Assembly: GCA_021802555.1 (NCBI GenBank)
Contig: JAJZRU010000001.1
Span: 186,001 to 250,000, forward strand
Direction: 5' to 3'
From: Pseudomonadota bacterium
GTDB taxonomy: Bacteria; Pseudomonadota; Gammaproteobacteria; Burkholderiales; Thiobacillaceae
DNA length: 64,000 nucleotides
In this document: positions 1 through 64,000 of the stretch, piece after piece
Position numbering within the stretch: the stretch's first letter is position 1
How the letters are laid out: the number at the start of each line of letters is the position of its first letter
Notes under the pieces: generated by a model
Told to the model about the DNA's origin: nothing
The model's database searches: none
What the model saw: the letters and a program-made list of their open reading frames with translations, nothing else
Translations under genes and position numbers: made by a program

Positions 1-4
1 GGCC

Positions 5-754
5 TCAAGCAGCCGGCCTGAACGGGCCGCACACCGGACAGGCCGGATCGCGCGGCACGCGGATTTCGCGCCAGCTTGCCGCGAGGGCATCGAAAAGCAG
101 CAGCCGTCCCGTCAGGGGCTGGCCGACGCTCATGAGCAGTTTCAGGGCTTCTGCCGCCTGGGCCGCGCCCATGATGCCTACCAGCGGCCCGAACACCCCG
201 GCCTCGCTGCAGCGAGGCGCGGCCTCGGCGCCGTCACCGAACAGGCAGCGGTAGCACGGGCCCGCGCCGCCGAACACCGCGAGCTGGCCGGCAAACCCCA
301 GCGCCGCGCCGCTCACCAGCGGCTTGCCCGAGGCCACGCAGGCGCGGTTGACGGCATGGCGGGTGGCGAAATTGTCCGAGCAGTCAAGCACCACGTCGGC
401 CTGGGCCACGGCGGCATGCAGGGCCTCGCCTTCCAGGCGAAGCGCGAGGGCGTCGACGATGATTCCGGGGTTGTTTTCCAACACCCGCTGGGCGAGCGCT
501 TGAGCCTTGTTGGCGCCGATGTCATGATGGCGAAACCCCACTTGGCGCTGCAAATTGGCAAGATCCACCGCGTCACCGTCGGCGATGACCAAGCGCCCCG
601 TGCCTGCCGCGCCCAGATAAAGCGCCGCCGGACAGCCGAGGCCGCCGGCGCCGATCACCAGCGCGCTGGCCTGGACGGCGCGCGCCTGCCCCTCCAGCCC
701 GATTTCGGGCAACAGGATGTGGCGGCTGTAGCGCAACAGATCGTTGTCGTTCAA
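5..754 (-). CDS. MoeB/ThiF/HesA-family adenylyltransferase
   Basis: This is an E1-like enzyme that adenylates the C-terminal glycine of a small sulfur-carrier protein such as MoaD or ThiS, in the cytoplasm. Near the N-terminus it has the family's SRHILLPEIG segment, followed by the nucleotide-binding GAGGLGCP. Two CxxC pairs that would bind structural zinc are visible (CYRC in the C-terminal half and CPVC close to the end). I chose the TTG at 752-754, which gives 249 residues, because the reading frame above it (to 877) has no family similarity and would run into the upstream gene. The start site has only a weak ribosome-binding site. It is the last gene of a minus-strand run that includes ctpA and gpmI. 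Whether it serves molybdopterin or thiamine cannot be decided from the sequence. Confidence 0.85.
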   Translation of the reverse strand: MNDNDLLRYSRHILLPEIGLEGQARAVQASALVIGAGGLGCPAALYLGAAGTGRLVIADGDAVDLANLQRQVGFRHHDIGANKAQALAQRVLENNPGIIVDALALRLEGEALHAAVAQADVVLDCSDNFATRHAVNRACVASGKPLVSGAALGFAGQLAVFGGAGPCYRCLFGDGAEAAPRCSEAGVFGPLVGIMGAAQAAEALKLLMSVGQPLTGRLLLFDALAASWREIRVPRDPACPVCGPFRPAA

Positions 755-803
755 TCCCGTGATCCGGAGAATGCGGTCGGAGCAGCCGGCGCCGCCGCTA
801 TTC

Positions 804-1220
804 CTATTTGTAGGCGCGCCATTCCTTGGGCGTGGCGTCGCCGTCGCCGTGCAGATGGAGCCCGTACTGGCGCACATATATCTCGCGGGTTTTCAGTTCG
901 GGGTTCTGCGCGACGAGATTTTCCCGCTGCACTTCCTCGCTGTAATGGGCCAGCGCCCGCAGCAGCTTCTGCAGCAGGCTGCCGTCCAGATGGAAGCCGC
1001 TGCGCGCAAGATAGTCCTCCAGGCCGCCGAGGGTGTACTCGCGCAGGTCGTAGCGCACGCGCAGCAGGCGCGGTGTGCGCTGTTCCACCTGCACGCCGGG
1101 CAGACTGGCAAGCAAGAGGATCGCCCGCGCCGTCTGCCCGGGCGGCAGAGCGTGGAACAGGATGTCGCGCTGCTTATGGAGTTCGTCTTCCGCCATGGTG
1201 CCTGATTCCCTGTGCTCCAT
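804..1220 (-). CDS. Small conserved-type hypothetical protein, possible HMA-like fold
   Basis: This is a 138-residue soluble protein that I do not recognise. Residues about 35-75 read as a beta-alpha-beta-beta pattern (a 'LPGVQVEQ... RLLRVRYD... YTLGGLEDYLARSGFHLD' rhythm) that resembles the ferredoxin-like fold of heavy-metal-associated domains. It lacks the CxxC metal motif, so metal binding is not supported. The C-terminal part is polar, with several Tyr and His residues. It lies between ctpA and the MoeB-like gene on the same strand. An alternative start is the ATG at 1194-1196 (MAEDELH); neither start has a convincing ribosome-binding site. Confidence 0.6.
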   Translation of the reverse strand: MEHRESGTMAEDELHKQRDILFHALPPGQTARAILLLASLPGVQVEQRTPRLLRVRYDLREYTLGGLEDYLARSGFHLDGSLLQKLLRALAHYSEEVQRENLVAQNPELKTREIYVRQYGLHLHGDGDATPKEWRAYK

Positions 1221-1240
1221 GCCAGTATCGTTCGCCGGCG

Positions 1241-1288
1241 CCCGAGGCGCAAGGGCGCCTTTTGCCCGAGGCGCAAGGGCGCCTTTTG
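1241..1288. repeat. Two tandem copies of a 24-bp hairpin-forming unit
   Basis: The unit CCCGAGGCGCAAGGGCGCCT followed by TTTG occurs twice back to back, and a third partial copy (CCCG) follows. Each unit contains the inverted repeat GGCGC-AAGG-GCGCC. It lies in the gap between ctpA and the downstream small gene. On the plus strand each hairpin is followed by TTTT, so it could act as a terminator for antisense transcription. On the minus strand, where the genes lie, there is no T-run. Confidence 0.7.
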
Positions 1289-1337
1289 CCCGCGGCGGCG
1301 GGCGCAGCGCTGCCGCTCCATCCCAGAGTGCAGGCGT

Positions 1338-2738
1338 TCAGCGGCTTTGGATGAGTTGCACCCCCTTGAGGAGGTTGAGCGCCTGGCTGACGAAGAAATC
1401 GTTTTTCGACACTACCTGTCCCGGTGCCAGGGGCCGTTCGGGCGCCGGGGATTTTTCCAGCGGCACCTTGATGATTTCCTCGGGCTTGGCCTGAGGTGTC
1501 TGGTCCTCGCCGTTGGGGTTCTTCAGGTGATGCTCCAGATTGGATTCGCGCACTCCCAGCATGTCGGAGCGCACATTGGGGTCTTCGATCTCGATGTCGG
1601 GCATGATGCCCTTGGCCTGTATGGAACGGCCGCTGGGGGTGAAGTACTGCGCCGTGGTGAGGCGGATGGCCGTGCCGTTGTCGAGCGGCAATATGGTCTG
1701 CACCGAGCCTTTGCCGAAGGTGCGGGCGCCCATGATGACGGCGCGCTTCTGGTCCTTGAGCGCCCCGGAAACGATTTCCGAGGCCGACGCGGAGCCGCCA
1801 TTCACCAGCACGACCATGGGCACCGTCTTAACCCAGGCAGGCAGGCCCGCCAAGTAATCGCTTTCGCCGGGGCGCAGGTAGTCCTGCGGCGTGGCGGTGA
1901 GGCGCATGTCGGAGTCGGGCGCGCGCCCCTTGGTGTAGACGACCAGGGCACCCGGTTTCAGGAAAGCGCTCGCGACGCCGACGGCGCTGTTCAAAAGCCC
2001 GCCTGGATCGTTGCGCAGATCCAGGATCAATCCCTTCAGAGGCCCCTTGTTCTCCTTGCCCATCTCCTCCATGGCGCGGGCGAGCGATGAGCCGGTGTGT
2101 TCCTGGAACTGCGTGATGCGCACGTAGCCGTAGCCTGGTTCCAGCAATTGGTACTTGACGCTCTTGACCTTGATGATGGCGCGCGTCAGGGTGACGTCGA
2201 AGGGATTGGCGGCGCCCTTGCGCAGGATGGTGAGCGTGATGGGGGTGCCGGGTTTGCCGCGCATTTTGTTCACGGCGTCGTTGAGGCTCATGCCCTTGAC
2301 GGGAGTGCCGTCGATTTTGATGATCAAATCGCCCGGCTTGATGCCGGCCTTGTAAGCAGGCGTGTCCTCGATGGGAGCGACCACCTTGACGAAGCCGTCC
2401 TCCTGGCCCACCTCGATGCCGAGGCCGCCGAATTCCCCGCTGGTGCCCACTTGCAGATCCCGGTATTCCGTCTTGTCCAGATAGGAGGAATGCGGGTCCA
2501 AGCCGGAGAGCATGCCGTTGATGGCGTCATTGATGAGTTTTTTGTCGCTCACCGGCTCGACGTAATCGTTTTTGATGCGCGCGAAGACATCCGTGAAGGT
2601 GCGCAATTCCCCTATCGGCAGAGGGCTGCTGGCCGACGCCTCCTCCTTGTCCGCGACGGCCGAATACGTGAGCGTGAGGGCGGTGCCGAATGCGGTGCCG
2701 ACCAGTGCGGCCAGAACGAGTTTGCGAAATTGGCTCAT
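1338..2738 (-). CDS. ctpA: S41 carboxy-terminal processing protease CtpA
   Basis: This is a periplasmic serine protease that trims or degrades envelope proteins, often murein hydrolases. An N-terminal signal or anchor segment (residues 8-28) is followed by a PDZ domain (about 100-180, with the GGLGIEV and AGIKPGD motifs) and the S41 catalytic domain. The catalytic dyad is visible as Ser318 in GGSASASE and Lys343 in FGKGS, with the usual 25-residue spacing. At 466 residues it has normal family length. It follows an EnvC-like amidase activator by 9 bp, so the two are probably co-transcribed and act together on peptidoglycan turnover. Confidence 0.95.
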   Translation of the reverse strand: MSQFRKLVLAALVGTAFGTALTLTYSAVADKEEASASSPLPIGELRTFTDVFARIKNDYVEPVSDKKLINDAINGMLSGLDPHSSYLDKTEYRDLQVGTSGEFGGLGIEVGQEDGFVKVVAPIEDTPAYKAGIKPGDLIIKIDGTPVKGMSLNDAVNKMRGKPGTPITLTILRKGAANPFDVTLTRAIIKVKSVKYQLLEPGYGYVRITQFQEHTGSSLARAMEEMGKENKGPLKGLILDLRNDPGGLLNSAVGVASAFLKPGALVVYTKGRAPDSDMRLTATPQDYLRPGESDYLAGLPAWVKTVPMVVLVNGGSASASEIVSGALKDQKRAVIMGARTFGKGSVQTILPLDNGTAIRLTTAQYFTPSGRSIQAKGIMPDIEIEDPNVRSDMLGVRESNLEHHLKNPNGEDQTPQAKPEEIIKVPLEKSPAPERPLAPGQVVSKNDFFVSQALNLLKGVQLIQSR

Positions 2739-2747
2739 GGGTGTCTT

Positions 2748-3992
2748 CTACCTTATCCATTGCTCCGGGTTGATGGCGCGGCCCTGGTAGCGCAGCTCGA
2801 AATATTCCCCGCTGCGGCCGTCGGCGTCGCCGGTGCGGGCGATGATTGCGCCCGCGGCGACGGCATCGCCCACCTGCTTATACAGACTTTCATTGTTGCT
2901 GTACAGGCTCATATAGCCGCCGCCATGGTCGACGATGATGACCTCGCCGAAGCCCCTCATGCGGTCGGCAAACACTACCCGTCCGGGGGCGATGCAGTGC
3001 ACCGGCGAACCGGCCGGCGCGCCTATGAAAATGCCTTTCCAAGTGAGGCCTCCGCCCTGTCTCGGAGCGCCGAAATGGCTCATGAGTTCCCCGGCGACCG
3101 GCCAGGCCAGGCGGCCGCGCAGGCTGGCGAAAGACGCGCCGGGCGGCAGGGCGGTCTGCGCCGGAGCCACACGGCGGGGCGGCGCGGCCTGTTGCCGTCT
3201 TGCCAGCGCGCGTTGGCGTGCGGCCTCCTGGCGGCGCAGGGCCGCGGCGCGTGCGGCGGCTTCGCGGGCCAGCTTCTGCATGAGGCTGGACAGGCGCGCT
3301 TCGTCGCGCTTCAGGGCGGCAATTTCATCTTTCTGGGAGGCGATCTTCCTATCCAATCGGACCAGCAACTGCCGCCGCAGCTGGCGCTGCTTTTCCAGCA
3401 AGGCGCGCTGCGCCCGTGTTGCCTGGGCGATGCCGGCCAGCTCCGCGCTGCGTGCGGCGGCTTGCTGCTCCAGGCTGGCGAGGCGGCTTTGCTGGGCCGC
3501 CAGATCTTGCATGCGGGCGTGGCGCGCCGCCGCCAGCACGCCGAGGTAATGCAGGTCGCGCCCCGTCTGGCCGGGGTCTTCGCCGCTAAACAGCAGCTTC
3601 AGGGCGTCGCTGCCTGGGTGCAGGTAGGCATAGCGCACATCTTCGGCCAGCGCGCCCTGCTGCTGCGCGATGCGGGCCCGGACCTGGGAGCTTTGCCCCT
3701 GCAGCGCACCCAGACTGGCCTGCACGCTGTCCTGCTGGGCTTTGAGCGCCGTCAGGCGCGAAACGCTGGCGGCGATGGCCTGCTCGGCCGCAGCCAGCGC
3801 ATCGCGCGCGCTGGCATGGCGCTGCCAGGTTTGCCGGTATTCCTGCTGCAGCGTCTGCAGGTGCTGGCGCACCTGGTCGAGGTCCCTGCGCGGGTCGGCG
3901 CACGCTGCGCCCAAGCCTAGGTACAGGGCGATCAAAGACGCCAGCGCCGCTCTCGGGAGCGGGCGATCATTCGAAATGTATGAGCGGCTCAC
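2748..3992 (-). CDS. EnvC-like LytM/M23 domain protein (probably non-catalytic)
   Basis: This is an exported protein with a signal peptide (to about residue 32, ending AACA), a long coiled coil (about 35-260, rich in Ala, Arg and Gln) and a C-terminal LytM domain. The zinc sites of active M23 peptidases look degenerate: the usual YxH is YSN in the segment SLYSNNESL, and the usual HxH is replaced by GEYFELR. That is the pattern of EnvC/NlpD-type activators, which switch on cell-wall amidases at division. The start at 3992 overlaps the end of gpmI by 26 bp. Length (414 aa) fits EnvC. Which amidase it activates is not shown here. Confidence 0.85.
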   Translation of the reverse strand: MSRSYISNDRPLPRAALASLIALYLGLGAACADPRRDLDQVRQHLQTLQQEYRQTWQRHASARDALAAAEQAIAASVSRLTALKAQQDSVQASLGALQGQSSQVRARIAQQQGALAEDVRYAYLHPGSDALKLLFSGEDPGQTGRDLHYLGVLAAARHARMQDLAAQQSRLASLEQQAAARSAELAGIAQATRAQRALLEKQRQLRRQLLVRLDRKIASQKDEIAALKRDEARLSSLMQKLAREAAARAAALRRQEAARQRALARRQQAAPPRRVAPAQTALPPGASFASLRGRLAWPVAGELMSHFGAPRQGGGLTWKGIFIGAPAGSPVHCIAPGRVVFADRMRGFGEVIIVDHGGGYMSLYSNNESLYKQVGDAVAAGAIIARTGDADGRSGEYFELRYQGRAINPEQWIR

Positions 3993-5514
3993 CGGTCATC
4001 TCGGGTGGCTGCGGCAGATCCATGAGCTTCAGGAGCGTGGGGCTGACATCTTCCAGGGCGCCGGTTTCCGCCAGGAGGGCCTGGCGCTTGCCGATGTAGA
4101 TGAGAGGAACCAGGTTGGTGGTATGGGAGGTGTGCGCTTGGCCGGTGGCGGTGTCCAGCATGCATTCGGCGTTGCCGTGGTCGGCGGTGATGAGCGTCTC
4201 GCCGCCGTGCGCCAGTTGCGCCTCGACTACTTTGCCCAAGCAGACGTCTATGGTCTCGACGGCGCGCCGGGCGGCGGCGATGTCGCCGGTATGGCCGACC
4301 ATGTCGGCGTTGGCGTAGTTGCAGATGATGGCGTCGTACTGGCGGCTGTTGATCGCCTCCACGAGCTTGTCGGTAACCTCGTAGGCGCTCATCTCGGGCT
4401 TGAGGTCGTAGGTGGCTACGTCCGGGGAGGGCACCAGGATGCGGTCTTCGCCGGGATAAACGGTTTCTTCGCCGCCGTTGAAAAAGAAGGTGACGTGGGG
4501 ATATTTTTCCGTCTCGGCGATGCGCAGCTGGCGCATGCCCAAATGGGCGATGTATTCGCCGAAGGAATTTTTGACCCGTTCGGGCGGAAAGGCCACCGGC
4601 ACGGCGAAGTCGTCGCTGTAGCCGGTGAGGGTGCAAAACATCGCCGGGCGCGGACGGCTGCCGCGCTCGAACTCGGCGAAATCGTTTTCGATGAGCGCGC
4701 GCGTCAGCTGGCGTGCACGGTCGGAGCGGAAATTCATGAACACCACCACGTCGCCATCCTCCATGCGCGCGGGCGGCTCGCCTGCGGCGGCGATGGCGGT
4801 GGCCTTGACGAATTCGTCCGATTCGCCGCGCGCATAGGCGGCTTGCAGTCCTTCCAGGACGCTGGCGGCACGAAAGGCTGCTTCGCCCCGGGTGATGAGC
4901 TCGTAGGCCATTTTCACCCGTCCCCAGCGGCGGTCGCGATCCATCGCGTAATAGCGTCCGATAAGGGAAACGACTCGGCCAACGCCGGCTTGCGCCAGGC
5001 GCTCCTCGATGCGCTGCAAATAAACGGCCGCGCTTTTGGGCGCCGTGTCGCGCCCGTCCAGGAACGCATGGACGGACAGCTTGCGCACCCCTTCGCGGGC
5101 CGCCAAGTCTATCATCGCGTGGATGTGTCTCTCGTGGCTGTGTACGCCGCCGTCGGACAGCAGGCCGAGGATGTGCAGCGTCTTGCCTGCGTCGCGAGCC
5201 CGGCTGCAGGCCTGGCGCAGCGTCGGGTTGGTGAAAAAATATCCGGCCTCGATGGCGTGGTCGATGCGAGTGTATTCCTGGTAGACCACGCGCCCTGCGC
5301 CCAGATTCAGATGCCCCACCTCCGAGTTGCCCATTTGTCCCTTGGGCAGTCCCACCGCAGCTTCGGAGGCCTTGATGAGAGTGTGGGGATAATGCTGCCA
5401 GAAATAATTGAAATTGGGCCGGTTGGCTTGGGCGATGGCGTTGTGGCTGCGTTCGGAGCGGCAGCCGTAGCCGTCGAGAATGATCAGAAGAACCGGGTGG
5501 GTGGAAAGACTCAT
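3967..5514 (-). CDS. gpmI: 2,3-bisphosphoglycerate-independent phosphoglycerate mutase
   Basis: It interconverts 3- and 2-phosphoglycerate in glycolysis and gluconeogenesis, in the cytoplasm, with two manganese ions. It belongs to the alkaline phosphatase superfamily. Asp14 in ILDGYG and the phosphorylated Ser64 in MGNSEVGH are present, as are later metal-site motifs such as FRSDRARQ and TADHGNAE. I chose the ATG at 5512-5514, which gives 515 residues, the usual family length. A start at 5553 would add a Lys-rich tail that is not typical. It heads the minus-strand run gpmI-envC-ctpA and diverges from the ArsR gene. Confidence 0.95.
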   Translation of the reverse strand: MSLSTHPVLLIILDGYGCRSERSHNAIAQANRPNFNYFWQHYPHTLIKASEAAVGLPKGQMGNSEVGHLNLGAGRVVYQEYTRIDHAIEAGYFFTNPTLRQACSRARDAGKTLHILGLLSDGGVHSHERHIHAMIDLAAREGVRKLSVHAFLDGRDTAPKSAAVYLQRIEERLAQAGVGRVVSLIGRYYAMDRDRRWGRVKMAYELITRGEAAFRAASVLEGLQAAYARGESDEFVKATAIAAAGEPPARMEDGDVVVFMNFRSDRARQLTRALIENDFAEFERGSRPRPAMFCTLTGYSDDFAVPVAFPPERVKNSFGEYIAHLGMRQLRIAETEKYPHVTFFFNGGEETVYPGEDRILVPSPDVATYDLKPEMSAYEVTDKLVEAINSRQYDAIICNYANADMVGHTGDIAAARRAVETIDVCLGKVVEAQLAHGGETLITADHGNAECMLDTATGQAHTSHTTNLVPLIYIGKRQALLAETGALEDVSPTLLKLMDLPQPPEMTGEPLIHFE

Positions 5515-5576
5515 GTAGGTATAAGCGCCGTCTCGTTTCTGCTTTTTTGGCATTTATTTTACTATATGGAAGATTC

Positions 5577-5609
5577 CTAATCTAGACTTATTCTAAATAA
5601 TGCGATTAG
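5577..5609. promoter_or_regulatory. AT-rich palindrome between gpmI and the ArsR gene
   Basis: The divergent gap contains nested inverted repeats: outer arms CTAATC (5577-5582) and GATTAG (5604-5609), and inner arms TTATT-CTA-AATAA (5588-5600), with centres within about one base of each other. It is AT-rich in an otherwise GC-rich sequence. An autoregulatory operator of the adjacent ArsR protein, or overlapping divergent promoters, are the likely readings. No protein footprint is implied. Confidence 0.45.
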
Positions 5610-5650
5610 AGCCGCTTGGGGAGGCGTCCAGCGGCGCTTGCGAGGTGAGC

Positions 5651-5980
5651 ATGGCCGGCCTGGAATTGGAACACGTGGAACTGATCGACAAGGATGAACA
5701 CATAGAGCAGGCCTCGCGGGCCATGAAGGCGATGTCGCATCCCTTGCGCTTGAAGATTTTGTGCGTGCTGGGCGACCGTGAGGTGAGCGTGCAGGATATC
5801 GTCGACAGCGTCGGCACCTCGCAAAGCAATATCTCCCAGCACCTGGCCATCCTGCGCGACAAGGGTGTGCTGCGCACGCGCAAGGATGCCAACCGGGTCT
5901 ATTATCGGGTGGGCGATTCGCGCACCTTGAAGCTCATCAGCATGATGCGCGACGTCTTTTGCGGTTTCGCGAAAAACTGA
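5651..5980 (+). CDS. ArsR-family regulator with SqrR/BigR-like cysteine pair
   Basis: This is a 109-residue winged-helix repressor. The HTH lies at about residues 45-75 (VQDIVDSVGTSQSNISQHLAIL) and is followed by a YYRV wing. Two cysteines, Cys38 (in RLKILCVL) and Cys104 (in DVFCGF), lie 66 residues apart. The persulfide sensors SqrR (Cys41/Cys107) and BigR (Cys42/Cys108) have the same spacing and a similar local context. I chose the ATG at 5651 because GAGGTG lies just upstream; the in-frame ATG at 5600 lacks a ribosome-binding site. The gene sits 39 bp before the SAH riboswitch and ahcY, so it may be co-transcribed with ahcY. Response to persulfide or oxidants is an inference. Confidence 0.85.
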   Translation: MAGLELEHVELIDKDEHIEQASRAMKAMSHPLRLKILCVLGDREVSVQDIVDSVGTSQSNISQHLAILRDKGVLRTRKDANRVYYRVGDSRTLKLISMMRDVFCGFAKN

Positions 5981-6019
5981 ATGATTTTCCTTGGCGGAGG
6001 CGCTTTTCGCCTTCGCCGC

Positions 6020-6092
6020 GGCCGAGGAGCGTTGCGAGGCTTTTGCCCCAGGCTCGGCCAGCCCGCGTTGCGGGCCTTGCAACGGCGCTCGC
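6020..6092 (+). promoter_or_regulatory. S-adenosylhomocysteine (SAH) riboswitch
   Basis: The leader of ahcY carries the conserved blocks of the SAH aptamer: CGAGGAGCGTTGC, then CAGGCTCGG, then TTGCAACGGCGCTC. The pairing fits. GAGC and TTGC (6027-6030 and 6032-6035) pair with GCAA and GCTC (6079-6082 and 6087-6090) to form P1. GGCCGAG (6020-6026) pairs with CTCGGCC (6053-6059) as the pseudoknot. GCCCGC-GTT-GCGGGC (6061-6075) is an extra hairpin. SAH riboswitches turn on SAH hydrolase when the toxic by-product SAH accumulates. No T-run terminator follows, so control is probably at translation. The ahcY ribosome-binding site (GAGGAGG) lies about 30 nt downstream. Confidence 0.95.
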
Positions 6093-6130
6093 CTGACTTT
6101 TATGTGTCTACAGACAGAGAGGAGGGTGTG

Positions 6131-7564
6131 ATGAGCGCCGCAATCGATATTCCCCCGCAGCAGGATTTCGTCGTCGCCGACCTGGGCCTGGCCGCCTGGG
6201 GGCGCAAGGAAATCGCCATCGCCGAGACCGAAATGCCCGGCCTCATGGCAATCCGCGAAGAATTCTCCGCCACCCAGCCGCTGCGCGGGGCGCGCATTAC
6301 CGGCAGCCTGCACATGACCATCCAGACGGCGGTGCTGATCGAGACGCTGCAGGCGCTGGGTGCCCAAGTGCGCTGGGCGTCATGCAATATCTTCTCCACC
6401 CAGGATCATGCCGCCGCTGCCATCGCCGCGGGCGGCACTCCGGTATTCGCCGTCAAGGGCGAAAGCCTGGAGGACTACTGGGACTACACTCATCGCATCT
6501 TCGACTGGCCCGGCGGCGCCTACTCCAACATGATTTTGGATGACGGCGGGGACGCGACGCTGCTGCTGCACCTGGGCGCGCGCGCCGAAGTCGACCAGGG
6601 CGTGCTGGCCAAGCCGACCAGCGAGGAGGAGCGGGTGCTCTTCGCCGCCATCAAGGCGCGGCTGGCACGCGACCCCAAGTGGTACTCGACGCGCCTGGCG
6701 CACATCCAGGGGGTGACCGAGGAAACCACGACGGGCGTGCACCGGCTGTACCAGATGCACGAGCGCGGCGAACTCAGGTTTCCGGCCATCAACGTCAACG
6801 ATTCGGTGACCAAATCCAAGTTCGACAATCTGTACGGCTGCCGCGAGTCGCTGGTGGACGGCATCAAACGCGCCACCGACGTCATGGTAGCGGGCAAGAT
6901 CGCGGTCGTGTGCGGCTACGGCGATGTCGGCAAGGGTTCGGCCCAGGCTCTGCGGGCGCTGTCCGCGCAGGTGTGGGTGACCGAGATCGATCCCATCTGC
7001 GCCCTGCAGGCCGCCATGGAGGGCTATCGCGTGGTGACCATGGATTACGCCGCGGACAAGGCGGACATCTTCGTCACCGCTACGGGGAATTTCCACGTCA
7101 TCACGCACGAGTACATGGCGCGCATGAAAGACCAGGCCATCGTCTGCAACATCGGGCATTTCGACAATGAGATCGATGTCGCCTCCCTGGAGCAGTATCA
7201 ATGGGAGGAAATCAAACCTCAGGTGGACCACGTGATCTTCCCGCCCAAAAACGGCAATCCGGCCAAGCGCATCATCCTGCTGGCCAAGGGGCGCTTGGTG
7301 AATCTGGGCTGCGCCACGGGCCACCCCAGCTACGTGATGAGCAGTTCCTTCGCCAACCAGACCCTGGCACAGATCGAACTCTTCAATCATCACGAGAAAT
7401 ATCCCATCGGCGTCTATACCCTGCCCAAGCACTTGGACGAGAAGGTGGCGCGCCTGCAGTTGAAACGGTTCAACGCCCAGTTGAGCGAGCTGACCGACAC
7501 TCAGGCGACCTACATCGGCGTGCCCAAGGAAGGCCCGTACAAGGCGTTGCATTACCGATATTGA
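6131..7564 (+). CDS. ahcY: Adenosylhomocysteinase (SAH hydrolase)
   Basis: It splits S-adenosylhomocysteine into adenosine and homocysteine, which relieves product inhibition of methyltransferases. The enzyme is a cytoplasmic tetramer with tightly bound NAD. The NAD-binding loop GYGDVGKG, the substrate-domain segment [14 protein letters not shown] and the C-terminal GHPSYVMS and HYRY ends are all present. The 477-residue length fits the long bacterial form with the extra insertion around residues 150-190. The ATG at 6131 follows the strong site GAGGAGG. The frame upstream of it runs through the riboswitch and is not coding. rpiA follows on the same strand. Confidence 0.97.
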
Positions 7565-7643
7565 GGCCCCATCACGGCCCCGGTTTGTGCGCTAGGCGAA
7601 TCGGGGCTATCTTTCGGCTCGCAATGACTTATTCGGACGAGAC

Positions 7644-8303
7644 ATGACGCAGGACGAAATGAAACAGGCCGTGGCACGCGCCGCGGTGGATTACGTCAAG
7701 GGCGGCATCATCGGCGTGGGTACGGGCTCGACCGCCAACTATTTCATCGACGAACTGGCGCGCGTGAAGGGCCGTATCGATGGCGCCGTCGCCAGCTCGG
7801 AGGCGACGGCCGCGCGCCTCAAGGCCCATGGCATCAGGGTGGTGGACTTGAACAGCGTGGATGAGCTGGAAATCTACGTCGACGGCGCAGACGAGATCAC
7901 CCAGCACTTCCATATGATCAAGGGCGGCGGCGGCGCGCTCACGCGCGAGAAAATCGTCGCCGCCTGCGCGCGCTATTTCGTCTGCGTGGCAGATCAGTCG
8001 AAGCTGGTGGGTGTGCTGGGGAAGTTCCCGCTGCCGGTGGAAATCATCCCCATGGCGCGCGGTTACGTGGCCCGCGAACTGGTCAAGCTCGGCGGCCAGC
8101 CGGTGCTGCGCGAGGGTTTCACCACCGACAACGGCAATGTGATCCTGGATGTGCGCAACCTGAATATCCTCGATCCGGCCGCCCTGGAAACCCAGATCAA
8201 TCAGATCACCGGCGTGGTTACCAACGGACTGTTCGCGCGCCGCCCCGCCGACATCCTGCTGCTGGGTACCGAATCCGGGGTCCAGCAGGCCCACCGCGCC
8301 TGA
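7644..8303 (+). CDS. rpiA: Ribose-5-phosphate isomerase A
   Basis: It interconverts ribose-5-phosphate and ribulose-5-phosphate in the pentose phosphate pathway. The 219-residue protein has the family motifs GVGTGSTA near residue 25, the GADE segment (DGADEI) and [11 protein letters not shown] with the catalytic-region Glu and Lys. It starts 79 bp after ahcY. A weak stem (GCCCCG at 7577-7582 with CGGGGC at 7602-7607) lies between the two genes and might attenuate read-through. It is convergent with yacG. Confidence 0.95.
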
Positions 8304-8309
8304 GGCGAA

Positions 8310-8486
8310 TCAGTCCTCGCTCAGCTGCGGCGCCTGCTCGACCGGGACGCGGTAATGCTCGGACGCCCAGGCGCCGAGATCCAGACTCTTGCAGCGCTCG
8401 CTGCAGAAGGGGCGCCAGCAGCTCAGACCGTTCCAGGCGACGGATTTTCCGCAGTTCGGGCAGTTGACTATCGGGGCGGTTTGCAT
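8310..8486 (-). CDS. yacG: DNA gyrase inhibitor YacG (zinc-finger protein)
   Basis: This 58-residue gene is read directly from the minus strand; the start is the ATG at 8484-8486. The product has the four-cysteine zinc finger CPNC (residues 9-12) and CSERC (28-32), followed by the family segment [11 protein letters not shown] and an acidic tail. In Escherichia coli YacG binds GyrB and inhibits gyrase. As there, it lies next to zapD and coaE: zapD ends its own frame 13 bp upstream, so they form one operon. The length is typical for the family (about 60 aa). Confidence 0.93.
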
Positions 8487-8499
8487 AACGCAAGGGGCC

Positions 8500-9279
8500 T
8501 TACAAGGTGCAGTGGGTTAATTCGAAATCCACGCCCTCGGCGCAGACCTTGGGCTGTCCGGGGCCGGCCGAGACGAAGCGGATATTGAGCATGTATTTGT
8601 TGGCGGAGATTTCCGGCACGCAGGGCAGCCCGTCTTCCAGGCCGATGCGCAGCATATGCACGACGCGGCCTTCCAGCATCTGCTGAAAGGCGCCGTGAGG
8701 GCTGTGCTGCTGCTGCGGACGGTTGCCTTCGCGCAGCAGACGCAGCACGATGCCGATGGCGATGCGCACCTGGGCCATGGGCTCGATCCAGCCGACCAAA
8801 TGGCTGCGGCGCTCTTCGGCGGGGCGATGCAGCCAGTGGTGGTAGCTGGGAACGTCGAACTCGCACAAGCCTCCCGGGATCACGGCGCGCTGGCGGATGC
8901 CGTTCAACCAGTCGTCTTCCTTGAGGTGCTGGCCGATGCGTCCACCCATGCCATGAATGCCGGCGCGGGCGCTGTCGATTTCGTCCAGCACGCCGCGCAG
9001 GGCCGCGGCGTCGACGTCTGCATTGCCCAAGAGCCCGGCCAAGAGGGCGCGCTGGCGCTCCAGTTCCTGCAGCAGGTCGGATTTGAGGTCGGTGCGGCCC
9101 GCGACTTCGGCGAGTTCGAACAAGGTATGCAAGGCCGCATGGTGCATGAGCGAACTGCTGCCCGCGGCATAGCCGCCGTACCGATCGAAAAGATCTTCGA
9201 GTCGGAGCAGCATGCGGATGCGCTCGTTAAGGGGGTATTCGTAGTGGATCATGGGAGCGGTGGCGCCATTGTCCCTCAT
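8500..9279 (-). CDS. zapD: Cell division protein ZapD
   Basis: ZapD bundles FtsZ filaments at the division ring in the cytoplasm. The protein shows the family features [16 protein letters not shown] near the N-terminus, an alpha-helical N-terminal half and a beta-rich C-terminal half ending in FELTHCTL. The ATG at 9277-9279 overlaps the coaE stop as ATGA, which suggests translational coupling (259 aa). The internal ATG at 9250-9252 (MIHYEYP) gives a protein closer to the usual N-terminus and is a fair alternative. Flanking coaE and yacG support the call. Confidence 0.93.
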
Positions 9280-9890
9280 TCCCAGGATGAGTCAAAGCTG
9301 CGCGCGTCGCGCAGCAGGCGCTGATGCAGGACGTCGACCTGGGCGCGCAAGGAGCTCAAGGTGGTGCTGTTGTTGAGCACGTAATCGGCGCGCGCCAGGC
9401 GCTCTTTGCGGCTTGCCTGGGCGGCGATGATGGCGAGCACTTCGGCGCGCGCCAGGCCGCTGCGCGCCATCACGCGCTCTATCCTGCTCGTTTCGGGGCT
9501 GTCGACCACCGCCACCCGGTGCAGCAGTTTGTCATAGCCGCCGCTTTCCACCAGCAGCGGAACGACGACGATGCAATAGGGGGCTTGCAGCGCGCCCAGG
9601 GCCGTTTCTACTTCCCGGCGGATGAGCGGATGCAGCAGGCCCTCCAGGCGCGCGCGGGCGCCGGCGTCGGCAAACACCATGCGCCGCAGGGCGGCGCGCT
9701 CCAGGCTGCCGTCGGGGCGAAATGCGGAGGGAAAATTCTGGCGCAGCACCGGCAGCGCTTCGCCGTCCGGCCCGGTGAGGCGATGCGAGATCTCGTCGGT
9801 GTCGATGACCGGTGCCGCCAGTTCGGCGAAGCGCCGGCTGACTGCGGATTTCCCGGCGCCGATGCCGCCGGTGAGGCCCACTTTCAGCAT
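9276..9890 (-). CDS. coaE: Dephospho-CoA kinase
   Basis: It carries out the last step of coenzyme A synthesis, phosphorylating the 3'-hydroxyl of dephospho-CoA. The P-loop GGIGAGKS is at residues 8-15, and the substrate-site DTDEISH and the LLVESG segment are present. It has 204 residues, the normal length. I chose the ATG at 9888-9890 (MLKVGLTG); the long open frame above it overlaps pilD out of frame and is not real. It lies between pilD (8 bp upstream) and zapD (ATGA overlap), the usual arrangement in proteobacteria. Confidence 0.96.
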
Positions 9891-9898
9891 CTTGCGGC

Positions 9899-10750
9899 TC
9901 AGGCAGAAGCCAGCCAGAGGCCCAGGAGCGTCGGGCCGGCGAGCAGCGCGAGCACGCCCCCTCCCGCCAGATAAGGGCCGAAGGGAATGGGTACGCGGCG
10001 GTCGTGGCGGGCGAAGACGATGAGCGCTATGCCGGTGAGCGCGCCCGCCAGGGAGGAAGCGAGGATGATGAGCGGCAGCTGCTGCCAGCCCAGCCAGGCG
10101 CCGAGTGCTGCGAGCAGCTTGAAGTCGCCATAGCCCATGCCTTCCCTGCCGGTGGCGAGCTTGAAGGCCCAGTATACGGCCCATAGCAGCAGATAGCCGG
10201 ACGCGGCGCCGATGAGAGCGTCGGGCAGGGGCGCGAACACGCCGCCCAGATTGACCAGCAGCCCCAGCCAGAGCAGGGGCTGGGTGAGGCTGTCGGGCAG
10301 CAGGCTGGTATCCAGATCGATGAAGGCGAGCGCCACTAGCGCGCAGATCAGCGCGATCGCGGCCAGCGTTGCCCAGCCGAAGCCGAAGCGCCAGGCGGCG
10401 GCCGCCGCCAATATCGCGGTGAGCAGTTCCACCACGGGGTAACGCACGCTGATTTTGGCCGCGCAGTGATGGCAGCGGCCGCGCAGCCACAGCCAGCCGA
10501 TCACGGGCAGATTGTGCCAGGGAGCGATGGCGTGGCCGCAGGCCGGGCAGGCCGACGCGGGAACAAGCAGGTTGTAGGTCGCGCGGGCGGGCGCCGTTTC
10601 CCCTTTCAGCTCGGCGCACTGGTCATGCCATTGCGCCTCCAGCATTTTCGGCAGGCGGTGGATGACCACGTTGAGAAAGCTCCCCAGCATGAGCGCAACG
10701 ACGAACACCATCCCGATCCATAGGCCGGGATTGGAGGCGAGCAGCATCAT
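9899..10750 (-). CDS. pilD: Type IV prepilin peptidase/N-methyltransferase
   Basis: PilD cuts the leader of type IV prepilins and methylates the new N-terminus at the inner membrane. The 283-residue protein has an N-terminal membrane segment with the GSFLNVVIHRLP motif, the cytoplasmic four-cysteine zinc site (CPAC and CHHC) and several membrane helices. The two catalytic aspartates of the GxGD-type family are visible as FIDLDTSLLPD and GYGDFKLLAALGAW. It follows pilC by 7 bp in the order pilB-pilC-pilD-coaE. Confidence 0.96.
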   Translation of the reverse strand: MMLLASNPGLWIGMVFVVALMLGSFLNVVIHRLPKMLEAQWHDQCAELKGETAPARATYNLLVPASACPACGHAIAPWHNLPVIGWLWLRGRCHHCAAKISVRYPVVELLTAILAAAAAWRFGFGWATLAAIALICALVALAFIDLDTSLLPDSLTQPLLWLGLLVNLGGVFAPLPDALIGAASGYLLLWAVYWAFKLATGREGMGYGDFKLLAALGAWLGWQQLPLIILASSLAGALTGIALIVFARHDRRVPIPFGPYLAGGGVLALLAGPTLLGLWLASA

Positions 10751-10757
10751 GACATCT

Positions 10758-11975
10758 TTAGCCTACCACGCTGCCGAGCTTGAAGATGGGCAGATACATG
10801 GCGATGACGAGGCCGCCGATGAGCACCCCCAGCACCACCATGATGAGCGGCTCCATCAGGCTGGAGAGATTTTCCACGGCGTCGTCCACTTCCTGCTCGT
10901 AGAAATCCGCCACCTTGCCGAGCATGGAATCGAGCGAACCGGATTCCTCGCCGATGGCGGCCATCTGCAGGACCATGGTGGGGAAGACGCCGCTGTTCTG
11001 CATGGCGACGGTGAGGCCGGTGCCCACCGCCACTTCGCCGCGTATTTTTTTCGTGGCCTCCACGAACACCTGATTGCCGGCTGCGCCGCCGACCGAGTCC
11101 AGGGCCTCCACCAGGGGAACGCCGGCCGCGAACATGGTGGACAGCGTGCGTGTCCAGCGCGCGATGGTGGCCTTTTCGATGACCGGGCCGAAGATGGGCA
11201 GGCGCAGGAACAGCCGGTCCATGAACATCTTCATCTTGGGCGAGCGTTTCCATGCCTCGAAGAATGCGTAGATTCCGCCGCCGAGGGCGCCGAATATGGC
11301 CCACCAATAGGCCACGAAGAAATTGGAAATGGCAATCACCACCAGCGTGGGAGCCGGCAGGTCGGCGCCGAAGCTGGTGAACAATTGCTTGAAGGAGGGC
11401 ACGACGAAGATCATGATTACCGCGGTGACGATGAAGGCGACCACCAGCACGGCGGTCGGATAAGTCAGCGCGGACTTGATCTTGCTCTTGATGGCAAGGA
11501 TTTTTTCCTGGTAGGTCGCCAGGCGGTCCAGCACCGCGTCCAGGATGCCGGCCTGCTCGGCGGCATGCACCAGGTTGCAATAAAGGGCGTTGAACTGCAT
11601 GGGGTGGCGGGAGAAAGCCTGCGACATGCTGCTGCCTTTTTCGATGTCGGCCTTGACCTCCGCCAGCAGGGTCTGCATGGAGGGATTGTTGTGGCTGCGC
11701 GCGACGATCTCGAAGGACTGGAGCAGGGGCACGCCGGCCTTCATCATGGTGGCGAGCTGGCGCGTGAAGAGCGTGACGTCCTTGTCGGTGATTTTTTTGC
11801 GGGCGGCGAATAGAGCGTTTTGCTTTTTCACCTTGGTGACGGTGATGCCCTGGCGCCGCAAATGCGCGGATACCTGGGCTTGGCCCCCGGCCAGCATCTG
11901 CCCTTTGATTTTCTTGCCCTTCTTGTCCGTGCCTTCCCACAGGAAGGTGGAATCCTTGGTGGCGGCGATTGCCAT
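10758..11975 (-). CDS. pilC: Type IV pilus inner-membrane platform protein PilC
   Basis: PilC is the inner-membrane platform on which the pilus assembles. The 405-residue protein has two repeated GspF/PilC domains (about 70-195 and 275-395) with membrane segments between them (around 170-240 and at the C-terminus). Family motifs FTRQLATMMKAGVPLLQ and LSTMFAAGVPLVEAL mark the start of the two repeats. It lies between pilB and pilD on the same strand. No pilin gene is in the window. Confidence 0.96.
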   Translation of the reverse strand: MAIAATKDSTFLWEGTDKKGKKIKGQMLAGGQAQVSAHLRRQGITVTKVKKQNALFAARKKITDKDVTLFTRQLATMMKAGVPLLQSFEIVARSHNNPSMQTLLAEVKADIEKGSSMSQAFSRHPMQFNALYCNLVHAAEQAGILDAVLDRLATYQEKILAIKSKIKSALTYPTAVLVVAFIVTAVIMIFVVPSFKQLFTSFGADLPAPTLVVIAISNFFVAYWWAIFGALGGGIYAFFEAWKRSPKMKMFMDRLFLRLPIFGPVIEKATIARWTRTLSTMFAAGVPLVEALDSVGGAAGNQVFVEATKKIRGEVAVGTGLTVAMQNSGVFPTMVLQMAAIGEESGSLDSMLGKVADFYEQEVDDAVENLSSLMEPLIMVVLGVLIGGLVIAMYLPIFKLGSVVG

Positions 11976-11996
11976 AGTCGATCTCCCTTGAGCCGC

Positions 11997-13712
<1,716 letters not shown>

Positions 13713-13775
13713 GGGGTTACGGGGGGGATTCGACACCACTTTAACGACGGCTCGGGCGCAAAATTGAGGGGACGG

Positions 13776-15041
13776 CTAGCGCGGCGGCAGAAGCTTGGCG
13801 ATTTTCACCGCGCGGCCCTGGGTTTGCACGATCTCCACCGGAATGTCCGCCACTTTCAGGCTTACCCCGGCCTCGGGGATGTCCTGGAGCTGTTCCAGCA
13901 GAAGCCCGTTCAGGGTTTTTGGCCCTTCGAGGGGGAAATTGAGCCCCAATTGGCGATTCAAGCGGCGCAGCAGCGTGCCGCCCTCCACCAGCCAGCTGCC
14001 GTCTTCCTGGGGGCGCATCCACCCCGCCTGCGCCGGCGCCTGGGTGGTGAACTCGCCGACCAATTCCTCCAGCAGGTCTTCCAGGGTGACCAGGCCCTGC
14101 AGCTCGCCGTATTCGTCCACCACCAGGGCCAGGCGCTGGCGGTTGTTCTGGAACTGGCGCAGCTGCGTGAAGAGCGGGGCGCCCGAGGGGACGTAATAGG
14201 GTTCCTGCAAGGCCTGCCGCAGCGCCTCGGGGTCGAGCTTCTCGGTGGCCAGGGAAGGCAGGGCACGCCGCACATGGAGGACGCCGGTGACATGATCGAG
14301 AGACCCTTCGCACGCCAGGATGCGGGTATGGTGGCTGGTCGCAATCTGCCCGGCCAGGCGCTCGGGGTCTTCCGTGAGATCGATGAATTCGATTTGCTGG
14401 CGCGGCACCATCACGTCGTCCACGGTGATGTCCTCCAGGCCCAGCAGATTGAGGAGCAGGAGGCGGTGGGTGGCTGGAATGAACTTGCCCGATTCGCTCA
14501 CCAGGGTGCGCAGCTCTTCCACGCCCAGATGTCTTTCCGCCTGCTGGCTGTCGGGCTTGAGGCGCATCAGCTTGAACAACAGCGTGACGAAGAGATTGAC
14601 GAACCATACCGCCGGGTAGAGCAGGCGCCGCAAAATGACCAGGACATAGCTGGAGGCGTAGGCGACCGGCTCCGAATAGGTGGCGCCGATGACCTTGGGG
14701 GTGACTTCGCTGAACACCACGATCAAAAAAGTTACCGCCAAAGTGGCCAGGGTGAGCGCCAGTTCGCTCTGCCCGAACAGCTGTACGGTGATGACGGTCA
14801 CCAGCGCCGTGGCGGCGGCGTTCACCAGGTTGTTGCCGATGAGCACCACGCCGAGCAGCTCCTCGGTCTTGCCCAGCAGTTGCAGCGCCAGGCGGGCGCC
14901 GCGGTGGCCTTGCGCCGCGCGCGCCTTCAGGCGGTAGCGGTCCAGCGCCATCATGGCCGTCTCCGAGGCGGAAAAATAGCCGGACAGCAGCAGGAAGAAG
15001 ATCAGGACTCCGATGAGGAGCCCCAGGGAATCGTCGTTCAC
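13776..15041 (-). CDS. CorB/YfjD-type CNNM-CBS membrane protein
   Basis: This is an inner-membrane protein of the CNNM/CorC family, linked to magnesium (and cobalt) transport. It has an N-terminal DUF21/CNNM domain with about four membrane segments (residues 5-180), two CBS domains (about 205-325) and a C-terminal CorC/HlyC domain (about 335-415). The GTG at 15039-15041 (VNDDSLGL) is the best start because the frame above it is Arg-rich and has no membrane character; this gives 421 aa. As in Escherichia coli (yfjD-ypjD-ffh), it follows ypjD, 26 bp away. Confidence 0.9.
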   Translation of the reverse strand: MNDDSLGLLIGVLIFFLLLSGYFSASETAMMALDRYRLKARAAQGHRGARLALQLLGKTEELLGVVLIGNNLVNAAATALVTVITVQLFGQSELALTLATLAVTFLIVVFSEVTPKVIGATYSEPVAYASSYVLVILRRLLYPAVWFVNLFVTLLFKLMRLKPDSQQAERHLGVEELRTLVSESGKFIPATHRLLLLNLLGLEDITVDDVMVPRQQIEFIDLTEDPERLAGQIATSHHTRILACEGSLDHVTGVLHVRRALPSLATEKLDPEALRQALQEPYYVPSGAPLFTQLRQFQNNRQRLALVVDEYGELQGLVTLEDLLEELVGEFTTQAPAQAGWMRPQEDGSWLVEGGTLLRRLNRQLGLNFPLEGPKTLNGLLLEQLQDIPEAGVSLKVADIPVEIVQTQGRAVKIAKLLPPR

Positions 15042-15067
15042 GTTCGGGGCGGCGGCACGGCGGGTGC

Positions 15068-15874
15068 TCAGCGCGCGAGCAGGACTTCGAGCACGAATTT
15101 CGTGCCCATGTAGGCGAGTACGAGCATGACGAAGCCGGTCACCGTCCAGCGCGCGGCGATGCGCCCGCGCCAGCCCCACAGTTTGCGTCCGGCCAGCAGC
15201 CCGCCGAACACCAGCCAGGACAGCAGGGCCAGCACCGTTTTATGGTTGATGGGTATGGCTTGGCCGAACACTTCTTCAGAAAAGAAAATGCCGCTGGCGA
15301 GCGCCAGGGTGAGGATGAAGAAGCCCACGCCGATGAGGCGGAACAGCAGGGTTTCCAGGGTCAGCAGGGGGGGGAAATCCGCGCCGCCGAAGCCGACGCT
15401 CTTGCGATGCAGGCGTTTTTCCAGGGTGCCCATGAGTATGGCCTGCACCGAAGCGATGAACAGCAGGCTGTAAGCCAGCAGGGCCAGGGTGAGGTGGACG
15501 CGGAAGCCCGGCATGTTGGAATAGGGGATCAGGCGCATGCCCGGAAAGACCAGCGGCAGGGCGATGCCGACGACGGCTCCGGCGGCGAGCCAGCCGAGCA
15601 CGGTGTTAAGCGGATAGCGCAAACTGGACAGTCCGTAAGCCAGCACGGAGAGCCAGATAATGATGGAGCCGGAATTGCCGAAGCCCAGCATCATCTGCCC
15701 GCCCGGGAAGGTGGTGAGAACGATGACATAGGCCTGCAGGCCCAGGCCCGCGGTCAGCAGCAGGACGATCCAGGCCGGCAGGCGGCCTGCCGGGCGGGTC
15801 AGCAGACGCAGGGCTGACGCCGCATAGGCGACGCCGCCGAGTAGGGTTGCCAGCAGAGCGGGGGTGGGGACCAT
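15068..15874 (-). CDS. ypjD: CcsA/YpjD-family inner-membrane protein
   Basis: The 268-residue protein has about eight membrane helices and belongs to the cytochrome c assembly (CcsA/HemX/YpjD) family. Family features include the region around HLTLALLAYSLLFIAS, a GIFFSEEVFG loop and the segment INHKTVLALLSWLVFGGLL. Its role in non-CcmC organisms is not well defined; it has been linked to membrane integrity and metal handling in Escherichia coli. It diverges from ffh, which is the standard arrangement in gamma- and betaproteobacteria. Confidence 0.9.
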   Translation of the reverse strand: MVPTPALLATLLGGVAYAASALRLLTRPAGRLPAWIVLLLTAGLGLQAYVIVLTTFPGGQMMLGFGNSGSIIIWLSVLAYGLSSLRYPLNTVLGWLAAGAVVGIALPLVFPGMRLIPYSNMPGFRVHLTLALLAYSLLFIASVQAILMGTLEKRLHRKSVGFGGADFPPLLTLETLLFRLIGVGFFILTLALASGIFFSEEVFGQAIPINHKTVLALLSWLVFGGLLAGRKLWGWRGRIAARWTVTGFVMLVLAYMGTKFVLEVLLAR

Positions 15875-15937
15875 TGGTTAGAATGTCTTGGTAAGCGCTT
15901 ATTATCCATGTGCCCGACGGGCGCAACAAGGAAACCC

Positions 15938-17281
<1,344 letters not shown>

Positions 17282-17342
17282 GCCGCTGGCGGAAAAGCGC
17301 TTTTCTGGTAAGATACGAGGTTTTTCCGCGGGAAATTTTCGC

Positions 17343-17594
17343 ATGGTCGTGATTCGTCTGGCCCGGGGTGGCGCCAAGAACCGCCCCTTTTACAACGTCG
17401 TGGTGGCCGATTCCAGGGCGCGCCGGGACGGCCGCTTCATCGAGCGCCTGGGGTTCTACAATCCGGTGGCGCCCGCGGGCGCCGAGTCCCTGCGGCTGGA
17501 TGTCGAGCGCATCAAGCATTGGGCCGGCCAGGGCGCCCAGGTGTCCGATACCGTAGCGCGTCTGATCAAGCAGCAGGGCAAAGCCGCTGCCTGA
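17343..17594 (+). CDS. rpsP: 30S ribosomal protein S16
   Basis: This is the small-subunit protein bS16, which binds 16S rRNA early in assembly. The 83-residue sequence begins [18 protein letters not shown] and has the family segments [19 protein letters not shown] and [17 protein letters not shown]. It starts 61 bp after ffh. The gap holds the 14-bp perfect palindrome GAAAAGCGCTTTTC (17292-17305) and an extended -10-like TGGTAAGAT, which may form a promoter for the rpsP-rimM-trmD-rplS operon. Confidence 0.98.
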
Positions 17595-17613
17595 ACCGGG
17601 ATCGCGGATCGTC

Positions 17614-18108
17614 ATGGGGCGCGTCGAAGCGCCCATCGTCATGGGGCGCATCGTGGCTCCCTTCGGCGTCCAGGGGTGGGTCAGGGTGCAGCCCTATACG
17701 GCTGCGCCGGGCGGCTTGCTGGATTATCCGGTCTGGCAAGTCGGGGATAGGGCGTATGCGGTGCTCGACGGACGGGTGCACGGTACGGGCTTGGTGGCGC
17801 ACCTGGAAAGCATCGATGATCGCGATGCCGCAGCGGCCCTGCGCGGCAGCGACATCGCCGTGGCGCGCGACGAATTGCCGGCTGCGGCGGAGAACGAATA
17901 TTACTGGACCGATTTGATCGGTTTGGCGGTGGTGGGCCAGGACGGCGCAGCGTTGGGCCGGGTGGCTGCACTTATGGAAACCGGCGCCAACGATGTTTTG
18001 GTGGTGCAAGGCGAGCGCGAACGCCTCATCCCCTTCGTCGGCGAGTATGTGAAGAATGTGGATCCGGCCGGCGGCACCATTACCGTGACCTGGCCGGCGG
18101 ATTGGTAG
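17614..18108 (+). CDS. rimM: Ribosome maturation factor RimM
   Basis: RimM helps assemble the 30S head domain by binding ribosomal protein S19. The 164-residue protein has an N-terminal RimM barrel (VMGRIVAPFGVQGWVRVQPYT) and a C-terminal PRC-barrel domain (YYWTDLIGLAVV to IPFVGEYVKNVD). Its place between rpsP and trmD is conserved in bacteria. The stop TAG lies 5 bp before the trmD start, which suggests coupled translation. Confidence 0.97.
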   Translation: MGRVEAPIVMGRIVAPFGVQGWVRVQPYTAAPGGLLDYPVWQVGDRAYAVLDGRVHGTGLVAHLESIDDRDAAAALRGSDIAVARDELPAAAENEYYWTDLIGLAVVGQDGAALGRVAALMETGANDVLVVQGERERLIPFVGEYVKNVDPAGGTITVTWPADW

Positions 18109-18113
18109 GCGTT

Positions 18114-18878
18114 GTGCGCTTCGACGTGGTGAGCCTGTTTCCGGGCTTGTTCGACAGCGTGCTGGACTATGGCGTGAGCGCGCGCGCCCTGGATCGCGGC
18201 ATCATCCGCTTTCGGGCTTGGAGCCCGCGCGATTACAGCGCGGATGCCTACGGGAGCGTGGATGACCGCCCCTACGGCGGCGGGCCGGGCATGGTGATGC
18301 AGGCCGAACCCCTGGCGGCCGCCGTAGCCGCCGCGTGCGACGATTTGGCGCGCGAGGGCTTGCCGCCGCACGTGATTTATTTTTCCCCGCGGGGGGAGCG
18401 TCTGGACCAGGAAAAGATACTGGCCCTGGCGCAAAGACCGGCCCTCACGCTGGTGTGCGGGCGTTACGAGGGCGTGGACGAGCGCTTTCTGCGCGTCAGT
18501 GTGGCGCAGGAGATTTCGCTGGGGGACTTCGTCCTCTCCGGCGGCGAGGTGGCCGCCCTGGCCTTGATGGACGCGGTGATCCGTCAATTGCCCGGGGCGC
18601 TGGGCAATGCCAGCTCGGCGCTGGAGGAATCTTTCGCCGACGGCCTGCTGGACGGTCCGTGCTACACCCGTCCGGAGGTCTGGCGCGGCATGGCGGTGCC
18701 GGAGGTGCTGCGTTCGGGAGATCACGCTGCGATCGCCCGCTGGCGCCTGAAGATGAGCCTGGGGACGACCTGGGAGCGGCGCCCGGATTTGTTGGCGCGG
18801 CGGGGCATGTCGCCCGCCGAGCGGGAATTGCTCGACGAATATCGTCGGGAAAGAGGCCTTGGCGACGAGGCCGTTTGA
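18114..18878 (+). CDS. trmD: tRNA (guanine-N1)-methyltransferase TrmD
   Basis: TrmD methylates G37 of tRNAs that read CNN codons and so prevents frameshifting. The 254-residue protein shows the SPOUT trefoil-knot motifs: [12 protein letters not shown] at the N-terminus, [22 protein letters not shown] and [12 protein letters not shown] chose the GTG at 18114 because it gives the family N-terminus; a TTG at 18102 would overlap the rimM stop. It lies in the rpsP-rimM-trmD-rplS operon. Confidence 0.97.
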
Positions 18879-18937
18879 TAAACCGCGCAATGTTCGCCCC
18901 GGGCGAACCAATTCGCGAACCGAGAAGGATCGTGACC

Positions 18938-19315
18938 ATGAACGTCATCGAACAACTGGAACAGGAAGAAATCCAACGCCTCAACAAGACCGTGCCGGAC
19001 TTCGGCCCCGGCGATACCGTGGTCGTGCAGGTGAAGGTCAAGGAGGGCAACCGCGAGCGTCTGCAGGCCTATGAAGGCGTGGTGATCGCCAAGCGCAACC
19101 GCGGCCTCAATTCCGCCTTCACCGTGCGCAAGATTTCCGCGGGCGAGGGCGTGGAGCGCACTTTCCAGACCTATTCTCCGCTGGTTGCCGGCATCGAGCT
19201 CAAGCGGCGCGGCGATGTGCGGCGCGCCAAGCTCTATTATTTGCGCGCCCGTTCCGGCAAGTCCGCGCGCATCAAGGAAAAGCTTCCGGGCAAATCGGCC
19301 GCCGAGGCCAAATAA
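18938..19315 (+). CDS. rplS: 50S ribosomal protein L19
   Basis: This is bL19, located at the interface of the 30S and 50S subunits. The 125-residue protein begins [17 protein letters not shown] and has the classic segments [38 protein letters not shown] and [21 protein letters not shown]. The ATG at 18938 has GAAGGA about 8 bp upstream. It closes the conserved operon. The next gene, ogt, starts 65 bp later. Confidence 0.98.
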
Positions 19316-19380
19316 GCGCTGGCCGGTAAGCGCCGGGCGGGGGACTTCCACGATCCGAGCGCCCGGTGCATAGTGCGGTC

Positions 19381-19854
19381 ATGGTGCTCAGCTATCAAGC
19401 CGTCATTGCCGTGCCCTTCGGCCGCCTGGGCCTGCTGGAAGGCAAGGCGGGGGTGACGCGCATCGATTTTCTTCCGCCCGGCAAGGAGTTGCTGGCACCG
19501 GCCACGCCTGCCTTGCGCGCGGCGGCGTCGGCCTTGCACGCATGGTGCGAGGATCCGGCGCGCACGCTGGCGTTTCCGTACACGCTGCAGGGGAGCGCGT
19601 TCCAGCAAAAGGTTTGGCAGGCTCTGTGCGCCATCCCGCGCGGACGCACCAGAACCTACGGCGAGCTTGCCGCAAGCCTGGACAGTTCGCCCCGCGCCGT
19701 GGGCCAAGCCTGTGGCGGGAATCCTCTGCCCATCGTCGTGCCTTGCCACCGCGTGGTGGGCAGCCGCGGCCTTGGGGGGTTCATGCACGGGCAAAGCGAT
19801 TTCCCGCTGACGGTAAAGCGCTGGCTGCTGGCCCATGAGCGACGCCCTGATTGA
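19381..19854 (+). CDS. ogt: Methylated-DNA--protein-cysteine methyltransferase
   Basis: This enzyme repairs O6-alkylguanine by moving the alkyl group onto its own cysteine, in a single-use reaction. The active-site motif PCHRVV is present, as are the helix-turn-helix segment (GRTRTYGELAASL) and the C-terminal GGF(M)HG loop. At 157 residues (ATG 19381) it is a short Ogt/AtaC-type protein without an Ada N-domain. A GTG at 19366 is an alternative start. Its last 20 bp overlap xerD, which suggests coupling. Confidence 0.9.
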   Translation: MVLSYQAVIAVPFGRLGLLEGKAGVTRIDFLPPGKELLAPATPALRAAASALHAWCEDPARTLAFPYTLQGSAFQQKVWQALCAIPRGRTRTYGELAASLDSSPRAVGQACGGNPLPIVVPCHRVVGSRGLGGFMHGQSDFPLTVKRWLLAHERRPD

Positions 19855-20725
19855 CCGCTTCTGCGATCATCTGTGGCTGGAAGACGGCCTCGCTCCCAAT
19901 ACTCTGGCGGCTTATCGGCGCGACCTGACCGGCTACGCGCATTGGCTAGGGCGCGAGCGCCGCGCCTCGATGGAAAGCGCGTCCGCCAACGATTTGCAGG
20001 CCTGGCTCGCGGTCTGCCTGGCGCGCCGCAGGAGCGCCAAGAGCGCGGCGCGCTACACCTCCAGCCTCAAGCGGTTTTATCGCTACTTGGTGCGCGAAGG
20101 CTTGGCTGGCGCCGATCCTACCGAGCACCTGGATCACCCCAAACTGCCCCGCAGCCTGCCCAAAGGCTTGTCCGAGGCAGAGGTCGAGGCCCTGCTCAAC
20201 GCCGCCGATCTTGCCAAACCCCTCGGCCTGCGCGATCGCGCCATGCTGGAAACCCTATACGCCACGGGCCTGAGGGTGTCCGAACTGGTGGGGCTCAAAT
20301 GGCTGCATCTCGACCTGCGCGCCGGCATGGCCAGGGTGACCGGCAAGGGCGGCAAGGACCGGGTGGTGCCGCTGGGCGAGGTGGCCATGGACTGGCTAGA
20401 TCGCTATTTGCGCGAAGCCCGGGAGGCTTTGCTTGCGGGCAAGCAAAGCGATCTGGTGTTCGTCAGTCCGCGCGGCGGCGCGCTGACGCGCCAGGCGTTT
20501 TGGTACCGCATCAAGCTGCTCGCGCGCGTGGCCGGCATCCGCACGGCGGTCTCGCCCCACACGCTGCGGCACGCTTTTGCCACCCACCTGCTCAACCATG
20601 GCGCGGATTTGCGCGTGGTGCAGCTGCTGCTCGGCCATGCCGATATCTCGACGACGCAGATCTACACCCATGTCGCGCGCGAGCGCCTGAAGCGCCTGCA
20701 CGAGCGGCATCACCCGCGCGGCTGA
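19835..20725 (+). CDS. xerD: Tyrosine recombinase XerD
   Basis: XerD resolves chromosome dimers at dif together with XerC and FtsK. The 296-residue protein has an N-terminal SAM-like core-binding domain (about 5-90) and a C-terminal catalytic domain. The catalytic residues are all present: Arg147 (GLRVSEL), Lys171 (GKGGKDR), His242 and Arg245 (HTLRHAFATHLL), His268 (LLGHADIS) and Tyr277 (QIYTHV). The start overlaps the end of ogt by 20 bp. The length and an N-terminus that goes straight into the core-binding domain fit XerD rather than a phage integrase; XerC cannot be fully excluded. Confidence 0.92.
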   Translation: MSDALIDRFCDHLWLEDGLAPNTLAAYRRDLTGYAHWLGRERRASMESASANDLQAWLAVCLARRRSAKSAARYTSSLKRFYRYLVREGLAGADPTEHLDHPKLPRSLPKGLSEAEVEALLNAADLAKPLGLRDRAMLETLYATGLRVSELVGLKWLHLDLRAGMARVTGKGGKDRVVPLGEVAMDWLDRYLREAREALLAGKQSDLVFVSPRGGALTRQAFWYRIKLLARVAGIRTAVSPHTLRHAFATHLLNHGADLRVVQLLLGHADISTTQIYTHVARERLKRLHERHHPRG

Positions 20726-20731
20726 GGCCGG

Positions 20732-21082
20732 TCAGCGGCTGCGCTCGATGACGATGCCCAACTCCTTGATGCCGCGCACGATGGCGAATTTGGTGACGCT
20801 GACTTTCACCCAGGGCGCGCCGAATTCGTCCAGCACCAGGCGGGCGATTTTTTCCGCCACCGTTTCCACAAGCTCGAACGGCTGGGAAGAGAAGCGCTCG
20901 GCAATGCGCGCCGCCACTTCGCCGTAATTGATGGTGTCGGCCACATTGTCGGTGTCCCCGGCCTTGTGGTCGGGCAGGCCGATTTCTAGGTCGAGGCGCA
21001 CCGGTTGCGGGATTTTGCGTTCCCACTCGTAAATGCCGATAATGAGCTGCAGCCGAAAGTCCCGCAGAAACAGAATATCCAT
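20732..21082 (-). CDS. folB: Dihydroneopterin aldolase
   Basis: FolB converts 7,8-dihydroneopterin to 6-hydroxymethyl-dihydropterin in folate synthesis. The 116-residue protein begins MDILFLRDFRLQLIIGIYEWERKIPQ, the family's N-terminus, with the substrate-site Glu and Tyr, and carries the TINYGEVA and KFAIVRGIKELGIVIERSR segments. It is convergent with xerD and divergent from plsY. This folB-plsY arrangement is common in betaproteobacteria. Confidence 0.95.
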   Translation of the reverse strand: MDILFLRDFRLQLIIGIYEWERKIPQPVRLDLEIGLPDHKAGDTDNVADTINYGEVAARIAERFSSQPFELVETVAEKIARLVLDEFGAPWVKVSVTKFAIVRGIKELGIVIERSR

Positions 21083-21115
21083 GGCCCGTGCGCGGTCGCA
21101 AAACCCCGGATTTTA

Positions 21116-21727
21116 ATGCAAAACCTTTATTCACTCCTGGTTCTGGCGAGTGCTTACCTGTTGGGCTCGCTGTCCTTTGCAGTGATCGTGAGCCGCCTCA
21201 TGGGCTTGCCCGACCCGCGCGGGGTTGGTTCGGGCAACCCGGGCGCCACCAACATGCTGCGCTCCGGGCGCAAGGGTGCCGCATTGCTGACGCTGGCGGG
21301 GGATCTGGCCAAGGGCTGGGCGGCGGTGGCGCTGGCGGTTCAGGCCACGCCGAAGCTGGAGCTTGCGCCCTGGGTGGTCGAAGGAGCGGTGCTCGCCGTG
21401 TTTTTGGGCCATGTTTTCCCGCTGTTTTTCGGTTTTCGCGGCGGCAAGGGGGTGGCGACTGCCCTCGGCGCGCTCCTGGCGCTCGATTGGCGCATCGCCG
21501 CAGCAGTCTTGCTGGTTTGGCTGGCGGTGTTTGCCGCCGCCCGGATTTCCTCGCTGGCGGCGCTCGCCGCCGCCGCGCTCGCGCCGCTTTGCGCGGCCTG
21601 GCTGGGAGGCGGCGCATACGTGCCCGCCCTGGTGCTCCTTGCCTTGCTGGTGTTCTGGCGCCATGGCGCCAACATCCGGCGCCTGCTGGCAGGGGAGGAA
21701 AAACGCTTTGGCAAATCGCGCCCCTGA
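21116..21727 (+). CDS. plsY: Glycerol-3-phosphate acyltransferase PlsY
   Basis: PlsY is an inner-membrane enzyme that moves an acyl group from acyl-phosphate to glycerol-3-phosphate, the first step of phospholipid synthesis. The 203-residue protein has about five membrane helices and the three family motifs: GSLSFAVIVSRL followed by GSGNPGATN, then GHVFPLFFGFRGGKGVAT, and a C-terminal RRLLAGEEKRFG. The ATG at 21116 gives the usual N-terminus. Confidence 0.96.
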   Translation: MQNLYSLLVLASAYLLGSLSFAVIVSRLMGLPDPRGVGSGNPGATNMLRSGRKGAALLTLAGDLAKGWAAVALAVQATPKLELAPWVVEGAVLAVFLGHVFPLFFGFRGGKGVATALGALLALDWRIAAAVLLVWLAVFAAARISSLAALAAAALAPLCAAWLGGGAYVPALVLLALLVFWRHGANIRRLLAGEEKRFGKSRP

Positions 21728-21763
21728 AAGCGGACGCTTTCCCATGATCGCCGGATAGGGTTC

Positions 21764-22567
21764 ATGACCTGGTTCGAAAAAGAAATGAACTATGCGCGGG
21801 AATCCTTGAAAGAGGTTTCCCGTGACGCCATCCACCAGGCCGGCGAGCGCCTGGGGTTGGTGGTGCGGGAAGGCGTCAAGGAAGCAGGCAGCGAACTGCG
21901 CGACGTCATCGAGGAGGCGGGCAAGGAAATCGACGCCAAGCTGGACAAGATCTCCGCCGAAATCCATGCCCAGCGCCAATTCACCAAGGACGACGTGCGC
22001 GAACTGGTCGATTACGCCGCCCTGCAGCTTTCGCAGGTGCTGGACGCGCGCATTGCCGTGGCCAAGACAGAGATCACGAGCCTGGTGCAGGATCGCGTCG
22101 AGTATTTCAAGCGCGAAGTGGACGACTTCTTCATCCGCCGCCAGCAGGATCTGGCGCGCGAACGGCGGCGCATGCTCTACAACGTGAGCATCGCCGTGAC
22201 CGCGTCCTTGCTGGTCGGCGCGGTGTCCTGGATGTACCACCGCTGGATCGGCGGCGAGATCGACCTTTTCGGCATCTTCCGCATCCTGTTCGCCTCGCTC
22301 ATGGGCGGCTACGCCGTCTACCTGGCCGCTGCTTTGCTGCGCCGCTGGCTGCGCCTGGCGGAGCATCGCAAGGACGTGATGTTCCTGGCCATGCGCTATT
22401 GGGGGGTGCTGCGGCCGGAAAGCGTGTTTTTCACCGTGCTGTTGATTTGCTTGCTGGCCCTCGTTGTCGGCCTGCTGCTGTTTCCCGAACTGCTCGTGAA
22501 GCTTCCCGGCGGAGAGAGCCTTCTGCGCTGGATACGCCAGGCCTACCCCTTTTTTGGCCGTTTCTGA
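21764..22567 (+). CDS. Coiled-coil membrane protein of unknown function
   Basis: I do not recognise this 267-residue protein. Residues 1-140 are charged and helical with coiled-coil character (heptad-like runs such as VKEAGSELRDVIEEAGKE). This is followed by about four membrane segments (about 143-160, 172-195, 222-245 and a hydrophobic tail region). It has no signal peptide, so the coiled coil probably faces the cytoplasm. It starts 36 bp after plsY on the same strand and converges with tsaD. A scaffold role at the membrane is possible, but nothing in the sequence proves it. Confidence 0.75.
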   Translation: MTWFEKEMNYARESLKEVSRDAIHQAGERLGLVVREGVKEAGSELRDVIEEAGKEIDAKLDKISAEIHAQRQFTKDDVRELVDYAALQLSQVLDARIAVAKTEITSLVQDRVEYFKREVDDFFIRRQQDLARERRRMLYNVSIAVTASLLVGAVSWMYHRWIGGEIDLFGIFRILFASLMGGYAVYLAAALLRRWLRLAEHRKDVMFLAMRYWGVLRPESVFFTVLLICLLALVVGLLLFPELLVKLPGGESLLRWIRQAYPFFGRF

Positions 22568-22580
22568 TGCGGCGTTCCAC

Positions 22581-23597
22581 TCAGGCGGGCTGGGGCGCGG
22601 CCAGGCTGGCCAGATCCCAGCGCGGGCGCACCTCGAAGGCGGCAAGCTTTGCGCCTTCGCGCAAGCGCATGGCGCCGGCATAGGCGATCATGGCGCCGTT
22701 GTCGGTGCATAGATCGAGTTCGGGAAAATAGACACGCGCCCCGAGGCTCTCGCAGCCGGCGGCGAGCGCGGCGCGCAGCTGGCGGTTGGCGCCCACCCCT
22801 CCGGCCACCACCAGGCGGCGGCTGGCCGTGCGGCGCAGGGCATCCAGCGACTTGGCCGCGAGGATGTCGCACATGGCGGCCTGGAAGGCGGCCGCGATGT
22901 CCGCTGCGGTGGCATCCTCAGGGTGCTTGCGGCGCAGCGTGGCGACCGCGGTCTTGAGGCCGCTGAAGCTGAAGTTGAGGTCGCCGCTGCCGAGCATGGG
23001 GCGCGGCAGGGCGTAGCGTGCGGCGTCGCCGGCGTCGGCCAGGCGCGAAATGGCCGGTCCGCCCGGATAGCCCAGGCCCAGCAGCTGGGCGGTCTTGTCG
23101 AAGGCCTCGCCCGCGGCGTCGTCCAGTGTCTCGCCCAGCAGTTCGTAGCGCCCCACGCCGGCTACCTGCATGATCTGGGTGTGCCCGCCGGAGACGAGCA
23201 GGGCGACGAAGGGGAAAGCGGGCGGCTCGCGGGAAAGCAGGGGCGAAAGAAGGTGCCCTTCCAAGTGGTGCACGCCCACCGCCGGGATGTCCAGGGCGTA
23301 GGCCAGGCCGCGCGCAATCCCGGCCCCCACCAGGAGGGCCCCGGCCAGGCCCGGCCCCGCCGTGTAGGCGATGCCGTCCAGGCTGTCCAGCCCGCAGTCG
23401 GCGGCCGCGAGGGTGTCCCGGATCAGCGGCAGGATGCGCTGGATGTGGTCGCGCGAGGCCAACTCCGGGACGACGCCGCCGTAGTCGCCGTGCATGGCGG
23501 TCTGCGAATACAGGCGGTGGGCGAGCAGTCCGCGTGCGCCGTCGAAAACCGCCACACCGCTTTCGTCGCAGGAGGATTCGATGCCGAGTACCCGCAT
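22581..23597 (-). CDS. tsaD: tRNA N6-adenosine threonylcarbamoyltransferase TsaD
   Basis: TsaD is the catalytic subunit of the complex that makes t6A at position 37 of tRNAs reading ANN codons. The 338-residue protein begins [16 protein letters not shown] and has the metal-site motif [14 protein letters not shown]-type ATP motifs and [10 protein letters not shown]. The ATG at 23595-23597 fits the family N-terminus. It diverges from rpsU, an arrangement shared by most gamma- and betaproteobacteria. Confidence 0.97.
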
Positions 23598-23666
23598 GGG
23601 ATGGAAAAAAGCCTGGGAAGCGCGTATTATTCGCAGTTTTTCCCGGACAAGGAAGCAGTCTTCGTC

Positions 23667-23879
23667 ATGCCCCATATCAAGGTCAAAGAGAACGAGCCCT
23701 TCGATGTCGCCCTGCGCCGCTTCAAGCGCGCGGTGGAAAAGACCGGGCTGCTTACCGAACTGCGCGCGCGCGAGTTCTACGAAAAGCCCACGGCGGAGCG
23801 CAAGCGCAAGCTGGCCGCCGCTGTGAAGCGCACCCACAAGCGGCTGCGCAGCCAGATGCTGCCGCCCAAGATGTACTGA
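23667..23879 (+). CDS. rpsU: 30S ribosomal protein S21
   Basis: This is bS21, which is needed for translation initiation on structured mRNAs. The 70-residue sequence begins [27 protein letters not shown] and is Lys/Arg-rich, ending MLPPKMY. The ATG is at 23667. It is the first gene of the macromolecular synthesis set rpsU-yqeY-dnaG-rpoD. An intrinsic terminator follows it directly, so most transcripts may end here, giving rpsU a higher level than dnaG. Confidence 0.97.
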
Positions 23880-23903
23880 TCGCTGCCTCGCATCGAAGAC
23901 GTG

Positions 23904-23928
23904 AGGCGGGCGGCAGGCCCGCCTTTTT
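23904..23928 (+). terminator. Intrinsic terminator after rpsU
   Basis: Perfect 8-bp stem AGGCGGGC (23904-23911) and GCCCGCCT (23917-23924), loop of 5 nt, followed by TTTT. It lies 24 bp after the rpsU stop and 15 bp before yqeY. In Escherichia coli the rpsU-dnaG gap also holds a terminator that limits dnaG expression. Confidence 0.85.
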
Positions 23929-23943
23929 GCGCTGGAGCTTGAG

Positions 23944-24390
23944 ATGAGCCTGAAAACCCGCATCCTGGACGACGTCAAGGCCGCCATGAAGGCGCGTGCG
24001 GCCGAACGCCTGTCGACCTTGCGCATGCTGACCGCAGCCATGAAGCAGAAGGAAGTCGACGAGCGCGTGGAACTGGACGATGCCGCCATACTGGCCATCG
24101 TGGAGAAGCTCATCAAGCAGCGCCGCGAAGCCGCCGCCCAGTTCGAAGCCGGCGGACGCGCCGATCTGGCGGCGGCGGAGAGGAACGAGATCGAGGTGCT
24201 GTCGGCTTACCTGCCCGCGCCCATGAGCGCCGCGGAAATCGCGGCCGCCGTCGACGCGGCGCTGGCGCAGGCCGGCGCGCAGACGGTCAAGGACATGGGC
24301 CGGGTCATGGCGTTGCTCAAGCCAGCCCTGGCGGGCAGGGCCGATCTGGCCCAGGTGTCGGCGCAGGTCAAGGCGCGGCTGGGCGGCTGA
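23944..24390 (+). CDS. yqeY: GatB/YqeY-domain protein
   Basis: This is a 148-residue cytoplasmic protein with the YqeY/GatB tRNA-binding tail fold. Family segments are [36 protein letters not shown] and [19 protein letters not shown]. The exact role is not known; homology suggests tRNA binding or support of aminoacylation. It lies between rpsU and dnaG, a very common place for it. Confidence 0.93.
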
Positions 24391-24411
24391 TTCCCGCGCC
24401 GGAGCGGGGCG

Positions 24412-26106
24412 ATGATACCGCGCGACTTCATCGACACCTTGCTGGCGCGGACGGACATCGTCGACGTCATCGATCGCCGCGTTCCGCTCAGGAAAGCGGG
24501 CCAGAATTATCAGGCCTGCTGCCCTTTCCATCAGGAAAAGACGCCTTCCTTCACGGTCAGCCCGACCAAGCAGTTTTACCACTGCTTCGGCTGCGGCGCC
24601 CATGGCAGCGCGATTGGATTCCTCATGGAGCATGAGGGCCTGGGCTTCGTCGAGGCGGTCGAGGCGCTGGCGGCCGACGCGGGGCTGGCCGTGCCGCAGG
24701 AAGCGGGAGCGCCGGGCCGGCCCAGGGCGGGCGCCGATCTGTACGAACTCATGGGTCAGGCAGCGCGCTACTACCGTGAGCAGCTCAAGGCTTCTCCGCG
24801 CGCCATCGCCTACCTGCAGAAGCGCGGCCTGACCGGCGAGATCGCTGCGCGCTACGGGCTGGGCTATGCCCCGCCGGGGTACGAGAGCCTGGCCAGCGCC
24901 TTTGCCGACTACAAGCGTCCGGAGCTGGCCGCCGTCGGCTTGGTCATCGATGACGAGCGCGGCCGCCGCGACCGCTTTCGCGACCGCATCATGTTTCCCA
25001 TCCGGGACGGCAAGGGCCGCATCGTCGGGTTTGGCGGCCGGGTGCTCGACCAGGGCGAGCCCAAATATCTCAATTCGCCGGAAACGCCCCTGTTCAGCAA
25101 AGGCTCGGAGATCTACGGCCTGTTCGAGGCGCGCGCTGCCATACGCGCAAGCAATCGCGTGCTGGTGACCGAAGGGTACATGGACACTGTGGCGCTGGCG
25201 CAATTCGGCATCGATTACGCGGTGGCGACCCTGGGCACGGCAACCACGCCTGTGCATGCGCGCGTGCTGCTGCGTCAGGCCGAGCGGGTGTATTACTGCT
25301 TCGACGGCGACAACGCCGGCCGCAAGGCTGCCTGGCGTGCGCTGGAGAATACCCTAGAGGCGCTCACGGACGGCAAGGAGGCGTTCTTCCTCTTTCTGCC
25401 CGAAGGGGAAGACCCGGATACCTATGTGCGCGCGCGCGGCGCGGCGGCGTTCGAGGCTTTTATGGCCGGGGAAGCGGTGCCCCTCTCGGCCTATCTGGTG
25501 CGGCAACTCGCCGGAGAAGGAGCGCCGCAGACCGCGGAGGCGCGTGCGCGCGTGCTCAAACAGGCGCAGCCTCTGCTGGCCAAGCTGGGCGCCCCCATAC
25601 TGGCGCGCCTGATGCGCCAGGAGCTGGGGCTGCGGCTTGGTTTGAGCGAGCGCGAAGGCGAGCGTCTGCTTGGGCGGGCGCCGGCCGCGCCGCGCCGCGC
25701 CGCGCCGGCACGGGCGCAGGGGCTGTATCGCCAGCTCGCGCGCCTGCTCGCGCTGGAGCCGGCCTGGGCAGCGCAGATCGACCCGTGCCAGGTGGTGGAG
25801 GGCGAGCCCTATGCCGGCCCGTTGAAGGAGCTGCTGGCCTGGCTGCGCGGCCAGCCCGGCAAGACGCCGGCGCAACTGCTGGAAGCTGCGCGCGGGGTAT
25901 CGGTGGAAAGCGAACTGCAGGCCTTGCTGGGCGAAGCCATGGAATGGGGTGAGGGCTTCGATGCCGCGGAGGAATTCGCCGGCGCGCGGCGCCGATTGTT
26001 CGACCTGTGGCGCAAGCGGCGCATCGAGGCGCTTTCCGCCCAGGCGGTCTTGAGCGAGGCGGAAGGGCGCGAACTGCTGGAGCTTTTGCGTTCCGCCCCC
26101 ACATAA
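24412..26106 (+). CDS. dnaG: DNA primase
   Basis: DnaG makes RNA primers at the replication fork. Its CHC2 zinc domain (residues about 38-66, with CPFH and CFGCG) is followed by the TOPRIM catalytic domain (LVTEGYMDTVAL and the CFDGDNAG acidic motif) and a C-terminal DnaB-binding region. At 564 residues it is somewhat shorter than the Escherichia coli protein. It starts 21 bp after yqeY. Confidence 0.97.
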   Translation: MIPRDFIDTLLARTDIVDVIDRRVPLRKAGQNYQACCPFHQEKTPSFTVSPTKQFYHCFGCGAHGSAIGFLMEHEGLGFVEAVEALAADAGLAVPQEAGAPGRPRAGADLYELMGQAARYYREQLKASPRAIAYLQKRGLTGEIAARYGLGYAPPGYESLASAFADYKRPELAAVGLVIDDERGRRDRFRDRIMFPIRDGKGRIVGFGGRVLDQGEPKYLNSPETPLFSKGSEIYGLFEARAAIRASNRVLVTEGYMDTVALAQFGIDYAVATLGTATTPVHARVLLRQAERVYYCFDGDNAGRKAAWRALENTLEALTDGKEAFFLFLPEGEDPDTYVRARGAAAFEAFMAGEAVPLSAYLVRQLAGEGAPQTAEARARVLKQAQPLLAKLGAPILARLMRQELGLRLGLSEREGERLLGRAPAAPRRAAPARAQGLYRQLARLLALEPAWAAQIDPCQVVEGEPYAGPLKELLAWLRGQPGKTPAQLLEAARGVSVESELQALLGEAMEWGEGFDAAEEFAGARRRLFDLWRKRRIEALSAQAVLSEAEGRELLELLRSAPT

Positions 26107-26168
26107 GCAATACAAGGTGCGCCGATGGGCGGCAGACTTCCTGGCGTGTTTCTTGCCTGAAAAAGTGC

Positions 26169-26203
26169 GGGACAACAGAGAAGCAAATCACGTACAATAT
26201 AAT
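26169..26203 (+). promoter_or_regulatory. Probable sigma-70 promoter and leader of rpoD
   Basis: The dnaG-rpoD gap has TACAATATAAT (26193-26203) as an overlapping pair of -10 boxes; GGGACA (26169-26174) lies 18 bp before TACAAT as a possible -35. Transcripts would start at about 26205-26210, right before the hairpin TGGGC-TTTT-GCCCA (26212-26225), so the mRNA would begin with a short stem. This would let rpoD be made independently of dnaG. Confidence 0.55.
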
Positions 26204-26244
26204 GTTTTCCATGGGCTTTTGCCCAAAAAATACTAGGACTGGCA

Positions 26245-28212
<1,968 letters not shown>

Positions 28213-28287
28213 TCGGTGCGGCATGAACGACGCCTGTTGTGCGGCGAGTGTTTCGGGTGGCTGACCTGGACGGATGATGGCAGGGTA

Positions 28288-28315
28288 TTGAGAAAAGCTG
28301 CTGCGGCAGAATAAT
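28288..28315 (+). promoter_or_regulatory. Probable promoter of the intron-bearing tRNA gene
   Basis: TTGAGA (28288-28293), a 16-bp spacer and AATAAT (28310-28315) lie 18 bp before the mature 5' end of the tRNA. This gives a transcript start about 10 nt upstream of the tRNA, a normal distance for RNase P processing. Confidence 0.55.
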
Positions 28316-28333
28316 TAAGGAGAATGGATTACC

Positions 28334-28664
28334 GGGCCTCTAGCTCATGCTTGGTTAGAGCAGCGGACTTGAGGGAAGAAGCCTAAACGCATGGCGCGCA
28401 TGGCGGATTCCGATGGGTTGCCCCGAGGCAAGTTCACTCTGCCTCGGGGTAGAACTTCTCAAACTCGGTGAAAGCTAACGCGGGCGGCAACCCGCCAGGC
28501 CGATACCGAGCGAAGCCTCCTCATGAGGAGGAACGTGTAGAGACTCGACGGGAAGGCCGTAAAGGCAAGATAGAGTCCAGACCACAAACCCGAAAGGGGC
28601 GGCGAAAGCCGTAGTGGTAAGCATAATCCGTTGGTGCTGGGTTCGACTCCCAGGGGGCCCACCA
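28334..28664 (+). tRNA. tRNA with anticodon CAT, probably tRNA-Ile2, split by a group I intron
   Basis: The exons are 28334-28369 and 28622-28664. Joined, they form a standard cloverleaf. The acceptor stem is GGGCCTC with GGGGCCC (one T-G pair). The D stem is GCTC/GAGC, and the anticodon stem is GCGGA/TCCGT with loop CT-CAT-AA. The T arm is CTGGG-TTCGACT-CCCAG, and CCA is encoded at 28661-28664. The anticodon CAT and the overall likeness to Escherichia coli Ile2 point to the isoleucine tRNA for AUA, whose C34 becomes lysidine by TilS. An elongator Met tRNA is the alternative. The intron separates U33 from C34, so the RNA cannot work until it is spliced. It lies 121 bp after rpoD. Confidence 0.92.
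28370..28621 (+). ncRNA. Group I self-splicing intron (252 nt) in the tRNA anticodon loop
   Basis: The whole core can be traced. The guide sequence ATG-GGTT (28413-28419) pairs with the 3' exon CAT (P10) and with 5' exon GACT ending in the U-G pair (P1). P2 is CCCCGAGGCA/TGCCTCGGGG. P3 is CTTCTC (28455-28460) with GGGAAG (28550-28555). J3/4 is AAA. P4 is CTCGGT (28464-28469) with ACCGAG (28505-28510). P5a is GCGGG/CCCGC, P6 is CCTCCT-CATG-AGGAGG, and P7 is GACTC (28542-28546) with GAGTC (28573-28577). P8 is GCC/GGC and J8/7 is AAGATA. P9 is ACCAC/GTGGT with two GAAA-capped hairpins. The last base is G. The segment GTGTAGAGACT around P7 recalls the Azoarcus tRNA intron. It encodes no homing endonuclease. 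Confidence 0.93.
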
Positions 28665-28873
28665 AAAAAACCGCCGGCCGCCCGCGTCCTGGTGCAGTGA
28701 CGCCGGAGTTTCGGAGCCCGGCCCAATGGGGCGCCGGGTGTGTTTATCGATTTCGTCCGGCGCGGGAAGCGGGCTGACGAAAGCGCCAATGAACCGATTG
28801 CGGCCTGCTCCGAGCGCAGCAGGGAATCCCCCCGCGGGTCCTTTGCCTCGATGGTGCCGGACGCTGTCCGGCC

Positions 28874-29329
28874 TCAGGGGCGTATGTAAGACCACCCTCG
28901 CTGCTGCAGATCGATGATGCGGACCACGCCGCCGGGCACCACGACTACGCCGTCGATCAGTTTGGGCAGATGCCCGGTCCGGCGCTCGATACCCAACATG
29001 GTGACGTGGCAGGCGCTGAAACGCACGCCTTGCGCTTCCAGGCTTTGCACGCGCTCCGGCATTTTGCTTTCTCCGGTCAGTATGCTCAACCCGGGGCCGT
29101 AGGCGACGACCTCGATCTTGACGTTGTCCATGCCCAGCAGCTGCTGCAGGTTGGAAGCATTGTTCAGCGCGAGATTTTGCACCTCGGGATCGGCGCTGCT
29201 GACTTGTATGACGACCTTGTGCCCGGGGTCGAGGGCGCCAGTTTCCGCCGCGCTGGCGTGACATGGGGCGCCGAGGGCGATCAAGAATAATGCCAAGCCG
29301 CCGAATGACTGAAGTGGTTTGTTCTTCAT
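28874..29329 (-). CDS. Exported DsrE/F-like protein
   Basis: This 151-residue protein has a signal peptide (about 1-28, ending HASA) and a DsrE/DsrF-like domain. The domain runs from HKVVIQVSSADPEVQNLALNNASNL to the C-terminus, with Cys107 in RFSACHVT at the place of the sulfur-binding cysteine in that family. DsrE-type proteins bind or pass on sulfane sulfur, usually in the cytoplasm; exported members are of unknown role. GAGGAG precedes the ATG. It is the third gene of a unit with the CuA protein and the metallophosphoesterase, 12 bp after the former. Confidence 0.85.
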   Translation of the reverse strand: MKNKPLQSFGGLALFLIALGAPCHASAAETGALDPGHKVVIQVSSADPEVQNLALNNASNLQQLLGMDNVKIEVVAYGPGLSILTGESKMPERVQSLEAQGVRFSACHVTMLGIERRTGHLPKLIDGVVVVPGGVVRIIDLQQRGWSYIRP

Positions 29330-29341
29330 CTTCGTTTCTCC

Positions 29342-29713
29342 TCAATCGACGACGATGATCTCGCCGGTCATGTTCTGATGCCCGCTGCCGCAAAAATTGT
29401 CGCAGTGGAAGGGAAATGTGCCGGTTTTTTGCGGCAAGATGTGCACGCGTGCGGTTTGCCCGGGCATGACGTCGGCACGGATACCCAGCCCGGGCGCATT
29501 AAATCCATGCAGGCGATCCAGCGAGATAAGCTCCAGCACCACCGGCACGCCTTTCTTCAAGGTGATCACCTGCGGCGTGTACTTGAATTTCCTGGCCGTA
29601 ACGGGGATCACCCGCGGCGCTCCGTCGGCCATGGAGAACGTGCCCCAGCAAGCCGCAAGCGTTGCCACGAGCAGGGCGGCGACTATGAAGCCTTTGTGTG
29701 CCGTCGGATGCAT
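29342..29713 (-). CDS. Membrane-anchored single-domain CuA cupredoxin
   Basis: The 123-residue protein has one N-terminal membrane segment (8-24) and a cupredoxin domain. It carries the full CuA ligand set of cytochrome oxidase subunit II: His69 (RLHGFNAP), Cys104, Cys108, His112 and Met115 in CDNFCGSGHQNM. The Glu of the usual CxExC is Asn106 here; that residue binds copper only through its backbone. It is not part of an oxidase operon. It lies 4 bp after the metallophosphoesterase gene and just before the DsrE-like gene, so an electron-transfer or copper-handling role with them is likely. The partner is unknown. Confidence 0.88.
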   Translation of the reverse strand: MHPTAHKGFIVAALLVATLAACWGTFSMADGAPRVIPVTARKFKYTPQVITLKKGVPVVLELISLDRLHGFNAPGLGIRADVMPGQTARVHILPQKTGTFPFHCDNFCGSGHQNMTGEIIVVD

Positions 29714-29717
29714 GGCG

Positions 29718-30614
29718 TCACCCCTTCCCCACAGGCCATTCGGTGATTTCGTAGCGCTTTTTTTGCGCTTCGGCTTCTATGCTGCGGAAGCCCAGTCCGC
29801 GATAGGGATGAGCTGCATCCCAAGGTATCGGCGCGCGCTTGGGTTGTGAGCCCGGTGCCGGCAATGGAAAGATCAGCGAGTTCGCCGAGTGGTGGGCGAT
29901 GTGCCCGGTCATATGGTGATTCTCCTGATGGATGTGGCCGTAAAACACCGTTACGTTGCGAAACGGCATCAGCAGCGCAATGACCTCCCGCCCGTCGCGC
30001 GTCGCCCAGTCCCACTCCGGGTACAGGTCGAACAACGGTCGGTGGGCCAGCACGACGATGGGTGCGCCCCGGTTGAGTTGTTGCAGATCCTTGCGCAGCC
30101 ATTGCAATTGGGCGTCCCCGATCATCGCGCGGGGATCTGATACGTTGTCCAGCGCGATGAAGTGGATTCCCTTGTGATCGAAGGTGTAGTGGCTTGCACC
30201 GAAAAACTCCCGGTAGGCTTCGCCGCCGTCCAGCGAGGCATCGTTCTCCCCGGGCAGAAACCTCACCTGCTTCACCCTGAGCGCGGCGATGATGTCGCGG
30301 AACTCGGCCATGCGCCTGCGGCGTTCTTTGGGGTCGTCTGTGGTATGGGTCAAATCGCCGGTGAACACCACGAAATCGGGCTGATACTCCAGGCCGTTGA
30401 CGGCGGCCACTGCCTTTTTCAGGGTGCCCGCGGCGTCCGGATTGACTTTTGGTCCTGTAAATCCCCAATGGCTGTCGGACAGCTGTACGAAGTAAAAATC
30501 ATCCTGTGCCGCCGTCCCGGAGCCCCACGCCGGGCGGCCGAGGCCGGAGGCGAACACCACGCCCCCGAAACCGGACAGCTTCAAGAACATTCTGCGATTG
30601 ATGTTGTTGCGCAT
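29718..30614 (-). CDS. Tat-exported metallophosphoesterase
   Basis: This 298-residue calcineurin-like phosphoesterase has an N-terminal Tat signal (NRRMFLK, residues 6-12). Metal-site motifs are DSH (47-49), GDLTH (86-90), an altered GEND (122-125, where GNHD or GEHD is usual), AHRPLF and GHIHQ. The change in the third motif (His to Asn) may alter catalysis. The substrate is unknown. GGAGGGA lies 5 bp before the ATG, and an ECF-type promoter lies further up. It is the first gene of the minus-strand arm of the ECF unit. Confidence 0.9.
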   Translation of the reverse strand: MRNNINRRMFLKLSGFGGVVFASGLGRPAWGSGTAAQDDFYFVQLSDSHWGFTGPKVNPDAAGTLKKAVAAVNGLEYQPDFVVFTGDLTHTTDDPKERRRRMAEFRDIIAALRVKQVRFLPGENDASLDGGEAYREFFGASHYTFDHKGIHFIALDNVSDPRAMIGDAQLQWLRKDLQQLNRGAPIVVLAHRPLFDLYPEWDWATRDGREVIALLMPFRNVTVFYGHIHQENHHMTGHIAHHSANSLIFPLPAPGSQPKRAPIPWDAAHPYRGLGFRSIEAEAQKKRYEITEWPVGKG

Positions 30615-30653
30615 TGTCTTCCCTCCATGGTCGGCGACGCCGTTTCAGTCCGT

Positions 30654-30682
30654 AAAACCAACCTGGACAGGAAAATATTCCC
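30654..30682 (-). promoter_or_regulatory. ECF-type promoter of the metallophosphoesterase-CuA-DsrE arm
   Basis: On the minus strand GGGAATA (30682 to 30676), a 16-bp spacer and GGTTTT (30659 to 30654) precede the metallophosphoesterase start by about 40 bp. The layout is the same as in the promoter of the sigma factor gene itself, so the adjacent ECF factor probably reads both. Confidence 0.7.
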
Positions 30683-30705
30683 GTAGGGGCGCCTTGCCGG
30701 CGGCG

Positions 30706-30734
30706 GGGAATAAAATCGCCCGGGGCGCGGTCTT
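30706..30734 (+). promoter_or_regulatory. ECF-type promoter of the sigma/anti-sigma arm
   Basis: GGGAATA (30706-30712), a 16-bp spacer and GGTCTT (30729-30734) lie 29 bp before the sigma factor start. A GGGAATA-like -35 is known for several ECF groups. The match to the divergent promoter in boxes and spacing suggests autoregulation. Confidence 0.7.
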
Positions 30735-30763
30735 GCTGAATTGGTAAACAGAGGAGCGCGATT

Positions 30764-31336
30764 TTGACCGACCCCGCCAAGATCAGGCGTTTCGAGCAAA
30801 GCGTATTGCCGCACCTCGATGCCGCCTACAATCTGGCCCGCTGGTTGACGTGCAACGCACATGACGCTGAAGACGTGGTGCAGGAGGCCTGTCTGCGCGC
30901 GCTCAAATTTATCGACGGGTTCCGTGGCGGAAACATCCGCTCATGGCTGCTGACCATCGTACGGAATACCTGTTATACCTGGCTGAAGCAAAATCGCCCG
31001 AGCGGAGTGATACTTGGTTTCGATGAAGAGATATATGGCGTGGAAGGAAAAGACGTTATGCCAGGTCTGTTCGCCGCGCCGGAAAACGATCCGGAAGTTT
31101 TGCTGCTGCAGCGCGTTGCCGAAAAACGCCTCAACCAGGCGATTTCCGGATTGCCCCTGGAATTCAGGGAGGTGTTGATTTTGCGGGAGCTGGAGGATCT
31201 GTCGTACAAGGAAATCGCCGGCATCGTCAACATTCCCATGGGTACGGTCATGTCGCGGCTGGCGCGCGCCCGTCGGCTATTGCAACGAGCCCTGGTGCCG
31301 TCGAAGGCCGGGAAAGAGCCTGACCATGAATTGTGA
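30764..31336 (+). CDS. ECF-family RNA polymerase sigma factor
   Basis: The 190-residue protein has sigma region 2 (about 10-80, with DAEDVVQEACLRAL and GGNIRSWLLTIVRN) and region 4 (about 125-178, with LPLEFREVLILRELEDLSYKEIAGIVNIPMGTVMSRLARAR), and lacks regions 1 and 3, as expected for the ECF class. It begins at a TTG (30764) with GAGGAG 7 bp upstream. Its end overlaps the anti-sigma gene by 11 bp. It presumably drives its own operon and the divergent exported genes. The signal is unknown. Confidence 0.93.
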   Translation: MTDPAKIRRFEQSVLPHLDAAYNLARWLTCNAHDAEDVVQEACLRALKFIDGFRGGNIRSWLLTIVRNTCYTWLKQNRPSGVILGFDEEIYGVEGKDVMPGLFAAPENDPEVLLLQRVAEKRLNQAISGLPLEFREVLILRELEDLSYKEIAGIVNIPMGTVMSRLARARRLLQRALVPSKAGKEPDHEL

Positions 31337-32147
31337 CGATGCCCAGCTCCGCCTCCATGCCTACCTGGACGATGAGCTGGGGCCGGTGGAAAGCGCACAG
31401 ATCGGGCAGCATCTCGACCAGTGCCCGAACTGTCTGCCCGTTTACCGGCAGATGCAGGCACTGCGCGCTGCCGTACGCACGCGTACCGCCTACTTTACGG
31501 CACCGGAAGGCCTCGAAACCAGCGTGCGCTCGGCGTTGCGTGCGAACGTTGTCGAGGGTTCTCCTAGGCGCGAGGTGGCCAGAAAGTGGCTTGGATTGGG
31601 TGCGGCGCTGGCGATCACCGTCGTCGCGACCTGGAGCCTGACGCTGCTGCTGTCGGCCCCCGGCGAACAGTCCCGCCTGCTGCGCGAGGTGGTTTCCGAC
31701 CACGTGCGTTCGCTTATGGCCCGGCACCTGACCGACGTTGCATCGTCGGACGAGCACGCCGTCAAACCTTGGTTCAACGGAAAGCTGAATTTTTCTCCGC
31801 CGGTGAGAGATTTGACCACGCAGGGATTCCCGCTGGTCGGCGGCCGTCTGGATTATCTGCACGGGCGACCTGTCGCAGCTTTGGTGTATCGGCATCGCAA
31901 GCACCCCATCAATCTTTTTGTCTGGCCGGCTCCCGCCGGCGCCGCGACGGGAGAGCGGACTTACGCGCGTGAGGGTTATAACGTCGTGCACTGGGTCGGC
32001 GGCGGGATGAATTTTTGGGCAATATCGGATCTCAACCGCAAGGAGCTACAAGCCTTCGCACGCCTGCTCCGACGCCCGGATGTCGGAGAGCCCCCAGTCA
32101 GACTCGTGCCGGGGGCTCAGGATGCAGGGAATGCCCCCAAAAAGTAG
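31326..32147 (+). CDS. Zinc-finger anti-sigma factor, membrane-bound
   Basis: The N-terminus has a ZAS-type anti-sigma domain with the motif His29-x3-Cys33-x2-Cys36 (in QHLDQCPNC), which usually binds zinc and holds the sigma factor. One membrane helix (about 88-112) follows, then a periplasmic domain of about 155 residues (with a PLVGGRLDYLHGRPVAALVYRHRKHPINLFVW segment of the kind often found in ChrR-like or MucA-like sensors). The gene overlaps the sigma gene by 11 bp. Part of its end (32088-32118) can fold into the stem GAGCCCCC/GGGGGCTC. Confidence 0.9.
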   Translation: MNCDDAQLRLHAYLDDELGPVESAQIGQHLDQCPNCLPVYRQMQALRAAVRTRTAYFTAPEGLETSVRSALRANVVEGSPRREVARKWLGLGAALAITVVATWSLTLLLSAPGEQSRLLREVVSDHVRSLMARHLTDVASSDEHAVKPWFNGKLNFSPPVRDLTTQGFPLVGGRLDYLHGRPVAALVYRHRKHPINLFVWPAPAGAATGERTYAREGYNVVHWVGGGMNFWAISDLNRKELQAFARLLRRPDVGEPPVRLVPGAQDAGNAPKK

Positions 32148-32189
32148 ATCTGCCTGAGCAAGCCAACCCCGCGCGCGGATTTTTACGGT

Positions 32190-32218
32190 AACGGACATGG
32201 CGATCCGCCCTGTCCGTT
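32190..32218. promoter_or_regulatory. Hairpin downstream of the anti-sigma gene
   Basis: Arms AACGGACA (32190-32197) and TGTCCGTT (32211-32218) enclose a second stem GGCG-ATC-CGCC. It lies 43 bp after the anti-sigma stop. No T-run follows, so it is not a textbook intrinsic terminator; it may protect the 3' end of the message or serve as an operator. Confidence 0.4.
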
Positions 32219-32580
32219 CATTGTCCGCGGTCGATCATCGTGCCGGCGGCATTGCGCCATCGCCCGCGCAGACCGGCCCCGGGAGAGAAAAAAATACAAC
32301 AGAGAAAAGCTCGGCAGCGCTTGCTCGCCGGCTGCTGCCGTGACGCGGCGGTCTTGATGAAACTAAGCGGCGGTTAATGTCATCGGGAACGTCATGCGTG
32401 GCTGTTGACGCCCCTTGTGGCTGCTTTCGCTCCTGCATTTCCGTTTATCCCGGCGGCGCGCGGCTTTCCCCACCCGCTTCGCCCTTTTGCGGGGCCGCGT
32501 GTGGGCCGCCCATGCGCGCGCGGAGGGGTGCCAAGCGGGGGGCGCCAGTCCGCCGCCCGTCTCGTGGCGCTGGAATTGTA

Positions 32581-32624
32581 GGTAATTACACATTAATTAG
32601 TTAACACTAATTAAGTTAATTACC
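32581..32624. repeat. Nested AT-rich palindrome
   Basis: Outer arms GGTAATTA (32581-32588) and TAATTACC (32617-32624) surround inner arms TTAATTAGT (32593-32601) and ACTAATTAA (32606-32614). A CTTTTTAAT run follows. It could be an AT-rich operator, a terminator-like hairpin or the scar of a lost element. Confidence 0.65.
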
Positions 32625-32946
32625 TTTTTAATCAATAAGATATATTGTTATTAGAATTAAATATAAAGATAAATATGTTCTATGAATACATGCCTGAAGC
32701 CACGGCATGATGAGCCCCGGTGTGCGGCTTGGCGACGGTAGCGCGCAGGGGCCGGGCATGCGTCCGGAGCGTAAGGCAAGGCCGGATTCAAGAGATTGAC
32801 TCGCAGGTTTTCGTTGTCTCCCGCAGGGATGTCCGTGGGGCGCCCCGGCGTCTGCATCGCGCAGGCGCGCGCGTTTCGTTGCGAGCGGCAGATGCGCAAG
32901 CGCGGGCTGGATGCGTGACGGCGTGAGTACGGAGGAATCAACAGGC

Positions 32947-33918
32947 ATGGTGAAAAAAAATTGGGCCAGGGGCGGGCGGTTCCTGGCGCTGCTCTCAACC
33001 TTGTTGCTGGGCGGTTGTTCGTCGCGCAATTTCTGGCTGTTCGACCCCAAGGGGGTGATCTCGCAGACCCAGCTCCACTACATGATCATCGATGTAGTGG
33101 TGAACCTGGCCATCATCGTTCCCACCGGCCTGTTGATCGTGTGGGCGATGTGGCGTTACCGCAAGTCGGCCGGAGCGGCCTACAGCCCGCACTGGTCACA
33201 CTCCAACGCCGTCGAAGCCGTCGTCTGGGGCATTCCCATCCTCACCGTGGCGGTGCTGTCGTATTACTCGGTCAAGGCGATCTATCAGGTCAATCCCTAC
33301 AAGCCCACGGTGCTGGCGAGCGCCGAGGCGGCGCTGGCGCCGCGCCCGCTGGAAATCGACGTGATCGCCACCGATTGGCGCTGGGTGTTCATCTATCCGG
33401 CGCAGCACATCATGTCGGTGGGCAGGCTGGTGATACCGGTGGATACGCCGGTCAAATTCCGCTTGACTTCCACGGCGGTGACCAACGACTTCTACATTCC
33501 GCAACTGGTGGGCATGATCGACGTCATGCCGGGCATGCGCGTCAGGCAGGCGCTCATGGCCAGCCACGCAGGCACGTACGAGGGATTTTCCGCCGACTAC
33601 AGCGGCGCGGGATTCTCCTGGATGAATTTCCAGACCGACGCCGTGCCTTCCGCGCAATTCCAGCAATGGACGCAGCAAGTCCAGCAGGCGCCGCAGCACA
33701 TGGATTATGCGCAGTTCAACCTGTTTGCCAAGCCTGACATCAGCGTCAGCGGCAAGCCGGAATATTTTTCCGATGTCGAACCTGGGCTGTTCGACCATGT
33801 CGTCGGCGAAGTGATGAACGGCAAGGTCTGGCCCACCCCGATGGACATGACGGAAAACATGGTGAAGTACCTGCAGAAGCAGCGTGCGCGCCAGGCGCAG
33901 ATGCAAGGAGAACTTTGA
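32947..33918 (+). CDS. cyoA: Cytochrome bo3-type ubiquinol oxidase subunit II
   Basis: This is subunit II of a heme-copper quinol oxidase in the inner membrane. It is a lipoprotein (lipobox LLGGC, Cys near residue 24) with two membrane helices and a periplasmic cupredoxin domain. The CuA ligands are absent: the segment GTYEGFSADYSGAGFSWMNF matches Escherichia coli CyoA and contains no cysteine, so it accepts electrons from quinol, not cytochrome c. I chose the ATG at 32947 (323 aa) because GGAGG lies upstream at about 32932; the in-frame ATG at 32911 lies before that site. Its stop overlaps cyoB (TGATG). Confidence 0.95.
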   Translation: MVKKNWARGGRFLALLSTLLLGGCSSRNFWLFDPKGVISQTQLHYMIIDVVVNLAIIVPTGLLIVWAMWRYRKSAGAAYSPHWSHSNAVEAVVWGIPILTVAVLSYYSVKAIYQVNPYKPTVLASAEAALAPRPLEIDVIATDWRWVFIYPAQHIMSVGRLVIPVDTPVKFRLTSTAVTNDFYIPQLVGMIDVMPGMRVRQALMASHAGTYEGFSADYSGAGFSWMNFQTDAVPSAQFQQWTQQVQQAPQHMDYAQFNLFAKPDISVSGKPEYFSDVEPGLFDHVVGEVMNGKVWPTPMDMTENMVKYLQKQRARQAQMQGEL

Positions 33919-36011
33919 TGCTGGTGAACCTGCAAGGGCCGTGGAGCCCGCTATTGGGGCGGCTGGCGATGTCGCAGATACCCTACGAGAACCCCATCCT
34001 GGTCGGCACCTTCCTACTGGTGGTCGCCTTGGGCATGGCGATCCTGGGGGCGGTCACGTATTACGGCAAATGGCGCTATCTGTGGCGCGAGTGGCTGACC
34101 ACGGTGGACCATAAGAAGATCGGCATCATGTACATCCTGGTCGGGCTGGTGATGCTGCTGCGCGGCTTCGCCGACGCGGCCATGATACGCAGCCAGCAAG
34201 CCATGGCGGTGGGCCCCGATTCGCCCGGCTACCTCGGGGCGCTGCACGGTTATCTGACGCCGTTCCACTTCGGCCAGATTTATACGGCGCACGGCGTCAT
34301 CATGATCCTGTTCGCCGCCACGCCCATCCTGGTGGGCATCATGAACATCATCGTGCCGCTGCAGGTGGGTGCGCGCGACATGGCCTACCCCTATCTCAAT
34401 GCCGTGGGCCTGTGGCTGACCACCGCCGGCGCGGCGCTGGTGATGACGGCCTTGTTCATCGGCGATTTCGCTCACGCCGGCTGGTTCGGCAGCCTGCCCC
34501 TGAACGAGCTGCCCTACAGCCCGGGCGTGGGCGTGGACTACTGGATCTGGGCCATGCAGTTGAGCAGCGTGGGCACGACCCTGGGCGGCATCAACCTCAT
34601 CGCCACCATCGTCAAGATGCGCGCCCCGGGCATGACCTGGATGCGGCTGCCCATGTTCACCTGGGCGTCGCTGAGCGCCAACATCATCTCCCTGACCTCG
34701 TTTCCGGTGCTCACCGTGAGCCTCGCGCTGCTTACCCTGGACCGCTACCTGGGCACGCATTTCTACACTGCGGGCATGGGCGGCAACCTCATGCTCTATA
34801 ACGACCTGTTCTGGATCTGGGGCCATCCGGAAGTCTATTTCGTGATCCTGCCGGCCTTCGGCATGCTGTCGGAAATCATCCCGGTGTTCTCCGAGAAGAC
34901 GCTGTTCGGCTATACCGGCATGGTGCTCGCATCCTTCGGCATCGCCGGCGTTTCCTGGGGCGTGTGGCTGCACCATTTCTTCACCATGGGGTCGGCGCCG
35001 GATGTCAACGCCTTCTACAGCGTGAGCACCATGCTGGTGGGAATCCCGACCGGCGTGAAAGTGTTCAACTGGCTGTTCACCATGTATCGCGGCCGGCTGC
35101 GCTTCGACCTGCCCATGATCTGGGCCTGCGCCGCCCTGTTCTTCCTGCTGGCGGGCGGCATGACGGGCATGATGAACGCCTTCACCACCAACGATTACAT
35201 GGTGCACAACAGCGTGTTCGTGGTGGCGCACTTCCACCTCATGCTGCTGCTCATCGTCTACGCCATTTTCGGCGCGGTGAACTTCTGGTTCCCCAAGGTG
35301 TTCGGCTTCAAGCTCAACGAACGCTGGGGCAAATGGTTCTTCTGGTTCTTCACCGCCGGCACCGCGACGGTCTTCATTCCCATGTTCACGCTCGGCTTCA
35401 TGGGCATGACGCGGCGCCTGGACTACATCCCCTACACGCAGTGGCAGCCCCTGCTCGACGCCGAAATGGCGGGCATCGTCCTCTACAGCCTGTCGGCGGT
35501 CTATCTGGTGGTGCAGCTCTACGTCAGCCTGCGCGACCGCGCGCTCAACCGCGTCGGCGCCGACCCTTGGGGCACCAGCAGAAGCCTGGAGTGGGCCACC
35601 CCCTCGCCGGTGCCGTTCTACAACTTCGCCTACATCCCGCATGTCAACGCGCGCGACGAATGGGCGTGGCGGCGGGAGAACGGCGTCGCGCAGTTGCGCC
35701 ATGAGCATTACACAGGCATCCACATGCCGCGCAACACCGGCGTTCCGCTGGTGCTGGGCGGGCTGTCCCTGGGCCTGGCCTTCGCCCTGGTGTGGCGCAT
35801 GTGGTGGCTTGCCGCCCTGTGCCTGGCTGGGATCGTGCTCCTGGTCATCATGCGTTCCTTCGCCAGGAACACCGACTACACGGTGCCGCCCGAAGAAGTG
35901 AAGCGCGTCGAAGACGCCGTCTGGGCAGGCGCCTCGGTGCGCGGTGCCGACGGCGTGCGCAGCGGCGCCGGCGGCCTCACCCCGGCGCACGCCCCCTGGG
36001 CGCCCAAGTAA
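33918..36011 (+). CDS. cyoB: Cytochrome bo3-type ubiquinol oxidase subunit I
   Basis: This is the catalytic subunit with low-spin heme, heme-copper centre and proton channels. The 697-residue protein has the usual set of about 15 helices and the motifs WIWGHPEVYF and WLHHFFTMG around the binuclear centre. The quinol-site residues known from Escherichia coli have clear counterparts: Arg82 and Asp86 (RGFAD) and His116 and Gln119 (HFGQ). It overlaps cyoA by one base. Confidence 0.96.
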   Translation: MLVNLQGPWSPLLGRLAMSQIPYENPILVGTFLLVVALGMAILGAVTYYGKWRYLWREWLTTVDHKKIGIMYILVGLVMLLRGFADAAMIRSQQAMAVGPDSPGYLGALHGYLTPFHFGQIYTAHGVIMILFAATPILVGIMNIIVPLQVGARDMAYPYLNAVGLWLTTAGAALVMTALFIGDFAHAGWFGSLPLNELPYSPGVGVDYWIWAMQLSSVGTTLGGINLIATIVKMRAPGMTWMRLPMFTWASLSANIISLTSFPVLTVSLALLTLDRYLGTHFYTAGMGGNLMLYNDLFWIWGHPEVYFVILPAFGMLSEIIPVFSEKTLFGYTGMVLASFGIAGVSWGVWLHHFFTMGSAPDVNAFYSVSTMLVGIPTGVKVFNWLFTMYRGRLRFDLPMIWACAALFFLLAGGMTGMMNAFTTNDYMVHNSVFVVAHFHLMLLLIVYAIFGAVNFWFPKVFGFKLNERWGKWFFWFFTAGTATVFIPMFTLGFMGMTRRLDYIPYTQWQPLLDAEMAGIVLYSLSAVYLVVQLYVSLRDRALNRVGADPWGTSRSLEWATPSPVPFYNFAYIPHVNARDEWAWRRENGVAQLRHEHYTGIHMPRNTGVPLVLGGLSLGLAFALVWRMWWLAALCLAGIVLLVIMRSFARNTDYTVPPEEVKRVEDAVWAGASVRGADGVRSGAGGLTPAHAPWAPK

Positions 36012-36056
36012 GCGGGCCGAGGACTGCATGTACATCAATAAATCGGAGTGGCATCA

Positions 36057-36695
36057 ATGAGCGCATCTGCCAGCGAAACGATCGATCCGGCCCAGGCGCC
36101 CCTGTGGGATCGGAACCATCACGGCCATGACGTGATCGGCACCCGAACCTTCGGCTTCTGGCTCTATATGTTGAGCGACGCCATGATATACGCGGCGCTG
36201 TTCGCCTCCTTCGGCGTGCTGAGCCACGTCATGAACATGGCCGGCGGGCCGATGCCGGGCGACGTCATCCGGCCCGGCTACGCCTATGGCGAGACGCTGG
36301 CCCTGTTCACCAGCGTGCTGGCCTACGGCTATGCCATGGCGGCGCTGCGCCGGGGCCGCGCCGGCGGCGTGGCGGGCGGCCTGTTGGGTGCGATGGTCTT
36401 CGGCGCGGCGTTCCTGGGGCTGGTGGGCAAGGATCTCGGCGACTTGTTTGCGCTGGGCATCACTCCCGAACGCAGCGGCTATCTGTCCATCTTCTTCACT
36501 CTGGTCATCTACCATGCGCTGCACATCGCGGTCGGCCTGCTGTGGATGCTTGTCTCGCTCGTGCAGCTTGCGCGCGAGGGCTTCAGCAGCAACGTGGTTT
36601 ACCGCCTCGTCAACCTCAAGCTGTTCTGGCATTTCCAGGCGGTGGTTTGGGTGTTCGTCTTCGTCTTCGTCTATTTGCAGGGAGTGATTGCATGA
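36057..36695 (+). CDS. cyoC: Cytochrome bo3-type ubiquinol oxidase subunit III
   Basis: A five-helix membrane subunit of 212 residues in the heme-copper oxidase subunit III family. Motifs are FGFWLYMLSDAMIYAALFASF near the N-terminus and FFTLVIYHALHIAVGLLWMLV. The ATG at 36057 has GGAG upstream. The stop overlaps the cyoD start (ATGA), so the two are translationally coupled. Confidence 0.95.
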   Translation: MSASASETIDPAQAPLWDRNHHGHDVIGTRTFGFWLYMLSDAMIYAALFASFGVLSHVMNMAGGPMPGDVIRPGYAYGETLALFTSVLAYGYAMAALRRGRAGGVAGGLLGAMVFGAAFLGLVGKDLGDLFALGITPERSGYLSIFFTLVIYHALHIAVGLLWMLVSLVQLAREGFSSNVVYRLVNLKLFWHFQAVVWVFVFVFVYLQGVIA

Positions 36696-37099
36696 CGCAC
36701 AGTGCAGACAATCCGCTTGAGCACCCGGAAGTCCAGCTGGCGGACGGCCGCGGCTATCTGCTGGTGTATCTGTTTTCCAGCGCGCTCCTCGGCGCCGCCA
36801 CCTGGCTGGTCGCCAAGCAGGCCATGGCGCCGCTCGGGCTGTTTCTTCTCACCACGGCCCTGGCCGGCGTGGTCGTGGTCGCGCAGGGCGTTTTCCTGCT
36901 GCACATGGAGTTTTCCGAAACCCAGCGCTGGCATACGGTGTCCCTGGTGCTCTTCATCCCGCTGTTCATTCTCACCATCGGCCTGTCGTCCTGGATGTTC
37001 CACGGGCTGTATCGGCGAACCATGCTCACGCCCAGGACGGCGGCGCCGGCCGCGGCCGCTTCCGCGGGAGCGCCGGCCATGCCGGGGATGGATCGCTGA
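36692..37099 (+). CDS. cyoD: Cytochrome o ubiquinol oxidase subunit IV
   Basis: A 135-residue membrane protein with three helices (about 22-42, 46-68 and 84-105), as in CyoD, which helps assemble the oxidase core. The tail after residue 110 is rich in Ala and Pro and ends AMPGMDR, which is longer than in Escherichia coli. Start and stop overlap the neighbouring genes by 4 and 1 bases. Confidence 0.9.
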   Translation: MTHSADNPLEHPEVQLADGRGYLLVYLFSSALLGAATWLVAKQAMAPLGLFLLTTALAGVVVVAQGVFLLHMEFSETQRWHTVSLVLFIPLFILTIGLSSWMFHGLYRRTMLTPRTAAPAAAASAGAPAMPGMDR

Positions 37100-38046
37100 T
37101 GTCCGCTCCGCTGCAGCTGAAAGTCGCGCTGCGCGCCGAAGGCCAGACGGCGCCGCGCGGCGCCGTCGAAGGCGAAATGAGCGCAGCCGTGCGCCTGATC
37201 GGCGTCATCATGGCCAGCCTGGTCGCCGCTGCCATGCTGCTGGGGGTGTGGCGCGCGCTGCACGGCCCGCTGGCAGGCAAGGCCGCCTTGGTGGACGGAC
37301 TCTTCCTGACCCAGACCCTGCTTGCCAGCACGCTCATCCTGCTGGGCAGTACGGTCGAAGGCTATGGTTATGGGTTGTCGCTGGGCACCCGCTGGCCCTA
37401 CACGCGCAACATCCTGCTGCTGATGCTGCGCGGCGACCCCGAGGCGGCGCACCGCGTCGTGGCGACGCTGGTCGGCCTGGTGGCGCTCGCGCTGGCCGTG
37501 CTGGCGCCGGGCTGGGCTACCTACAGCGGCCTGGGCCTGGTGGTTGCCACGGCCCTGTTCGGCATGGGCACTTTGTACGTGCTGGCGGGGCGGGCGCCGG
37601 CCCTAGTGCACGGCACGCACGGCCTTCTGGCCTACGGCGTGCTGTTGATCTATCTCGCCGGGCTGACTTTCCCGGGCATGAACTGCTGGACCTATCTGCG
37701 CGCGACTTCGGCCCTGCATCCCCTGCTGCTGACCGTGTTCCTCGGCGGCATGACTACCGGGCAGCGCGGCTTCGGCCAGCCCATCGGGGCGTTCTACAAG
37801 CCGCGCCGCACGGCGCACTGGATGGTGGTGTGCCACGTGCTGGCGGCGCTGTCGGTGGTGGCGACGCTGGGTTGGCTCATGCCGGCCTATCCGGTGGCGT
37901 TTTATATCGCCTTGGCGCAGATATCGGTCGGCTTCCTGCTCTTCCAGGCGGTGAATCTGGCGCCCAAGAACCCGGGCGCAATCGTGCCTTTCCATCAGTT
38001 CGCCGTGCTGCTCATCACCTATGCCATCGTGCTGCAATGGCACTGA
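37099..38046 (+). CDS. Polytopic membrane protein, possible CtaA/COX15-like heme protein
   Basis: This 315-residue protein has about eight membrane helices and several His residues placed at helix ends: AHRVVATLVGL, VHGTHGLLAY, AHWMVVCHVLAAL and PFHQFAVLLITYAIVL. The paired-His layout and the place between cyoD and cyoE recall heme A synthase (CtaA/COX15), but I cannot see a full CtaA motif set. If it is one, the oxidase might carry heme A. A different heme-b membrane protein is the alternative. Its ATG overlaps the cyoD stop. Confidence 0.5.
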   Translation: MSAPLQLKVALRAEGQTAPRGAVEGEMSAAVRLIGVIMASLVAAAMLLGVWRALHGPLAGKAALVDGLFLTQTLLASTLILLGSTVEGYGYGLSLGTRWPYTRNILLLMLRGDPEAAHRVVATLVGLVALALAVLAPGWATYSGLGLVVATALFGMGTLYVLAGRAPALVHGTHGLLAYGVLLIYLAGLTFPGMNCWTYLRATSALHPLLLTVFLGGMTTGQRGFGQPIGAFYKPRRTAHWMVVCHVLAALSVVATLGWLMPAYPVAFYIALAQISVGFLLFQAVNLAPKNPGAIVPFHQFAVLLITYAIVLQWH

Positions 38047-38085
38047 GGCGCGGATCGGGGCAGTAGATCGCGTGAAGGTGCCGGC

Positions 38086-39030
38086 ATGCTGAAGATCGCC
38101 GTTTTGGGGGGCGGCCAGGCGCTGTTGCGCGGCGGCCGCTCGGGCGCCGGCTGGCTGGCGGATTTGCTCGTGCTGGCCAAGGCGCGCGTGGTTTCCATGC
38201 TGGTGTTTACCGCGGCGGTGGGCGAATTTCTGGCGCCGCACGCGTTGCGGCACTGGCAGCCCGCGCTCGCCGGCCTCGTGGGCGTGGCACTGGCCGGGGG
38301 CGCGGGCGGCGTGCTCAACCAGATCGTCGAGCCGGGACTGGATTTGCACATGGCGCGCACGCAGAGACGACCCCTGGTGGCGGGGCGCATCAGCCGCGGC
38401 GGAGCCGTCTTCTATGCCGCGTCCCTGCTGCTGGGCGCAGTCGGCGTGCTTGCCTGGGGCACCAACCCGCTGACGCTGGCGCTGACGCTGGCGGGAACGG
38501 TGGGCTACGGTGTGTTTTACACCCTCTACCTGAAACCCAATACACCCTGGAACATCGTCTGGGGCGGCCTGGCCGGGGCCCTGCCGCCGCTCATCGGCTG
38601 GACCGCCGTCACGGGCCGGGTCGACGCCCTGCCGCTTTCGCTGCTGCTGCTCATCTTCGTCTGGACGCCGGCGCATTTCTGGCCTCTGGCGATACATTGC
38701 CGCGAGGACTACGCCAAGGCATGCATCCCCATGCTGCCGGTAACCCACGGTGTCGAACGCACGCGCCGCGAGGTGCTCCGCTATGCCCTGGCCACCTGGG
38801 TCGTCAGCCTCATCCCGGCCTTGCTCACGGGAGACCTGGTCTATGGCTCCGTCGCCTGGGTTGCCGGCGCCTGGTACGCAGGCATGGCGCGCCGGCTCAA
38901 GCGCCTCCCCATGGGCCCGGGCATGGATCGCTATGCGCGCCGCGTCTTCGTCGCCTCCATCTCCTATCTCATGCTGCTGTTCGCCGCCCTGCTCATGGGC
39001 ACCGTGGCGCGGCGGCTCAATCTGGCGTGA
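38086..39030 (+). CDS. cyoE: Protoheme IX farnesyltransferase (heme O synthase)
   Basis: A UbiA-family membrane enzyme that adds a farnesyl group to heme b to make heme O for the oxidase. The 314-residue protein has about nine helices. The prenyl-diphosphate motif is NQIVEPGLDLHMARTQRRPL; the first acidic position is Glu where Asp is usual. The second motif region is YTLYLKPNTPWNIVWGG. It lies 39 bp after the CtaA-like gene. Confidence 0.93.
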   Translation: MLKIAVLGGGQALLRGGRSGAGWLADLLVLAKARVVSMLVFTAAVGEFLAPHALRHWQPALAGLVGVALAGGAGGVLNQIVEPGLDLHMARTQRRPLVAGRISRGGAVFYAASLLLGAVGVLAWGTNPLTLALTLAGTVGYGVFYTLYLKPNTPWNIVWGGLAGALPPLIGWTAVTGRVDALPLSLLLLIFVWTPAHFWPLAIHCREDYAKACIPMLPVTHGVERTRREVLRYALATWVVSLIPALLTGDLVYGSVAWVAGAWYAGMARRLKRLPMGPGMDRYARRVFVASISYLMLLFAALLMGTVARRLNLA

Positions 39031-39070
39031 ACGGCCGCTGGGGCGCGGCGGCGTCGCGCGCGGCCGGAGT

Positions 39071-39088
39071 ATTCAACCGCAGTTGAAT
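39071..39088. promoter_or_regulatory. Perfect palindrome over the Rrf2-gene ribosome-binding region
   Basis: Arms ATTCAAC (39071-39077) and GTTGAAT (39082-39088) with a 4-bp centre end 2 bp before the Rrf2 start. A bound dimer would block transcription or translation initiation, so autoregulation by the Rrf2 protein is likely. Confidence 0.5.
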
Positions 39089-39090
39089 TG

Positions 39091-39525
39091 ATGCTGTCCC
39101 AAACCAGCCAATACGCCATACAAGCCATGATTTATCTGGCCAGCCGGCCGGGCCGCATGGCCCTGAATCAGGAAATCGCGGAGCGGCTCGATCTGCCGGG
39201 ATCCGCCCTGGCAAAGATCCTCATGAGTCTTGCCAATGCCCGTCTGATCGAATCCTTCCGCGGGCGTCTGGGCGGCTTCTGCCTGCGCCCCGAGGGCTTG
39301 GGCACCACGCTCATGGACATTCTGCGCCTCACCGAGGGGCCGCGCTTCGCGCAGCGCTGCCTGCTGGGGCTGGAGGAATTCTACGGCGAGGCACAGTGCC
39401 CGCTGCGCCTGCGTTGGTCCAACATCAGTGGGGACTTCGTGGAGCTTTTGGAGCAGACTACGCTGGCCCAACTGGCGCGCGCGATGACGCGGGGGGAAGC
39501 CGGCGCCGACGGCCCGCGAATCTGA
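39091..39525 (+). CDS. Rrf2-family transcriptional regulator
   Basis: The 144-residue protein begins MLSQTSQYAIQAMIYLA, the Rrf2 winged-helix N-terminus (IscR/NsrR/CymR family). Iron-sulfur ligands are only partly kept: Cys90 and Cys103 (RCLLGLEEFYGEAQCPL) match the first and third of the usual three cysteines, and the middle one is missing. A labile or different cluster, or none, is possible. It follows cyoE on the same strand and may control the oxidase genes and itself through the palindrome at its start. Confidence 0.88.
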   Translation: MLSQTSQYAIQAMIYLASRPGRMALNQEIAERLDLPGSALAKILMSLANARLIESFRGRLGGFCLRPEGLGTTLMDILRLTEGPRFAQRCLLGLEEFYGEAQCPLRLRWSNISGDFVELLEQTTLAQLARAMTRGEAGADGPRI

Positions 39526-39567
39526 GCGCTCCGCGCCGCCGCCGCGGTCCTGATCCCGCGCGGCGGG

Positions 39568-40473
39568 CTATTTGCTCAGCTTGCGTATGGCGGACTGGAT
39601 TTCCAGGATGGCCTTTTCGATCTCCTCGTCGGAGATGTTCTGGTAGGGCTGCTCGGTGCGCGGGTTGTTGATCAGCGTAGTGTAGCCATGTTCGGGCAGC
39701 GATAGAGTGGAGATCGCCTCCACGCCGGGGCGCTGCGGATCGCCCCAGGTCATGGCCACCAGGCTCAGATTGTCGCCCGATTCGCCGCCGCGGAATTCGG
39801 CATGGTCCATGAGATGGCGCACGGCGTCTTCCAGTTCGTAGGCGTGCAGGATGGCGCTGATTTCCTGCTGGCTCAGCGAGGCCCATACGCCGTCGGTGCA
39901 CAAGAGGAAGGTGTCGGTTTCGTGCAGTCTCTGCGGCACCGACAGTTCTATGTCGGGCACGATGTAGCCACCCAGGCAGTTGCTGACCTTGTTGCGGTCG
40001 GGATGGTGCAGGGCTTCTTCTTCGTCGATCAGGCCGTCGCGGATCATGCGCGCGACCGCCGTGTGGTCTTCGGTGCGCACCTTGAACTGGCCGCCGGAAA
40101 AATAATACAGCCGCGAGTCGCCCACGTGCGCCCAATAGGCCATGCTGTCCTGGATCAGCGCGGCGACGCAGGTGGTGTGGGGAATCTCCAGCAGGTTGTG
40201 CTCCACCGCGTAGTCGTTGATGGCGAAATGGGCCTGTTCTATGGTTTTGACGAGAAAGTCGCGCGGTTCAGCCAGGCGCGGCTTGGCCTGCGACTGGAAG
40301 CGGCTGGTGAGGGTCTGCACGCACAGCTGCGCCGCGATCTCGCCGTGCATGTGGCCGCCCATGCCGTCCGCCACGACCATGAGCAGGGCATCGCGGCTGT
40401 AGGAGTAGGCCACCCGGTCCTGGTTGCTTTTGCGGCCGCCCTGGCGCGATGCCTGATAGATGGTGAATTTCAT
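39568..40473 (-). CDS. PP2C-family protein serine/threonine phosphatase
   Basis: A 301-residue soluble phosphatase that would need two metal ions. Family motifs are SNQDR near the N-terminus, VVADGMGGHMHGE, AHVGDSRLYYF, LLCTDGVWASL and GGESGDNLSLVAM. It lies 15 bp downstream of a Ser/Thr kinase gene on the same strand. Such pairs usually act on the same target. The C-terminal part after residue 245 is not conserved in the family. Confidence 0.93.
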   Translation of the reverse strand: MKFTIYQASRQGGRKSNQDRVAYSYSRDALLMVVADGMGGHMHGEIAAQLCVQTLTSRFQSQAKPRLAEPRDFLVKTIEQAHFAINDYAVEHNLLEIPHTTCVAALIQDSMAYWAHVGDSRLYYFSGGQFKVRTEDHTAVARMIRDGLIDEEEALHHPDRNKVSNCLGGYIVPDIELSVPQRLHETDTFLLCTDGVWASLSQQEISAILHAYELEDAVRHLMDHAEFRGGESGDNLSLVAMTWGDPQRPGVEAISTLSLPEHGYTTLINNPRTEQPYQNISDEEIEKAILEIQSAIRKLSK

Positions 40474-40488
40474 CGCGCCATTGTAGCT

Positions 40489-41433
40489 TCAGAACAATTC
40501 CCGGTTCAGGGTGCGCCGGAGATTGCCAAGTATGGAGCGCCGGCGGGGCGAAAGCGCGCTGTTGTCCATGAGGATCTTCTGCAAGGTAAACACGCTTTGC
40601 GGGCGTTCCATGTAATTGAGGCGCAGGCACCAGTCCACGGTTTCCAGGAGCTGGTCGGAATACTGCCCGGCCCAGGTTTCGCGCGTCCGCGCCAGCTTGT
40701 CGTTGAGCATGCGGGCGTCCGCCGCCTGCGGAGGAAGGCCGGCGAGGCAGGCGTATATGCTTGCGCCTATGCTGTAGATGTCGGTCCACGGCCCCAGGCG
40801 CTCGCGGTTGTGGTATTGCTCGGGAGCCGCGAACCCGGGGGTGTACATGGGCTGCAAACGGCTCTCATCTTGGGTCAAGGTCTGGCGCGCCGCACCGAAA
40901 TCGATGAGCACCGGGCTGCCGTCCAGGCGGATGTAGATGTTGGAGGGCTTGACGTCCAAGTGCAGCAGCTTGTGCGCATGCACCTCGCGCAGGCCGTTGA
41001 GCAGTTGGGCGAATACACGGCGCATGAAGCCCTCGCGGATTTCCCCGCGATTGCCCTGGATGTGCTGCTGCAGGGTCTTGCCGCGCTCGAAGCGCATCAC
41101 CATGTAGACCGTTTCGTTGGCGCGGAAGAAGTTCAGCACCCGCACCACGTTGTTGTGATTGATGCCCGCCAGCGCACGCCCCTCCTCGAAGAAGCATTTC
41201 AGTCCGTGGCGGAAAATGGACTGATTGCCGGTCGAGCTGGCCTGTACCAGCACCGATCCTTCCGGGCGCAGCACCAGCGCGCCGGGCAGATATTCCTTGA
41301 TGGCGACGGAATTGCTTTCCGCGTCCTTGGCCAGATACACCATGCTGAAGCCACCGCCGCCGATTTTGCGCACGATGGTGTACTCCTTGAGCCGGTATCC
41401 GTTCGGCAGAGCCTGATTGGGTTGAGTCGCCAT
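40489..41433 (-). CDS. Serine/threonine protein kinase
   Basis: A 314-residue Hanks-type kinase with no membrane segment. The Gly-rich loop is IGGGGFSMVYLAKD, the ATP lysine lies in VAIKEYLPG, the catalytic loop is HLDVKPSNI and the metal motif is DFGAAR, followed by an APE motif (GFAAPEQY). The start has the sequence MATQPNQALPNGYRLKEY. It is paired with a PP2C phosphatase and diverges from yicC, as in many betaproteobacteria. Substrates are unknown. Confidence 0.94.
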   Translation of the reverse strand: MATQPNQALPNGYRLKEYTIVRKIGGGGFSMVYLAKDAESNSVAIKEYLPGALVLRPEGSVLVQASSTGNQSIFRHGLKCFFEEGRALAGINHNNVVRVLNFFRANETVYMVMRFERGKTLQQHIQGNRGEIREGFMRRVFAQLLNGLREVHAHKLLHLDVKPSNIYIRLDGSPVLIDFGAARQTLTQDESRLQPMYTPGFAAPEQYHNRERLGPWTDIYSIGASIYACLAGLPPQAADARMLNDKLARTRETWAGQYSDQLLETVDWCLRLNYMERPQSVFTLQKILMDNSALSPRRRSILGNLRRTLNRELF

Positions 41434-41621
41434 GGGCTATCGGGCCGGGAGGAAGAAAGCGCGGAACGGGGCGGGTGTGCGGCGTGCGGGCGCAACCCCG
41501 GTCGGCGCGAATTTTCCGGTAAGCCAGTACAGCTGTTGCATGTCGCCTCTATAACCTCTGTTATGCTTATCGGGCGGCCTGCGCCGCGCTGCCTTGCCCG
41601 CTTTCCCGACCGTTGCCGACC

Positions 41622-42488
41622 ATGATCCAAAGCATGACGGGGTTCGCCGCCCGCTCTCTGCCGCTGATGCCCGCTAATCTGACGCTGGAGCTGCGTTCCG
41701 TCAACCAGCGTTATCTGGAGATTGCCTTTCGCCTGCCGGACGAATTGCGCGTCCTGGAACCGGCGCTGCGCGAGCTGATTCAAAAACGCATCGCGCGCGG
41801 CAAGGTGGAATGCAGGATGGGCCTCGCGGCCCCCGCCGTCACTCGTAGCAGTAACGGTCTGAATGCGGATTTACTTGAGAGCCTGCGCCGCTGGCAGGCG
41901 CAGGTGAGGCAGGCGCTGCCGGAGGCCGCCGCCCTCAGCGTGGGGGAAGTCCTGGGCTGGCCCGGCATGCAGGAAGAGGCCAACCTCGCGGCGCCCGAAC
42001 TGCACGCCCGCATACTGGCGGAGGCGGCGCTGGCCGCGGACGAGCTGGCGGCGAGCCGAGAGCGCGAGGGAGGCAAGCTGACGGCGTTTCTGCTCGACCG
42101 GGTGGCGAGCGCCGAGGCCATGCTCCGCGAACTCGGGCCGCGCCTGCCGCTGCTGCTGCGCCAGCATGAAGAGCGGCTGGCGGCCAAGCTCATGGAGGCG
42201 CTGGGGGAGGAACATCCCGAGCGCTTGGCGCAGGAGCTCGCGCTGTTTCTGCAAAAAATCGACGTCGCGGAGGAGCTTGCACGTCTGGAGGCCCACCTGC
42301 AGGAGGTGCGCCGCGTGCTGGACAAGGGTGGGGCAGCCGGCAAGCGCCTGGATTTCCTCATGCAGGAGCTGCATCGCGAGGCCAATACCCTTGGCTCCAA
42401 ATCAGTGGGCTTGGAGACTACCCGCGCAGCGATGGAGCTGAAAGTGCTGATCGAACAAATGCGCGAGCAGGTGCAGAACATCGAATGA
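41622..42488 (+). CDS. yicC: YicC-family endoribonuclease
   Basis: A 288-residue cytoplasmic protein that begins MIQSMTGFA, the family signature, and ends in the highly conserved segment LDFLMQELHREANTLGSK plus MELKVLIEQMREQVQNIE. YicC proteins are RNases linked to RNA turnover and stationary-phase fitness. I chose the ATG at 41622 because of that N-terminus; a TTG 9 bp upstream is possible. It lies 16 bp before gmk. Confidence 0.94.
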   Translation: MIQSMTGFAARSLPLMPANLTLELRSVNQRYLEIAFRLPDELRVLEPALRELIQKRIARGKVECRMGLAAPAVTRSSNGLNADLLESLRRWQAQVRQALPEAAALSVGEVLGWPGMQEEANLAAPELHARILAEAALAADELAASREREGGKLTAFLLDRVASAEAMLRELGPRLPLLLRQHEERLAAKLMEALGEEHPERLAQELALFLQKIDVAEELARLEAHLQEVRRVLDKGGAAGKRLDFLMQELHREANTLGSKSVGLETTRAAMELKVLIEQMREQVQNIE

Positions 42489-42504
42489 CGGACACACACC
42501 GGAA

Positions 42505-43131
42505 ATGAGCAAAGGCATCCTCTACATCGTCAGCGCCCCTTCCGGCGCGGGCAAGACCAGTTTGGTGAAGGCGCTCATCAAGGCAGAACCGGCGGTGCGC
42601 CTGTCGGTGTCGTACACCACGCGCACGCCCCGTCCGGGCGAGCACGAGGGGCGCGACTACCATTTCGTCAGCCGCGAGCGCTTTCTGGAAATGGCGTCCC
42701 AGGGTGAGTTTCTCGAAAGCGCGGAAGTTTACGGCAATTTCTACGGCACCTCGCACGCCTGGATCAAGGGCGAGATCGCCGGTGGGCGCGATCTGCTGCT
42801 GGAAATCGACTGGCAGGGAGCGGCCCAGGTCAAGAAGCATTTTCCCGACGCGGTGTCGGTATTCATCTTGCCGCCTTCCGCCCATGCTTTGCGCACCCGC
42901 CTCACCGGGCGCGCCCAGGACAGCGCCGAAGTGATCGAGCGGCGCTTGGCGGCGGCGGCCGAGGACATCGGGCATGCGGCGGAGTTCGACTATATAATTG
43001 TCAATGACGATTTCGACCTGGCACTGCAGGAACTCGTCGCCATCGTGCGCGCTGCGCGCCTGGCTGCGCCGCGGCAAATGGCGCAGCTGGCGCCATTGTT
43101 TGCCGAGTTCCTGCCAGGCGCAGCCAGCTAA
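42505..43131 (+). CDS. gmk: Guanylate kinase
   Basis: It phosphorylates GMP to GDP. The 208-residue protein has the P-loop [15 protein letters not shown] (about 8-22), the GMP-binding segment [22 protein letters not shown] and the LLEIDWQGA motif. It lies between yicC and rpoZ, the common order in proteobacteria. Confidence 0.97.
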
Positions 43132-43150
43132 CCCAGAGGAGTACTCACGC

Positions 43151-43354
43151 ATGGCCCGCATCACCGTGGACGATTGTTTGGCATACGTTCCCAATCGCTT
43201 TGAACTGACTTTGGCGGCGACCGTCCGCGCGCGCCAGATCGCCCAGGGGTCGCAGCCTCTGGTGGAGGGGCGGGACAAGCCGACGGTCACTGCGCTGAAG
43301 GAAATTTCCGCGGGGAAGGTCGGTCTTGAAATCCTCAACCGGGGCCGCGCCTGA
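43151..43354 (+). CDS. rpoZ: RNA polymerase omega subunit
   Basis: A 67-residue protein that helps assemble RNA polymerase and forms part of the ppGpp site. It begins [29 protein letters not shown] and ends with [13 protein letters not shown]. The ATG is at 43151, with GAGGAG upstream. Its end overlaps the spoT start by 29 bp in another frame. The gmk-rpoZ-spoT order is conserved. Confidence 0.96.
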
Positions 43355-45536
43355 CGCGCACCATTTGAGAGACGTTCCCGCCCCTTCCCCGCAGGAAGAG
43401 GCGGGCTACGAGGTCTTACGCCAGAGTACACAGTATCTCTCGCCGGCCGACGGCGAGAGCCTGCGCGCCGCTTTCGAGCTGAGCCGCGCCGCCCATGCCG
43501 GGCAGTTCCGCAGAAGCGGCGATCCCTACATCCTCCACCCGCTCGCCGTCGCCGGCATCCTCGCCGGCTGGCATCTGGATCCCCAAGCCTTGTGCGCCGC
43601 CCTGCTGCACGACGTGGTGGAGGACACGGAAACCAGCAACGCCGACATCCAGGCCCGCTTCGGGCCGTCCGTGGCCATGCTCGTGGAGGGCATGTCCAAG
43701 CTCGACAAACTCGCGTTCGCCACCGAGCAGCAGGCGCAGGCGGAGAATTTCCGCAAGATGCTGCTTGCCATGGCCCAGGACGTGCGGGTCATCCTCATCA
43801 AACTGGCGGACCGTCTGCACAACATGCGCACCCTGGGGGCGATGGACGCCGACAGGCGCAAGCGCATCGCCGCCGAGACCCTGGAAATCTATGCGCCCAT
43901 CGCCAACCGGCTGGGCTTGAACGACGTCTATCGGGAGTTGGAGGATCTGGGCTTCCAGCACCTGCACCCGCACCGCTACCAAGTGCTCGTCAAGGCCGTG
44001 AATGCCGCACGCGGCAACCGGCGCGCGCTGGTGGAGAAAATCAAGCTCGCCATCGAGGAGAGGCTGCGCCAAGCCGGTGTCGATGCCCTGGTGACCGGCC
44101 GGGAAAAGCACCTATACAGCATCTACCGCAAGATGCAGGAAAAGAACCTGGCGTTTTCCCAGGTGTTCGACATCTACGGCTTTCGCGTGATCGTCAAGGA
44201 CTTGCCCACCTGCTACCTGACCCTGGGCGCTTTGCACGGCCTGTACAAGCCCATCCCGGGCAAGTTCAAGGACTACATCGCCATTCCCAAGGCCAACGGC
44301 TACCAGGCGCTGCACTCGATCCTGTTCGGCCCCCAGGGCACGCCCATCGAGATCCAGATCCGCAGCCAGGAGATGCACCGCGTGGCCGAGGCCGGCGTGG
44401 CCTCCCATTGGCTCTACAAGAGCGGCGACGAAAGCCTCGACGAGATGCAGCAGAGCACCTACCGCTGGTTGCAGTCCCTGCTGGAAATCCAGGCCGATTC
44501 CAAGGACTCGCCGGAATTCCTCGAGCACATCAAGGTCGATCTGTTTCCCGACGAGGTCTACGTCTTCACGCCCAAGGGCAAGATCATGGCCCTGCCGCAG
44601 GGGGCGACGGCGGTGGATTTCGCCTATGCCGTGCACACCGACGTGGGCAATCATTGCGTGGCCGTCAGGATCAACCACGAATTCATGCCCCTGCGCACCC
44701 AGCTGCGCAACGGCGACCATGTGGAGATCATCACCAACGTCTACAGCGGCCCGCAGCCGGCCTGGCTCAACTTCGTCGCCACGGGCAAGGCGCGCGCCCA
44801 CATCCGCCACTATCTGCGCACGGCCCGCGCCAGCGAATCGGCGCGCATGGGCGCGCGTCTGCTGGAGAACGCCCTCAAGGCCCTGAATCCGGACGGCCCC
44901 GAGCCGGACGCGGCTGCCTGGGAGCGTCTGCTGCGCGAAACCGGCACGGAAAGCAAGGATGCCTTGTTCACCGACCTCGGCCTCGGACGCAAGCTGCCGC
45001 TGGTGGTGGCGCATCAGCTATTGCACGCCCAGGGCAATCTCGGCGGCGCGGCCTCCCATCCCCAGGCCATCACCATACGCGGCACCGAAGGGGTGGCGGT
45101 GGAGCTGGCCAGCTGTTGCCACCCCATTCCCGGCGACCCCATCCTGGGCTTCATCCACAAGGATCGCGGGCTCATCATCCACACGCACGACTGCCCGGCG
45201 ATCCGCAACTTTCGCGCCGACCCGGACAAATGGCTGGACGTCGAGTGGGAGCCGCAGAAGGACAGGCTGTTCGACGTCGCCATCAAGCTGGTGGTGGCCA
45301 ACAAGCGCGGCGTGCTGGGGCGCGTGGCCTCGGCCATTTCCGACCAGGGCTCCAACATCGGCAACGTCAGCATGGAAGAGGAGGACGGCAGCCCCTACAC
45401 CATTCTTTATTTCACCCTGCAGGTGGAGGACCGCCTGCACCTCGCCCGCATCATGCGCGGCCTGCGCCAGTTGCCGGACGTGGTGCGCATCTTCCGCGTC
45501 AAGGGCCGCAAGGACGGCCGCGCGCAAGCGCAATGA
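43326..45536 (+). CDS. spoT: Bifunctional (p)ppGpp synthetase/hydrolase SpoT
   Basis: A 736-residue long RelA/SpoT homologue. The HD hydrolase domain (about 50-200) is intact ([26 protein letters not shown]). The synthetase domain (about 240-350) has [10 protein letters not shown] and [18 protein letters not shown], with the basic motif of bifunctional enzymes. TGS (about 395-455) and C-terminal ACT (about 660-730) domains follow. The first in-frame start is the TTG at 43326 inside the end of rpoZ, with GGGGAAGG upstream. The gene order rpoZ-spoT-ridA-recG supports SpoT rather than RelA. Confidence 0.95.
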
Positions 45537-45565
45537 CAAGTTTCGATTGGCACTAAAGGAAAAAC

Positions 45566-45949
45566 ATGAAACGAGAAACCATTTCCACCCTCGACGCCCC
45601 CGCCGCAATCGGCACTTATTCCCAGGCGGTGCGCCTGGGCGAGGTCGTTTATCTCTCCGGCCAGATCGGACTGGACCCGGCCACCATGGCGCTGGTCGAC
45701 GGCTTCGAGGCACAGGCCCATCAAGTGTTCCGCAACCTGGATGCGGTGTGCCGCGCGGCCGGCGGCAGCCTGAACGACGTCGTGAAGCTCAATCTCTATC
45801 TCACGGAACTGGCCAATTTTGCCAAGATCAACGAAATCATGGCGGGCTATTTTTCTCAGCCCTACCCGGCCCGCGCCGCCGTGGGCGTGGCGCAGCTGCC
45901 CAAAGGGGCCTTGGTCGAGGCCGATGCGGTCATGGGGATAGCCTCCTGA
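45566..45949 (+). CDS. ridA: RidA-family enamine/imine deaminase
   Basis: RidA hydrolyses reactive 2-aminoacrylate and related imines that arise from PLP enzymes. The 127-residue protein has the family motifs [33 protein letters not shown] and the active-site Arg in [19 protein letters not shown]. It starts 29 bp after spoT and ends 2 bp before recG. Confidence 0.96.
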
Positions 45950-45951
45950 GC

Positions 45952-48003
45952 TTGCCGGTCGGCTTGAACACCGCGGGTTTTTCCTTCCCCGTCTCGCCGG
46001 CGCTCAAGGGCAAGCTGGCCAAGCTGGGCATCGCCAGCGACGCCGATCTGCTGCTGCATCTGCCGCTGCGCTATGAGGACGAAACGCGCCTGCATCCCAT
46101 CGCCACCCTGAGGGTGGGCGAGCAAGCGCAAATCCAGGCTACCGTGCGCGAAGTCGAGGTGAGCGCGCGGCCGCGCCGCAGCCTCAAACTGGCGGTGGAA
46201 GATGCCGGCGGCAGCCTGCTTGTGCGCTTTCTGCATTTCTATCCCAGCCAGCTCAAGGAATTCCAGCCGGGGCGGATATTCCGCTTCAGCGGCGAGGTGC
46301 GCGGCGGGTTCTTCGGCCTGGAAATGGTGCATCCGCGCTACCGGCGCGTGGAGGACCCCGCAGCGCCGCTGGCGGAGAACCTCACCCCCGTCTATCCCAC
46401 CACGGCAGGGTTGTCCCAGGCCGCCTTGCGCCGGCTCATCGTGCAGGCTTTGGCGCAGGCCGACTTGACGGACACCCTGGCCGGCGATTTGCTGGCCGGG
46501 CTCGATCTGCCGGACTTCGCCGCGAGCGTGCGCTTCCTCCACGGGCCGCCGGCCGATACCCCGGTGGCCGCCCTCGAAGCGCGCAGCCATCCCGCTTTCC
46601 GCCGCCTGGCCTTCGACGAGCTCTTGGCCCAGCAGCTTTCCCTGCTGCAGTCCCGCGCTCGCCACCGCCGGCGCGGTGCGCCCGCACTGGCTCCGGCCGG
46701 ACGTCTGGATCATGCGTTGCGTGCAGCCCTGCCGTTCGCCCTTACGGCCGCCCAGGAAAAAGCCTGGCGCGAAATCGCCGCTGACCTCGTTCGGCCCCAT
46801 CCCATGCGCCGGCTGCTGCAAGGCGACGTGGGCAGCGGCAAGACGGTGGTGGCGGCGCTGGCCTGTCTCGCGGCGGTCGAGGCCGGCTGTCAGGCTACGC
46901 TCATGGCCCCCACCGAGATACTCGCCGAGCAGCATTACCGCAAGCTCGGTCAGTGGTTGGCCCCTCTGGGGCTGGAAGTCGGCTGGTTCGCTTCCGCTCT
47001 GCCCGCGGCGGAGAAGCGTCGCGTGCGCGAGGCGCTGGCGAGCGGCCGGATTGCCGTCGCGGTGGGCACCCACGCCCTGTTCCAGAATGAAGTGGCTTTT
47101 GCCCGGCTCGGGCTTGCGGTGGTGGACGAACAGCACCGCTTCGGCGTGGCGCAGCGCCTGGCTCTGGCGCAGAAAGGAGTTGAGCCGCACCTCCTCATGA
47201 TGTCGGCCACACCCATTCCGCGCACGCTGGCCATGAGTTATTACGCGGACCTGGACGTCTCGGTCATCGACGCCCTGCCTCCCGGCCGCCGCCCGGTGGC
47301 GACCCGGCTTGCCTCCGAGGCGCGCCGCGCCGAGGTGCTGGCCCGCGTGCGCGAGGTCTGCCTGGGCGGCGGCCAAGCCTATTGGGTCTGTCCGCTGATC
47401 GAGGAATCCGAGAAGCTCGATCTGCAGGCCGCCCTCGACACCTACGATACCCTGCGCAGCCAATTGCCGGAATTGTCGGTGGGGCTGGTGCACGGGCGCC
47501 TGAAAGCGCAGGAGAAAAACGCCGTCATGGGGGCCTTCCAGGCCGGCGCCGTGCAATTGCTGGTGGCCACCACGGTCATCGAAGTGGGCGTTGACGTGCC
47601 CAATGCCTCTCTCATGGTCATCGAGCATGCCGAACGCATGGGCCTGGCCCAGTTGCACCAGCTGCGCGGCCGGGTGGGGCGCGGCAGCCGGGCCTCGGTA
47701 TGCGTGCTGCTCTACCAGACCCCGTTGTCGGAGGCCGCCCGCTCGCGCCTCAAGGTGATCTACGAAAACACCGACGGCTTCGAGATCGCACGCCAGGACC
47801 TTTTGCAGCGCGGGCCGGGGGAATTCCTGGGGGCGCGCCAGTCGGGTGCGCCGCTGTTGCGCTTCGCCGACCCCGAACGGGATGTCGCTCTGCTCGACGC
47901 GGCCCGGGCTGCGGCCGCGGCCCTGCTGGCGCAGGCGCCACAAGGCGCGGCCGCCCACCTGGCGCGCTGGCTGGGCAGCCGCCAAGCCTGGCTCGGCGGC
48001 TGA
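45952..48003 (+). CDS. recG: ATP-dependent DNA helicase RecG
   Basis: RecG remodels stalled forks and branch-migrates Holliday junctions. The 683-residue protein has the N-terminal wedge domain (about 1-150) and the helicase domains with GDVGSGKTVVAALA (Walker A), VVDEQHRFGVAQR (DEQH-type box), MSATPIPRTLA and QLRGRVGRG. It begins at a TTG (45952), 2 bp after the ridA stop; an in-frame TTG at 45964 is an alternative. The frame above runs into spoT and is not coding. Confidence 0.95.
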   Translation: MPVGLNTAGFSFPVSPALKGKLAKLGIASDADLLLHLPLRYEDETRLHPIATLRVGEQAQIQATVREVEVSARPRRSLKLAVEDAGGSLLVRFLHFYPSQLKEFQPGRIFRFSGEVRGGFFGLEMVHPRYRRVEDPAAPLAENLTPVYPTTAGLSQAALRRLIVQALAQADLTDTLAGDLLAGLDLPDFAASVRFLHGPPADTPVAALEARSHPAFRRLAFDELLAQQLSLLQSRARHRRRGAPALAPAGRLDHALRAALPFALTAAQEKAWREIAADLVRPHPMRRLLQGDVGSGKTVVAALACLAAVEAGCQATLMAPTEILAEQHYRKLGQWLAPLGLEVGWFASALPAAEKRRVREALASGRIAVAVGTHALFQNEVAFARLGLAVVDEQHRFGVAQRLALAQKGVEPHLLMMSATPIPRTLAMSYYADLDVSVIDALPPGRRPVATRLASEARRAEVLARVREVCLGGGQAYWVCPLIEESEKLDLQAALDTYDTLRSQLPELSVGLVHGRLKAQEKNAVMGAFQAGAVQLLVATTVIEVGVDVPNASLMVIEHAERMGLAQLHQLRGRVGRGSRASVCVLLYQTPLSEAARSRLKVIYENTDGFEIARQDLLQRGPGEFLGARQSGAPLLRFADPERDVALLDAARAAAAALLAQAPQGAAAHLARWLGSRQAWLGG

Positions 48004-48070
48004 ATTTTCCATTAAGAAATTTCCCGCAATGGCCGTAAGGCATGCCGTAGCGATCGCGCAGGAGAAAAAC

Positions 48071-48880
48071 ATGCGCAAACTCCGTCTCTTGGCCGGTTTG
48101 TGCCTGGCCTTGCTGACTTCGCCGGCATTGGCAGCCAATCTCATTTTCGGCGTGCAGGATTTTTCGCGGGATCCGCGCATGCTGGTGCTGCAGTTTCGCG
48201 GCATGGCGAAGTATCTCGGCCGCGAACTGGGGCAGCCCGTGATCGTCGAAGCGGCCAAGAGTTACAGCCTGTACATGCAGGGCGCGAAGAATCACCGCTA
48301 CGACTTCATGTTCGGTCCGCCCAACATGATTCTGCAGGCGCGCGCGGCGGGGTACGAGCCCGTGGTCCGCATTCCCGGCCGGCTGTCCGCGGCCTTCGTG
48401 AGCCTGGCGCAAAGCGGCATCGCCTTCCCCGAGGACATGAAGGGCAAGCGCCTGGGCATGCCCGCTCCGGAATCCCTCATGGCGCAACTGGCCGCAAGCA
48501 AGCTGCGTCAAAGCGGCATGGATCCGCGGCGCGGATTCGGCGAGACGCTGATCCTCAAAAGCCCCGACGATGTCTTGTCTGCGCTCAAGCTGGGGCTCAT
48601 CGACGTGGGCGTGGTGAACAGCACGCAATATGAGACCTGGAGCGCCAGGGGCTACAACCTGAATCTCATCATGCAATCCGATTCGGCGCCCAACCTGACC
48701 TTTGCCGTGCGCGGCGACCTGCCTGCGGCCTTCCGGGAAAAGCTCAAGGCGGCGCTGCTCACCGCGGCGCGGGACGCGGATGCGGCGAGCTATTTCAAGC
48801 TGACCGGCTTTCCGGGGTTCGAACCGGCCGGCGCCGCCGATTTGAGCGGCCTCGCGGCGCTTAAGCCCGCCACCGATTAA
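48071..48880 (+). CDS. PhnD/SBP-like periplasmic binding protein (copy 1)
   Basis: A 269-residue exported protein with a signal peptide (about 1-21, ending ALAA) and a substrate-binding fold of the phosphate/phosphite/phosphonate (PhnD-like) group. Shared motifs are LIFGVQDFSRDPRM, YDFMFGPPNM, and DDVLSALKLGLIDVGVVN. AGGAG lies 6 bp before the ATG. A close paralogue follows 122 bp later. No permease or ATPase gene is nearby, so it may act with a distant transporter or as a signal-sensing protein. The ligand is not evident. Confidence 0.85.
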   Translation: MRKLRLLAGLCLALLTSPALAANLIFGVQDFSRDPRMLVLQFRGMAKYLGRELGQPVIVEAAKSYSLYMQGAKNHRYDFMFGPPNMILQARAAGYEPVVRIPGRLSAAFVSLAQSGIAFPEDMKGKRLGMPAPESLMAQLAASKLRQSGMDPRRGFGETLILKSPDDVLSALKLGLIDVGVVNSTQYETWSARGYNLNLIMQSDSAPNLTFAVRGDLPAAFREKLKAALLTAARDADAASYFKLTGFPGFEPAGAADLSGLAALKPATD

Positions 48881-49002
48881 GCAGGGCGGCCTGTCCGGCT
48901 GAAGCCGCAAAGGCATTCGCGCCGTGCATGCCTGGCCCGCGCATCAAGAACCGCCGCGGTTTGCCGTTATAGCTGGCACAAAACTTATTTTCGGAGGGTG
49001 AT

Positions 49003-49821
49003 ATGCGTCTGATGACACTAATCGCGGCGCTGTGCGCCTTGCTGCTGACCGGCGCGGCAAGCGCCGCCAGCCTGATCTTTGGGGTACAGGACTTCAACAC
49101 CGATCCGCGCATGGTGGTGATGCAAATGCGCGGCCTGGCCGGGTATCTCGGCAGGCAGCTAGGCGAGCCGGTGGTCGTGGAGGCGGCAAAAAACCCCAAA
49201 CTGTTCATGCAGGGCGTGAAAAACCACCGCTACGATTTCGTCTATGCGCCGCCCAACGTGGCGATCAAAGCCGAACAATTGGGGGGGTACCAGCCAGTCG
49301 CGCGCGTCCATGGCCAGATCAAGGGGACGTTCATCGCCCTCAACAGCAGCGGCATCAAGACTCCCGCCGAGATGAGGGGGAAGGTTCTCGGCATCCCTGC
49401 CGGCGCTGCACTCATCACCGTGCTGGCCGATGCCAAGATGCGTGAAATGCACATCGATCCCAAAACCTACTTCTCCAAAATCATCACCTTCACGGGGCCG
49501 GACGACATGATTTATGCCCTCAAGCTGGGCCTCGTGGACGTTGGCGTGACGGCGGTGCGCTTGTATCAGGGGTGGGTCAAGCAGGGCGCGCCGGTTCACG
49601 CGGTCATGGATACGGAGGCTTCGCCGCATTGGACCTTCGCGGCCAGCCCGAAGCTGGCACCGGAGCTGCGCACCAAGCTGGCCGCGGCCCTGGTCGGCGG
49701 GGCGAAAAATCCCGCCGTGGCTGAATTCCTGAAAGCGCGCGGTTTTCCTCCCCAGATCGACCCGGCAAGCGCGGCGGACTACGTTGCTCTGGCGCGCATG
49801 ATGGCGGCGCAGCAGCATTGA
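49003..49821 (+). CDS. PhnD/SBP-like periplasmic binding protein (copy 2)
   Basis: A 272-residue paralogue of the preceding gene, with a signal peptide (about 1-21, ending ASAA) and the same key segments: LIFGVQDFNTDPRM, YDFVYAPPNV and DDMIYALKLGLVDVGVTA. The copies differ around the binding cleft, so they may bind different ligands. GGAGGG precedes the ATG. A perfect palindrome follows its stop. It has no transporter genes beside it. Confidence 0.85.
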   Translation: MRLMTLIAALCALLLTGAASAASLIFGVQDFNTDPRMVVMQMRGLAGYLGRQLGEPVVVEAAKNPKLFMQGVKNHRYDFVYAPPNVAIKAEQLGGYQPVARVHGQIKGTFIALNSSGIKTPAEMRGKVLGIPAGAALITVLADAKMREMHIDPKTYFSKIITFTGPDDMIYALKLGLVDVGVTAVRLYQGWVKQGAPVHAVMDTEASPHWTFAASPKLAPELRTKLAAALVGGAKNPAVAEFLKARGFPPQIDPASAADYVALARMMAAQQH

Positions 49822-49859
49822 GGCAAAGGCGCCGTTAACCGGGTGCCGATCGCGCCTCG

Positions 49860-49880
49860 GGCATTATCCGGGATAATGCC
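49860..49880. promoter_or_regulatory. Perfect 10-bp inverted repeat before ubiC
   Basis: Arms GGCATTATCC (49860-49869) and GGATAATGCC (49871-49880) are separated by one G. It lies between the second binding-protein gene and ubiC, 24 bp before the chosen ubiC start. A short spacer favours an operator or cruciform over an RNA hairpin, but the arms followed by ATCTTTATT could also end transcription of the binding-protein genes. Confidence 0.6.
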
Positions 49881-49904
49881 GATCTTTATTCCGTCGATCT
49901 TGGT

Positions 49905-50444
49905 TTGCTGCTCCCTGATTCCGCCTGGCTCGCTCGCCCCCTTGCAATTCCGCGCCCTATGCGCGGCTGGCTTACGGATGAGGGTTCGCTGACCGCCCGC
50001 CTGAAAGCGCGCTGCCCCGACTTCGCCGTGCAAAGACTGGCTTTTCGCATCCGCTCCATCAATCCCGACGAGCGCGGCCTGACCGGGTTGCACGGCGGCC
50101 GGCCGGGTTATGTGCGCGAGGTATTCTTGCTGTGCGGCGGGCAACCGGCGGTCTATGCGCACAGCGTCGTGTCCGCGCGCGCATTGCAGGGCGCCTGGCG
50201 CGGGCTCAAGCGCCAGGGCTTGAAGCCCCTGGGCGAAACCCTTTTCGCGCAGCGCGGGGTTCGGCGCTTTCCCTTGAGCTATCGCCGCCTGCCGCCTTCC
50301 CACCCGCTGCATCGCCGGCTCGCGCGCCATCTCGGCGCCGCGCCTGCGCCGCTGTGGGCGCGCCGTTCGCTCTTTCTGCGCGCCGGTGCGCCGTTGTGGG
50401 TGACGGAAGTGTTCTTGCCGGCGGCGTTCGACTTGACGCCATGA
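49905..50444 (+). CDS. ubiC: Chorismate pyruvate-lyase UbiC
   Basis: It makes 4-hydroxybenzoate from chorismate for ubiquinone synthesis. The 179-residue protein has the family features [16 protein letters not shown], the segment [42 protein letters not shown] and a C-terminal Pro. The first in-frame start is a TTG at 49905 without a clear ribosome-binding site, so the true start is uncertain; the ATG at 49959 would cut the N-terminus short. The stop overlaps ubiA (ATGA). Confidence 0.85.
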
Positions 50445-51304
50445 AGCTCGCCGAGCGCCTGTCTGTCTACGAACGCTTGATGCGGCTGGACAAGCCTATC
50501 GGCATCCTGCTGCTGCTGTGGCCGACGCTGTGGGCGCAGTGGCTCGCCACGCGCGGCCAGCCGATCTGGCCGGTGCTGTGGATTTTCATCCTGGGTGTGG
50601 TGCTGATGCGTTCGGCCGGCTGCATCGTCAACGATTATGCCGACCGTAATTTCGACCCCCAGGTGGCGCGCACGCGCAACCGGCCCCTGGCCGCCGGCGA
50701 AATCTCCGCCAAAGAGGCGCTGCTGCTGGCAGCGGGGCTGTCCGTGCTGGCCTTTTTGCTCATCCTGCCGCTCAATAAATTGGTATGGGAACTCGCCCTC
50801 GTGGCCTTGTTCCTGGCGGCCAGCTATCCCTACACCAAGCGCTTCTTCGCGCTGCCGCAGGCCTATCTGGGCATTGCCTTCGGCTTTGGCATCCCCATGA
50901 GCTATGCAGCGGTCTGGGAGACGGTGCCCAAGGAGGCCTGGCTGCTGCTGGCGGCCAATATTTTCTGGGCGGTGGCTTACGACACCGAATATGCCATGGT
51001 AGACCGCGCGGACGATCTGAAGATCGGCATCAAGACCGCCGCCATCACCTTCGGCCGTTTCGACATTGCCGCCGTGGCCTTGTGCTATGCCGCAACGCTG
51101 GGGTTGTTGGCCTGGGTAGGCCGCATGCTCACCCTGGGCTGGCCTTATTACCTGGGTTTGGGCGCGGCGCTGCTCATTGCGCTCTACCACCTTAGGCTCA
51201 TCCGGGAGCGCGAGCCCGCCGCCTGTTTCAAGGCTTTTTTGCACAACACCTGGTTCGGCGCCGCGGTATTCGCCGGCATGGCGGCGAATTTCCTGATCCG
51301 CTGA
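50441..51304 (+). CDS. ubiA: 4-hydroxybenzoate octaprenyltransferase UbiA
   Basis: A membrane prenyltransferase that joins the polyprenyl tail to 4-hydroxybenzoate. The 287-residue protein has about eight helices, the first Asp-rich motif [20 protein letters not shown] and the second [20 protein letters not shown]. The ATG at 50441 overlaps the ubiC stop by 4 bp, so the two are coupled. The ubiCA order is common in proteobacteria. Confidence 0.95.
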
Positions 51305-51310
51305 GCAACC

Positions 51311-51976
51311 CTAATTCGCGTCATTGCCGCAGGCCACGCGCGACAGGGTGGTGGTGGGGAAGGCCAGGCGGATGCCGTCCAACTGCTGCAGCACGTCGCT
51401 GTTGGCGCTCTTGATGAGGAAATAATAATCCGTGCCCGTCTTGGCCTGAGTCTGCGTGCTCAGGCCGCTCACGCCTTTTTGCGCGAGTTCGGCCAGGCGG
51501 CGCGAGGCGGAGTCTTCGCTGGCGTATAGGCCCAGCGAAATGGCGTTCTGCCAGGGCGCGGCAGTCACGAGCGCGGCATCCGTTATGCCCAGTGCGTGCA
51601 ACTGGGCGAGCCTGGCGGTCGCCTCGGCGCTGCTGGGCAGGGGCGGGATCATCACCCAGTACATGCGCTGCAGGGGAACCTCCTTCACGCTCAGCACATG
51701 CTCGGACGCCAGCGCCTGCATGGCCTTGCGGCCCTGATCCATCTGCGCTGCGGAGAGACCGCGCCATTCCATGCAGATGGATTGGGGGGGGTGGGGGGCG
51801 CCGTTTTGCGCAGGAGGTCCGCCTGCGGCGGGCGGCGGCGTGCCGAAGTCGAGAATGCGGAGCTTGCCGACATCCCGGGTTTGGACGTGCGGGCCGCTTG
51901 CATTATCGCGCCAGAGCAGGAAATAGCCCGCCACCAGGACATTGGCCAGCACCAGCAGGCCTACTAGCCATCTCAT
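51311..51976 (-). CDS. SPOR-domain membrane protein
   Basis: A 221-residue protein with one N-terminal membrane helix (about 3-21), a Pro-rich linker (about 45-65) and a C-terminal domain with the SPOR-like rhythm (SLGLYASEDSASRRLAELAQKGV). SPOR domains bind denuded peptidoglycan at the division site. Its ATG overlaps the coaX end by 4 bp. It is the last gene of the minus-strand set birA-coaX-SPOR, a set seen in other betaproteobacteria. Confidence 0.8.
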   Translation of the reverse strand: MRWLVGLLVLANVLVAGYFLLWRDNASGPHVQTRDVGKLRILDFGTPPPAAGGPPAQNGAPHPPQSICMEWRGLSAAQMDQGRKAMQALASEHVLSVKEVPLQRMYWVMIPPLPSSAEATARLAQLHALGITDAALVTAAPWQNAISLGLYASEDSASRRLAELAQKGVSGLSTQTQAKTGTDYYFLIKSANSDVLQQLDGIRLAFPTTTLSRVACGNDAN

Positions 51977-52701
51977 GGATGCGTCTCCTCGGCCAGGATT
52001 GCCAACCCATCGAAAATCAGCTCCGGCACCTGCCGGGCAGGGGCGCGCATATGCGCCATGAGCCAGGGCGCATCCCCTCCGGTGACGAAGCACTGTGCGG
52101 GCAGACCCGCGGCGGCCGTGAAGGTTTCCCAGGCCCGCTCGACCGCTCCGGCGAGCGCGTAACTCACCCCGGCAGTCACTGCCGCCGCGGTGCATGCCGG
52201 CGGCCAACTGTCGTCTTCCCGTGTTTCGCCTATGCCGGCAAAGTCGGCCAATGCCCGGCGCATGAGATGGCGCCCCGGCAGAATGAAGCCGCCGCCATGG
52301 CGGCCGTCGGCATGGAGCCAGTCCACAGTCAGCGCGCTGCCGGCGCAGACCACCAGGCAGTGCTCGCGGCTGAGCCGGCGGGCGCCGGCCAGGGCGGCAA
52401 AACGGTCGGCCCCCAGCAGCTCGGGGCGCTCATAGCTGTTGACGATACCGCCGCCGCTCGCCCGACTGGTGATGCGGGTTATGGACTTGCCCAGGGCCTG
52501 CTCCCAGGCTTGCAGCAGGGCTTCGCCCGTGGTGCCCGCGACGTTGAGGGCGACAGCGGGCAGCCTGCGGCCGGCGGCGGGCGCCGCCAGATCAGCGGCC
52601 TCGCCCAGCGGGCAGGTACCCACATCCTGCCAGCGGCCCGCATGTCCCGCCGCCCACTTGATGCGGCTGTTGCCGATGTCGATGGCGAGCCAGTCAGCCA
52701 T
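51973..52701 (-). CDS. coaX: Type III pantothenate kinase
   Basis: It phosphorylates pantothenate in the first step of CoA synthesis. The 242-residue protein belongs to the acetate/sugar kinase fold: DIGNSRIKWA at the N-terminus, GADRFAALAGARRL, VVCAGSALTVDWL and the GGFILPG segment. Its start overlaps birA by 8 bp. Both are cofactor genes and are often fused or adjacent in betaproteobacteria. Confidence 0.95.
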   Translation of the reverse strand: MADWLAIDIGNSRIKWAAGHAGRWQDVGTCPLGEAADLAAPAAGRRLPAVALNVAGTTGEALLQAWEQALGKSITRITSRASGGGIVNSYERPELLGADRFAALAGARRLSREHCLVVCAGSALTVDWLHADGRHGGGFILPGRHLMRRALADFAGIGETREDDSWPPACTAAAVTAGVSYALAGAVERAWETFTAAAGLPAQCFVTGGDAPWLMAHMRAPARQVPELIFDGLAILAEETHP

Positions 52702-53737
52702 AGAGCGGCCTCATGCGCAATTCCCCGGCGTGAAAACGGCTTTCGCCGCCGCCGGCCAGGCGCAGGCGCAACGCGCCCTGGGCATCCACGCCGGCGACCT
52801 CGCCTTCCACGCGGCTGCCGTCGGGCAGATGCAGCGCCACGCGCCGGCCGTGGTAGGCATGGCGCGCATTCCAGTCCCCGGCCAGGGATGCGAAACCCGT
52901 GGCCTCGAACTGCGTGAGCGTGCGGTCGAGCTGCAGCAGCACCCGCGCCAGGATTTCGGTGCGCGTGAGCGCCACGTCGATTTCGCTCAGGCTGGCGACC
53001 GCCTGATCGATGTGCTCGCGCACCGACTCCGCCATGCGCTGATTGATGCCGATGCCGATGACCGCCCAGGCTGGCCCCAGGGCATCACCCTGGATTTCAA
53101 CCAGGATGCCGGCCAGCTTGCGAAAACCGGCCAGGATGTCGTTGGGCCATTTGAGCTGCAGGGGCCGCTCATGCTCGAGCGCGCGCGCGACGGCCAGGCC
53201 CACGGCCAGGCTCAGGGCAGATGCCTGGCCGATGCCGCCCTCCAGCCGCCACAGCACGGAAAACGTGATGCCGCCGCCCAGCCCCGACAGCCAGGCGCGT
53301 CCGCGCCGCCCGCGTCCGGCGTACTGGTGGTCGCAGTAACAGACCGTGCGATGCGGAGCACCGGTGAGCGCTTGGGCCATGAGATGGCTGTTGGTGGAGG
53401 CAAGCTGGTCGTGTGCGTCGAGGTGGAAATCCGCTCCCCCCGCGGCCAGCGCGCGCGCCAGCGCCTCGGTGTCCAGCCAGTCGTAGGCCGCGGTCAAACG
53501 GTAGCCCTTGCCGGGCAGGGCGTGGAACGTCAGCCCGGCGGCTTCGGCGGCCTGCATGAGATTGTGGATGCTGGCGCGCGACACGCCCAGCGCGCGAGCG
53601 AGTTCCTCGCCTGAATGTACGCGGCCGTCGCCCAGCAGGCGCAGGAGAGGAAAGAGCGAGGCGGGCAGGGATGCGTCGGGCAGACCGATCGGTGCGGAAA
53701 CTGACAAGGCGGGAGCTGGCGCGGGGGAGAGCCGCAT
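52694..53737 (-). CDS. birA: Biotin--[acetyl-CoA-carboxylase] ligase BirA
   Basis: BirA attaches biotin to the biotin carboxyl carrier protein and, with its HTH domain, can repress biotin genes. The 347-residue protein has an N-terminal winged HTH (about 30-80), the ligase domain with the GRGRRGR motif and KWPNDI, and a C-terminal SH3-like domain. An extra N-terminal tail of about 25 residues is rich in Pro, Ala and Ser; the start may lie further in. It diverges from the dienelactone hydrolase gene. Confidence 0.95.
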   Translation of the reverse strand: MRLSPAPAPALSVSAPIGLPDASLPASLFPLLRLLGDGRVHSGEELARALGVSRASIHNLMQAAEAAGLTFHALPGKGYRLTAAYDWLDTEALARALAAGGADFHLDAHDQLASTNSHLMAQALTGAPHRTVCYCDHQYAGRGRRGRAWLSGLGGGITFSVLWRLEGGIGQASALSLAVGLAVARALEHERPLQLKWPNDILAGFRKLAGILVEIQGDALGPAWAVIGIGINQRMAESVREHIDQAVASLSEIDVALTRTEILARVLLQLDRTLTQFEATGFASLAGDWNARHAYHGRRVALHLPDGSRVEGEVAGVDAQGALRLRLAGGGESRFHAGELRMRPLYG

Positions 53738-53797
53738 TATAGGGCCGTGCCCGGCTATCCCCTATACTGGCAATCTATCCGCCACAAGGGAGAACCC

Positions 53798-54589
53798 ATG
53801 AAGATTGGCGTTTTGCTCGGTCTGGGCTTGCTTGGTTTAAGCGTCGCCGCGCACGCCACGCTGGTGGCCAAAACCGTCGATTACCAGGCCGGCGGCCAGA
53901 CCATGAAGGGTTATCTGGTCTACGACAATGCCTATTACGGCAAGCGTCCGGGCGTGCTGGTGGTGCATGAATGGTGGGGTCTCAACAGCTATGCACGCGG
54001 GCGTGCCCGCATGCTGGCGAAGGAGGGCTATACGGCACTGGCGCTCGATATGTATGGCGACGGCAAGACCGCCGGGCACCCCAAGACCGCGGAAGCTTTC
54101 ATGGACGCGGTCAACAGCAACATGCCGGTGGAGAAAGCCCGTTTCATGGCAGCCTATGACTTGCTCGACAGCCAGCCTACGGTGAAGCAGGGCGACATCG
54201 CCGCCATCGGCTACTGTTTCGGCGGCGGCGTGGTGCTGAACATGGCGCGCCTGGGCGCGCCGCTCAAGTCCGTGGTCAGCTTCCACGGCATGCTCATGAG
54301 CGACATCAAGGCGGAGCCCGGCAGCATCAAGCCCAAGATACTGGTGTTCACGGGCGGCGCGGACAAGTTCGTGCCGGCCAAGGAAGTGGCGGCCTTCGAG
54401 CAGGAGATGAAGGCCGACAAGGCCGATTTCCGCGTCGTGGTCTATCCCGGCGCCGAGCACAGCTTCACCAACCCCGGCGCCACCGCCCTGGGCAGGAAGT
54501 TCGATCTGCCGCTCAAATATGATGCGGCGGCGGACAAGGATTCTTGGGCGCAGACCCGGGGGTTCCTGAAACAGACGTTGGGACAGTAA
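53798..54589 (+). CDS. Exported dienelactone hydrolase-family protein
   Basis: A 263-residue alpha/beta hydrolase with a signal peptide (about 1-20, ending AHA). The Cys-Asp-His triad of the family is visible: Cys in GYCFGGG, Asp in TGGADKFVP and His in GAEHSF. TATACT (53763-53768) upstream could be a -10 box. GGGAG precedes the ATG at 53798. The true substrate is unknown; exported members need not act on dienelactone. folE follows by 2 bp. Confidence 0.9.
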   Translation: MKIGVLLGLGLLGLSVAAHATLVAKTVDYQAGGQTMKGYLVYDNAYYGKRPGVLVVHEWWGLNSYARGRARMLAKEGYTALALDMYGDGKTAGHPKTAEAFMDAVNSNMPVEKARFMAAYDLLDSQPTVKQGDIAAIGYCFGGGVVLNMARLGAPLKSVVSFHGMLMSDIKAEPGSIKPKILVFTGGADKFVPAKEVAAFEQEMKADKADFRVVVYPGAEHSFTNPGATALGRKFDLPLKYDAAADKDSWAQTRGFLKQTLGQ

Positions 54590-54591
54590 GC

Positions 54592-55233
54592 GTGGCCGAT
54601 TGCTGCGACCACGACCCCGCGGGCCCGCGTGCGCCGGCCACCCTGGGCATCCCCCAGATCGGCCGCTTTGACCCGCAGGCCTTCGAGGCGGCGGTCAAGG
54701 CCTTGCTCGCGGCCTGCGGCGTGCCCAGCGATGGCGTGCACACCGGGCGCACCGCCGAGCGCGTGCGCGAACTGTGGCAGAAGCGCTTGCTGGGCGGCTA
54801 TGCCATGGATCCCGGCCAGGCGCTGGGCGAGGGCTTTGCCGATGAGCGCGAGGACATGGTGGTGGTGCGCGGCATCGCCGTCCATGGCGTCTGCCCGCAC
54901 CACCTGGTGCCGTTCCGCGGCGTCGCGCACGTGGCTTATATCCCGGGGGGGCGCCTGCACGGTTTCGGCCGCATCGCGCGCATGGTGGATGCCATCGGCC
55001 ACCGTTTCACCTATCAGGAATGGATGACGCGCGACATCGCCGAAGCCCTCATCGTTCACGGAAAAGCCAAGGGCGCCGCCTGCATCATCGAGGCGGAACA
55101 ACTGTGCCTGCTCCTGGGGGAGGACAGGCGCGGCGACGAGCGCGTGGTGACCCAGGCATTTGCCGGCGCGTTCCAGGACAGCGCACAGGCCAGAAACGAG
55201 TTCCTGCGCGCCTTGCAGCCGGGGCTGCGATAG
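54592..55233 (+). CDS. folE: GTP cyclohydrolase I
   Basis: It converts GTP to dihydroneopterin triphosphate for folate (and pterins). The 213-residue protein has the zinc and active-site segments HGVCPHHLVPFRGVAHVAYIP and IEAEQLCLLL (the third zinc ligand). I chose the GTG at 54592 because it follows the previous stop by 2 bp; the frame above lies inside the hydrolase gene. The protein is somewhat divergent from the Escherichia coli enzyme. Confidence 0.9.
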   Translation: MADCCDHDPAGPRAPATLGIPQIGRFDPQAFEAAVKALLAACGVPSDGVHTGRTAERVRELWQKRLLGGYAMDPGQALGEGFADEREDMVVVRGIAVHGVCPHHLVPFRGVAHVAYIPGGRLHGFGRIARMVDAIGHRFTYQEWMTRDIAEALIVHGKAKGAACIIEAEQLCLLLGEDRRGDERVVTQAFAGAFQDSAQARNEFLRALQPGLR

Positions 55234-55268
55234 CCTCCAGGCTCGTGGATATCAAATACAGAAAAATG

Positions 55269-55296
55269 TTGACACATACCAACCGGTATGTATGAT
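55269..55296 (+). promoter_or_regulatory. Promoter and TetR operator of the tetR gene
   Basis: TTGACA (55269-55274), a 16-bp spacer and TATGAT (55291-55296) form a good sigma-70 promoter. The spacer is filled by the palindrome ACATACCAACCGGTATGT (55274-55291), whose arms ACATACC and GGTATGT flank AACC. A bound repressor would block the polymerase. The predicted start of transcription is at about 55302-55304, at the ATG itself. Confidence 0.75.
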
Positions 55297-55302
55297 GGAA
55301 AC

Positions 55303-55911
55303 ATGAGTGCGCAAACCGTCAAACAACCCGACCTCACGCGCGACCGGCTGCTCGCCGCCGCCTTCGCGGAAATTCATCGCAATGGCTACCAGGCCGCCTC
55401 GCTTGCCAGCATTCTGGCCGACACCGGATTGACCAAGGGCGCCCTTTATCACCACTTTCCGGACAAGAAGGCGCTGGGTCTAGCAGTGGTCGACGAGATG
55501 ATACGGCCGCGCCTCGCGGACATGATGTTTGCGCCGCTGAGCGGCGCCGAGCATCCGCTCGCCGCCATGATTGATTTGTTGCGACGCAAGGCCAAGAACA
55601 CGAAGGGCGAGGAAATTGCCCTGGGCTGTCCCTTGAACAATCTCATGCAGGAGATGAGCCCCATCGACGAGGATTTCCGCCGCGGCCTCAACCGTTTGCT
55701 GCAGGATTGGGTCAAGGTTGTCGCCGAGGCCTTGCGCCGAGGGCAGGAAGGGCGCGAGGTGCGGCAGGATATCGATGCGCAGGAGACGGCTTTTTTCATC
55801 GTCGCCTCCATCGAGGGCTGTCTGGGGATGAGCAAGAACACGCAGTCTCCGGGCGCATACCGTGGCTGTCTCGCGCAGCTCGGGCGTTATCTGGAAGGGT
55901 TGAAGGCTTAG
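55303..55911 (+). CDS. TetR-family transcriptional repressor
   Basis: The 202-residue protein has the TetR N-terminal HTH (about 12-58; AAFAEIHRNGYQAASLASILADTGLTKGALYHHFPDKKAL) and a C-terminal ligand domain with several cysteines (ALGCPLNNL, EGCLGM, YRGCLAQL). I chose the ATG at 55303; the in-frame ATG at 55288 lies within the promoter. Half of its operator occurs again before the next gene. Cysteines and the partners TusA and AhpD suggest sensing of thiol-reactive compounds, but that is inference. Confidence 0.93.
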   Translation: MSAQTVKQPDLTRDRLLAAAFAEIHRNGYQAASLASILADTGLTKGALYHHFPDKKALGLAVVDEMIRPRLADMMFAPLSGAEHPLAAMIDLLRRKAKNTKGEEIALGCPLNNLMQEMSPIDEDFRRGLNRLLQDWVKVVAEALRRGQEGREVRQDIDAQETAFFIVASIEGCLGMSKNTQSPGAYRGCLAQLGRYLEGLKA

Positions 55912-55930
55912 GCAAAAAATTTTATCTCGT

Positions 55931-55950
55931 ACATACCAACCAGTTGGAAT
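55931..55950. promoter_or_regulatory. Second TetR operator, before the NTF2-like gene
   Basis: ACATACCAACCAGTTGGAAT has the same first 11 bases as the operator at 55274 (ACATACCAACC); the right arm is degenerate. A second small symmetry, CCAAC-CA-GTTGG, is present. It lies in the 48-bp gap after tetR and would let TetR also act on the downstream genes. Confidence 0.6.
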
Positions 55951-55959
55951 CAAATCGAC

Positions 55960-56427
55960 ATGACCACCACCTCGTCACCTGTTACCGGCACAGGCTACGT
56001 CTCTGGACAGGCGGAGCCGCTCATGGCGCTCACGCAATTCTATGCCGCCTTCAACCACCGGGACCTGGCGCTCATGAGCCGCAACTGGCTCGCGACCGAA
56101 GGGAGCATCCTGGACAACCCATTGGGCGGCATACGCCGGGGCTGGGATGAAATCCGCCCACTCTATGAAAAGCTGTTCAGCGGGCCTGCCCGGGTCTACG
56201 TGGAATTCTACGACTACAGCCTGCACATCGGCACGGACCTGTTTTATGCCGTGGGGCGCGAGCGTGGCTGGTTCCGGCTGGGACAGGAGGAGATCGCGCT
56301 GGCCATACGCACCAGCCGAATTTTTTGCAGATTCGACGGGCAGTGGAAGCAGGTGCATCACCACGGCTCCATCGACGACCCCGCATTGCTGGCGCGCTAC
56401 CAGTCGGCCGTGCTCTCACCTCGGTAG
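55960..56427 (+). CDS. NTF2-like (SnoaL-type) protein
   Basis: A 155-residue soluble protein with the NTF2-like fold: an N-terminal helix (ALTQFYAAFNHRDLALMSRNW), then GSILDNPLGGIRRGWDEIRPLYEKLFSGPARVYVEFYDYSLHIG, then beta strands ending in RFDGQWKQVHHHGSID. This fold serves many small-molecule enzymes and binding proteins. The function is unknown. It lies in the TetR-TusA-AhpD operon, 17 bp before the TusA-like gene. Confidence 0.8.
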   Translation: MTTTSSPVTGTGYVSGQAEPLMALTQFYAAFNHRDLALMSRNWLATEGSILDNPLGGIRRGWDEIRPLYEKLFSGPARVYVEFYDYSLHIGTDLFYAVGRERGWFRLGQEEIALAIRTSRIFCRFDGQWKQVHHHGSIDDPALLARYQSAVLSPR

Positions 56428-56444
56428 CTTCCAAGGAGCGACTC

Positions 56445-56675
56445 ATGGACTTCAATCAGGAACTGGATGCCCGCGGCCTCAACTGCCCGCTGCCCATACT
56501 GCGCACCAAGAAATCGCTGGCGGGGCTTGGTGCCGGACAGGTGCTCAAGGTCGTCGCCACCGATCCGGGCTCGGTCAAGGACATGCAGGCCTTCGCCAAC
56601 CAGACCGGCAACGTGCTGGCTGCGAGCGGCGAAACGGACGGCGAGTTCGTCTTCTACCTGCGCAAGAAAGCCTGA
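56445..56675 (+). CDS. TusA-family sulfurtransferase
   Basis: A 76-residue protein with the TusA signature: Cys14 in the CPLP motif of LNCPLPIL, followed by the two-layer alpha/beta fold (VLKVVATDPGSVKDMQAF and FVFYLRKK). TusA-type proteins carry sulfur as a cysteine persulfide, for tRNA thiolation, molybdenum cofactor synthesis or sulfur oxidation. AAGGAG lies 7 bp before the ATG. Its place in a TetR-controlled operon suggests a special rather than a housekeeping role. Confidence 0.92.
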   Translation: MDFNQELDARGLNCPLPILRTKKSLAGLGAGQVLKVVATDPGSVKDMQAFANQTGNVLAASGETDGEFVFYLRKKA

Positions 56676-56729
56676 CGGCTACCCGCCGTTTGTGCCGGCG
56701 ATTTCAACCCACTCAACCAAGGAGATGTC

Positions 56730-57263
56730 ATGGCAACCCTGCAAACCGTTTCCCCTGACCAAGCCACCGGCGAGGTCGCTGCCGTCTACGATCAGATCAA
56801 CGCCGCCTGGGGCAGCGTGCCCAACGCGATCCGCCTGTTCAGTGCCAATCCCTTTCTGCTCAGGAATCAATGGGAATACTACGGCAGCATCATGCAGCAC
56901 CCGGCCTTGAGCCCGGCGCTGACCGCCTGCATCCGCATGCTGGTGTCCCAAGAAGGCCAGTGCGCCTACTGCATAGACTTGAATGCGGCCAGGCTTATCA
57001 ACATGATGGGCTGGAGTGCAGACCAGGTGGCCCAGACTCGCGCCAATTATCTGAACAGCCCGCTGGCGGAAAAAGAGAAGGCGCTATTGGGTCTGGTATT
57101 GAAAGCGGTCAAGACACCCCGCAGCGTCAGTGCCGCGGATGTCGAGGCGGTGCGTGCGTCAGGCTGGAAAGACGGCGACATCTTCGACGCGGTGTACCAC
57201 GGCGCCCGCATGGTGGCCGGAGACATCCTCATCAATGCCTTCCAGGTGGAGCGGGACTTCTGA
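56730..57263 (+). CDS. AhpD/carboxymuconolactone decarboxylase-family protein
   Basis: A 177-residue protein of the AhpD-like group. The redox motif is Cys78-x2-Cys81 (GQCAYCIDLN); the conserved His after it in AhpD is Asn85 here. This pattern fits a peroxidase-like or disulfide-active protein, but the changed residue may alter activity. GGAG lies just before the ATG. It closes the TetR-NTF2-TusA-AhpD operon. Confidence 0.85.
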   Translation: MATLQTVSPDQATGEVAAVYDQINAAWGSVPNAIRLFSANPFLLRNQWEYYGSIMQHPALSPALTACIRMLVSQEGQCAYCIDLNAARLINMMGWSADQVAQTRANYLNSPLAEKEKALLGLVLKAVKTPRSVSAADVEAVRASGWKDGDIFDAVYHGARMVAGDILINAFQVERDF

Positions 57264-57323
57264 TCCGGATTTCTGGTCCGGATCCGATCCTGGCGCCGCC
57301 CCTGCCGCCTCGCGGCGGCGGGA

Positions 57324-57941
57324 TTATCGGCCCGCCGCGCGCGAGCCGTGGCGGCGGCGCAGCATCACCAGGCCCACCAAGCCCAGGCCGGTGACGTACA
57401 TGCTGAAGTCGCTGACTTCGGGGACGGGGGCGGCGTTCAGCGCCGTCAGCTTGAGCGTCTTCGTAGCGCCGGTCAGGCCCTGGATTTTCAGGGAAAAGGC
57501 CGAGCCGAATAAATCGGCTTGGCTGTTCCGGGTGATCCATGTGGAGGTACGGGTGCCGCCGAAGCTGGAGTTTTTCCAGTCAAGCACCCAGGTATTGACG
57601 TAGTTCTTGCCGGATTTGTTGAATTTGGTTTTGAATTTATAAGTTGAAGGCCGAGCATTATTGGCCGGCAGGTTGCCGGGGAAACTGACGCCGGACCACA
57701 ACGGTCTTGGGCTGATATAGCCGAAACCGAAGGATCTGATGTGGGCTCCCTTGCCCAAGGAGGCGAAATCCGCGCCGGGCGCCAGATGGAACAACGTGTC
57801 CGAGCCCTGTTGGGTGATGTCCAGCGTGGCCAGGTTGACTGACGAATTGTTGACGGTGGTGTCGAAACCATAAGTGGCCGCGTGCGCAGCCTGGGCGGCG
57901 GCCAGGGCCAACAGGCCCATGAATAGAGTAAGTTTGCGCAT
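57324..57941 (-). CDS. PEP-CTERM sorting-domain protein
   Basis: A 205-residue exported protein with a signal peptide (about 1-20, ending AHA), a Ser/Thr/Asn-rich beta body without cysteines and a C-terminal sorting signal. The signal is PEVSDFSMYVTGLGLVG, followed by LVMLRRR, a variant of the PEP-CTERM motif with Pro-Glu, a membrane helix and an Arg tail. Exosortase would cut it and release or anchor it at the surface. No exosortase gene is in the window. The ATG is at 57939-57941. A sigma-54 type promoter lies upstream. Confidence 0.88.
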   Translation of the reverse strand: MRKLTLFMGLLALAAAQAAHAATYGFDTTVNNSSVNLATLDITQQGSDTLFHLAPGADFASLGKGAHIRSFGFGYISPRPLWSGVSFPGNLPANNARPSTYKFKTKFNKSGKNYVNTWVLDWKNSSFGGTRTSTWITRNSQADLFGSAFSLKIQGLTGATKTLKLTALNAAPVPEVSDFSMYVTGLGLVGLVMLRRRHGSRAAGR

Positions 57942-57976
57942 TTTTTGTCTATCCCGAAATATTATGTCTAGCAGGC

Positions 57977-57992
57977 AGCAAGCCTCGTGCCA
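57977..57992 (-). promoter_or_regulatory. Sigma-54 (RpoN) promoter of the PEP-CTERM gene
   Basis: On the minus strand TGGCACGAGGCTTGCT (57992 to 57977) matches the -24/-12 consensus TGGCAC-N5-TTGC(A/T), with GG and GC separated by 10 bp. Transcription would start at about 57966, 25 nt before the ATG, with GGGATAG as ribosome-binding site. Confidence 0.82.
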
Positions 57993-58071
57993 GTCTATTG
58001 GGGGGCGTCTCGGGACCACCGGATTGGCGTCCGGCTGCAGGCTGGTAAGCTTCGGTCTGCGAACCGGTGCA

Positions 58072-58554
58072 ATGATGTCCACTGCAAAATCCGAACTCGA
58101 TAGACCCCGTACGCTGGTGCTGCCGCCAGCCCCCTATGCCCTTGCCTTGCTTGTTTCCTGGTGGCTGGAAAGGCGGAACCATGCCCTGGGTTTCGATCTC
58201 GGGCGGGCGCTGCTTCCGCTGGCGTGGCTGCTCGTGGGCGCGGGGCTGGCGCTGCTGCTCTGGACGCTCTATATCTTCTGGCGACACCAGACTACGGTGA
58301 ATCCCTACAAGGCTGCTTCGGATCTCTGCACCGAAGGGCCTTTCGCGTTTTCCCGCAATCCCATTTATGTGGGGGACTGGCTCATCTACCTGGGGATCAT
58401 GATCTGGCTCGGTACTTTATGGCCGCTGGTGTTCGCGCCGCTGATATGGCTGATCGTGCGCTACGGCGTCATTCGCCACGAGGAGGCCCATCTGGAAGCG
58501 AAATTCGGCGCGGCTTACCGCGCGTATCGGGCGCGCGTGCGGCGCTGGCTGTAA
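58072..58554 (+). CDS. Isoprenylcysteine carboxyl methyltransferase-like membrane protein
   Basis: A 160-residue protein with about four membrane helices. The second half has the ICMT/PEMT family segment: GPFAFSRNPIYVGDWLIYLGI and the end RHEEAHLEAKFGAAYRAYRARVRRWL. Bacterial members are probable methyltransferases with unknown substrate. The start is at the pair of ATG codons at 58072-58077; no good ribosome-binding site is seen. It diverges from the PEP-CTERM gene. Confidence 0.85.
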   Translation: MMSTAKSELDRPRTLVLPPAPYALALLVSWWLERRNHALGFDLGRALLPLAWLLVGAGLALLLWTLYIFWRHQTTVNPYKAASDLCTEGPFAFSRNPIYVGDWLIYLGIMIWLGTLWPLVFAPLIWLIVRYGVIRHEEAHLEAKFGAAYRAYRARVRRWL

Positions 58555-58566
58555 CACCCTGCTAGC

Positions 58567-59646
58567 ATGGCGAGAACGCATGCCTGGTCCGCGGGCGGTT
58601 TGACAAGAGGAGTGCTGGCGCTCATGCGTTTGCTGGGGACAGCGGCCTGGCGCGATCGGCCCAATCCGCATTTCGACGCCGCCCAGCCCCATCACACGCC
58701 CACCGGTTTCCAGAATCTCGATCCGGCGGCGCGCCGCCTGCGCGATTTCCGGCGCTGGCAGCGCGAGCGGCGCCTCAAGGGCCCGCCGCCGCCGCCAGCG
58801 CCCTGGCTGGCGGATTGGCGGACAGCGTCCGACCTCGCTTGGCTGGCGCAGAACCGCACCGCCGCCAGCGCCACCTGGATAGGCCATGTCACCGTACTGG
58901 TGCAGATGGGCGGGCTCAACGTGCTCACCGACCCGGTGTTTTCCGAGCGCGCTTCGCCTTTGGCTATTGCCGGTCCGCGGCGTTATCTGCCGCCCGGCGT
59001 CACGTTGGGCGAACTGCCGGGCGTCGACGCCGTGCTGATTTCGCACAATCATTACGACCATCTCGACCGTGCCAGCGTGCGTGCGCTTGATCGGCGCAGC
59101 GGCGGGGCCACGCGCTTTTTCGTCCCCTTGGGGCTCAAACGCTGGTTTGCGCGCCTGGGCATACACAACGTCACGGAGCTGGATTGGTGGCAGCAAGCGC
59201 GTTGCCGCGGCGTCGATTTCCATCTGGTGCCGGCGCAGCATTGGAGCACGCGCCTGGTGTTCGACCGCAACCAGACGCTGTGGGGCGGCTGGGTGGCGGC
59301 GGCGCGGGATTTTCGCTTCTATTTCGCCGGCGACACCGGCTACGACGCCAGCATCTTCACCGAGATCGGCCGCCGTTTCGCCCCCATCGATCTGGCGGCG
59401 CTGCCCATCGGCGCTTACGAGCCGCGCTGGTTCATGGAGCCGCAGCATGTCGATCCCTGGCAGGCGGTGCAGATACTTCAGGACGTGGGGGCGCGGCGCG
59501 GCCTGCCTGTCCATTGGGGCACCTTCCAACTCGCCGACGAGCCGCTGCACCAGCCCGTGGAGGACTTGGCGCGCGCCATGCGCGCGGCCGGGCTGGACGA
59601 ATCGGTATTCCGCCCGGTGCGTTTGGGGGAGACTCTGCGGCTATGA
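58567..59646 (+). CDS. Metallo-beta-lactamase-fold hydrolase (NAPE-PLD/UlaG-like)
   Basis: A 359-residue soluble protein with the metallo-beta-lactamase motif SHNHYDHLD (about 159-167), which binds two zinc ions, and further ligands in PAQHWSTR and GDTGYD. The Trp-rich N-terminal region (WIGHVTVLVQMGGLNVLTDPVFSERASP) is typical for the NAPE-phospholipase D-like group. The natural substrate is unknown. It starts 12 bp after the ICMT-like gene, so both may handle lipids. Confidence 0.9.
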   Translation: MARTHAWSAGGLTRGVLALMRLLGTAAWRDRPNPHFDAAQPHHTPTGFQNLDPAARRLRDFRRWQRERRLKGPPPPPAPWLADWRTASDLAWLAQNRTAASATWIGHVTVLVQMGGLNVLTDPVFSERASPLAIAGPRRYLPPGVTLGELPGVDAVLISHNHYDHLDRASVRALDRRSGGATRFFVPLGLKRWFARLGIHNVTELDWWQQARCRGVDFHLVPAQHWSTRLVFDRNQTLWGGWVAAARDFRFYFAGDTGYDASIFTEIGRRFAPIDLAALPIGAYEPRWFMEPQHVDPWQAVQILQDVGARRGLPVHWGTFQLADEPLHQPVEDLARAMRAAGLDESVFRPVRLGETLRL

Positions 59647-59911
59647 GGCGGCCACGCCGCTGTTGGCGGGAAGGTCCGGCACGGCGCCCGCGTTGGCAGT
59701 GGTCCGGCGCGCCACTTCGGCGCGGCCGCTGTTCCACAGCCGTGGCGACGACCTCGGCGACGCTGTGCGGTCGCCGTCGAATTCGGCGGCATCGGGTGGC
59801 AACGGGTGTCGACGAGAGAGGCTGGCATCGCTTTATTGTGGGGCGGCAAGCGACATGCACCGACAAGCTGTCATAATATGGCGTTAAATTTGAATTTTCC
59901 GAGACTGTCTC

Positions 59912-60745
59912 ATGCTCTATCCCGAGTTATTCAAGTCCCTGGAACGGGTGCGCTGGAACATGGAGAAGGACATCCCCTGGGATCGCTTCGACGCCGCCTT
60001 GCTGAGTGACGAGCAGGCGCTCACCGTGAAGATGAACGCCATCACCGAATGGGCGGCTCTGCCGGCGACCGAGATGTTTCTGCGCGATTTCGGGCACGAC
60101 AGCGACTTTTCCGCCTTCATGTCGGTGTGGTTCTTCGAGGAGCAGAAGCATGCTCTCGTGCTGATGGAATACCTGCGTCGCTTCCGTCCCGAACTCGCGC
60201 CCAGCGAGGAAGAGCTGCACGCGGTGCGCTTTCCTTTCGATCCCGCGCCGCCCATGGAGACGCTCATGCTGCATTTCTGCGGCGAGGTGCGCTTGAACCA
60301 CTGGTACCGGCGCGCGGCGGAATGGCACACCGAGCCGGTGATCAAGCACATCTACGACACCATCTCGCGCGACGAGGCGCGCCACGGCGGCGCCTACCTG
60401 CAGTACATGAAGCACTTTCTCGCCGGGGAAAAAGGGAGTGAGGCCACCGCCGCAGCGTTTGCCAAGGTTGGTTTTCTCATGGCCAGCGCGGGACGCGCCG
60501 GCAAGCCGCTGCACCCGACCAACCTGCACGTGAACGAAACCCTGTACCCGCGCGACACCGTGCAAAGCCGCCTGCCCGACCCGGAATGGCTGGAGCATTG
60601 GCTGGACGAGCAGATCCGCTTCGATGGCGAATGGGAAGGCCGCGTACAGACCATGATCCTGAAAAATCTCTCCCTGCTGTTCGGCGAGAATTTCGCCTCC
60701 ACGCGCGATCTCAACCGCTACCGCAAGCAGCTCGCCGCTGCCTGA
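59912..60745 (+). CDS. Acyl-ACP desaturase-like di-iron protein
   Basis: A 277-residue helical protein with the full six-ligand di-iron pattern of the ferritin-like oxidase group: Glu46, Glu77 with His80 (FFEEQKH), Glu125 (CGEVRLNHWY), and Glu155 with His158 (DEARHGG). This layout is that of soluble acyl-ACP desaturases, although the chain is shorter than the plant enzymes. It probably oxidises a lipid or acyl substrate, but the substrate is not shown. The 265 bp before it (59647-59911) contain no gene. Confidence 0.8.
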   Translation: MLYPELFKSLERVRWNMEKDIPWDRFDAALLSDEQALTVKMNAITEWAALPATEMFLRDFGHDSDFSAFMSVWFFEEQKHALVLMEYLRRFRPELAPSEEELHAVRFPFDPAPPMETLMLHFCGEVRLNHWYRRAAEWHTEPVIKHIYDTISRDEARHGGAYLQYMKHFLAGEKGSEATAAAFAKVGFLMASAGRAGKPLHPTNLHVNETLYPRDTVQSRLPDPEWLEHWLDEQIRFDGEWEGRVQTMILKNLSLLFGENFASTRDLNRYRKQLAAA

Positions 60746-60879
60746 GGCCAGCGAGGCGCCAGTTTAAATTCCTCACCGCAGAGACACAGAGGCTCGGAGA
60801 AATAGAAAAAATCGACAGGTTGCCGGCGCTCGACTACTCGCCTGGCGCGAGAGTGGCGGTTGCAATGCGGCTTCCAGGA

Positions 60880-63153
60880 TCAGTGCAGCGCCGCAGGGGC
60901 CAGGGCCACGCAATTGCGCCCCGCGTCCTTCGCGGCGTATAGCGCGGCATCGGCGCGTGCCAGGCAGCTGCCCAGGTCGGTTGGCGTGTCCGAGCCGCCC
61001 TGCAGGAACAGGCCCAGGCTGATGGTGACGGCAAAGCCCTTGGCGCAGCCCGCGTCCAGGGCGCCGTTCTGCACCGCCAGGCGCAGGCGTTCGGCGACTT
61101 CCTGCGCCGCTTCCGCGCCGCTGTTGGGCAGCAGAATGGCGAATTCCTCGCCCCCCAGGCGGCCCAGCAGGTCGATGCTGCGCAAGTGTTTCTGCAGCGT
61201 GGCGGCGACTTCCTTGAGCACACGGTCGCCGCACAAATGGCCGAAGCTGTCGTTGACCTGCTTGAAGTGGTCCAGGTCCACCATCAGCAGGGCCCAGGGC
61301 TGCTTGCTGCGCGCCGCGCGCTGGATCTCGTTTTGCGCCAGGGCGAGGAAATGGCGCCGGTTGCTCACGCCGGTGAGGGCGTCGGTGGTGGCCTGACTGT
61401 AAAGCTCGGCCTCGCGCTCCTTGCTGCGCGTGATGTCCTCGAACGCCAGGATCAAGGCGGGTTCGCCGGAGAGTTCGGTGCGTGCCAGAGAGGCCAGCAG
61501 CCAGAGCGGCTCGCCGTTGGCTCGCAAGAGGCGCAGCTCGCGCCCGCGCACCAGGCCCGCGCGGTCCAGTTCGCCGAGCAGCGCGCCGTACTGCGCGGTA
61601 TCCTGCCAAAAATCGGCTGCGCGGTATTCGGCCAGCGCGCGCGCATCCAGCCCCAGGTTGAGTACGGCGGCTTCGTTGGCGAACAGCAGGGCGCCGTCGC
61701 TGCGGCGCGCCAGCAGCATGGGCGAGGGCAGCGTTTCCACCATGAGGCGGAAGCGCGCCTCGTTTTCCTTCAGGGCTTGCTCCAGGCGCTTCATGTCGCT
61801 CACGTCCTGCATCATGCCCGCCACGCCCAGGACTTCGCCCTGCCAGTTGGAAACCGGCGCCAGGCTGACGATGTGGTCGTGCATCTGGCCGTCCTGGGGC
61901 AGGCGCAGGGCGAAGCAGAGCGGTCCGCCGCCTTGCTGCAGGCGCTGCAGCTGGATTTCGTAAAGCGCGCCCGCCTCGGGTCCGAATACGTCGTGCGCGG
62001 TGCAGCCCACGAGGCTGGCTTGGCTGCGTCCGGCGAGCTGCTGGAAGGCGTGGCTGCAAAGTACGTAGGCGCCGTTCAAGTCGACGTAGAACACCGGGTT
62101 GGGCAGTGAATCGAGGAAGCTTTGCTGAAATGCCAACTGGTGGCGCAATTCGGCGCGGCTTTTTTCCAGTTCTTGCGTGCGCTGCTTGATCTTTCCTTCG
62201 AGGCCGGCATTCAGACGCACCAGGGCGTGGGCGAAATGCTCGCGCTCGCGGCTCAGCGCCGCCGCTATGAGCACGGCGATGGCCAGAGCGAAAACCCTGA
62301 GCTCGGCGCCGGTCAAGGGATGGCCGGCGGCCGGAGCGAGGCCGAGCGTCCCGCGCCCCAGCAGGGTGCCGCTGATGCCCAGCAGAAACACGGCCGCCAC
62401 CAGAGTGGCGGCGTAGCGCCGCGAAAAACGCAGGGCGGCCCAGATGGTCGGCAGTACGATGAGCGCGATCGCGCCCTGCGTCACCTCGCCAATCCAGAGC
62501 GGCATCCAGAACAGCAGCAGGCACAGCAGCACGGTAAGGATGGCGATGCCGGCGGTTTCCGTCCTGCTGCGTGCAGGACCAGCCTCCGGCGGATGCGCCC
62601 ACATGTACAGTGCCGGGGTCAGCACAAGCACGCTGCTGCCATGTGCGATCGCCAGGATCGCAGCCCGATCGGCGAACGTCTGCACCGAGGTTTCCGCTGC
62701 GGCGGCCAGGGCGGCAGCACCGAAAAAGCCGGCAATGGCGGCGTTCAACACGCCCGGCAGCAGCGCGAACGCGGCAACCCCCGCTACCGTGTCGAAAATA
62801 CGCCTGCGCTCGATGTCCAGCAGGCGCAGCCCGCCGAGCGCCGCCAGAGGGCCCAGCACGCTGCCCAAGGCTTCCAACAGCGCAGCGCCGGTGGTTTGGC
62901 CAAGAAACCAATAAGCCGTGGTGAAGGCGCCAGCGAACAGGCCCGGCAGCCAGCGCGTCCCGCTCAACAGGATGCATAAGGCGCCTAGACTGGCGGCAGG
63001 CCGGAAGTCGGGCGCACCGCCTAGCATAGGGGTAACCGGCAAGGTGAGGCTCAGGTAGGCGAGGCCCGCGAGCAGGTTTGCGCCCAGTTCGGCGGGCTGC
63101 CAGATACGGCGCAGGAGAAGTCGCAAATCTTTCAGCGTCATGGCTTGCCGCAT
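60880..63153 (-). CDS. MASE1-PAS-PAS-GGDEF diguanylate cyclase
   Basis: A 757-residue membrane protein that makes cyclic di-GMP. An N-terminal MASE1 sensor (about 20-300, eight to nine helices) is followed by a coiled coil (about 300-345), two PAS domains (about 345-460 and 465-585) and a GGDEF domain. The active site is GGEEF, and the inhibitory I-site RSID lies five residues before it, so product inhibition is likely. An alternative start is the ATG at 63136-63138. The bases 60746-60879 downstream contain no gene. Confidence 0.93.
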   Translation of the reverse strand: MRQAMTLKDLRLLLRRIWQPAELGANLLAGLAYLSLTLPVTPMLGGAPDFRPAASLGALCILLSGTRWLPGLFAGAFTTAYWFLGQTTGAALLEALGSVLGPLAALGGLRLLDIERRRIFDTVAGVAAFALLPGVLNAAIAGFFGAAALAAAAETSVQTFADRAAILAIAHGSSVLVLTPALYMWAHPPEAGPARSRTETAGIAILTVLLCLLLFWMPLWIGEVTQGAIALIVLPTIWAALRFSRRYAATLVAAVFLLGISGTLLGRGTLGLAPAAGHPLTGAELRVFALAIAVLIAAALSREREHFAHALVRLNAGLEGKIKQRTQELEKSRAELRHQLAFQQSFLDSLPNPVFYVDLNGAYVLCSHAFQQLAGRSQASLVGCTAHDVFGPEAGALYEIQLQRLQQGGGPLCFALRLPQDGQMHDHIVSLAPVSNWQGEVLGVAGMMQDVSDMKRLEQALKENEARFRLMVETLPSPMLLARRSDGALLFANEAAVLNLGLDARALAEYRAADFWQDTAQYGALLGELDRAGLVRGRELRLLRANGEPLWLLASLARTELSGEPALILAFEDITRSKEREAELYSQATTDALTGVSNRRHFLALAQNEIQRAARSKQPWALLMVDLDHFKQVNDSFGHLCGDRVLKEVAATLQKHLRSIDLLGRLGGEEFAILLPNSGAEAAQEVAERLRLAVQNGALDAGCAKGFAVTISLGLFLQGGSDTPTDLGSCLARADAALYAAKDAGRNCVALAPAALH

Positions 63154-63382
63154 TGCGGCCGGATCATCCGCGTAGACCCTCGCAAATTGCGCGCCAGTCC
63201 TGGCTTGCCCTGTGCGTACGGTTTATTGCCGGGGACAGGCGGGCAGTATCGCCTGCCGTGATCGGAAAACGGGCCGCCGCCGCAGGCTGCGCGCGGCAGC
63301 GGCCCGACGGCGGATGTCGAAAAGCTGCCATGTTTACCGGGGGCTCCATGCGCCGTGGGCGTCGGCGGTTTTTCGAATCCCG

Positions 63383-63922
63383 TCAGCTGCGCATGGGCTC
63401 GAAGGTGGCGTCCAGGTTGAGATCGTCGCAGTAATCGAGAAAGTCGGCGCGCAGATGCGGGATGCGCGCCTCGGCGGGAATGCCCAGGGTCATGTGCAGG
63501 GCGAACATGAGCGTGCCGGTGTGCGGCGCGGGGTAGGTTTCCGTGTCCAGCGATTCGATGTTGATGCCCAGGCGCGAGAAGAAATTGGCCAGGCTTTGCA
63601 CGATGCCGGGGTGGTCCATGGCCACCACGTCCACTTGATAGGGGATGAGCGGCGCCTTCGCCGGCCTGCCCTGGGCGCGGCGCACCACCAGATCCAGGCC
63701 CAGCTCGCGCCCGGTGGCCGGCAGGTTGCTCTCCAGCCGGGTGAGCCCGTGCCAGGGGCCGGAGATGCGCGTGAGCAGTGCAAATTGCCCGGCCAGCGCG
63801 GCCATGCGCGATTCCTCGATGTTGCAGCCGGCGTCCGTCACCGCCTGGGCGATGCGTTCCACCAGGCCGACGCGGTCTTCGCCCGCGGCGATGACGATGA
63901 GGTCTTGCTGTTCCGGAGTCAT
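63383..63922 (-). CDS. GcvR-like ACT-domain protein
   Basis: A 179-residue protein with two ACT domains (about 5-85, IVIAAGEDRVGLVERIAQAVTDAG; and about 95-165, VVAMDHPGIVQSLANFFSRLG), as in the glycine cleavage system repressor GcvR. I chose the ATG at 63920-63922 because TTTAGG lies 9 bp upstream; the ATG at 63929-63931 touches that site. The stop of the preceding gene forms part of this site. It probably binds an amino acid and controls a partner protein; glycine cleavage genes are not in the window. Confidence 0.85.
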   Translation of the reverse strand: MTPEQQDLIVIAAGEDRVGLVERIAQAVTDAGCNIEESRMAALAGQFALLTRISGPWHGLTRLESNLPATGRELGLDLVVRRAQGRPAKAPLIPYQVDVVAMDHPGIVQSLANFFSRLGINIESLDTETYPAPHTGTLMFALHMTLGIPAEARIPHLRADFLDYCDDLNLDATFEPMRS

Positions 63923-63932
63923 GGCATTCATC

Positions 63933-64000
63933 CTAAATCAGTTTGCGCTCTTTCAGTTCACGCTTCACATAGGCATAGAAGATGGGTGCTGCAATCACGC
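63933..64000 (-). CDS. C-terminal end of a truncated gene, unknown protein
   Basis: The frame ends at the TAG at 63933-63935 and reads, in order, VIAAPIFYAYVKRELKERKLI before the stop, and continues beyond the window edge. The end has a hydrophobic stretch and then a basic, charged tail, as at the end of an inner-membrane protein. The family cannot be told. It is just upstream of the GcvR-like gene on the same strand (10 bp), so they may form an operon. Confidence 0.6.
   Translation of the reverse strand, partial: VIAAPIFYAYVKRELKERKLI

Follow-up and report, generated by a model that had tools for sequence, protein, structure and literature searches.

A group I intron between U33 and C34 of a bacterial tRNA-Ile2(CAU) gene: boundaries, guide sequence and relatives

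Introduction

How is a tRNA with the anticodon CAU obtained from a gene whose anticodon loop is interrupted, which tRNA is it, and what interrupts it? These questions are raised by positions 28334-28664 of a 64,000-nt stretch of bacterial DNA, here called the window, from the draft assembly G000. All coordinates are positions within the window and refer to the plus strand unless stated. A sequence-only reading had proposed that a group I intron interrupts the anticodon loop of a CAT tRNA, a proposal now supported by the match of a dedicated covariance model.

A genome with such a gene appears to lack an essential tRNA under default annotation. The authors of tRNAscan-SE 2.0 reported 36 genomes without apparent fMet or Ile2 tRNA owing to group I introns, and tracked down by hand introns in the tRNA-Ile2 genes of Acidovorax and Burkholderia (PMC8450103, available in part). 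The host gene is the same as in the window, and the intron-bearing gene described here is, as far as the available part of that article goes, a further case of an already known kind. Of lasting use are the exact insertion site, the guide sequence, a working covariance model and what looks like a second lineage; with the first three, annotators could locate such genes.

Gene structure and boundaries

The region 28334-28664 is confirmed as a real tRNA gene split by a group I intron of 252 nt. The 5' exon, up to U33, spans 28334-28369, the intron 28370-28621 and the 3' exon, from C34 to CCA, 28622-28664. When the intron was removed and the exons joined, ARAGORN returned a complete cloverleaf with the anticodon CAT, as a tRNA finder had been expected to do; the earlier description of this cloverleaf as perfect was slightly generous, since there is one T-G pair in the acceptor stem and one G-T pair in the anticodon stem. 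In a homology search, 91 of 149 related genomes matched some part of the locus, and in intronless genomes such as G012, G006 and G010 the two exons lie edge to edge at query 70|323, which corresponds to 28369|28622 in the window. This fixes the intron as exactly 28370-28621, between U33 and C34 (site B below, as opposed to site A, after CAT), and the coordinates first proposed for gene and intron were correct.

Other splice points, after CUU and after GC, would produce a UAU anticodon able to read AUA without lysidine, and the loop CUU+AUAA also closes to seven letters. This switched register was rejected and is given next to no credence: it would leave a terminal C while every row ending in CATAATCC, among the matches listed, has G before CAT; five of 54 relatives carry C at intron position 1, which would restore CAU; and in the intronless relatives both exons are matched without a gap, CT running straight into CATAA. 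The junction adopted is that between U33 and C34, with the terminal (omega) G at 28621 and the 3' splice site after it, as indicated by the sequence and by the relatives.

The default ARAGORN scan of the window reported no tRNA, in agreement with the expectation that standard finders overlook the gene. With introns allowed on the unspliced DNA the same gene was recovered in a wrong register and named Ser(TGA), and Rfam at gathering cut-offs reported nothing at the tRNA gene.

Immediately upstream lies an ORF (26245-28212, identified also by tblastn against the loci) which from its sequence we take to be rpoD, encoding sigma-70. A consensus scan placed a promoter-like TTGAGA-16-AATAAT at 28288-28315, 18 nt upstream of the tRNA; it agrees with the consensus at 10 of 12 positions, with 0.1 such sites expected in shuffles, a resemblance that is no evidence of function. 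The intron is too short to encode a homing endonuclease, and the two mechanical minus-strand ORFs that overlap it (28475-28789 and 28521-29393) are taken as chance. Elsewhere in the window, Rfam detected an SAH riboswitch at 6018-6097 (51.9 bits).

Host tRNA and AUA decoding

The host gene is tRNA-Ile2(CAU), the reader of the isoleucine codon AUA. It has the CAU anticodon, paired ends of the elongator type and, as nearest annotated relatives, tRNA-Ile genes; when the joined tRNA was compared with E. coli, all eight rows listed were annotated as tRNA-Ile. The CAT tRNA is accordingly tRNA-Ile2 and not tRNA-Met.

The assembly gave 40 tRNA matches, 39 of them named by ARAGORN, and two of the 39 have a CAT anticodon; these are by our reading one elongator and one initiator tRNA-Met. 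Neither the tRNA scan nor the homology search found another match to tRNA-Ile2 in G000, a draft of 48 contigs from which a second copy could be missed. tRNA-Lys, tRNA-Ile(GAT) and tRNA-Ala(TGC) are also absent among the 39 named tRNAs, likely through assembly gaps. The enzyme TilS makes lysidine on tRNA-Ile2, and its gene, tilS, is present in the genome (167.6 bits, cut-off 93.6). In ten ORFs of the window ATA accounts for 14 of 173 isoleucine codons and 14 of all 3,561 codons.

The rarity of AUA, the 48-contig state of the draft and the fact that the case is known from sequence alone lend something to the view that this gene is a decayed silent copy and that AUA is read by another tRNA. The second intact copy on which that view had been made to depend was not found in the draft, tilS is kept, the core, exons and splice signals are intact, and none of the 13 site-B genomes described below matches the pattern of an intact gene, so that decay is considered very improbable. 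The gene is treated as the only tRNA-Ile2(CAU) gene found in the assembly; very probably, a group I intron of the short tRNA type separates its U33 from C34 and is spliced out by means of a GGGUU guide.

Intron structure

A covariance model, R1, was built from 51 relatives, leaving out L001, L002 and L121, that is, without the window sequence, its nearest relative or the outlier L121. Run against the window, it matched the intron at 161.7 bits (E 1.5e-45, the E-values of this tool being rough) and gave no further match in the window up to E = 1. The search with the Rfam group I family that had been suggested was less productive: RF00028 (Intron_gpI) scored 17.1 bits on the intron, below its cut-off of 50. 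This model passes the cut-off in one of nine other loci with such introns, so the low score seems to reflect how general the model is, and the intron is filed under group I by its structure.

For the structural alignment, 64 site-B matches yielded 54 distinct introns, the window's included; three whose locus lacked a 5' exon were left out. A structure of 60 pairs was drawn by hand on the window's own sequence, which biases the slid control in its favour. Over the 54 introns 93.7% of cells pair, against 79.2% in shuffled and at most 46.6% in slid controls; 38 of the 60 pairs vary on both sides, and covariation reaches 0.416 versus 0.152 in shuffles. The minimum free energy of the intron alone gave z = -3.51, and its centroid fold contains P2, P4, P5, P6, P7, P8 and P9.

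Pair counts over the 54 introns and R1 both describe a pseudoknotted P3-P7 core with P4, P5, P6, P8 and P9. P3 (28455-28460 with 28550-28555) is paired in 99-100% of cells, with five of its six pairs changed on both sides somewhere, and encloses, within 28455-28555, P4 (28464-28469/28505-28510), P5 and P6 (28516-28521/28526-28531). Pair counts and sequence place P7, GACTC/GAGTC, at 28542-28546/28573-28577; inside it lie P8 (28556-28558/28564-28566) and J8/7, AAGATA (28567-28572). The P7, J8/7 and terminal G of the sequence-only reading were all recovered, at 28542-28577 and 28621. Pair counts and folding delimit P9 (28581-28585/28614-28618), which contains two hairpins capped by GAAA (28589-28598 and 28600-28611).

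At the 5' end the earlier assignment had to be changed. The hairpin nearest the 5' splice site had been called P2, but downstream of it, at 28415-28419, stands GGGUU, the one strongly conserved stretch found that can pair with the 5' exon; the hairpin is therefore an extension of P1, and P2 proper lies at 28421-28449. Residues G28416-U28419 of this internal guide sequence pair with exon positions 28366-28369 to form P1, with a U.G pair at the splice site. GGGTTG is kept in 53 of the 54 introns, the exception being L121. Among the pairs with the exon, U33.G59 occurs in 53 of 54 introns, C32-G in 52, A31-U in 53 and G30.U in 53, and the helix continues into the intron with Y1.G58 (54/54) and R2-Y57 (50/54). 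A P1 drawn instead from the first 20 letters of the intron (GG at 28373-28375) was discarded, this stretch being not conserved among relatives, unlike GGGUU.

Residues A28413-G28415 (AUG), which run from just before the guide into its first letter, can pair with the CAU of the 3' exon as P10. The exon letters were fixed by the search patterns, and P1 and P10 rest on conservation on the intron side and cannot covary. P10 fits 85.2% of cells, a value that exceeds no shuffle and comes with no covariation, its 3' exon side being fixed by selection.

The P1 extension (28374-28411), supported by pair counts and folding, has two helices, GGAA..UUCC and GCC..GGC, and the internal loop CCUAAA..CAUGG. 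Its helices pair in 45-81% of cells over the alignment, partly owing to poor alignment of the region. The weakest places of the whole structure are one pair of this extension (45.3%) and two pairs of P2 (54.6%); the three stretches of P2 are paired in 99.0, 54.6 and 92.2% of cells, the middle one lying where the alignment is poor. Docking of a tetraloop into a receptor in the P1 extension was considered and not retained: CCUAAR..YAYGG occurs in 23 of 54 extensions, and the exact 11-nt form in one.

Proposed splicing pathway

In the proposed fold of the primary transcript, GACU at the end of the 5' exon would be held by the guide GGGUU, the pair at the splice site being U33.G. A guanosine in the P7 site would cut after U33; the freed U33 would then attack after the terminal G, while the CAU of the 3' exon is held by the AUG of the guide (P10), and joining of the exons would yield a CUCAUAA anticodon loop. 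TilS may then convert C34 to lysidine-34, giving a tRNA that reads AUA. The sequences show the gene, its boundaries, the conserved fold and guide, the single copy in the draft and tilS; transcription, catalysis and modification after splicing are presumed.

A protein might assist splicing in the cell, the intron splicing inefficiently alone. P1 with the 5' exon is weak, with four pairs (one G-C, one A-U and two G.U), and it carries a long extension. Comparable short tRNA introns, such as those of Azoarcus and Anabaena, self-splice, however, and P3-P9 covary, so that dependence on a partner is considered unlikely. Self-splicing of the Azoarcus intron is also stated in the available part of PMC6274277.

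Comparison with known tRNA introns

A close known counterpart is the intron of the Azoarcus pre-tRNA-Ile(CAU), which shares with the window's the tRNA, the anticodon loop and the general core. The tag of the Azoarcus intron is the CAU anticodon (PMC6274277, available in part), which means that splicing there occurs after CAU (36/37). Compared by this description, the Azoarcus-type placement corresponds to site A, whereas the window's intron is, by the intronless relatives, at 33/34 and not after the anticodon. Among the matches listed, site-A rows are about 205-227 nt long, against 252 nt in the window, and are also found downstream of rpoD (22 of 57 rows), as are site-B rows (30 of 58 by tblastn, the window's included). 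In all four site-A rows viewed, the guide is GUG soon after the splice site, while the window's intron has GGGUU and a P1 extension; it thus lacks both the insertion after the anticodon and the GUG guide of the Azoarcus type.

The host of the cyanobacterial tRNA-fMet intron has the same CUCAUAA loop. Introns inserted after U34, one of them in a tRNA-Leu(UAA) of the same genome, share the general core, as shown by R1 matches, and fall on different tree branches from the window's.

Site-B introns of Burkholderia, Paraburkholderia and Paracidovorax fall in the tree group of the window's. The Acidovorax and Burkholderia introns of PMC8450103 are presumably of the same kind as site B. A literature search of limited reach, covering sources in part, returned no statement on the 33/34 insertion site, and no priority is claimed; in the main text of two articles on tilS, tRNA-Ile2 and B. 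cenocepacia material (PMC10128029 and PMC12514573) no word starts with 'intron'.

Distribution and inheritance

A pattern scan of the genomes of 84,980 species returned at least 120 stretches. Most of the matches listed belong to the two tRNA-Ile2 insertion sites, A after CAT and B after U33; others end in GAAAATCC and were read as tRNA-Leu introns, and some without a recognisable 5' exon were left out of the site assignment. Among the matches listed, site B occurs in Burkholderia, Paraburkholderia, Caballeronia, Aquitalea, Vogesella, Halotalea, Pseudomonas and others, and in two Acidobacteria bins. Similar introns before CATAACCC 3' exons (Met type) were found in none of 200 genomes searched with one strict pattern.

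When three strict patterns were applied to 300 genomes of the window's order, 13 carried an intron at site B and 4 at site A, 180 had an intact gene, and 103 matched none of the three. With these 13 genomes and the genera named above, such introns are not very rare. The intact tRNA-Ile2 pattern is found in none of the 13 site-B and none of the 4 site-A genomes; for 0 of 13 against 180 of 300 overall the hypergeometric P is 4.5e-6, with kinship ignored. The site-B pattern missed two known site-B genomes, G098 and G146, neither of which matches the intact pattern. When 249 genomes of the phylum were scanned to look past the order, 3 matched site B, namely the window's own and two others of its class; no genome from another class did.

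In a tree built from 120 intron cores, 5 changes are needed to account for the site labels, versus 49.7 in shuffles. A weakly supported branch (60/0) sets the 50 site-A rows to one side, and 54 of the 55 site-B rows group together (89/92); the remaining one, L121, has a very long branch and no GGGUU guide. The deepest branch has 64/81, from a bootstrap that had not settled. To judge from the sequences, the introns of the two sites seem to be separate lineages, with a base that is not strongly supported. By its insertion at 33/34, its GGGUU guide and its place in the common core-tree group, the window's intron belongs to site B.

The insertion at site B is three letters upstream of site A in the same seven-letter anticodon loop, and the guide AUGGGUU can be matched, letter by letter, with all of GACU|CAU, which would make the anticodon itself the target of the intron. 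A P1-extension domain stands between splice site and guide, while the four site-A rows viewed leave no room for one. With a single-copy host and lysidine presumably made only after splicing, AUA decoding in these bacteria would hang on a guanosine-dependent ribozyme and could be tuned by it. That site B is a second, separately evolved lineage with these properties is put forward tentatively, as a possibility with rather less than even chances. Site-B introns would be natural group I ribozymes at another point of the anticodon loop that also houses site A, which allows a direct comparison of two positions within one tRNA.

The identity of the introns follows that of RpoD weakly (Spearman 0.28 over 28 loci; 12 of 1000 permutations as high). 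The intron of L003, from another family, is 84% identical to the window's, with RpoD at 91%, whereas that of L005, from the window's own family, is 72% identical, with RpoD at 92%. On these figures neither clean vertical inheritance nor clean horizontal spread is favoured.

In L068 (reverse of 550-1300) and L069 (reverse of 880-1900), the gene that carries the intron is preceded by extra 5' tRNA-Ile2 halves in tandem, spaced by a few hundred bases; the arrangement looks like integration of elements into the anticodon loop, with a new 5' half brought along. L080, from a bin labelled Akkermansia muciniphila, has a site-A intron nested among Limnohabitans rows in the tree; the bin is probably mislabelled or contaminated.

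Further tRNA introns

R1 shows just two introns in the genome G000. The second is a 243-nt group I intron in a tRNA-Leu(UAA) (L064, G000:C24, 685-1015, minus strand), and similar genes occur in G001 and G002. The list of bacterial host tRNAs in the sequence-only reading was too short: within the window's bacterial family, group I introns were also found in a tRNA-Ser(UGA) (L067, 456-761, minus strand, genome G045; R1 92.5 bits) and a tRNA-Thr(UGU) (L075, 632-915, genome G081; R1 118.1 bits), each by our reading inserted after U34.

A 595-kb sequence of an uncultured phage (LR756511.1; L205, 396-554) contains a group I intron core (R1 71.3 bits) with an HNH-like frame upstream and a putative tRNA-Leu 3' exon downstream; ARAGORN found no tRNA there. 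According to the available part of a 2014 review, phage introns were known in protein genes only (PMC3984707).

Among 72,556 plasmid records, 1,266 match some part of the query, and the best 20 all match the intron core (query 109-286). In the two records viewed, L203 (2440-2738, plasmid pCTX-M3) and L204 (2440-2737), the match is an unannotated intron-bearing tRNA, with R1 scores of 119.0 and 118.2 bits. ARAGORN names it 'Stop(tta)', and by our reading it is a tRNA-Leu(UAA); a predicted aac(3)-IId gene is found some 650 bases away.
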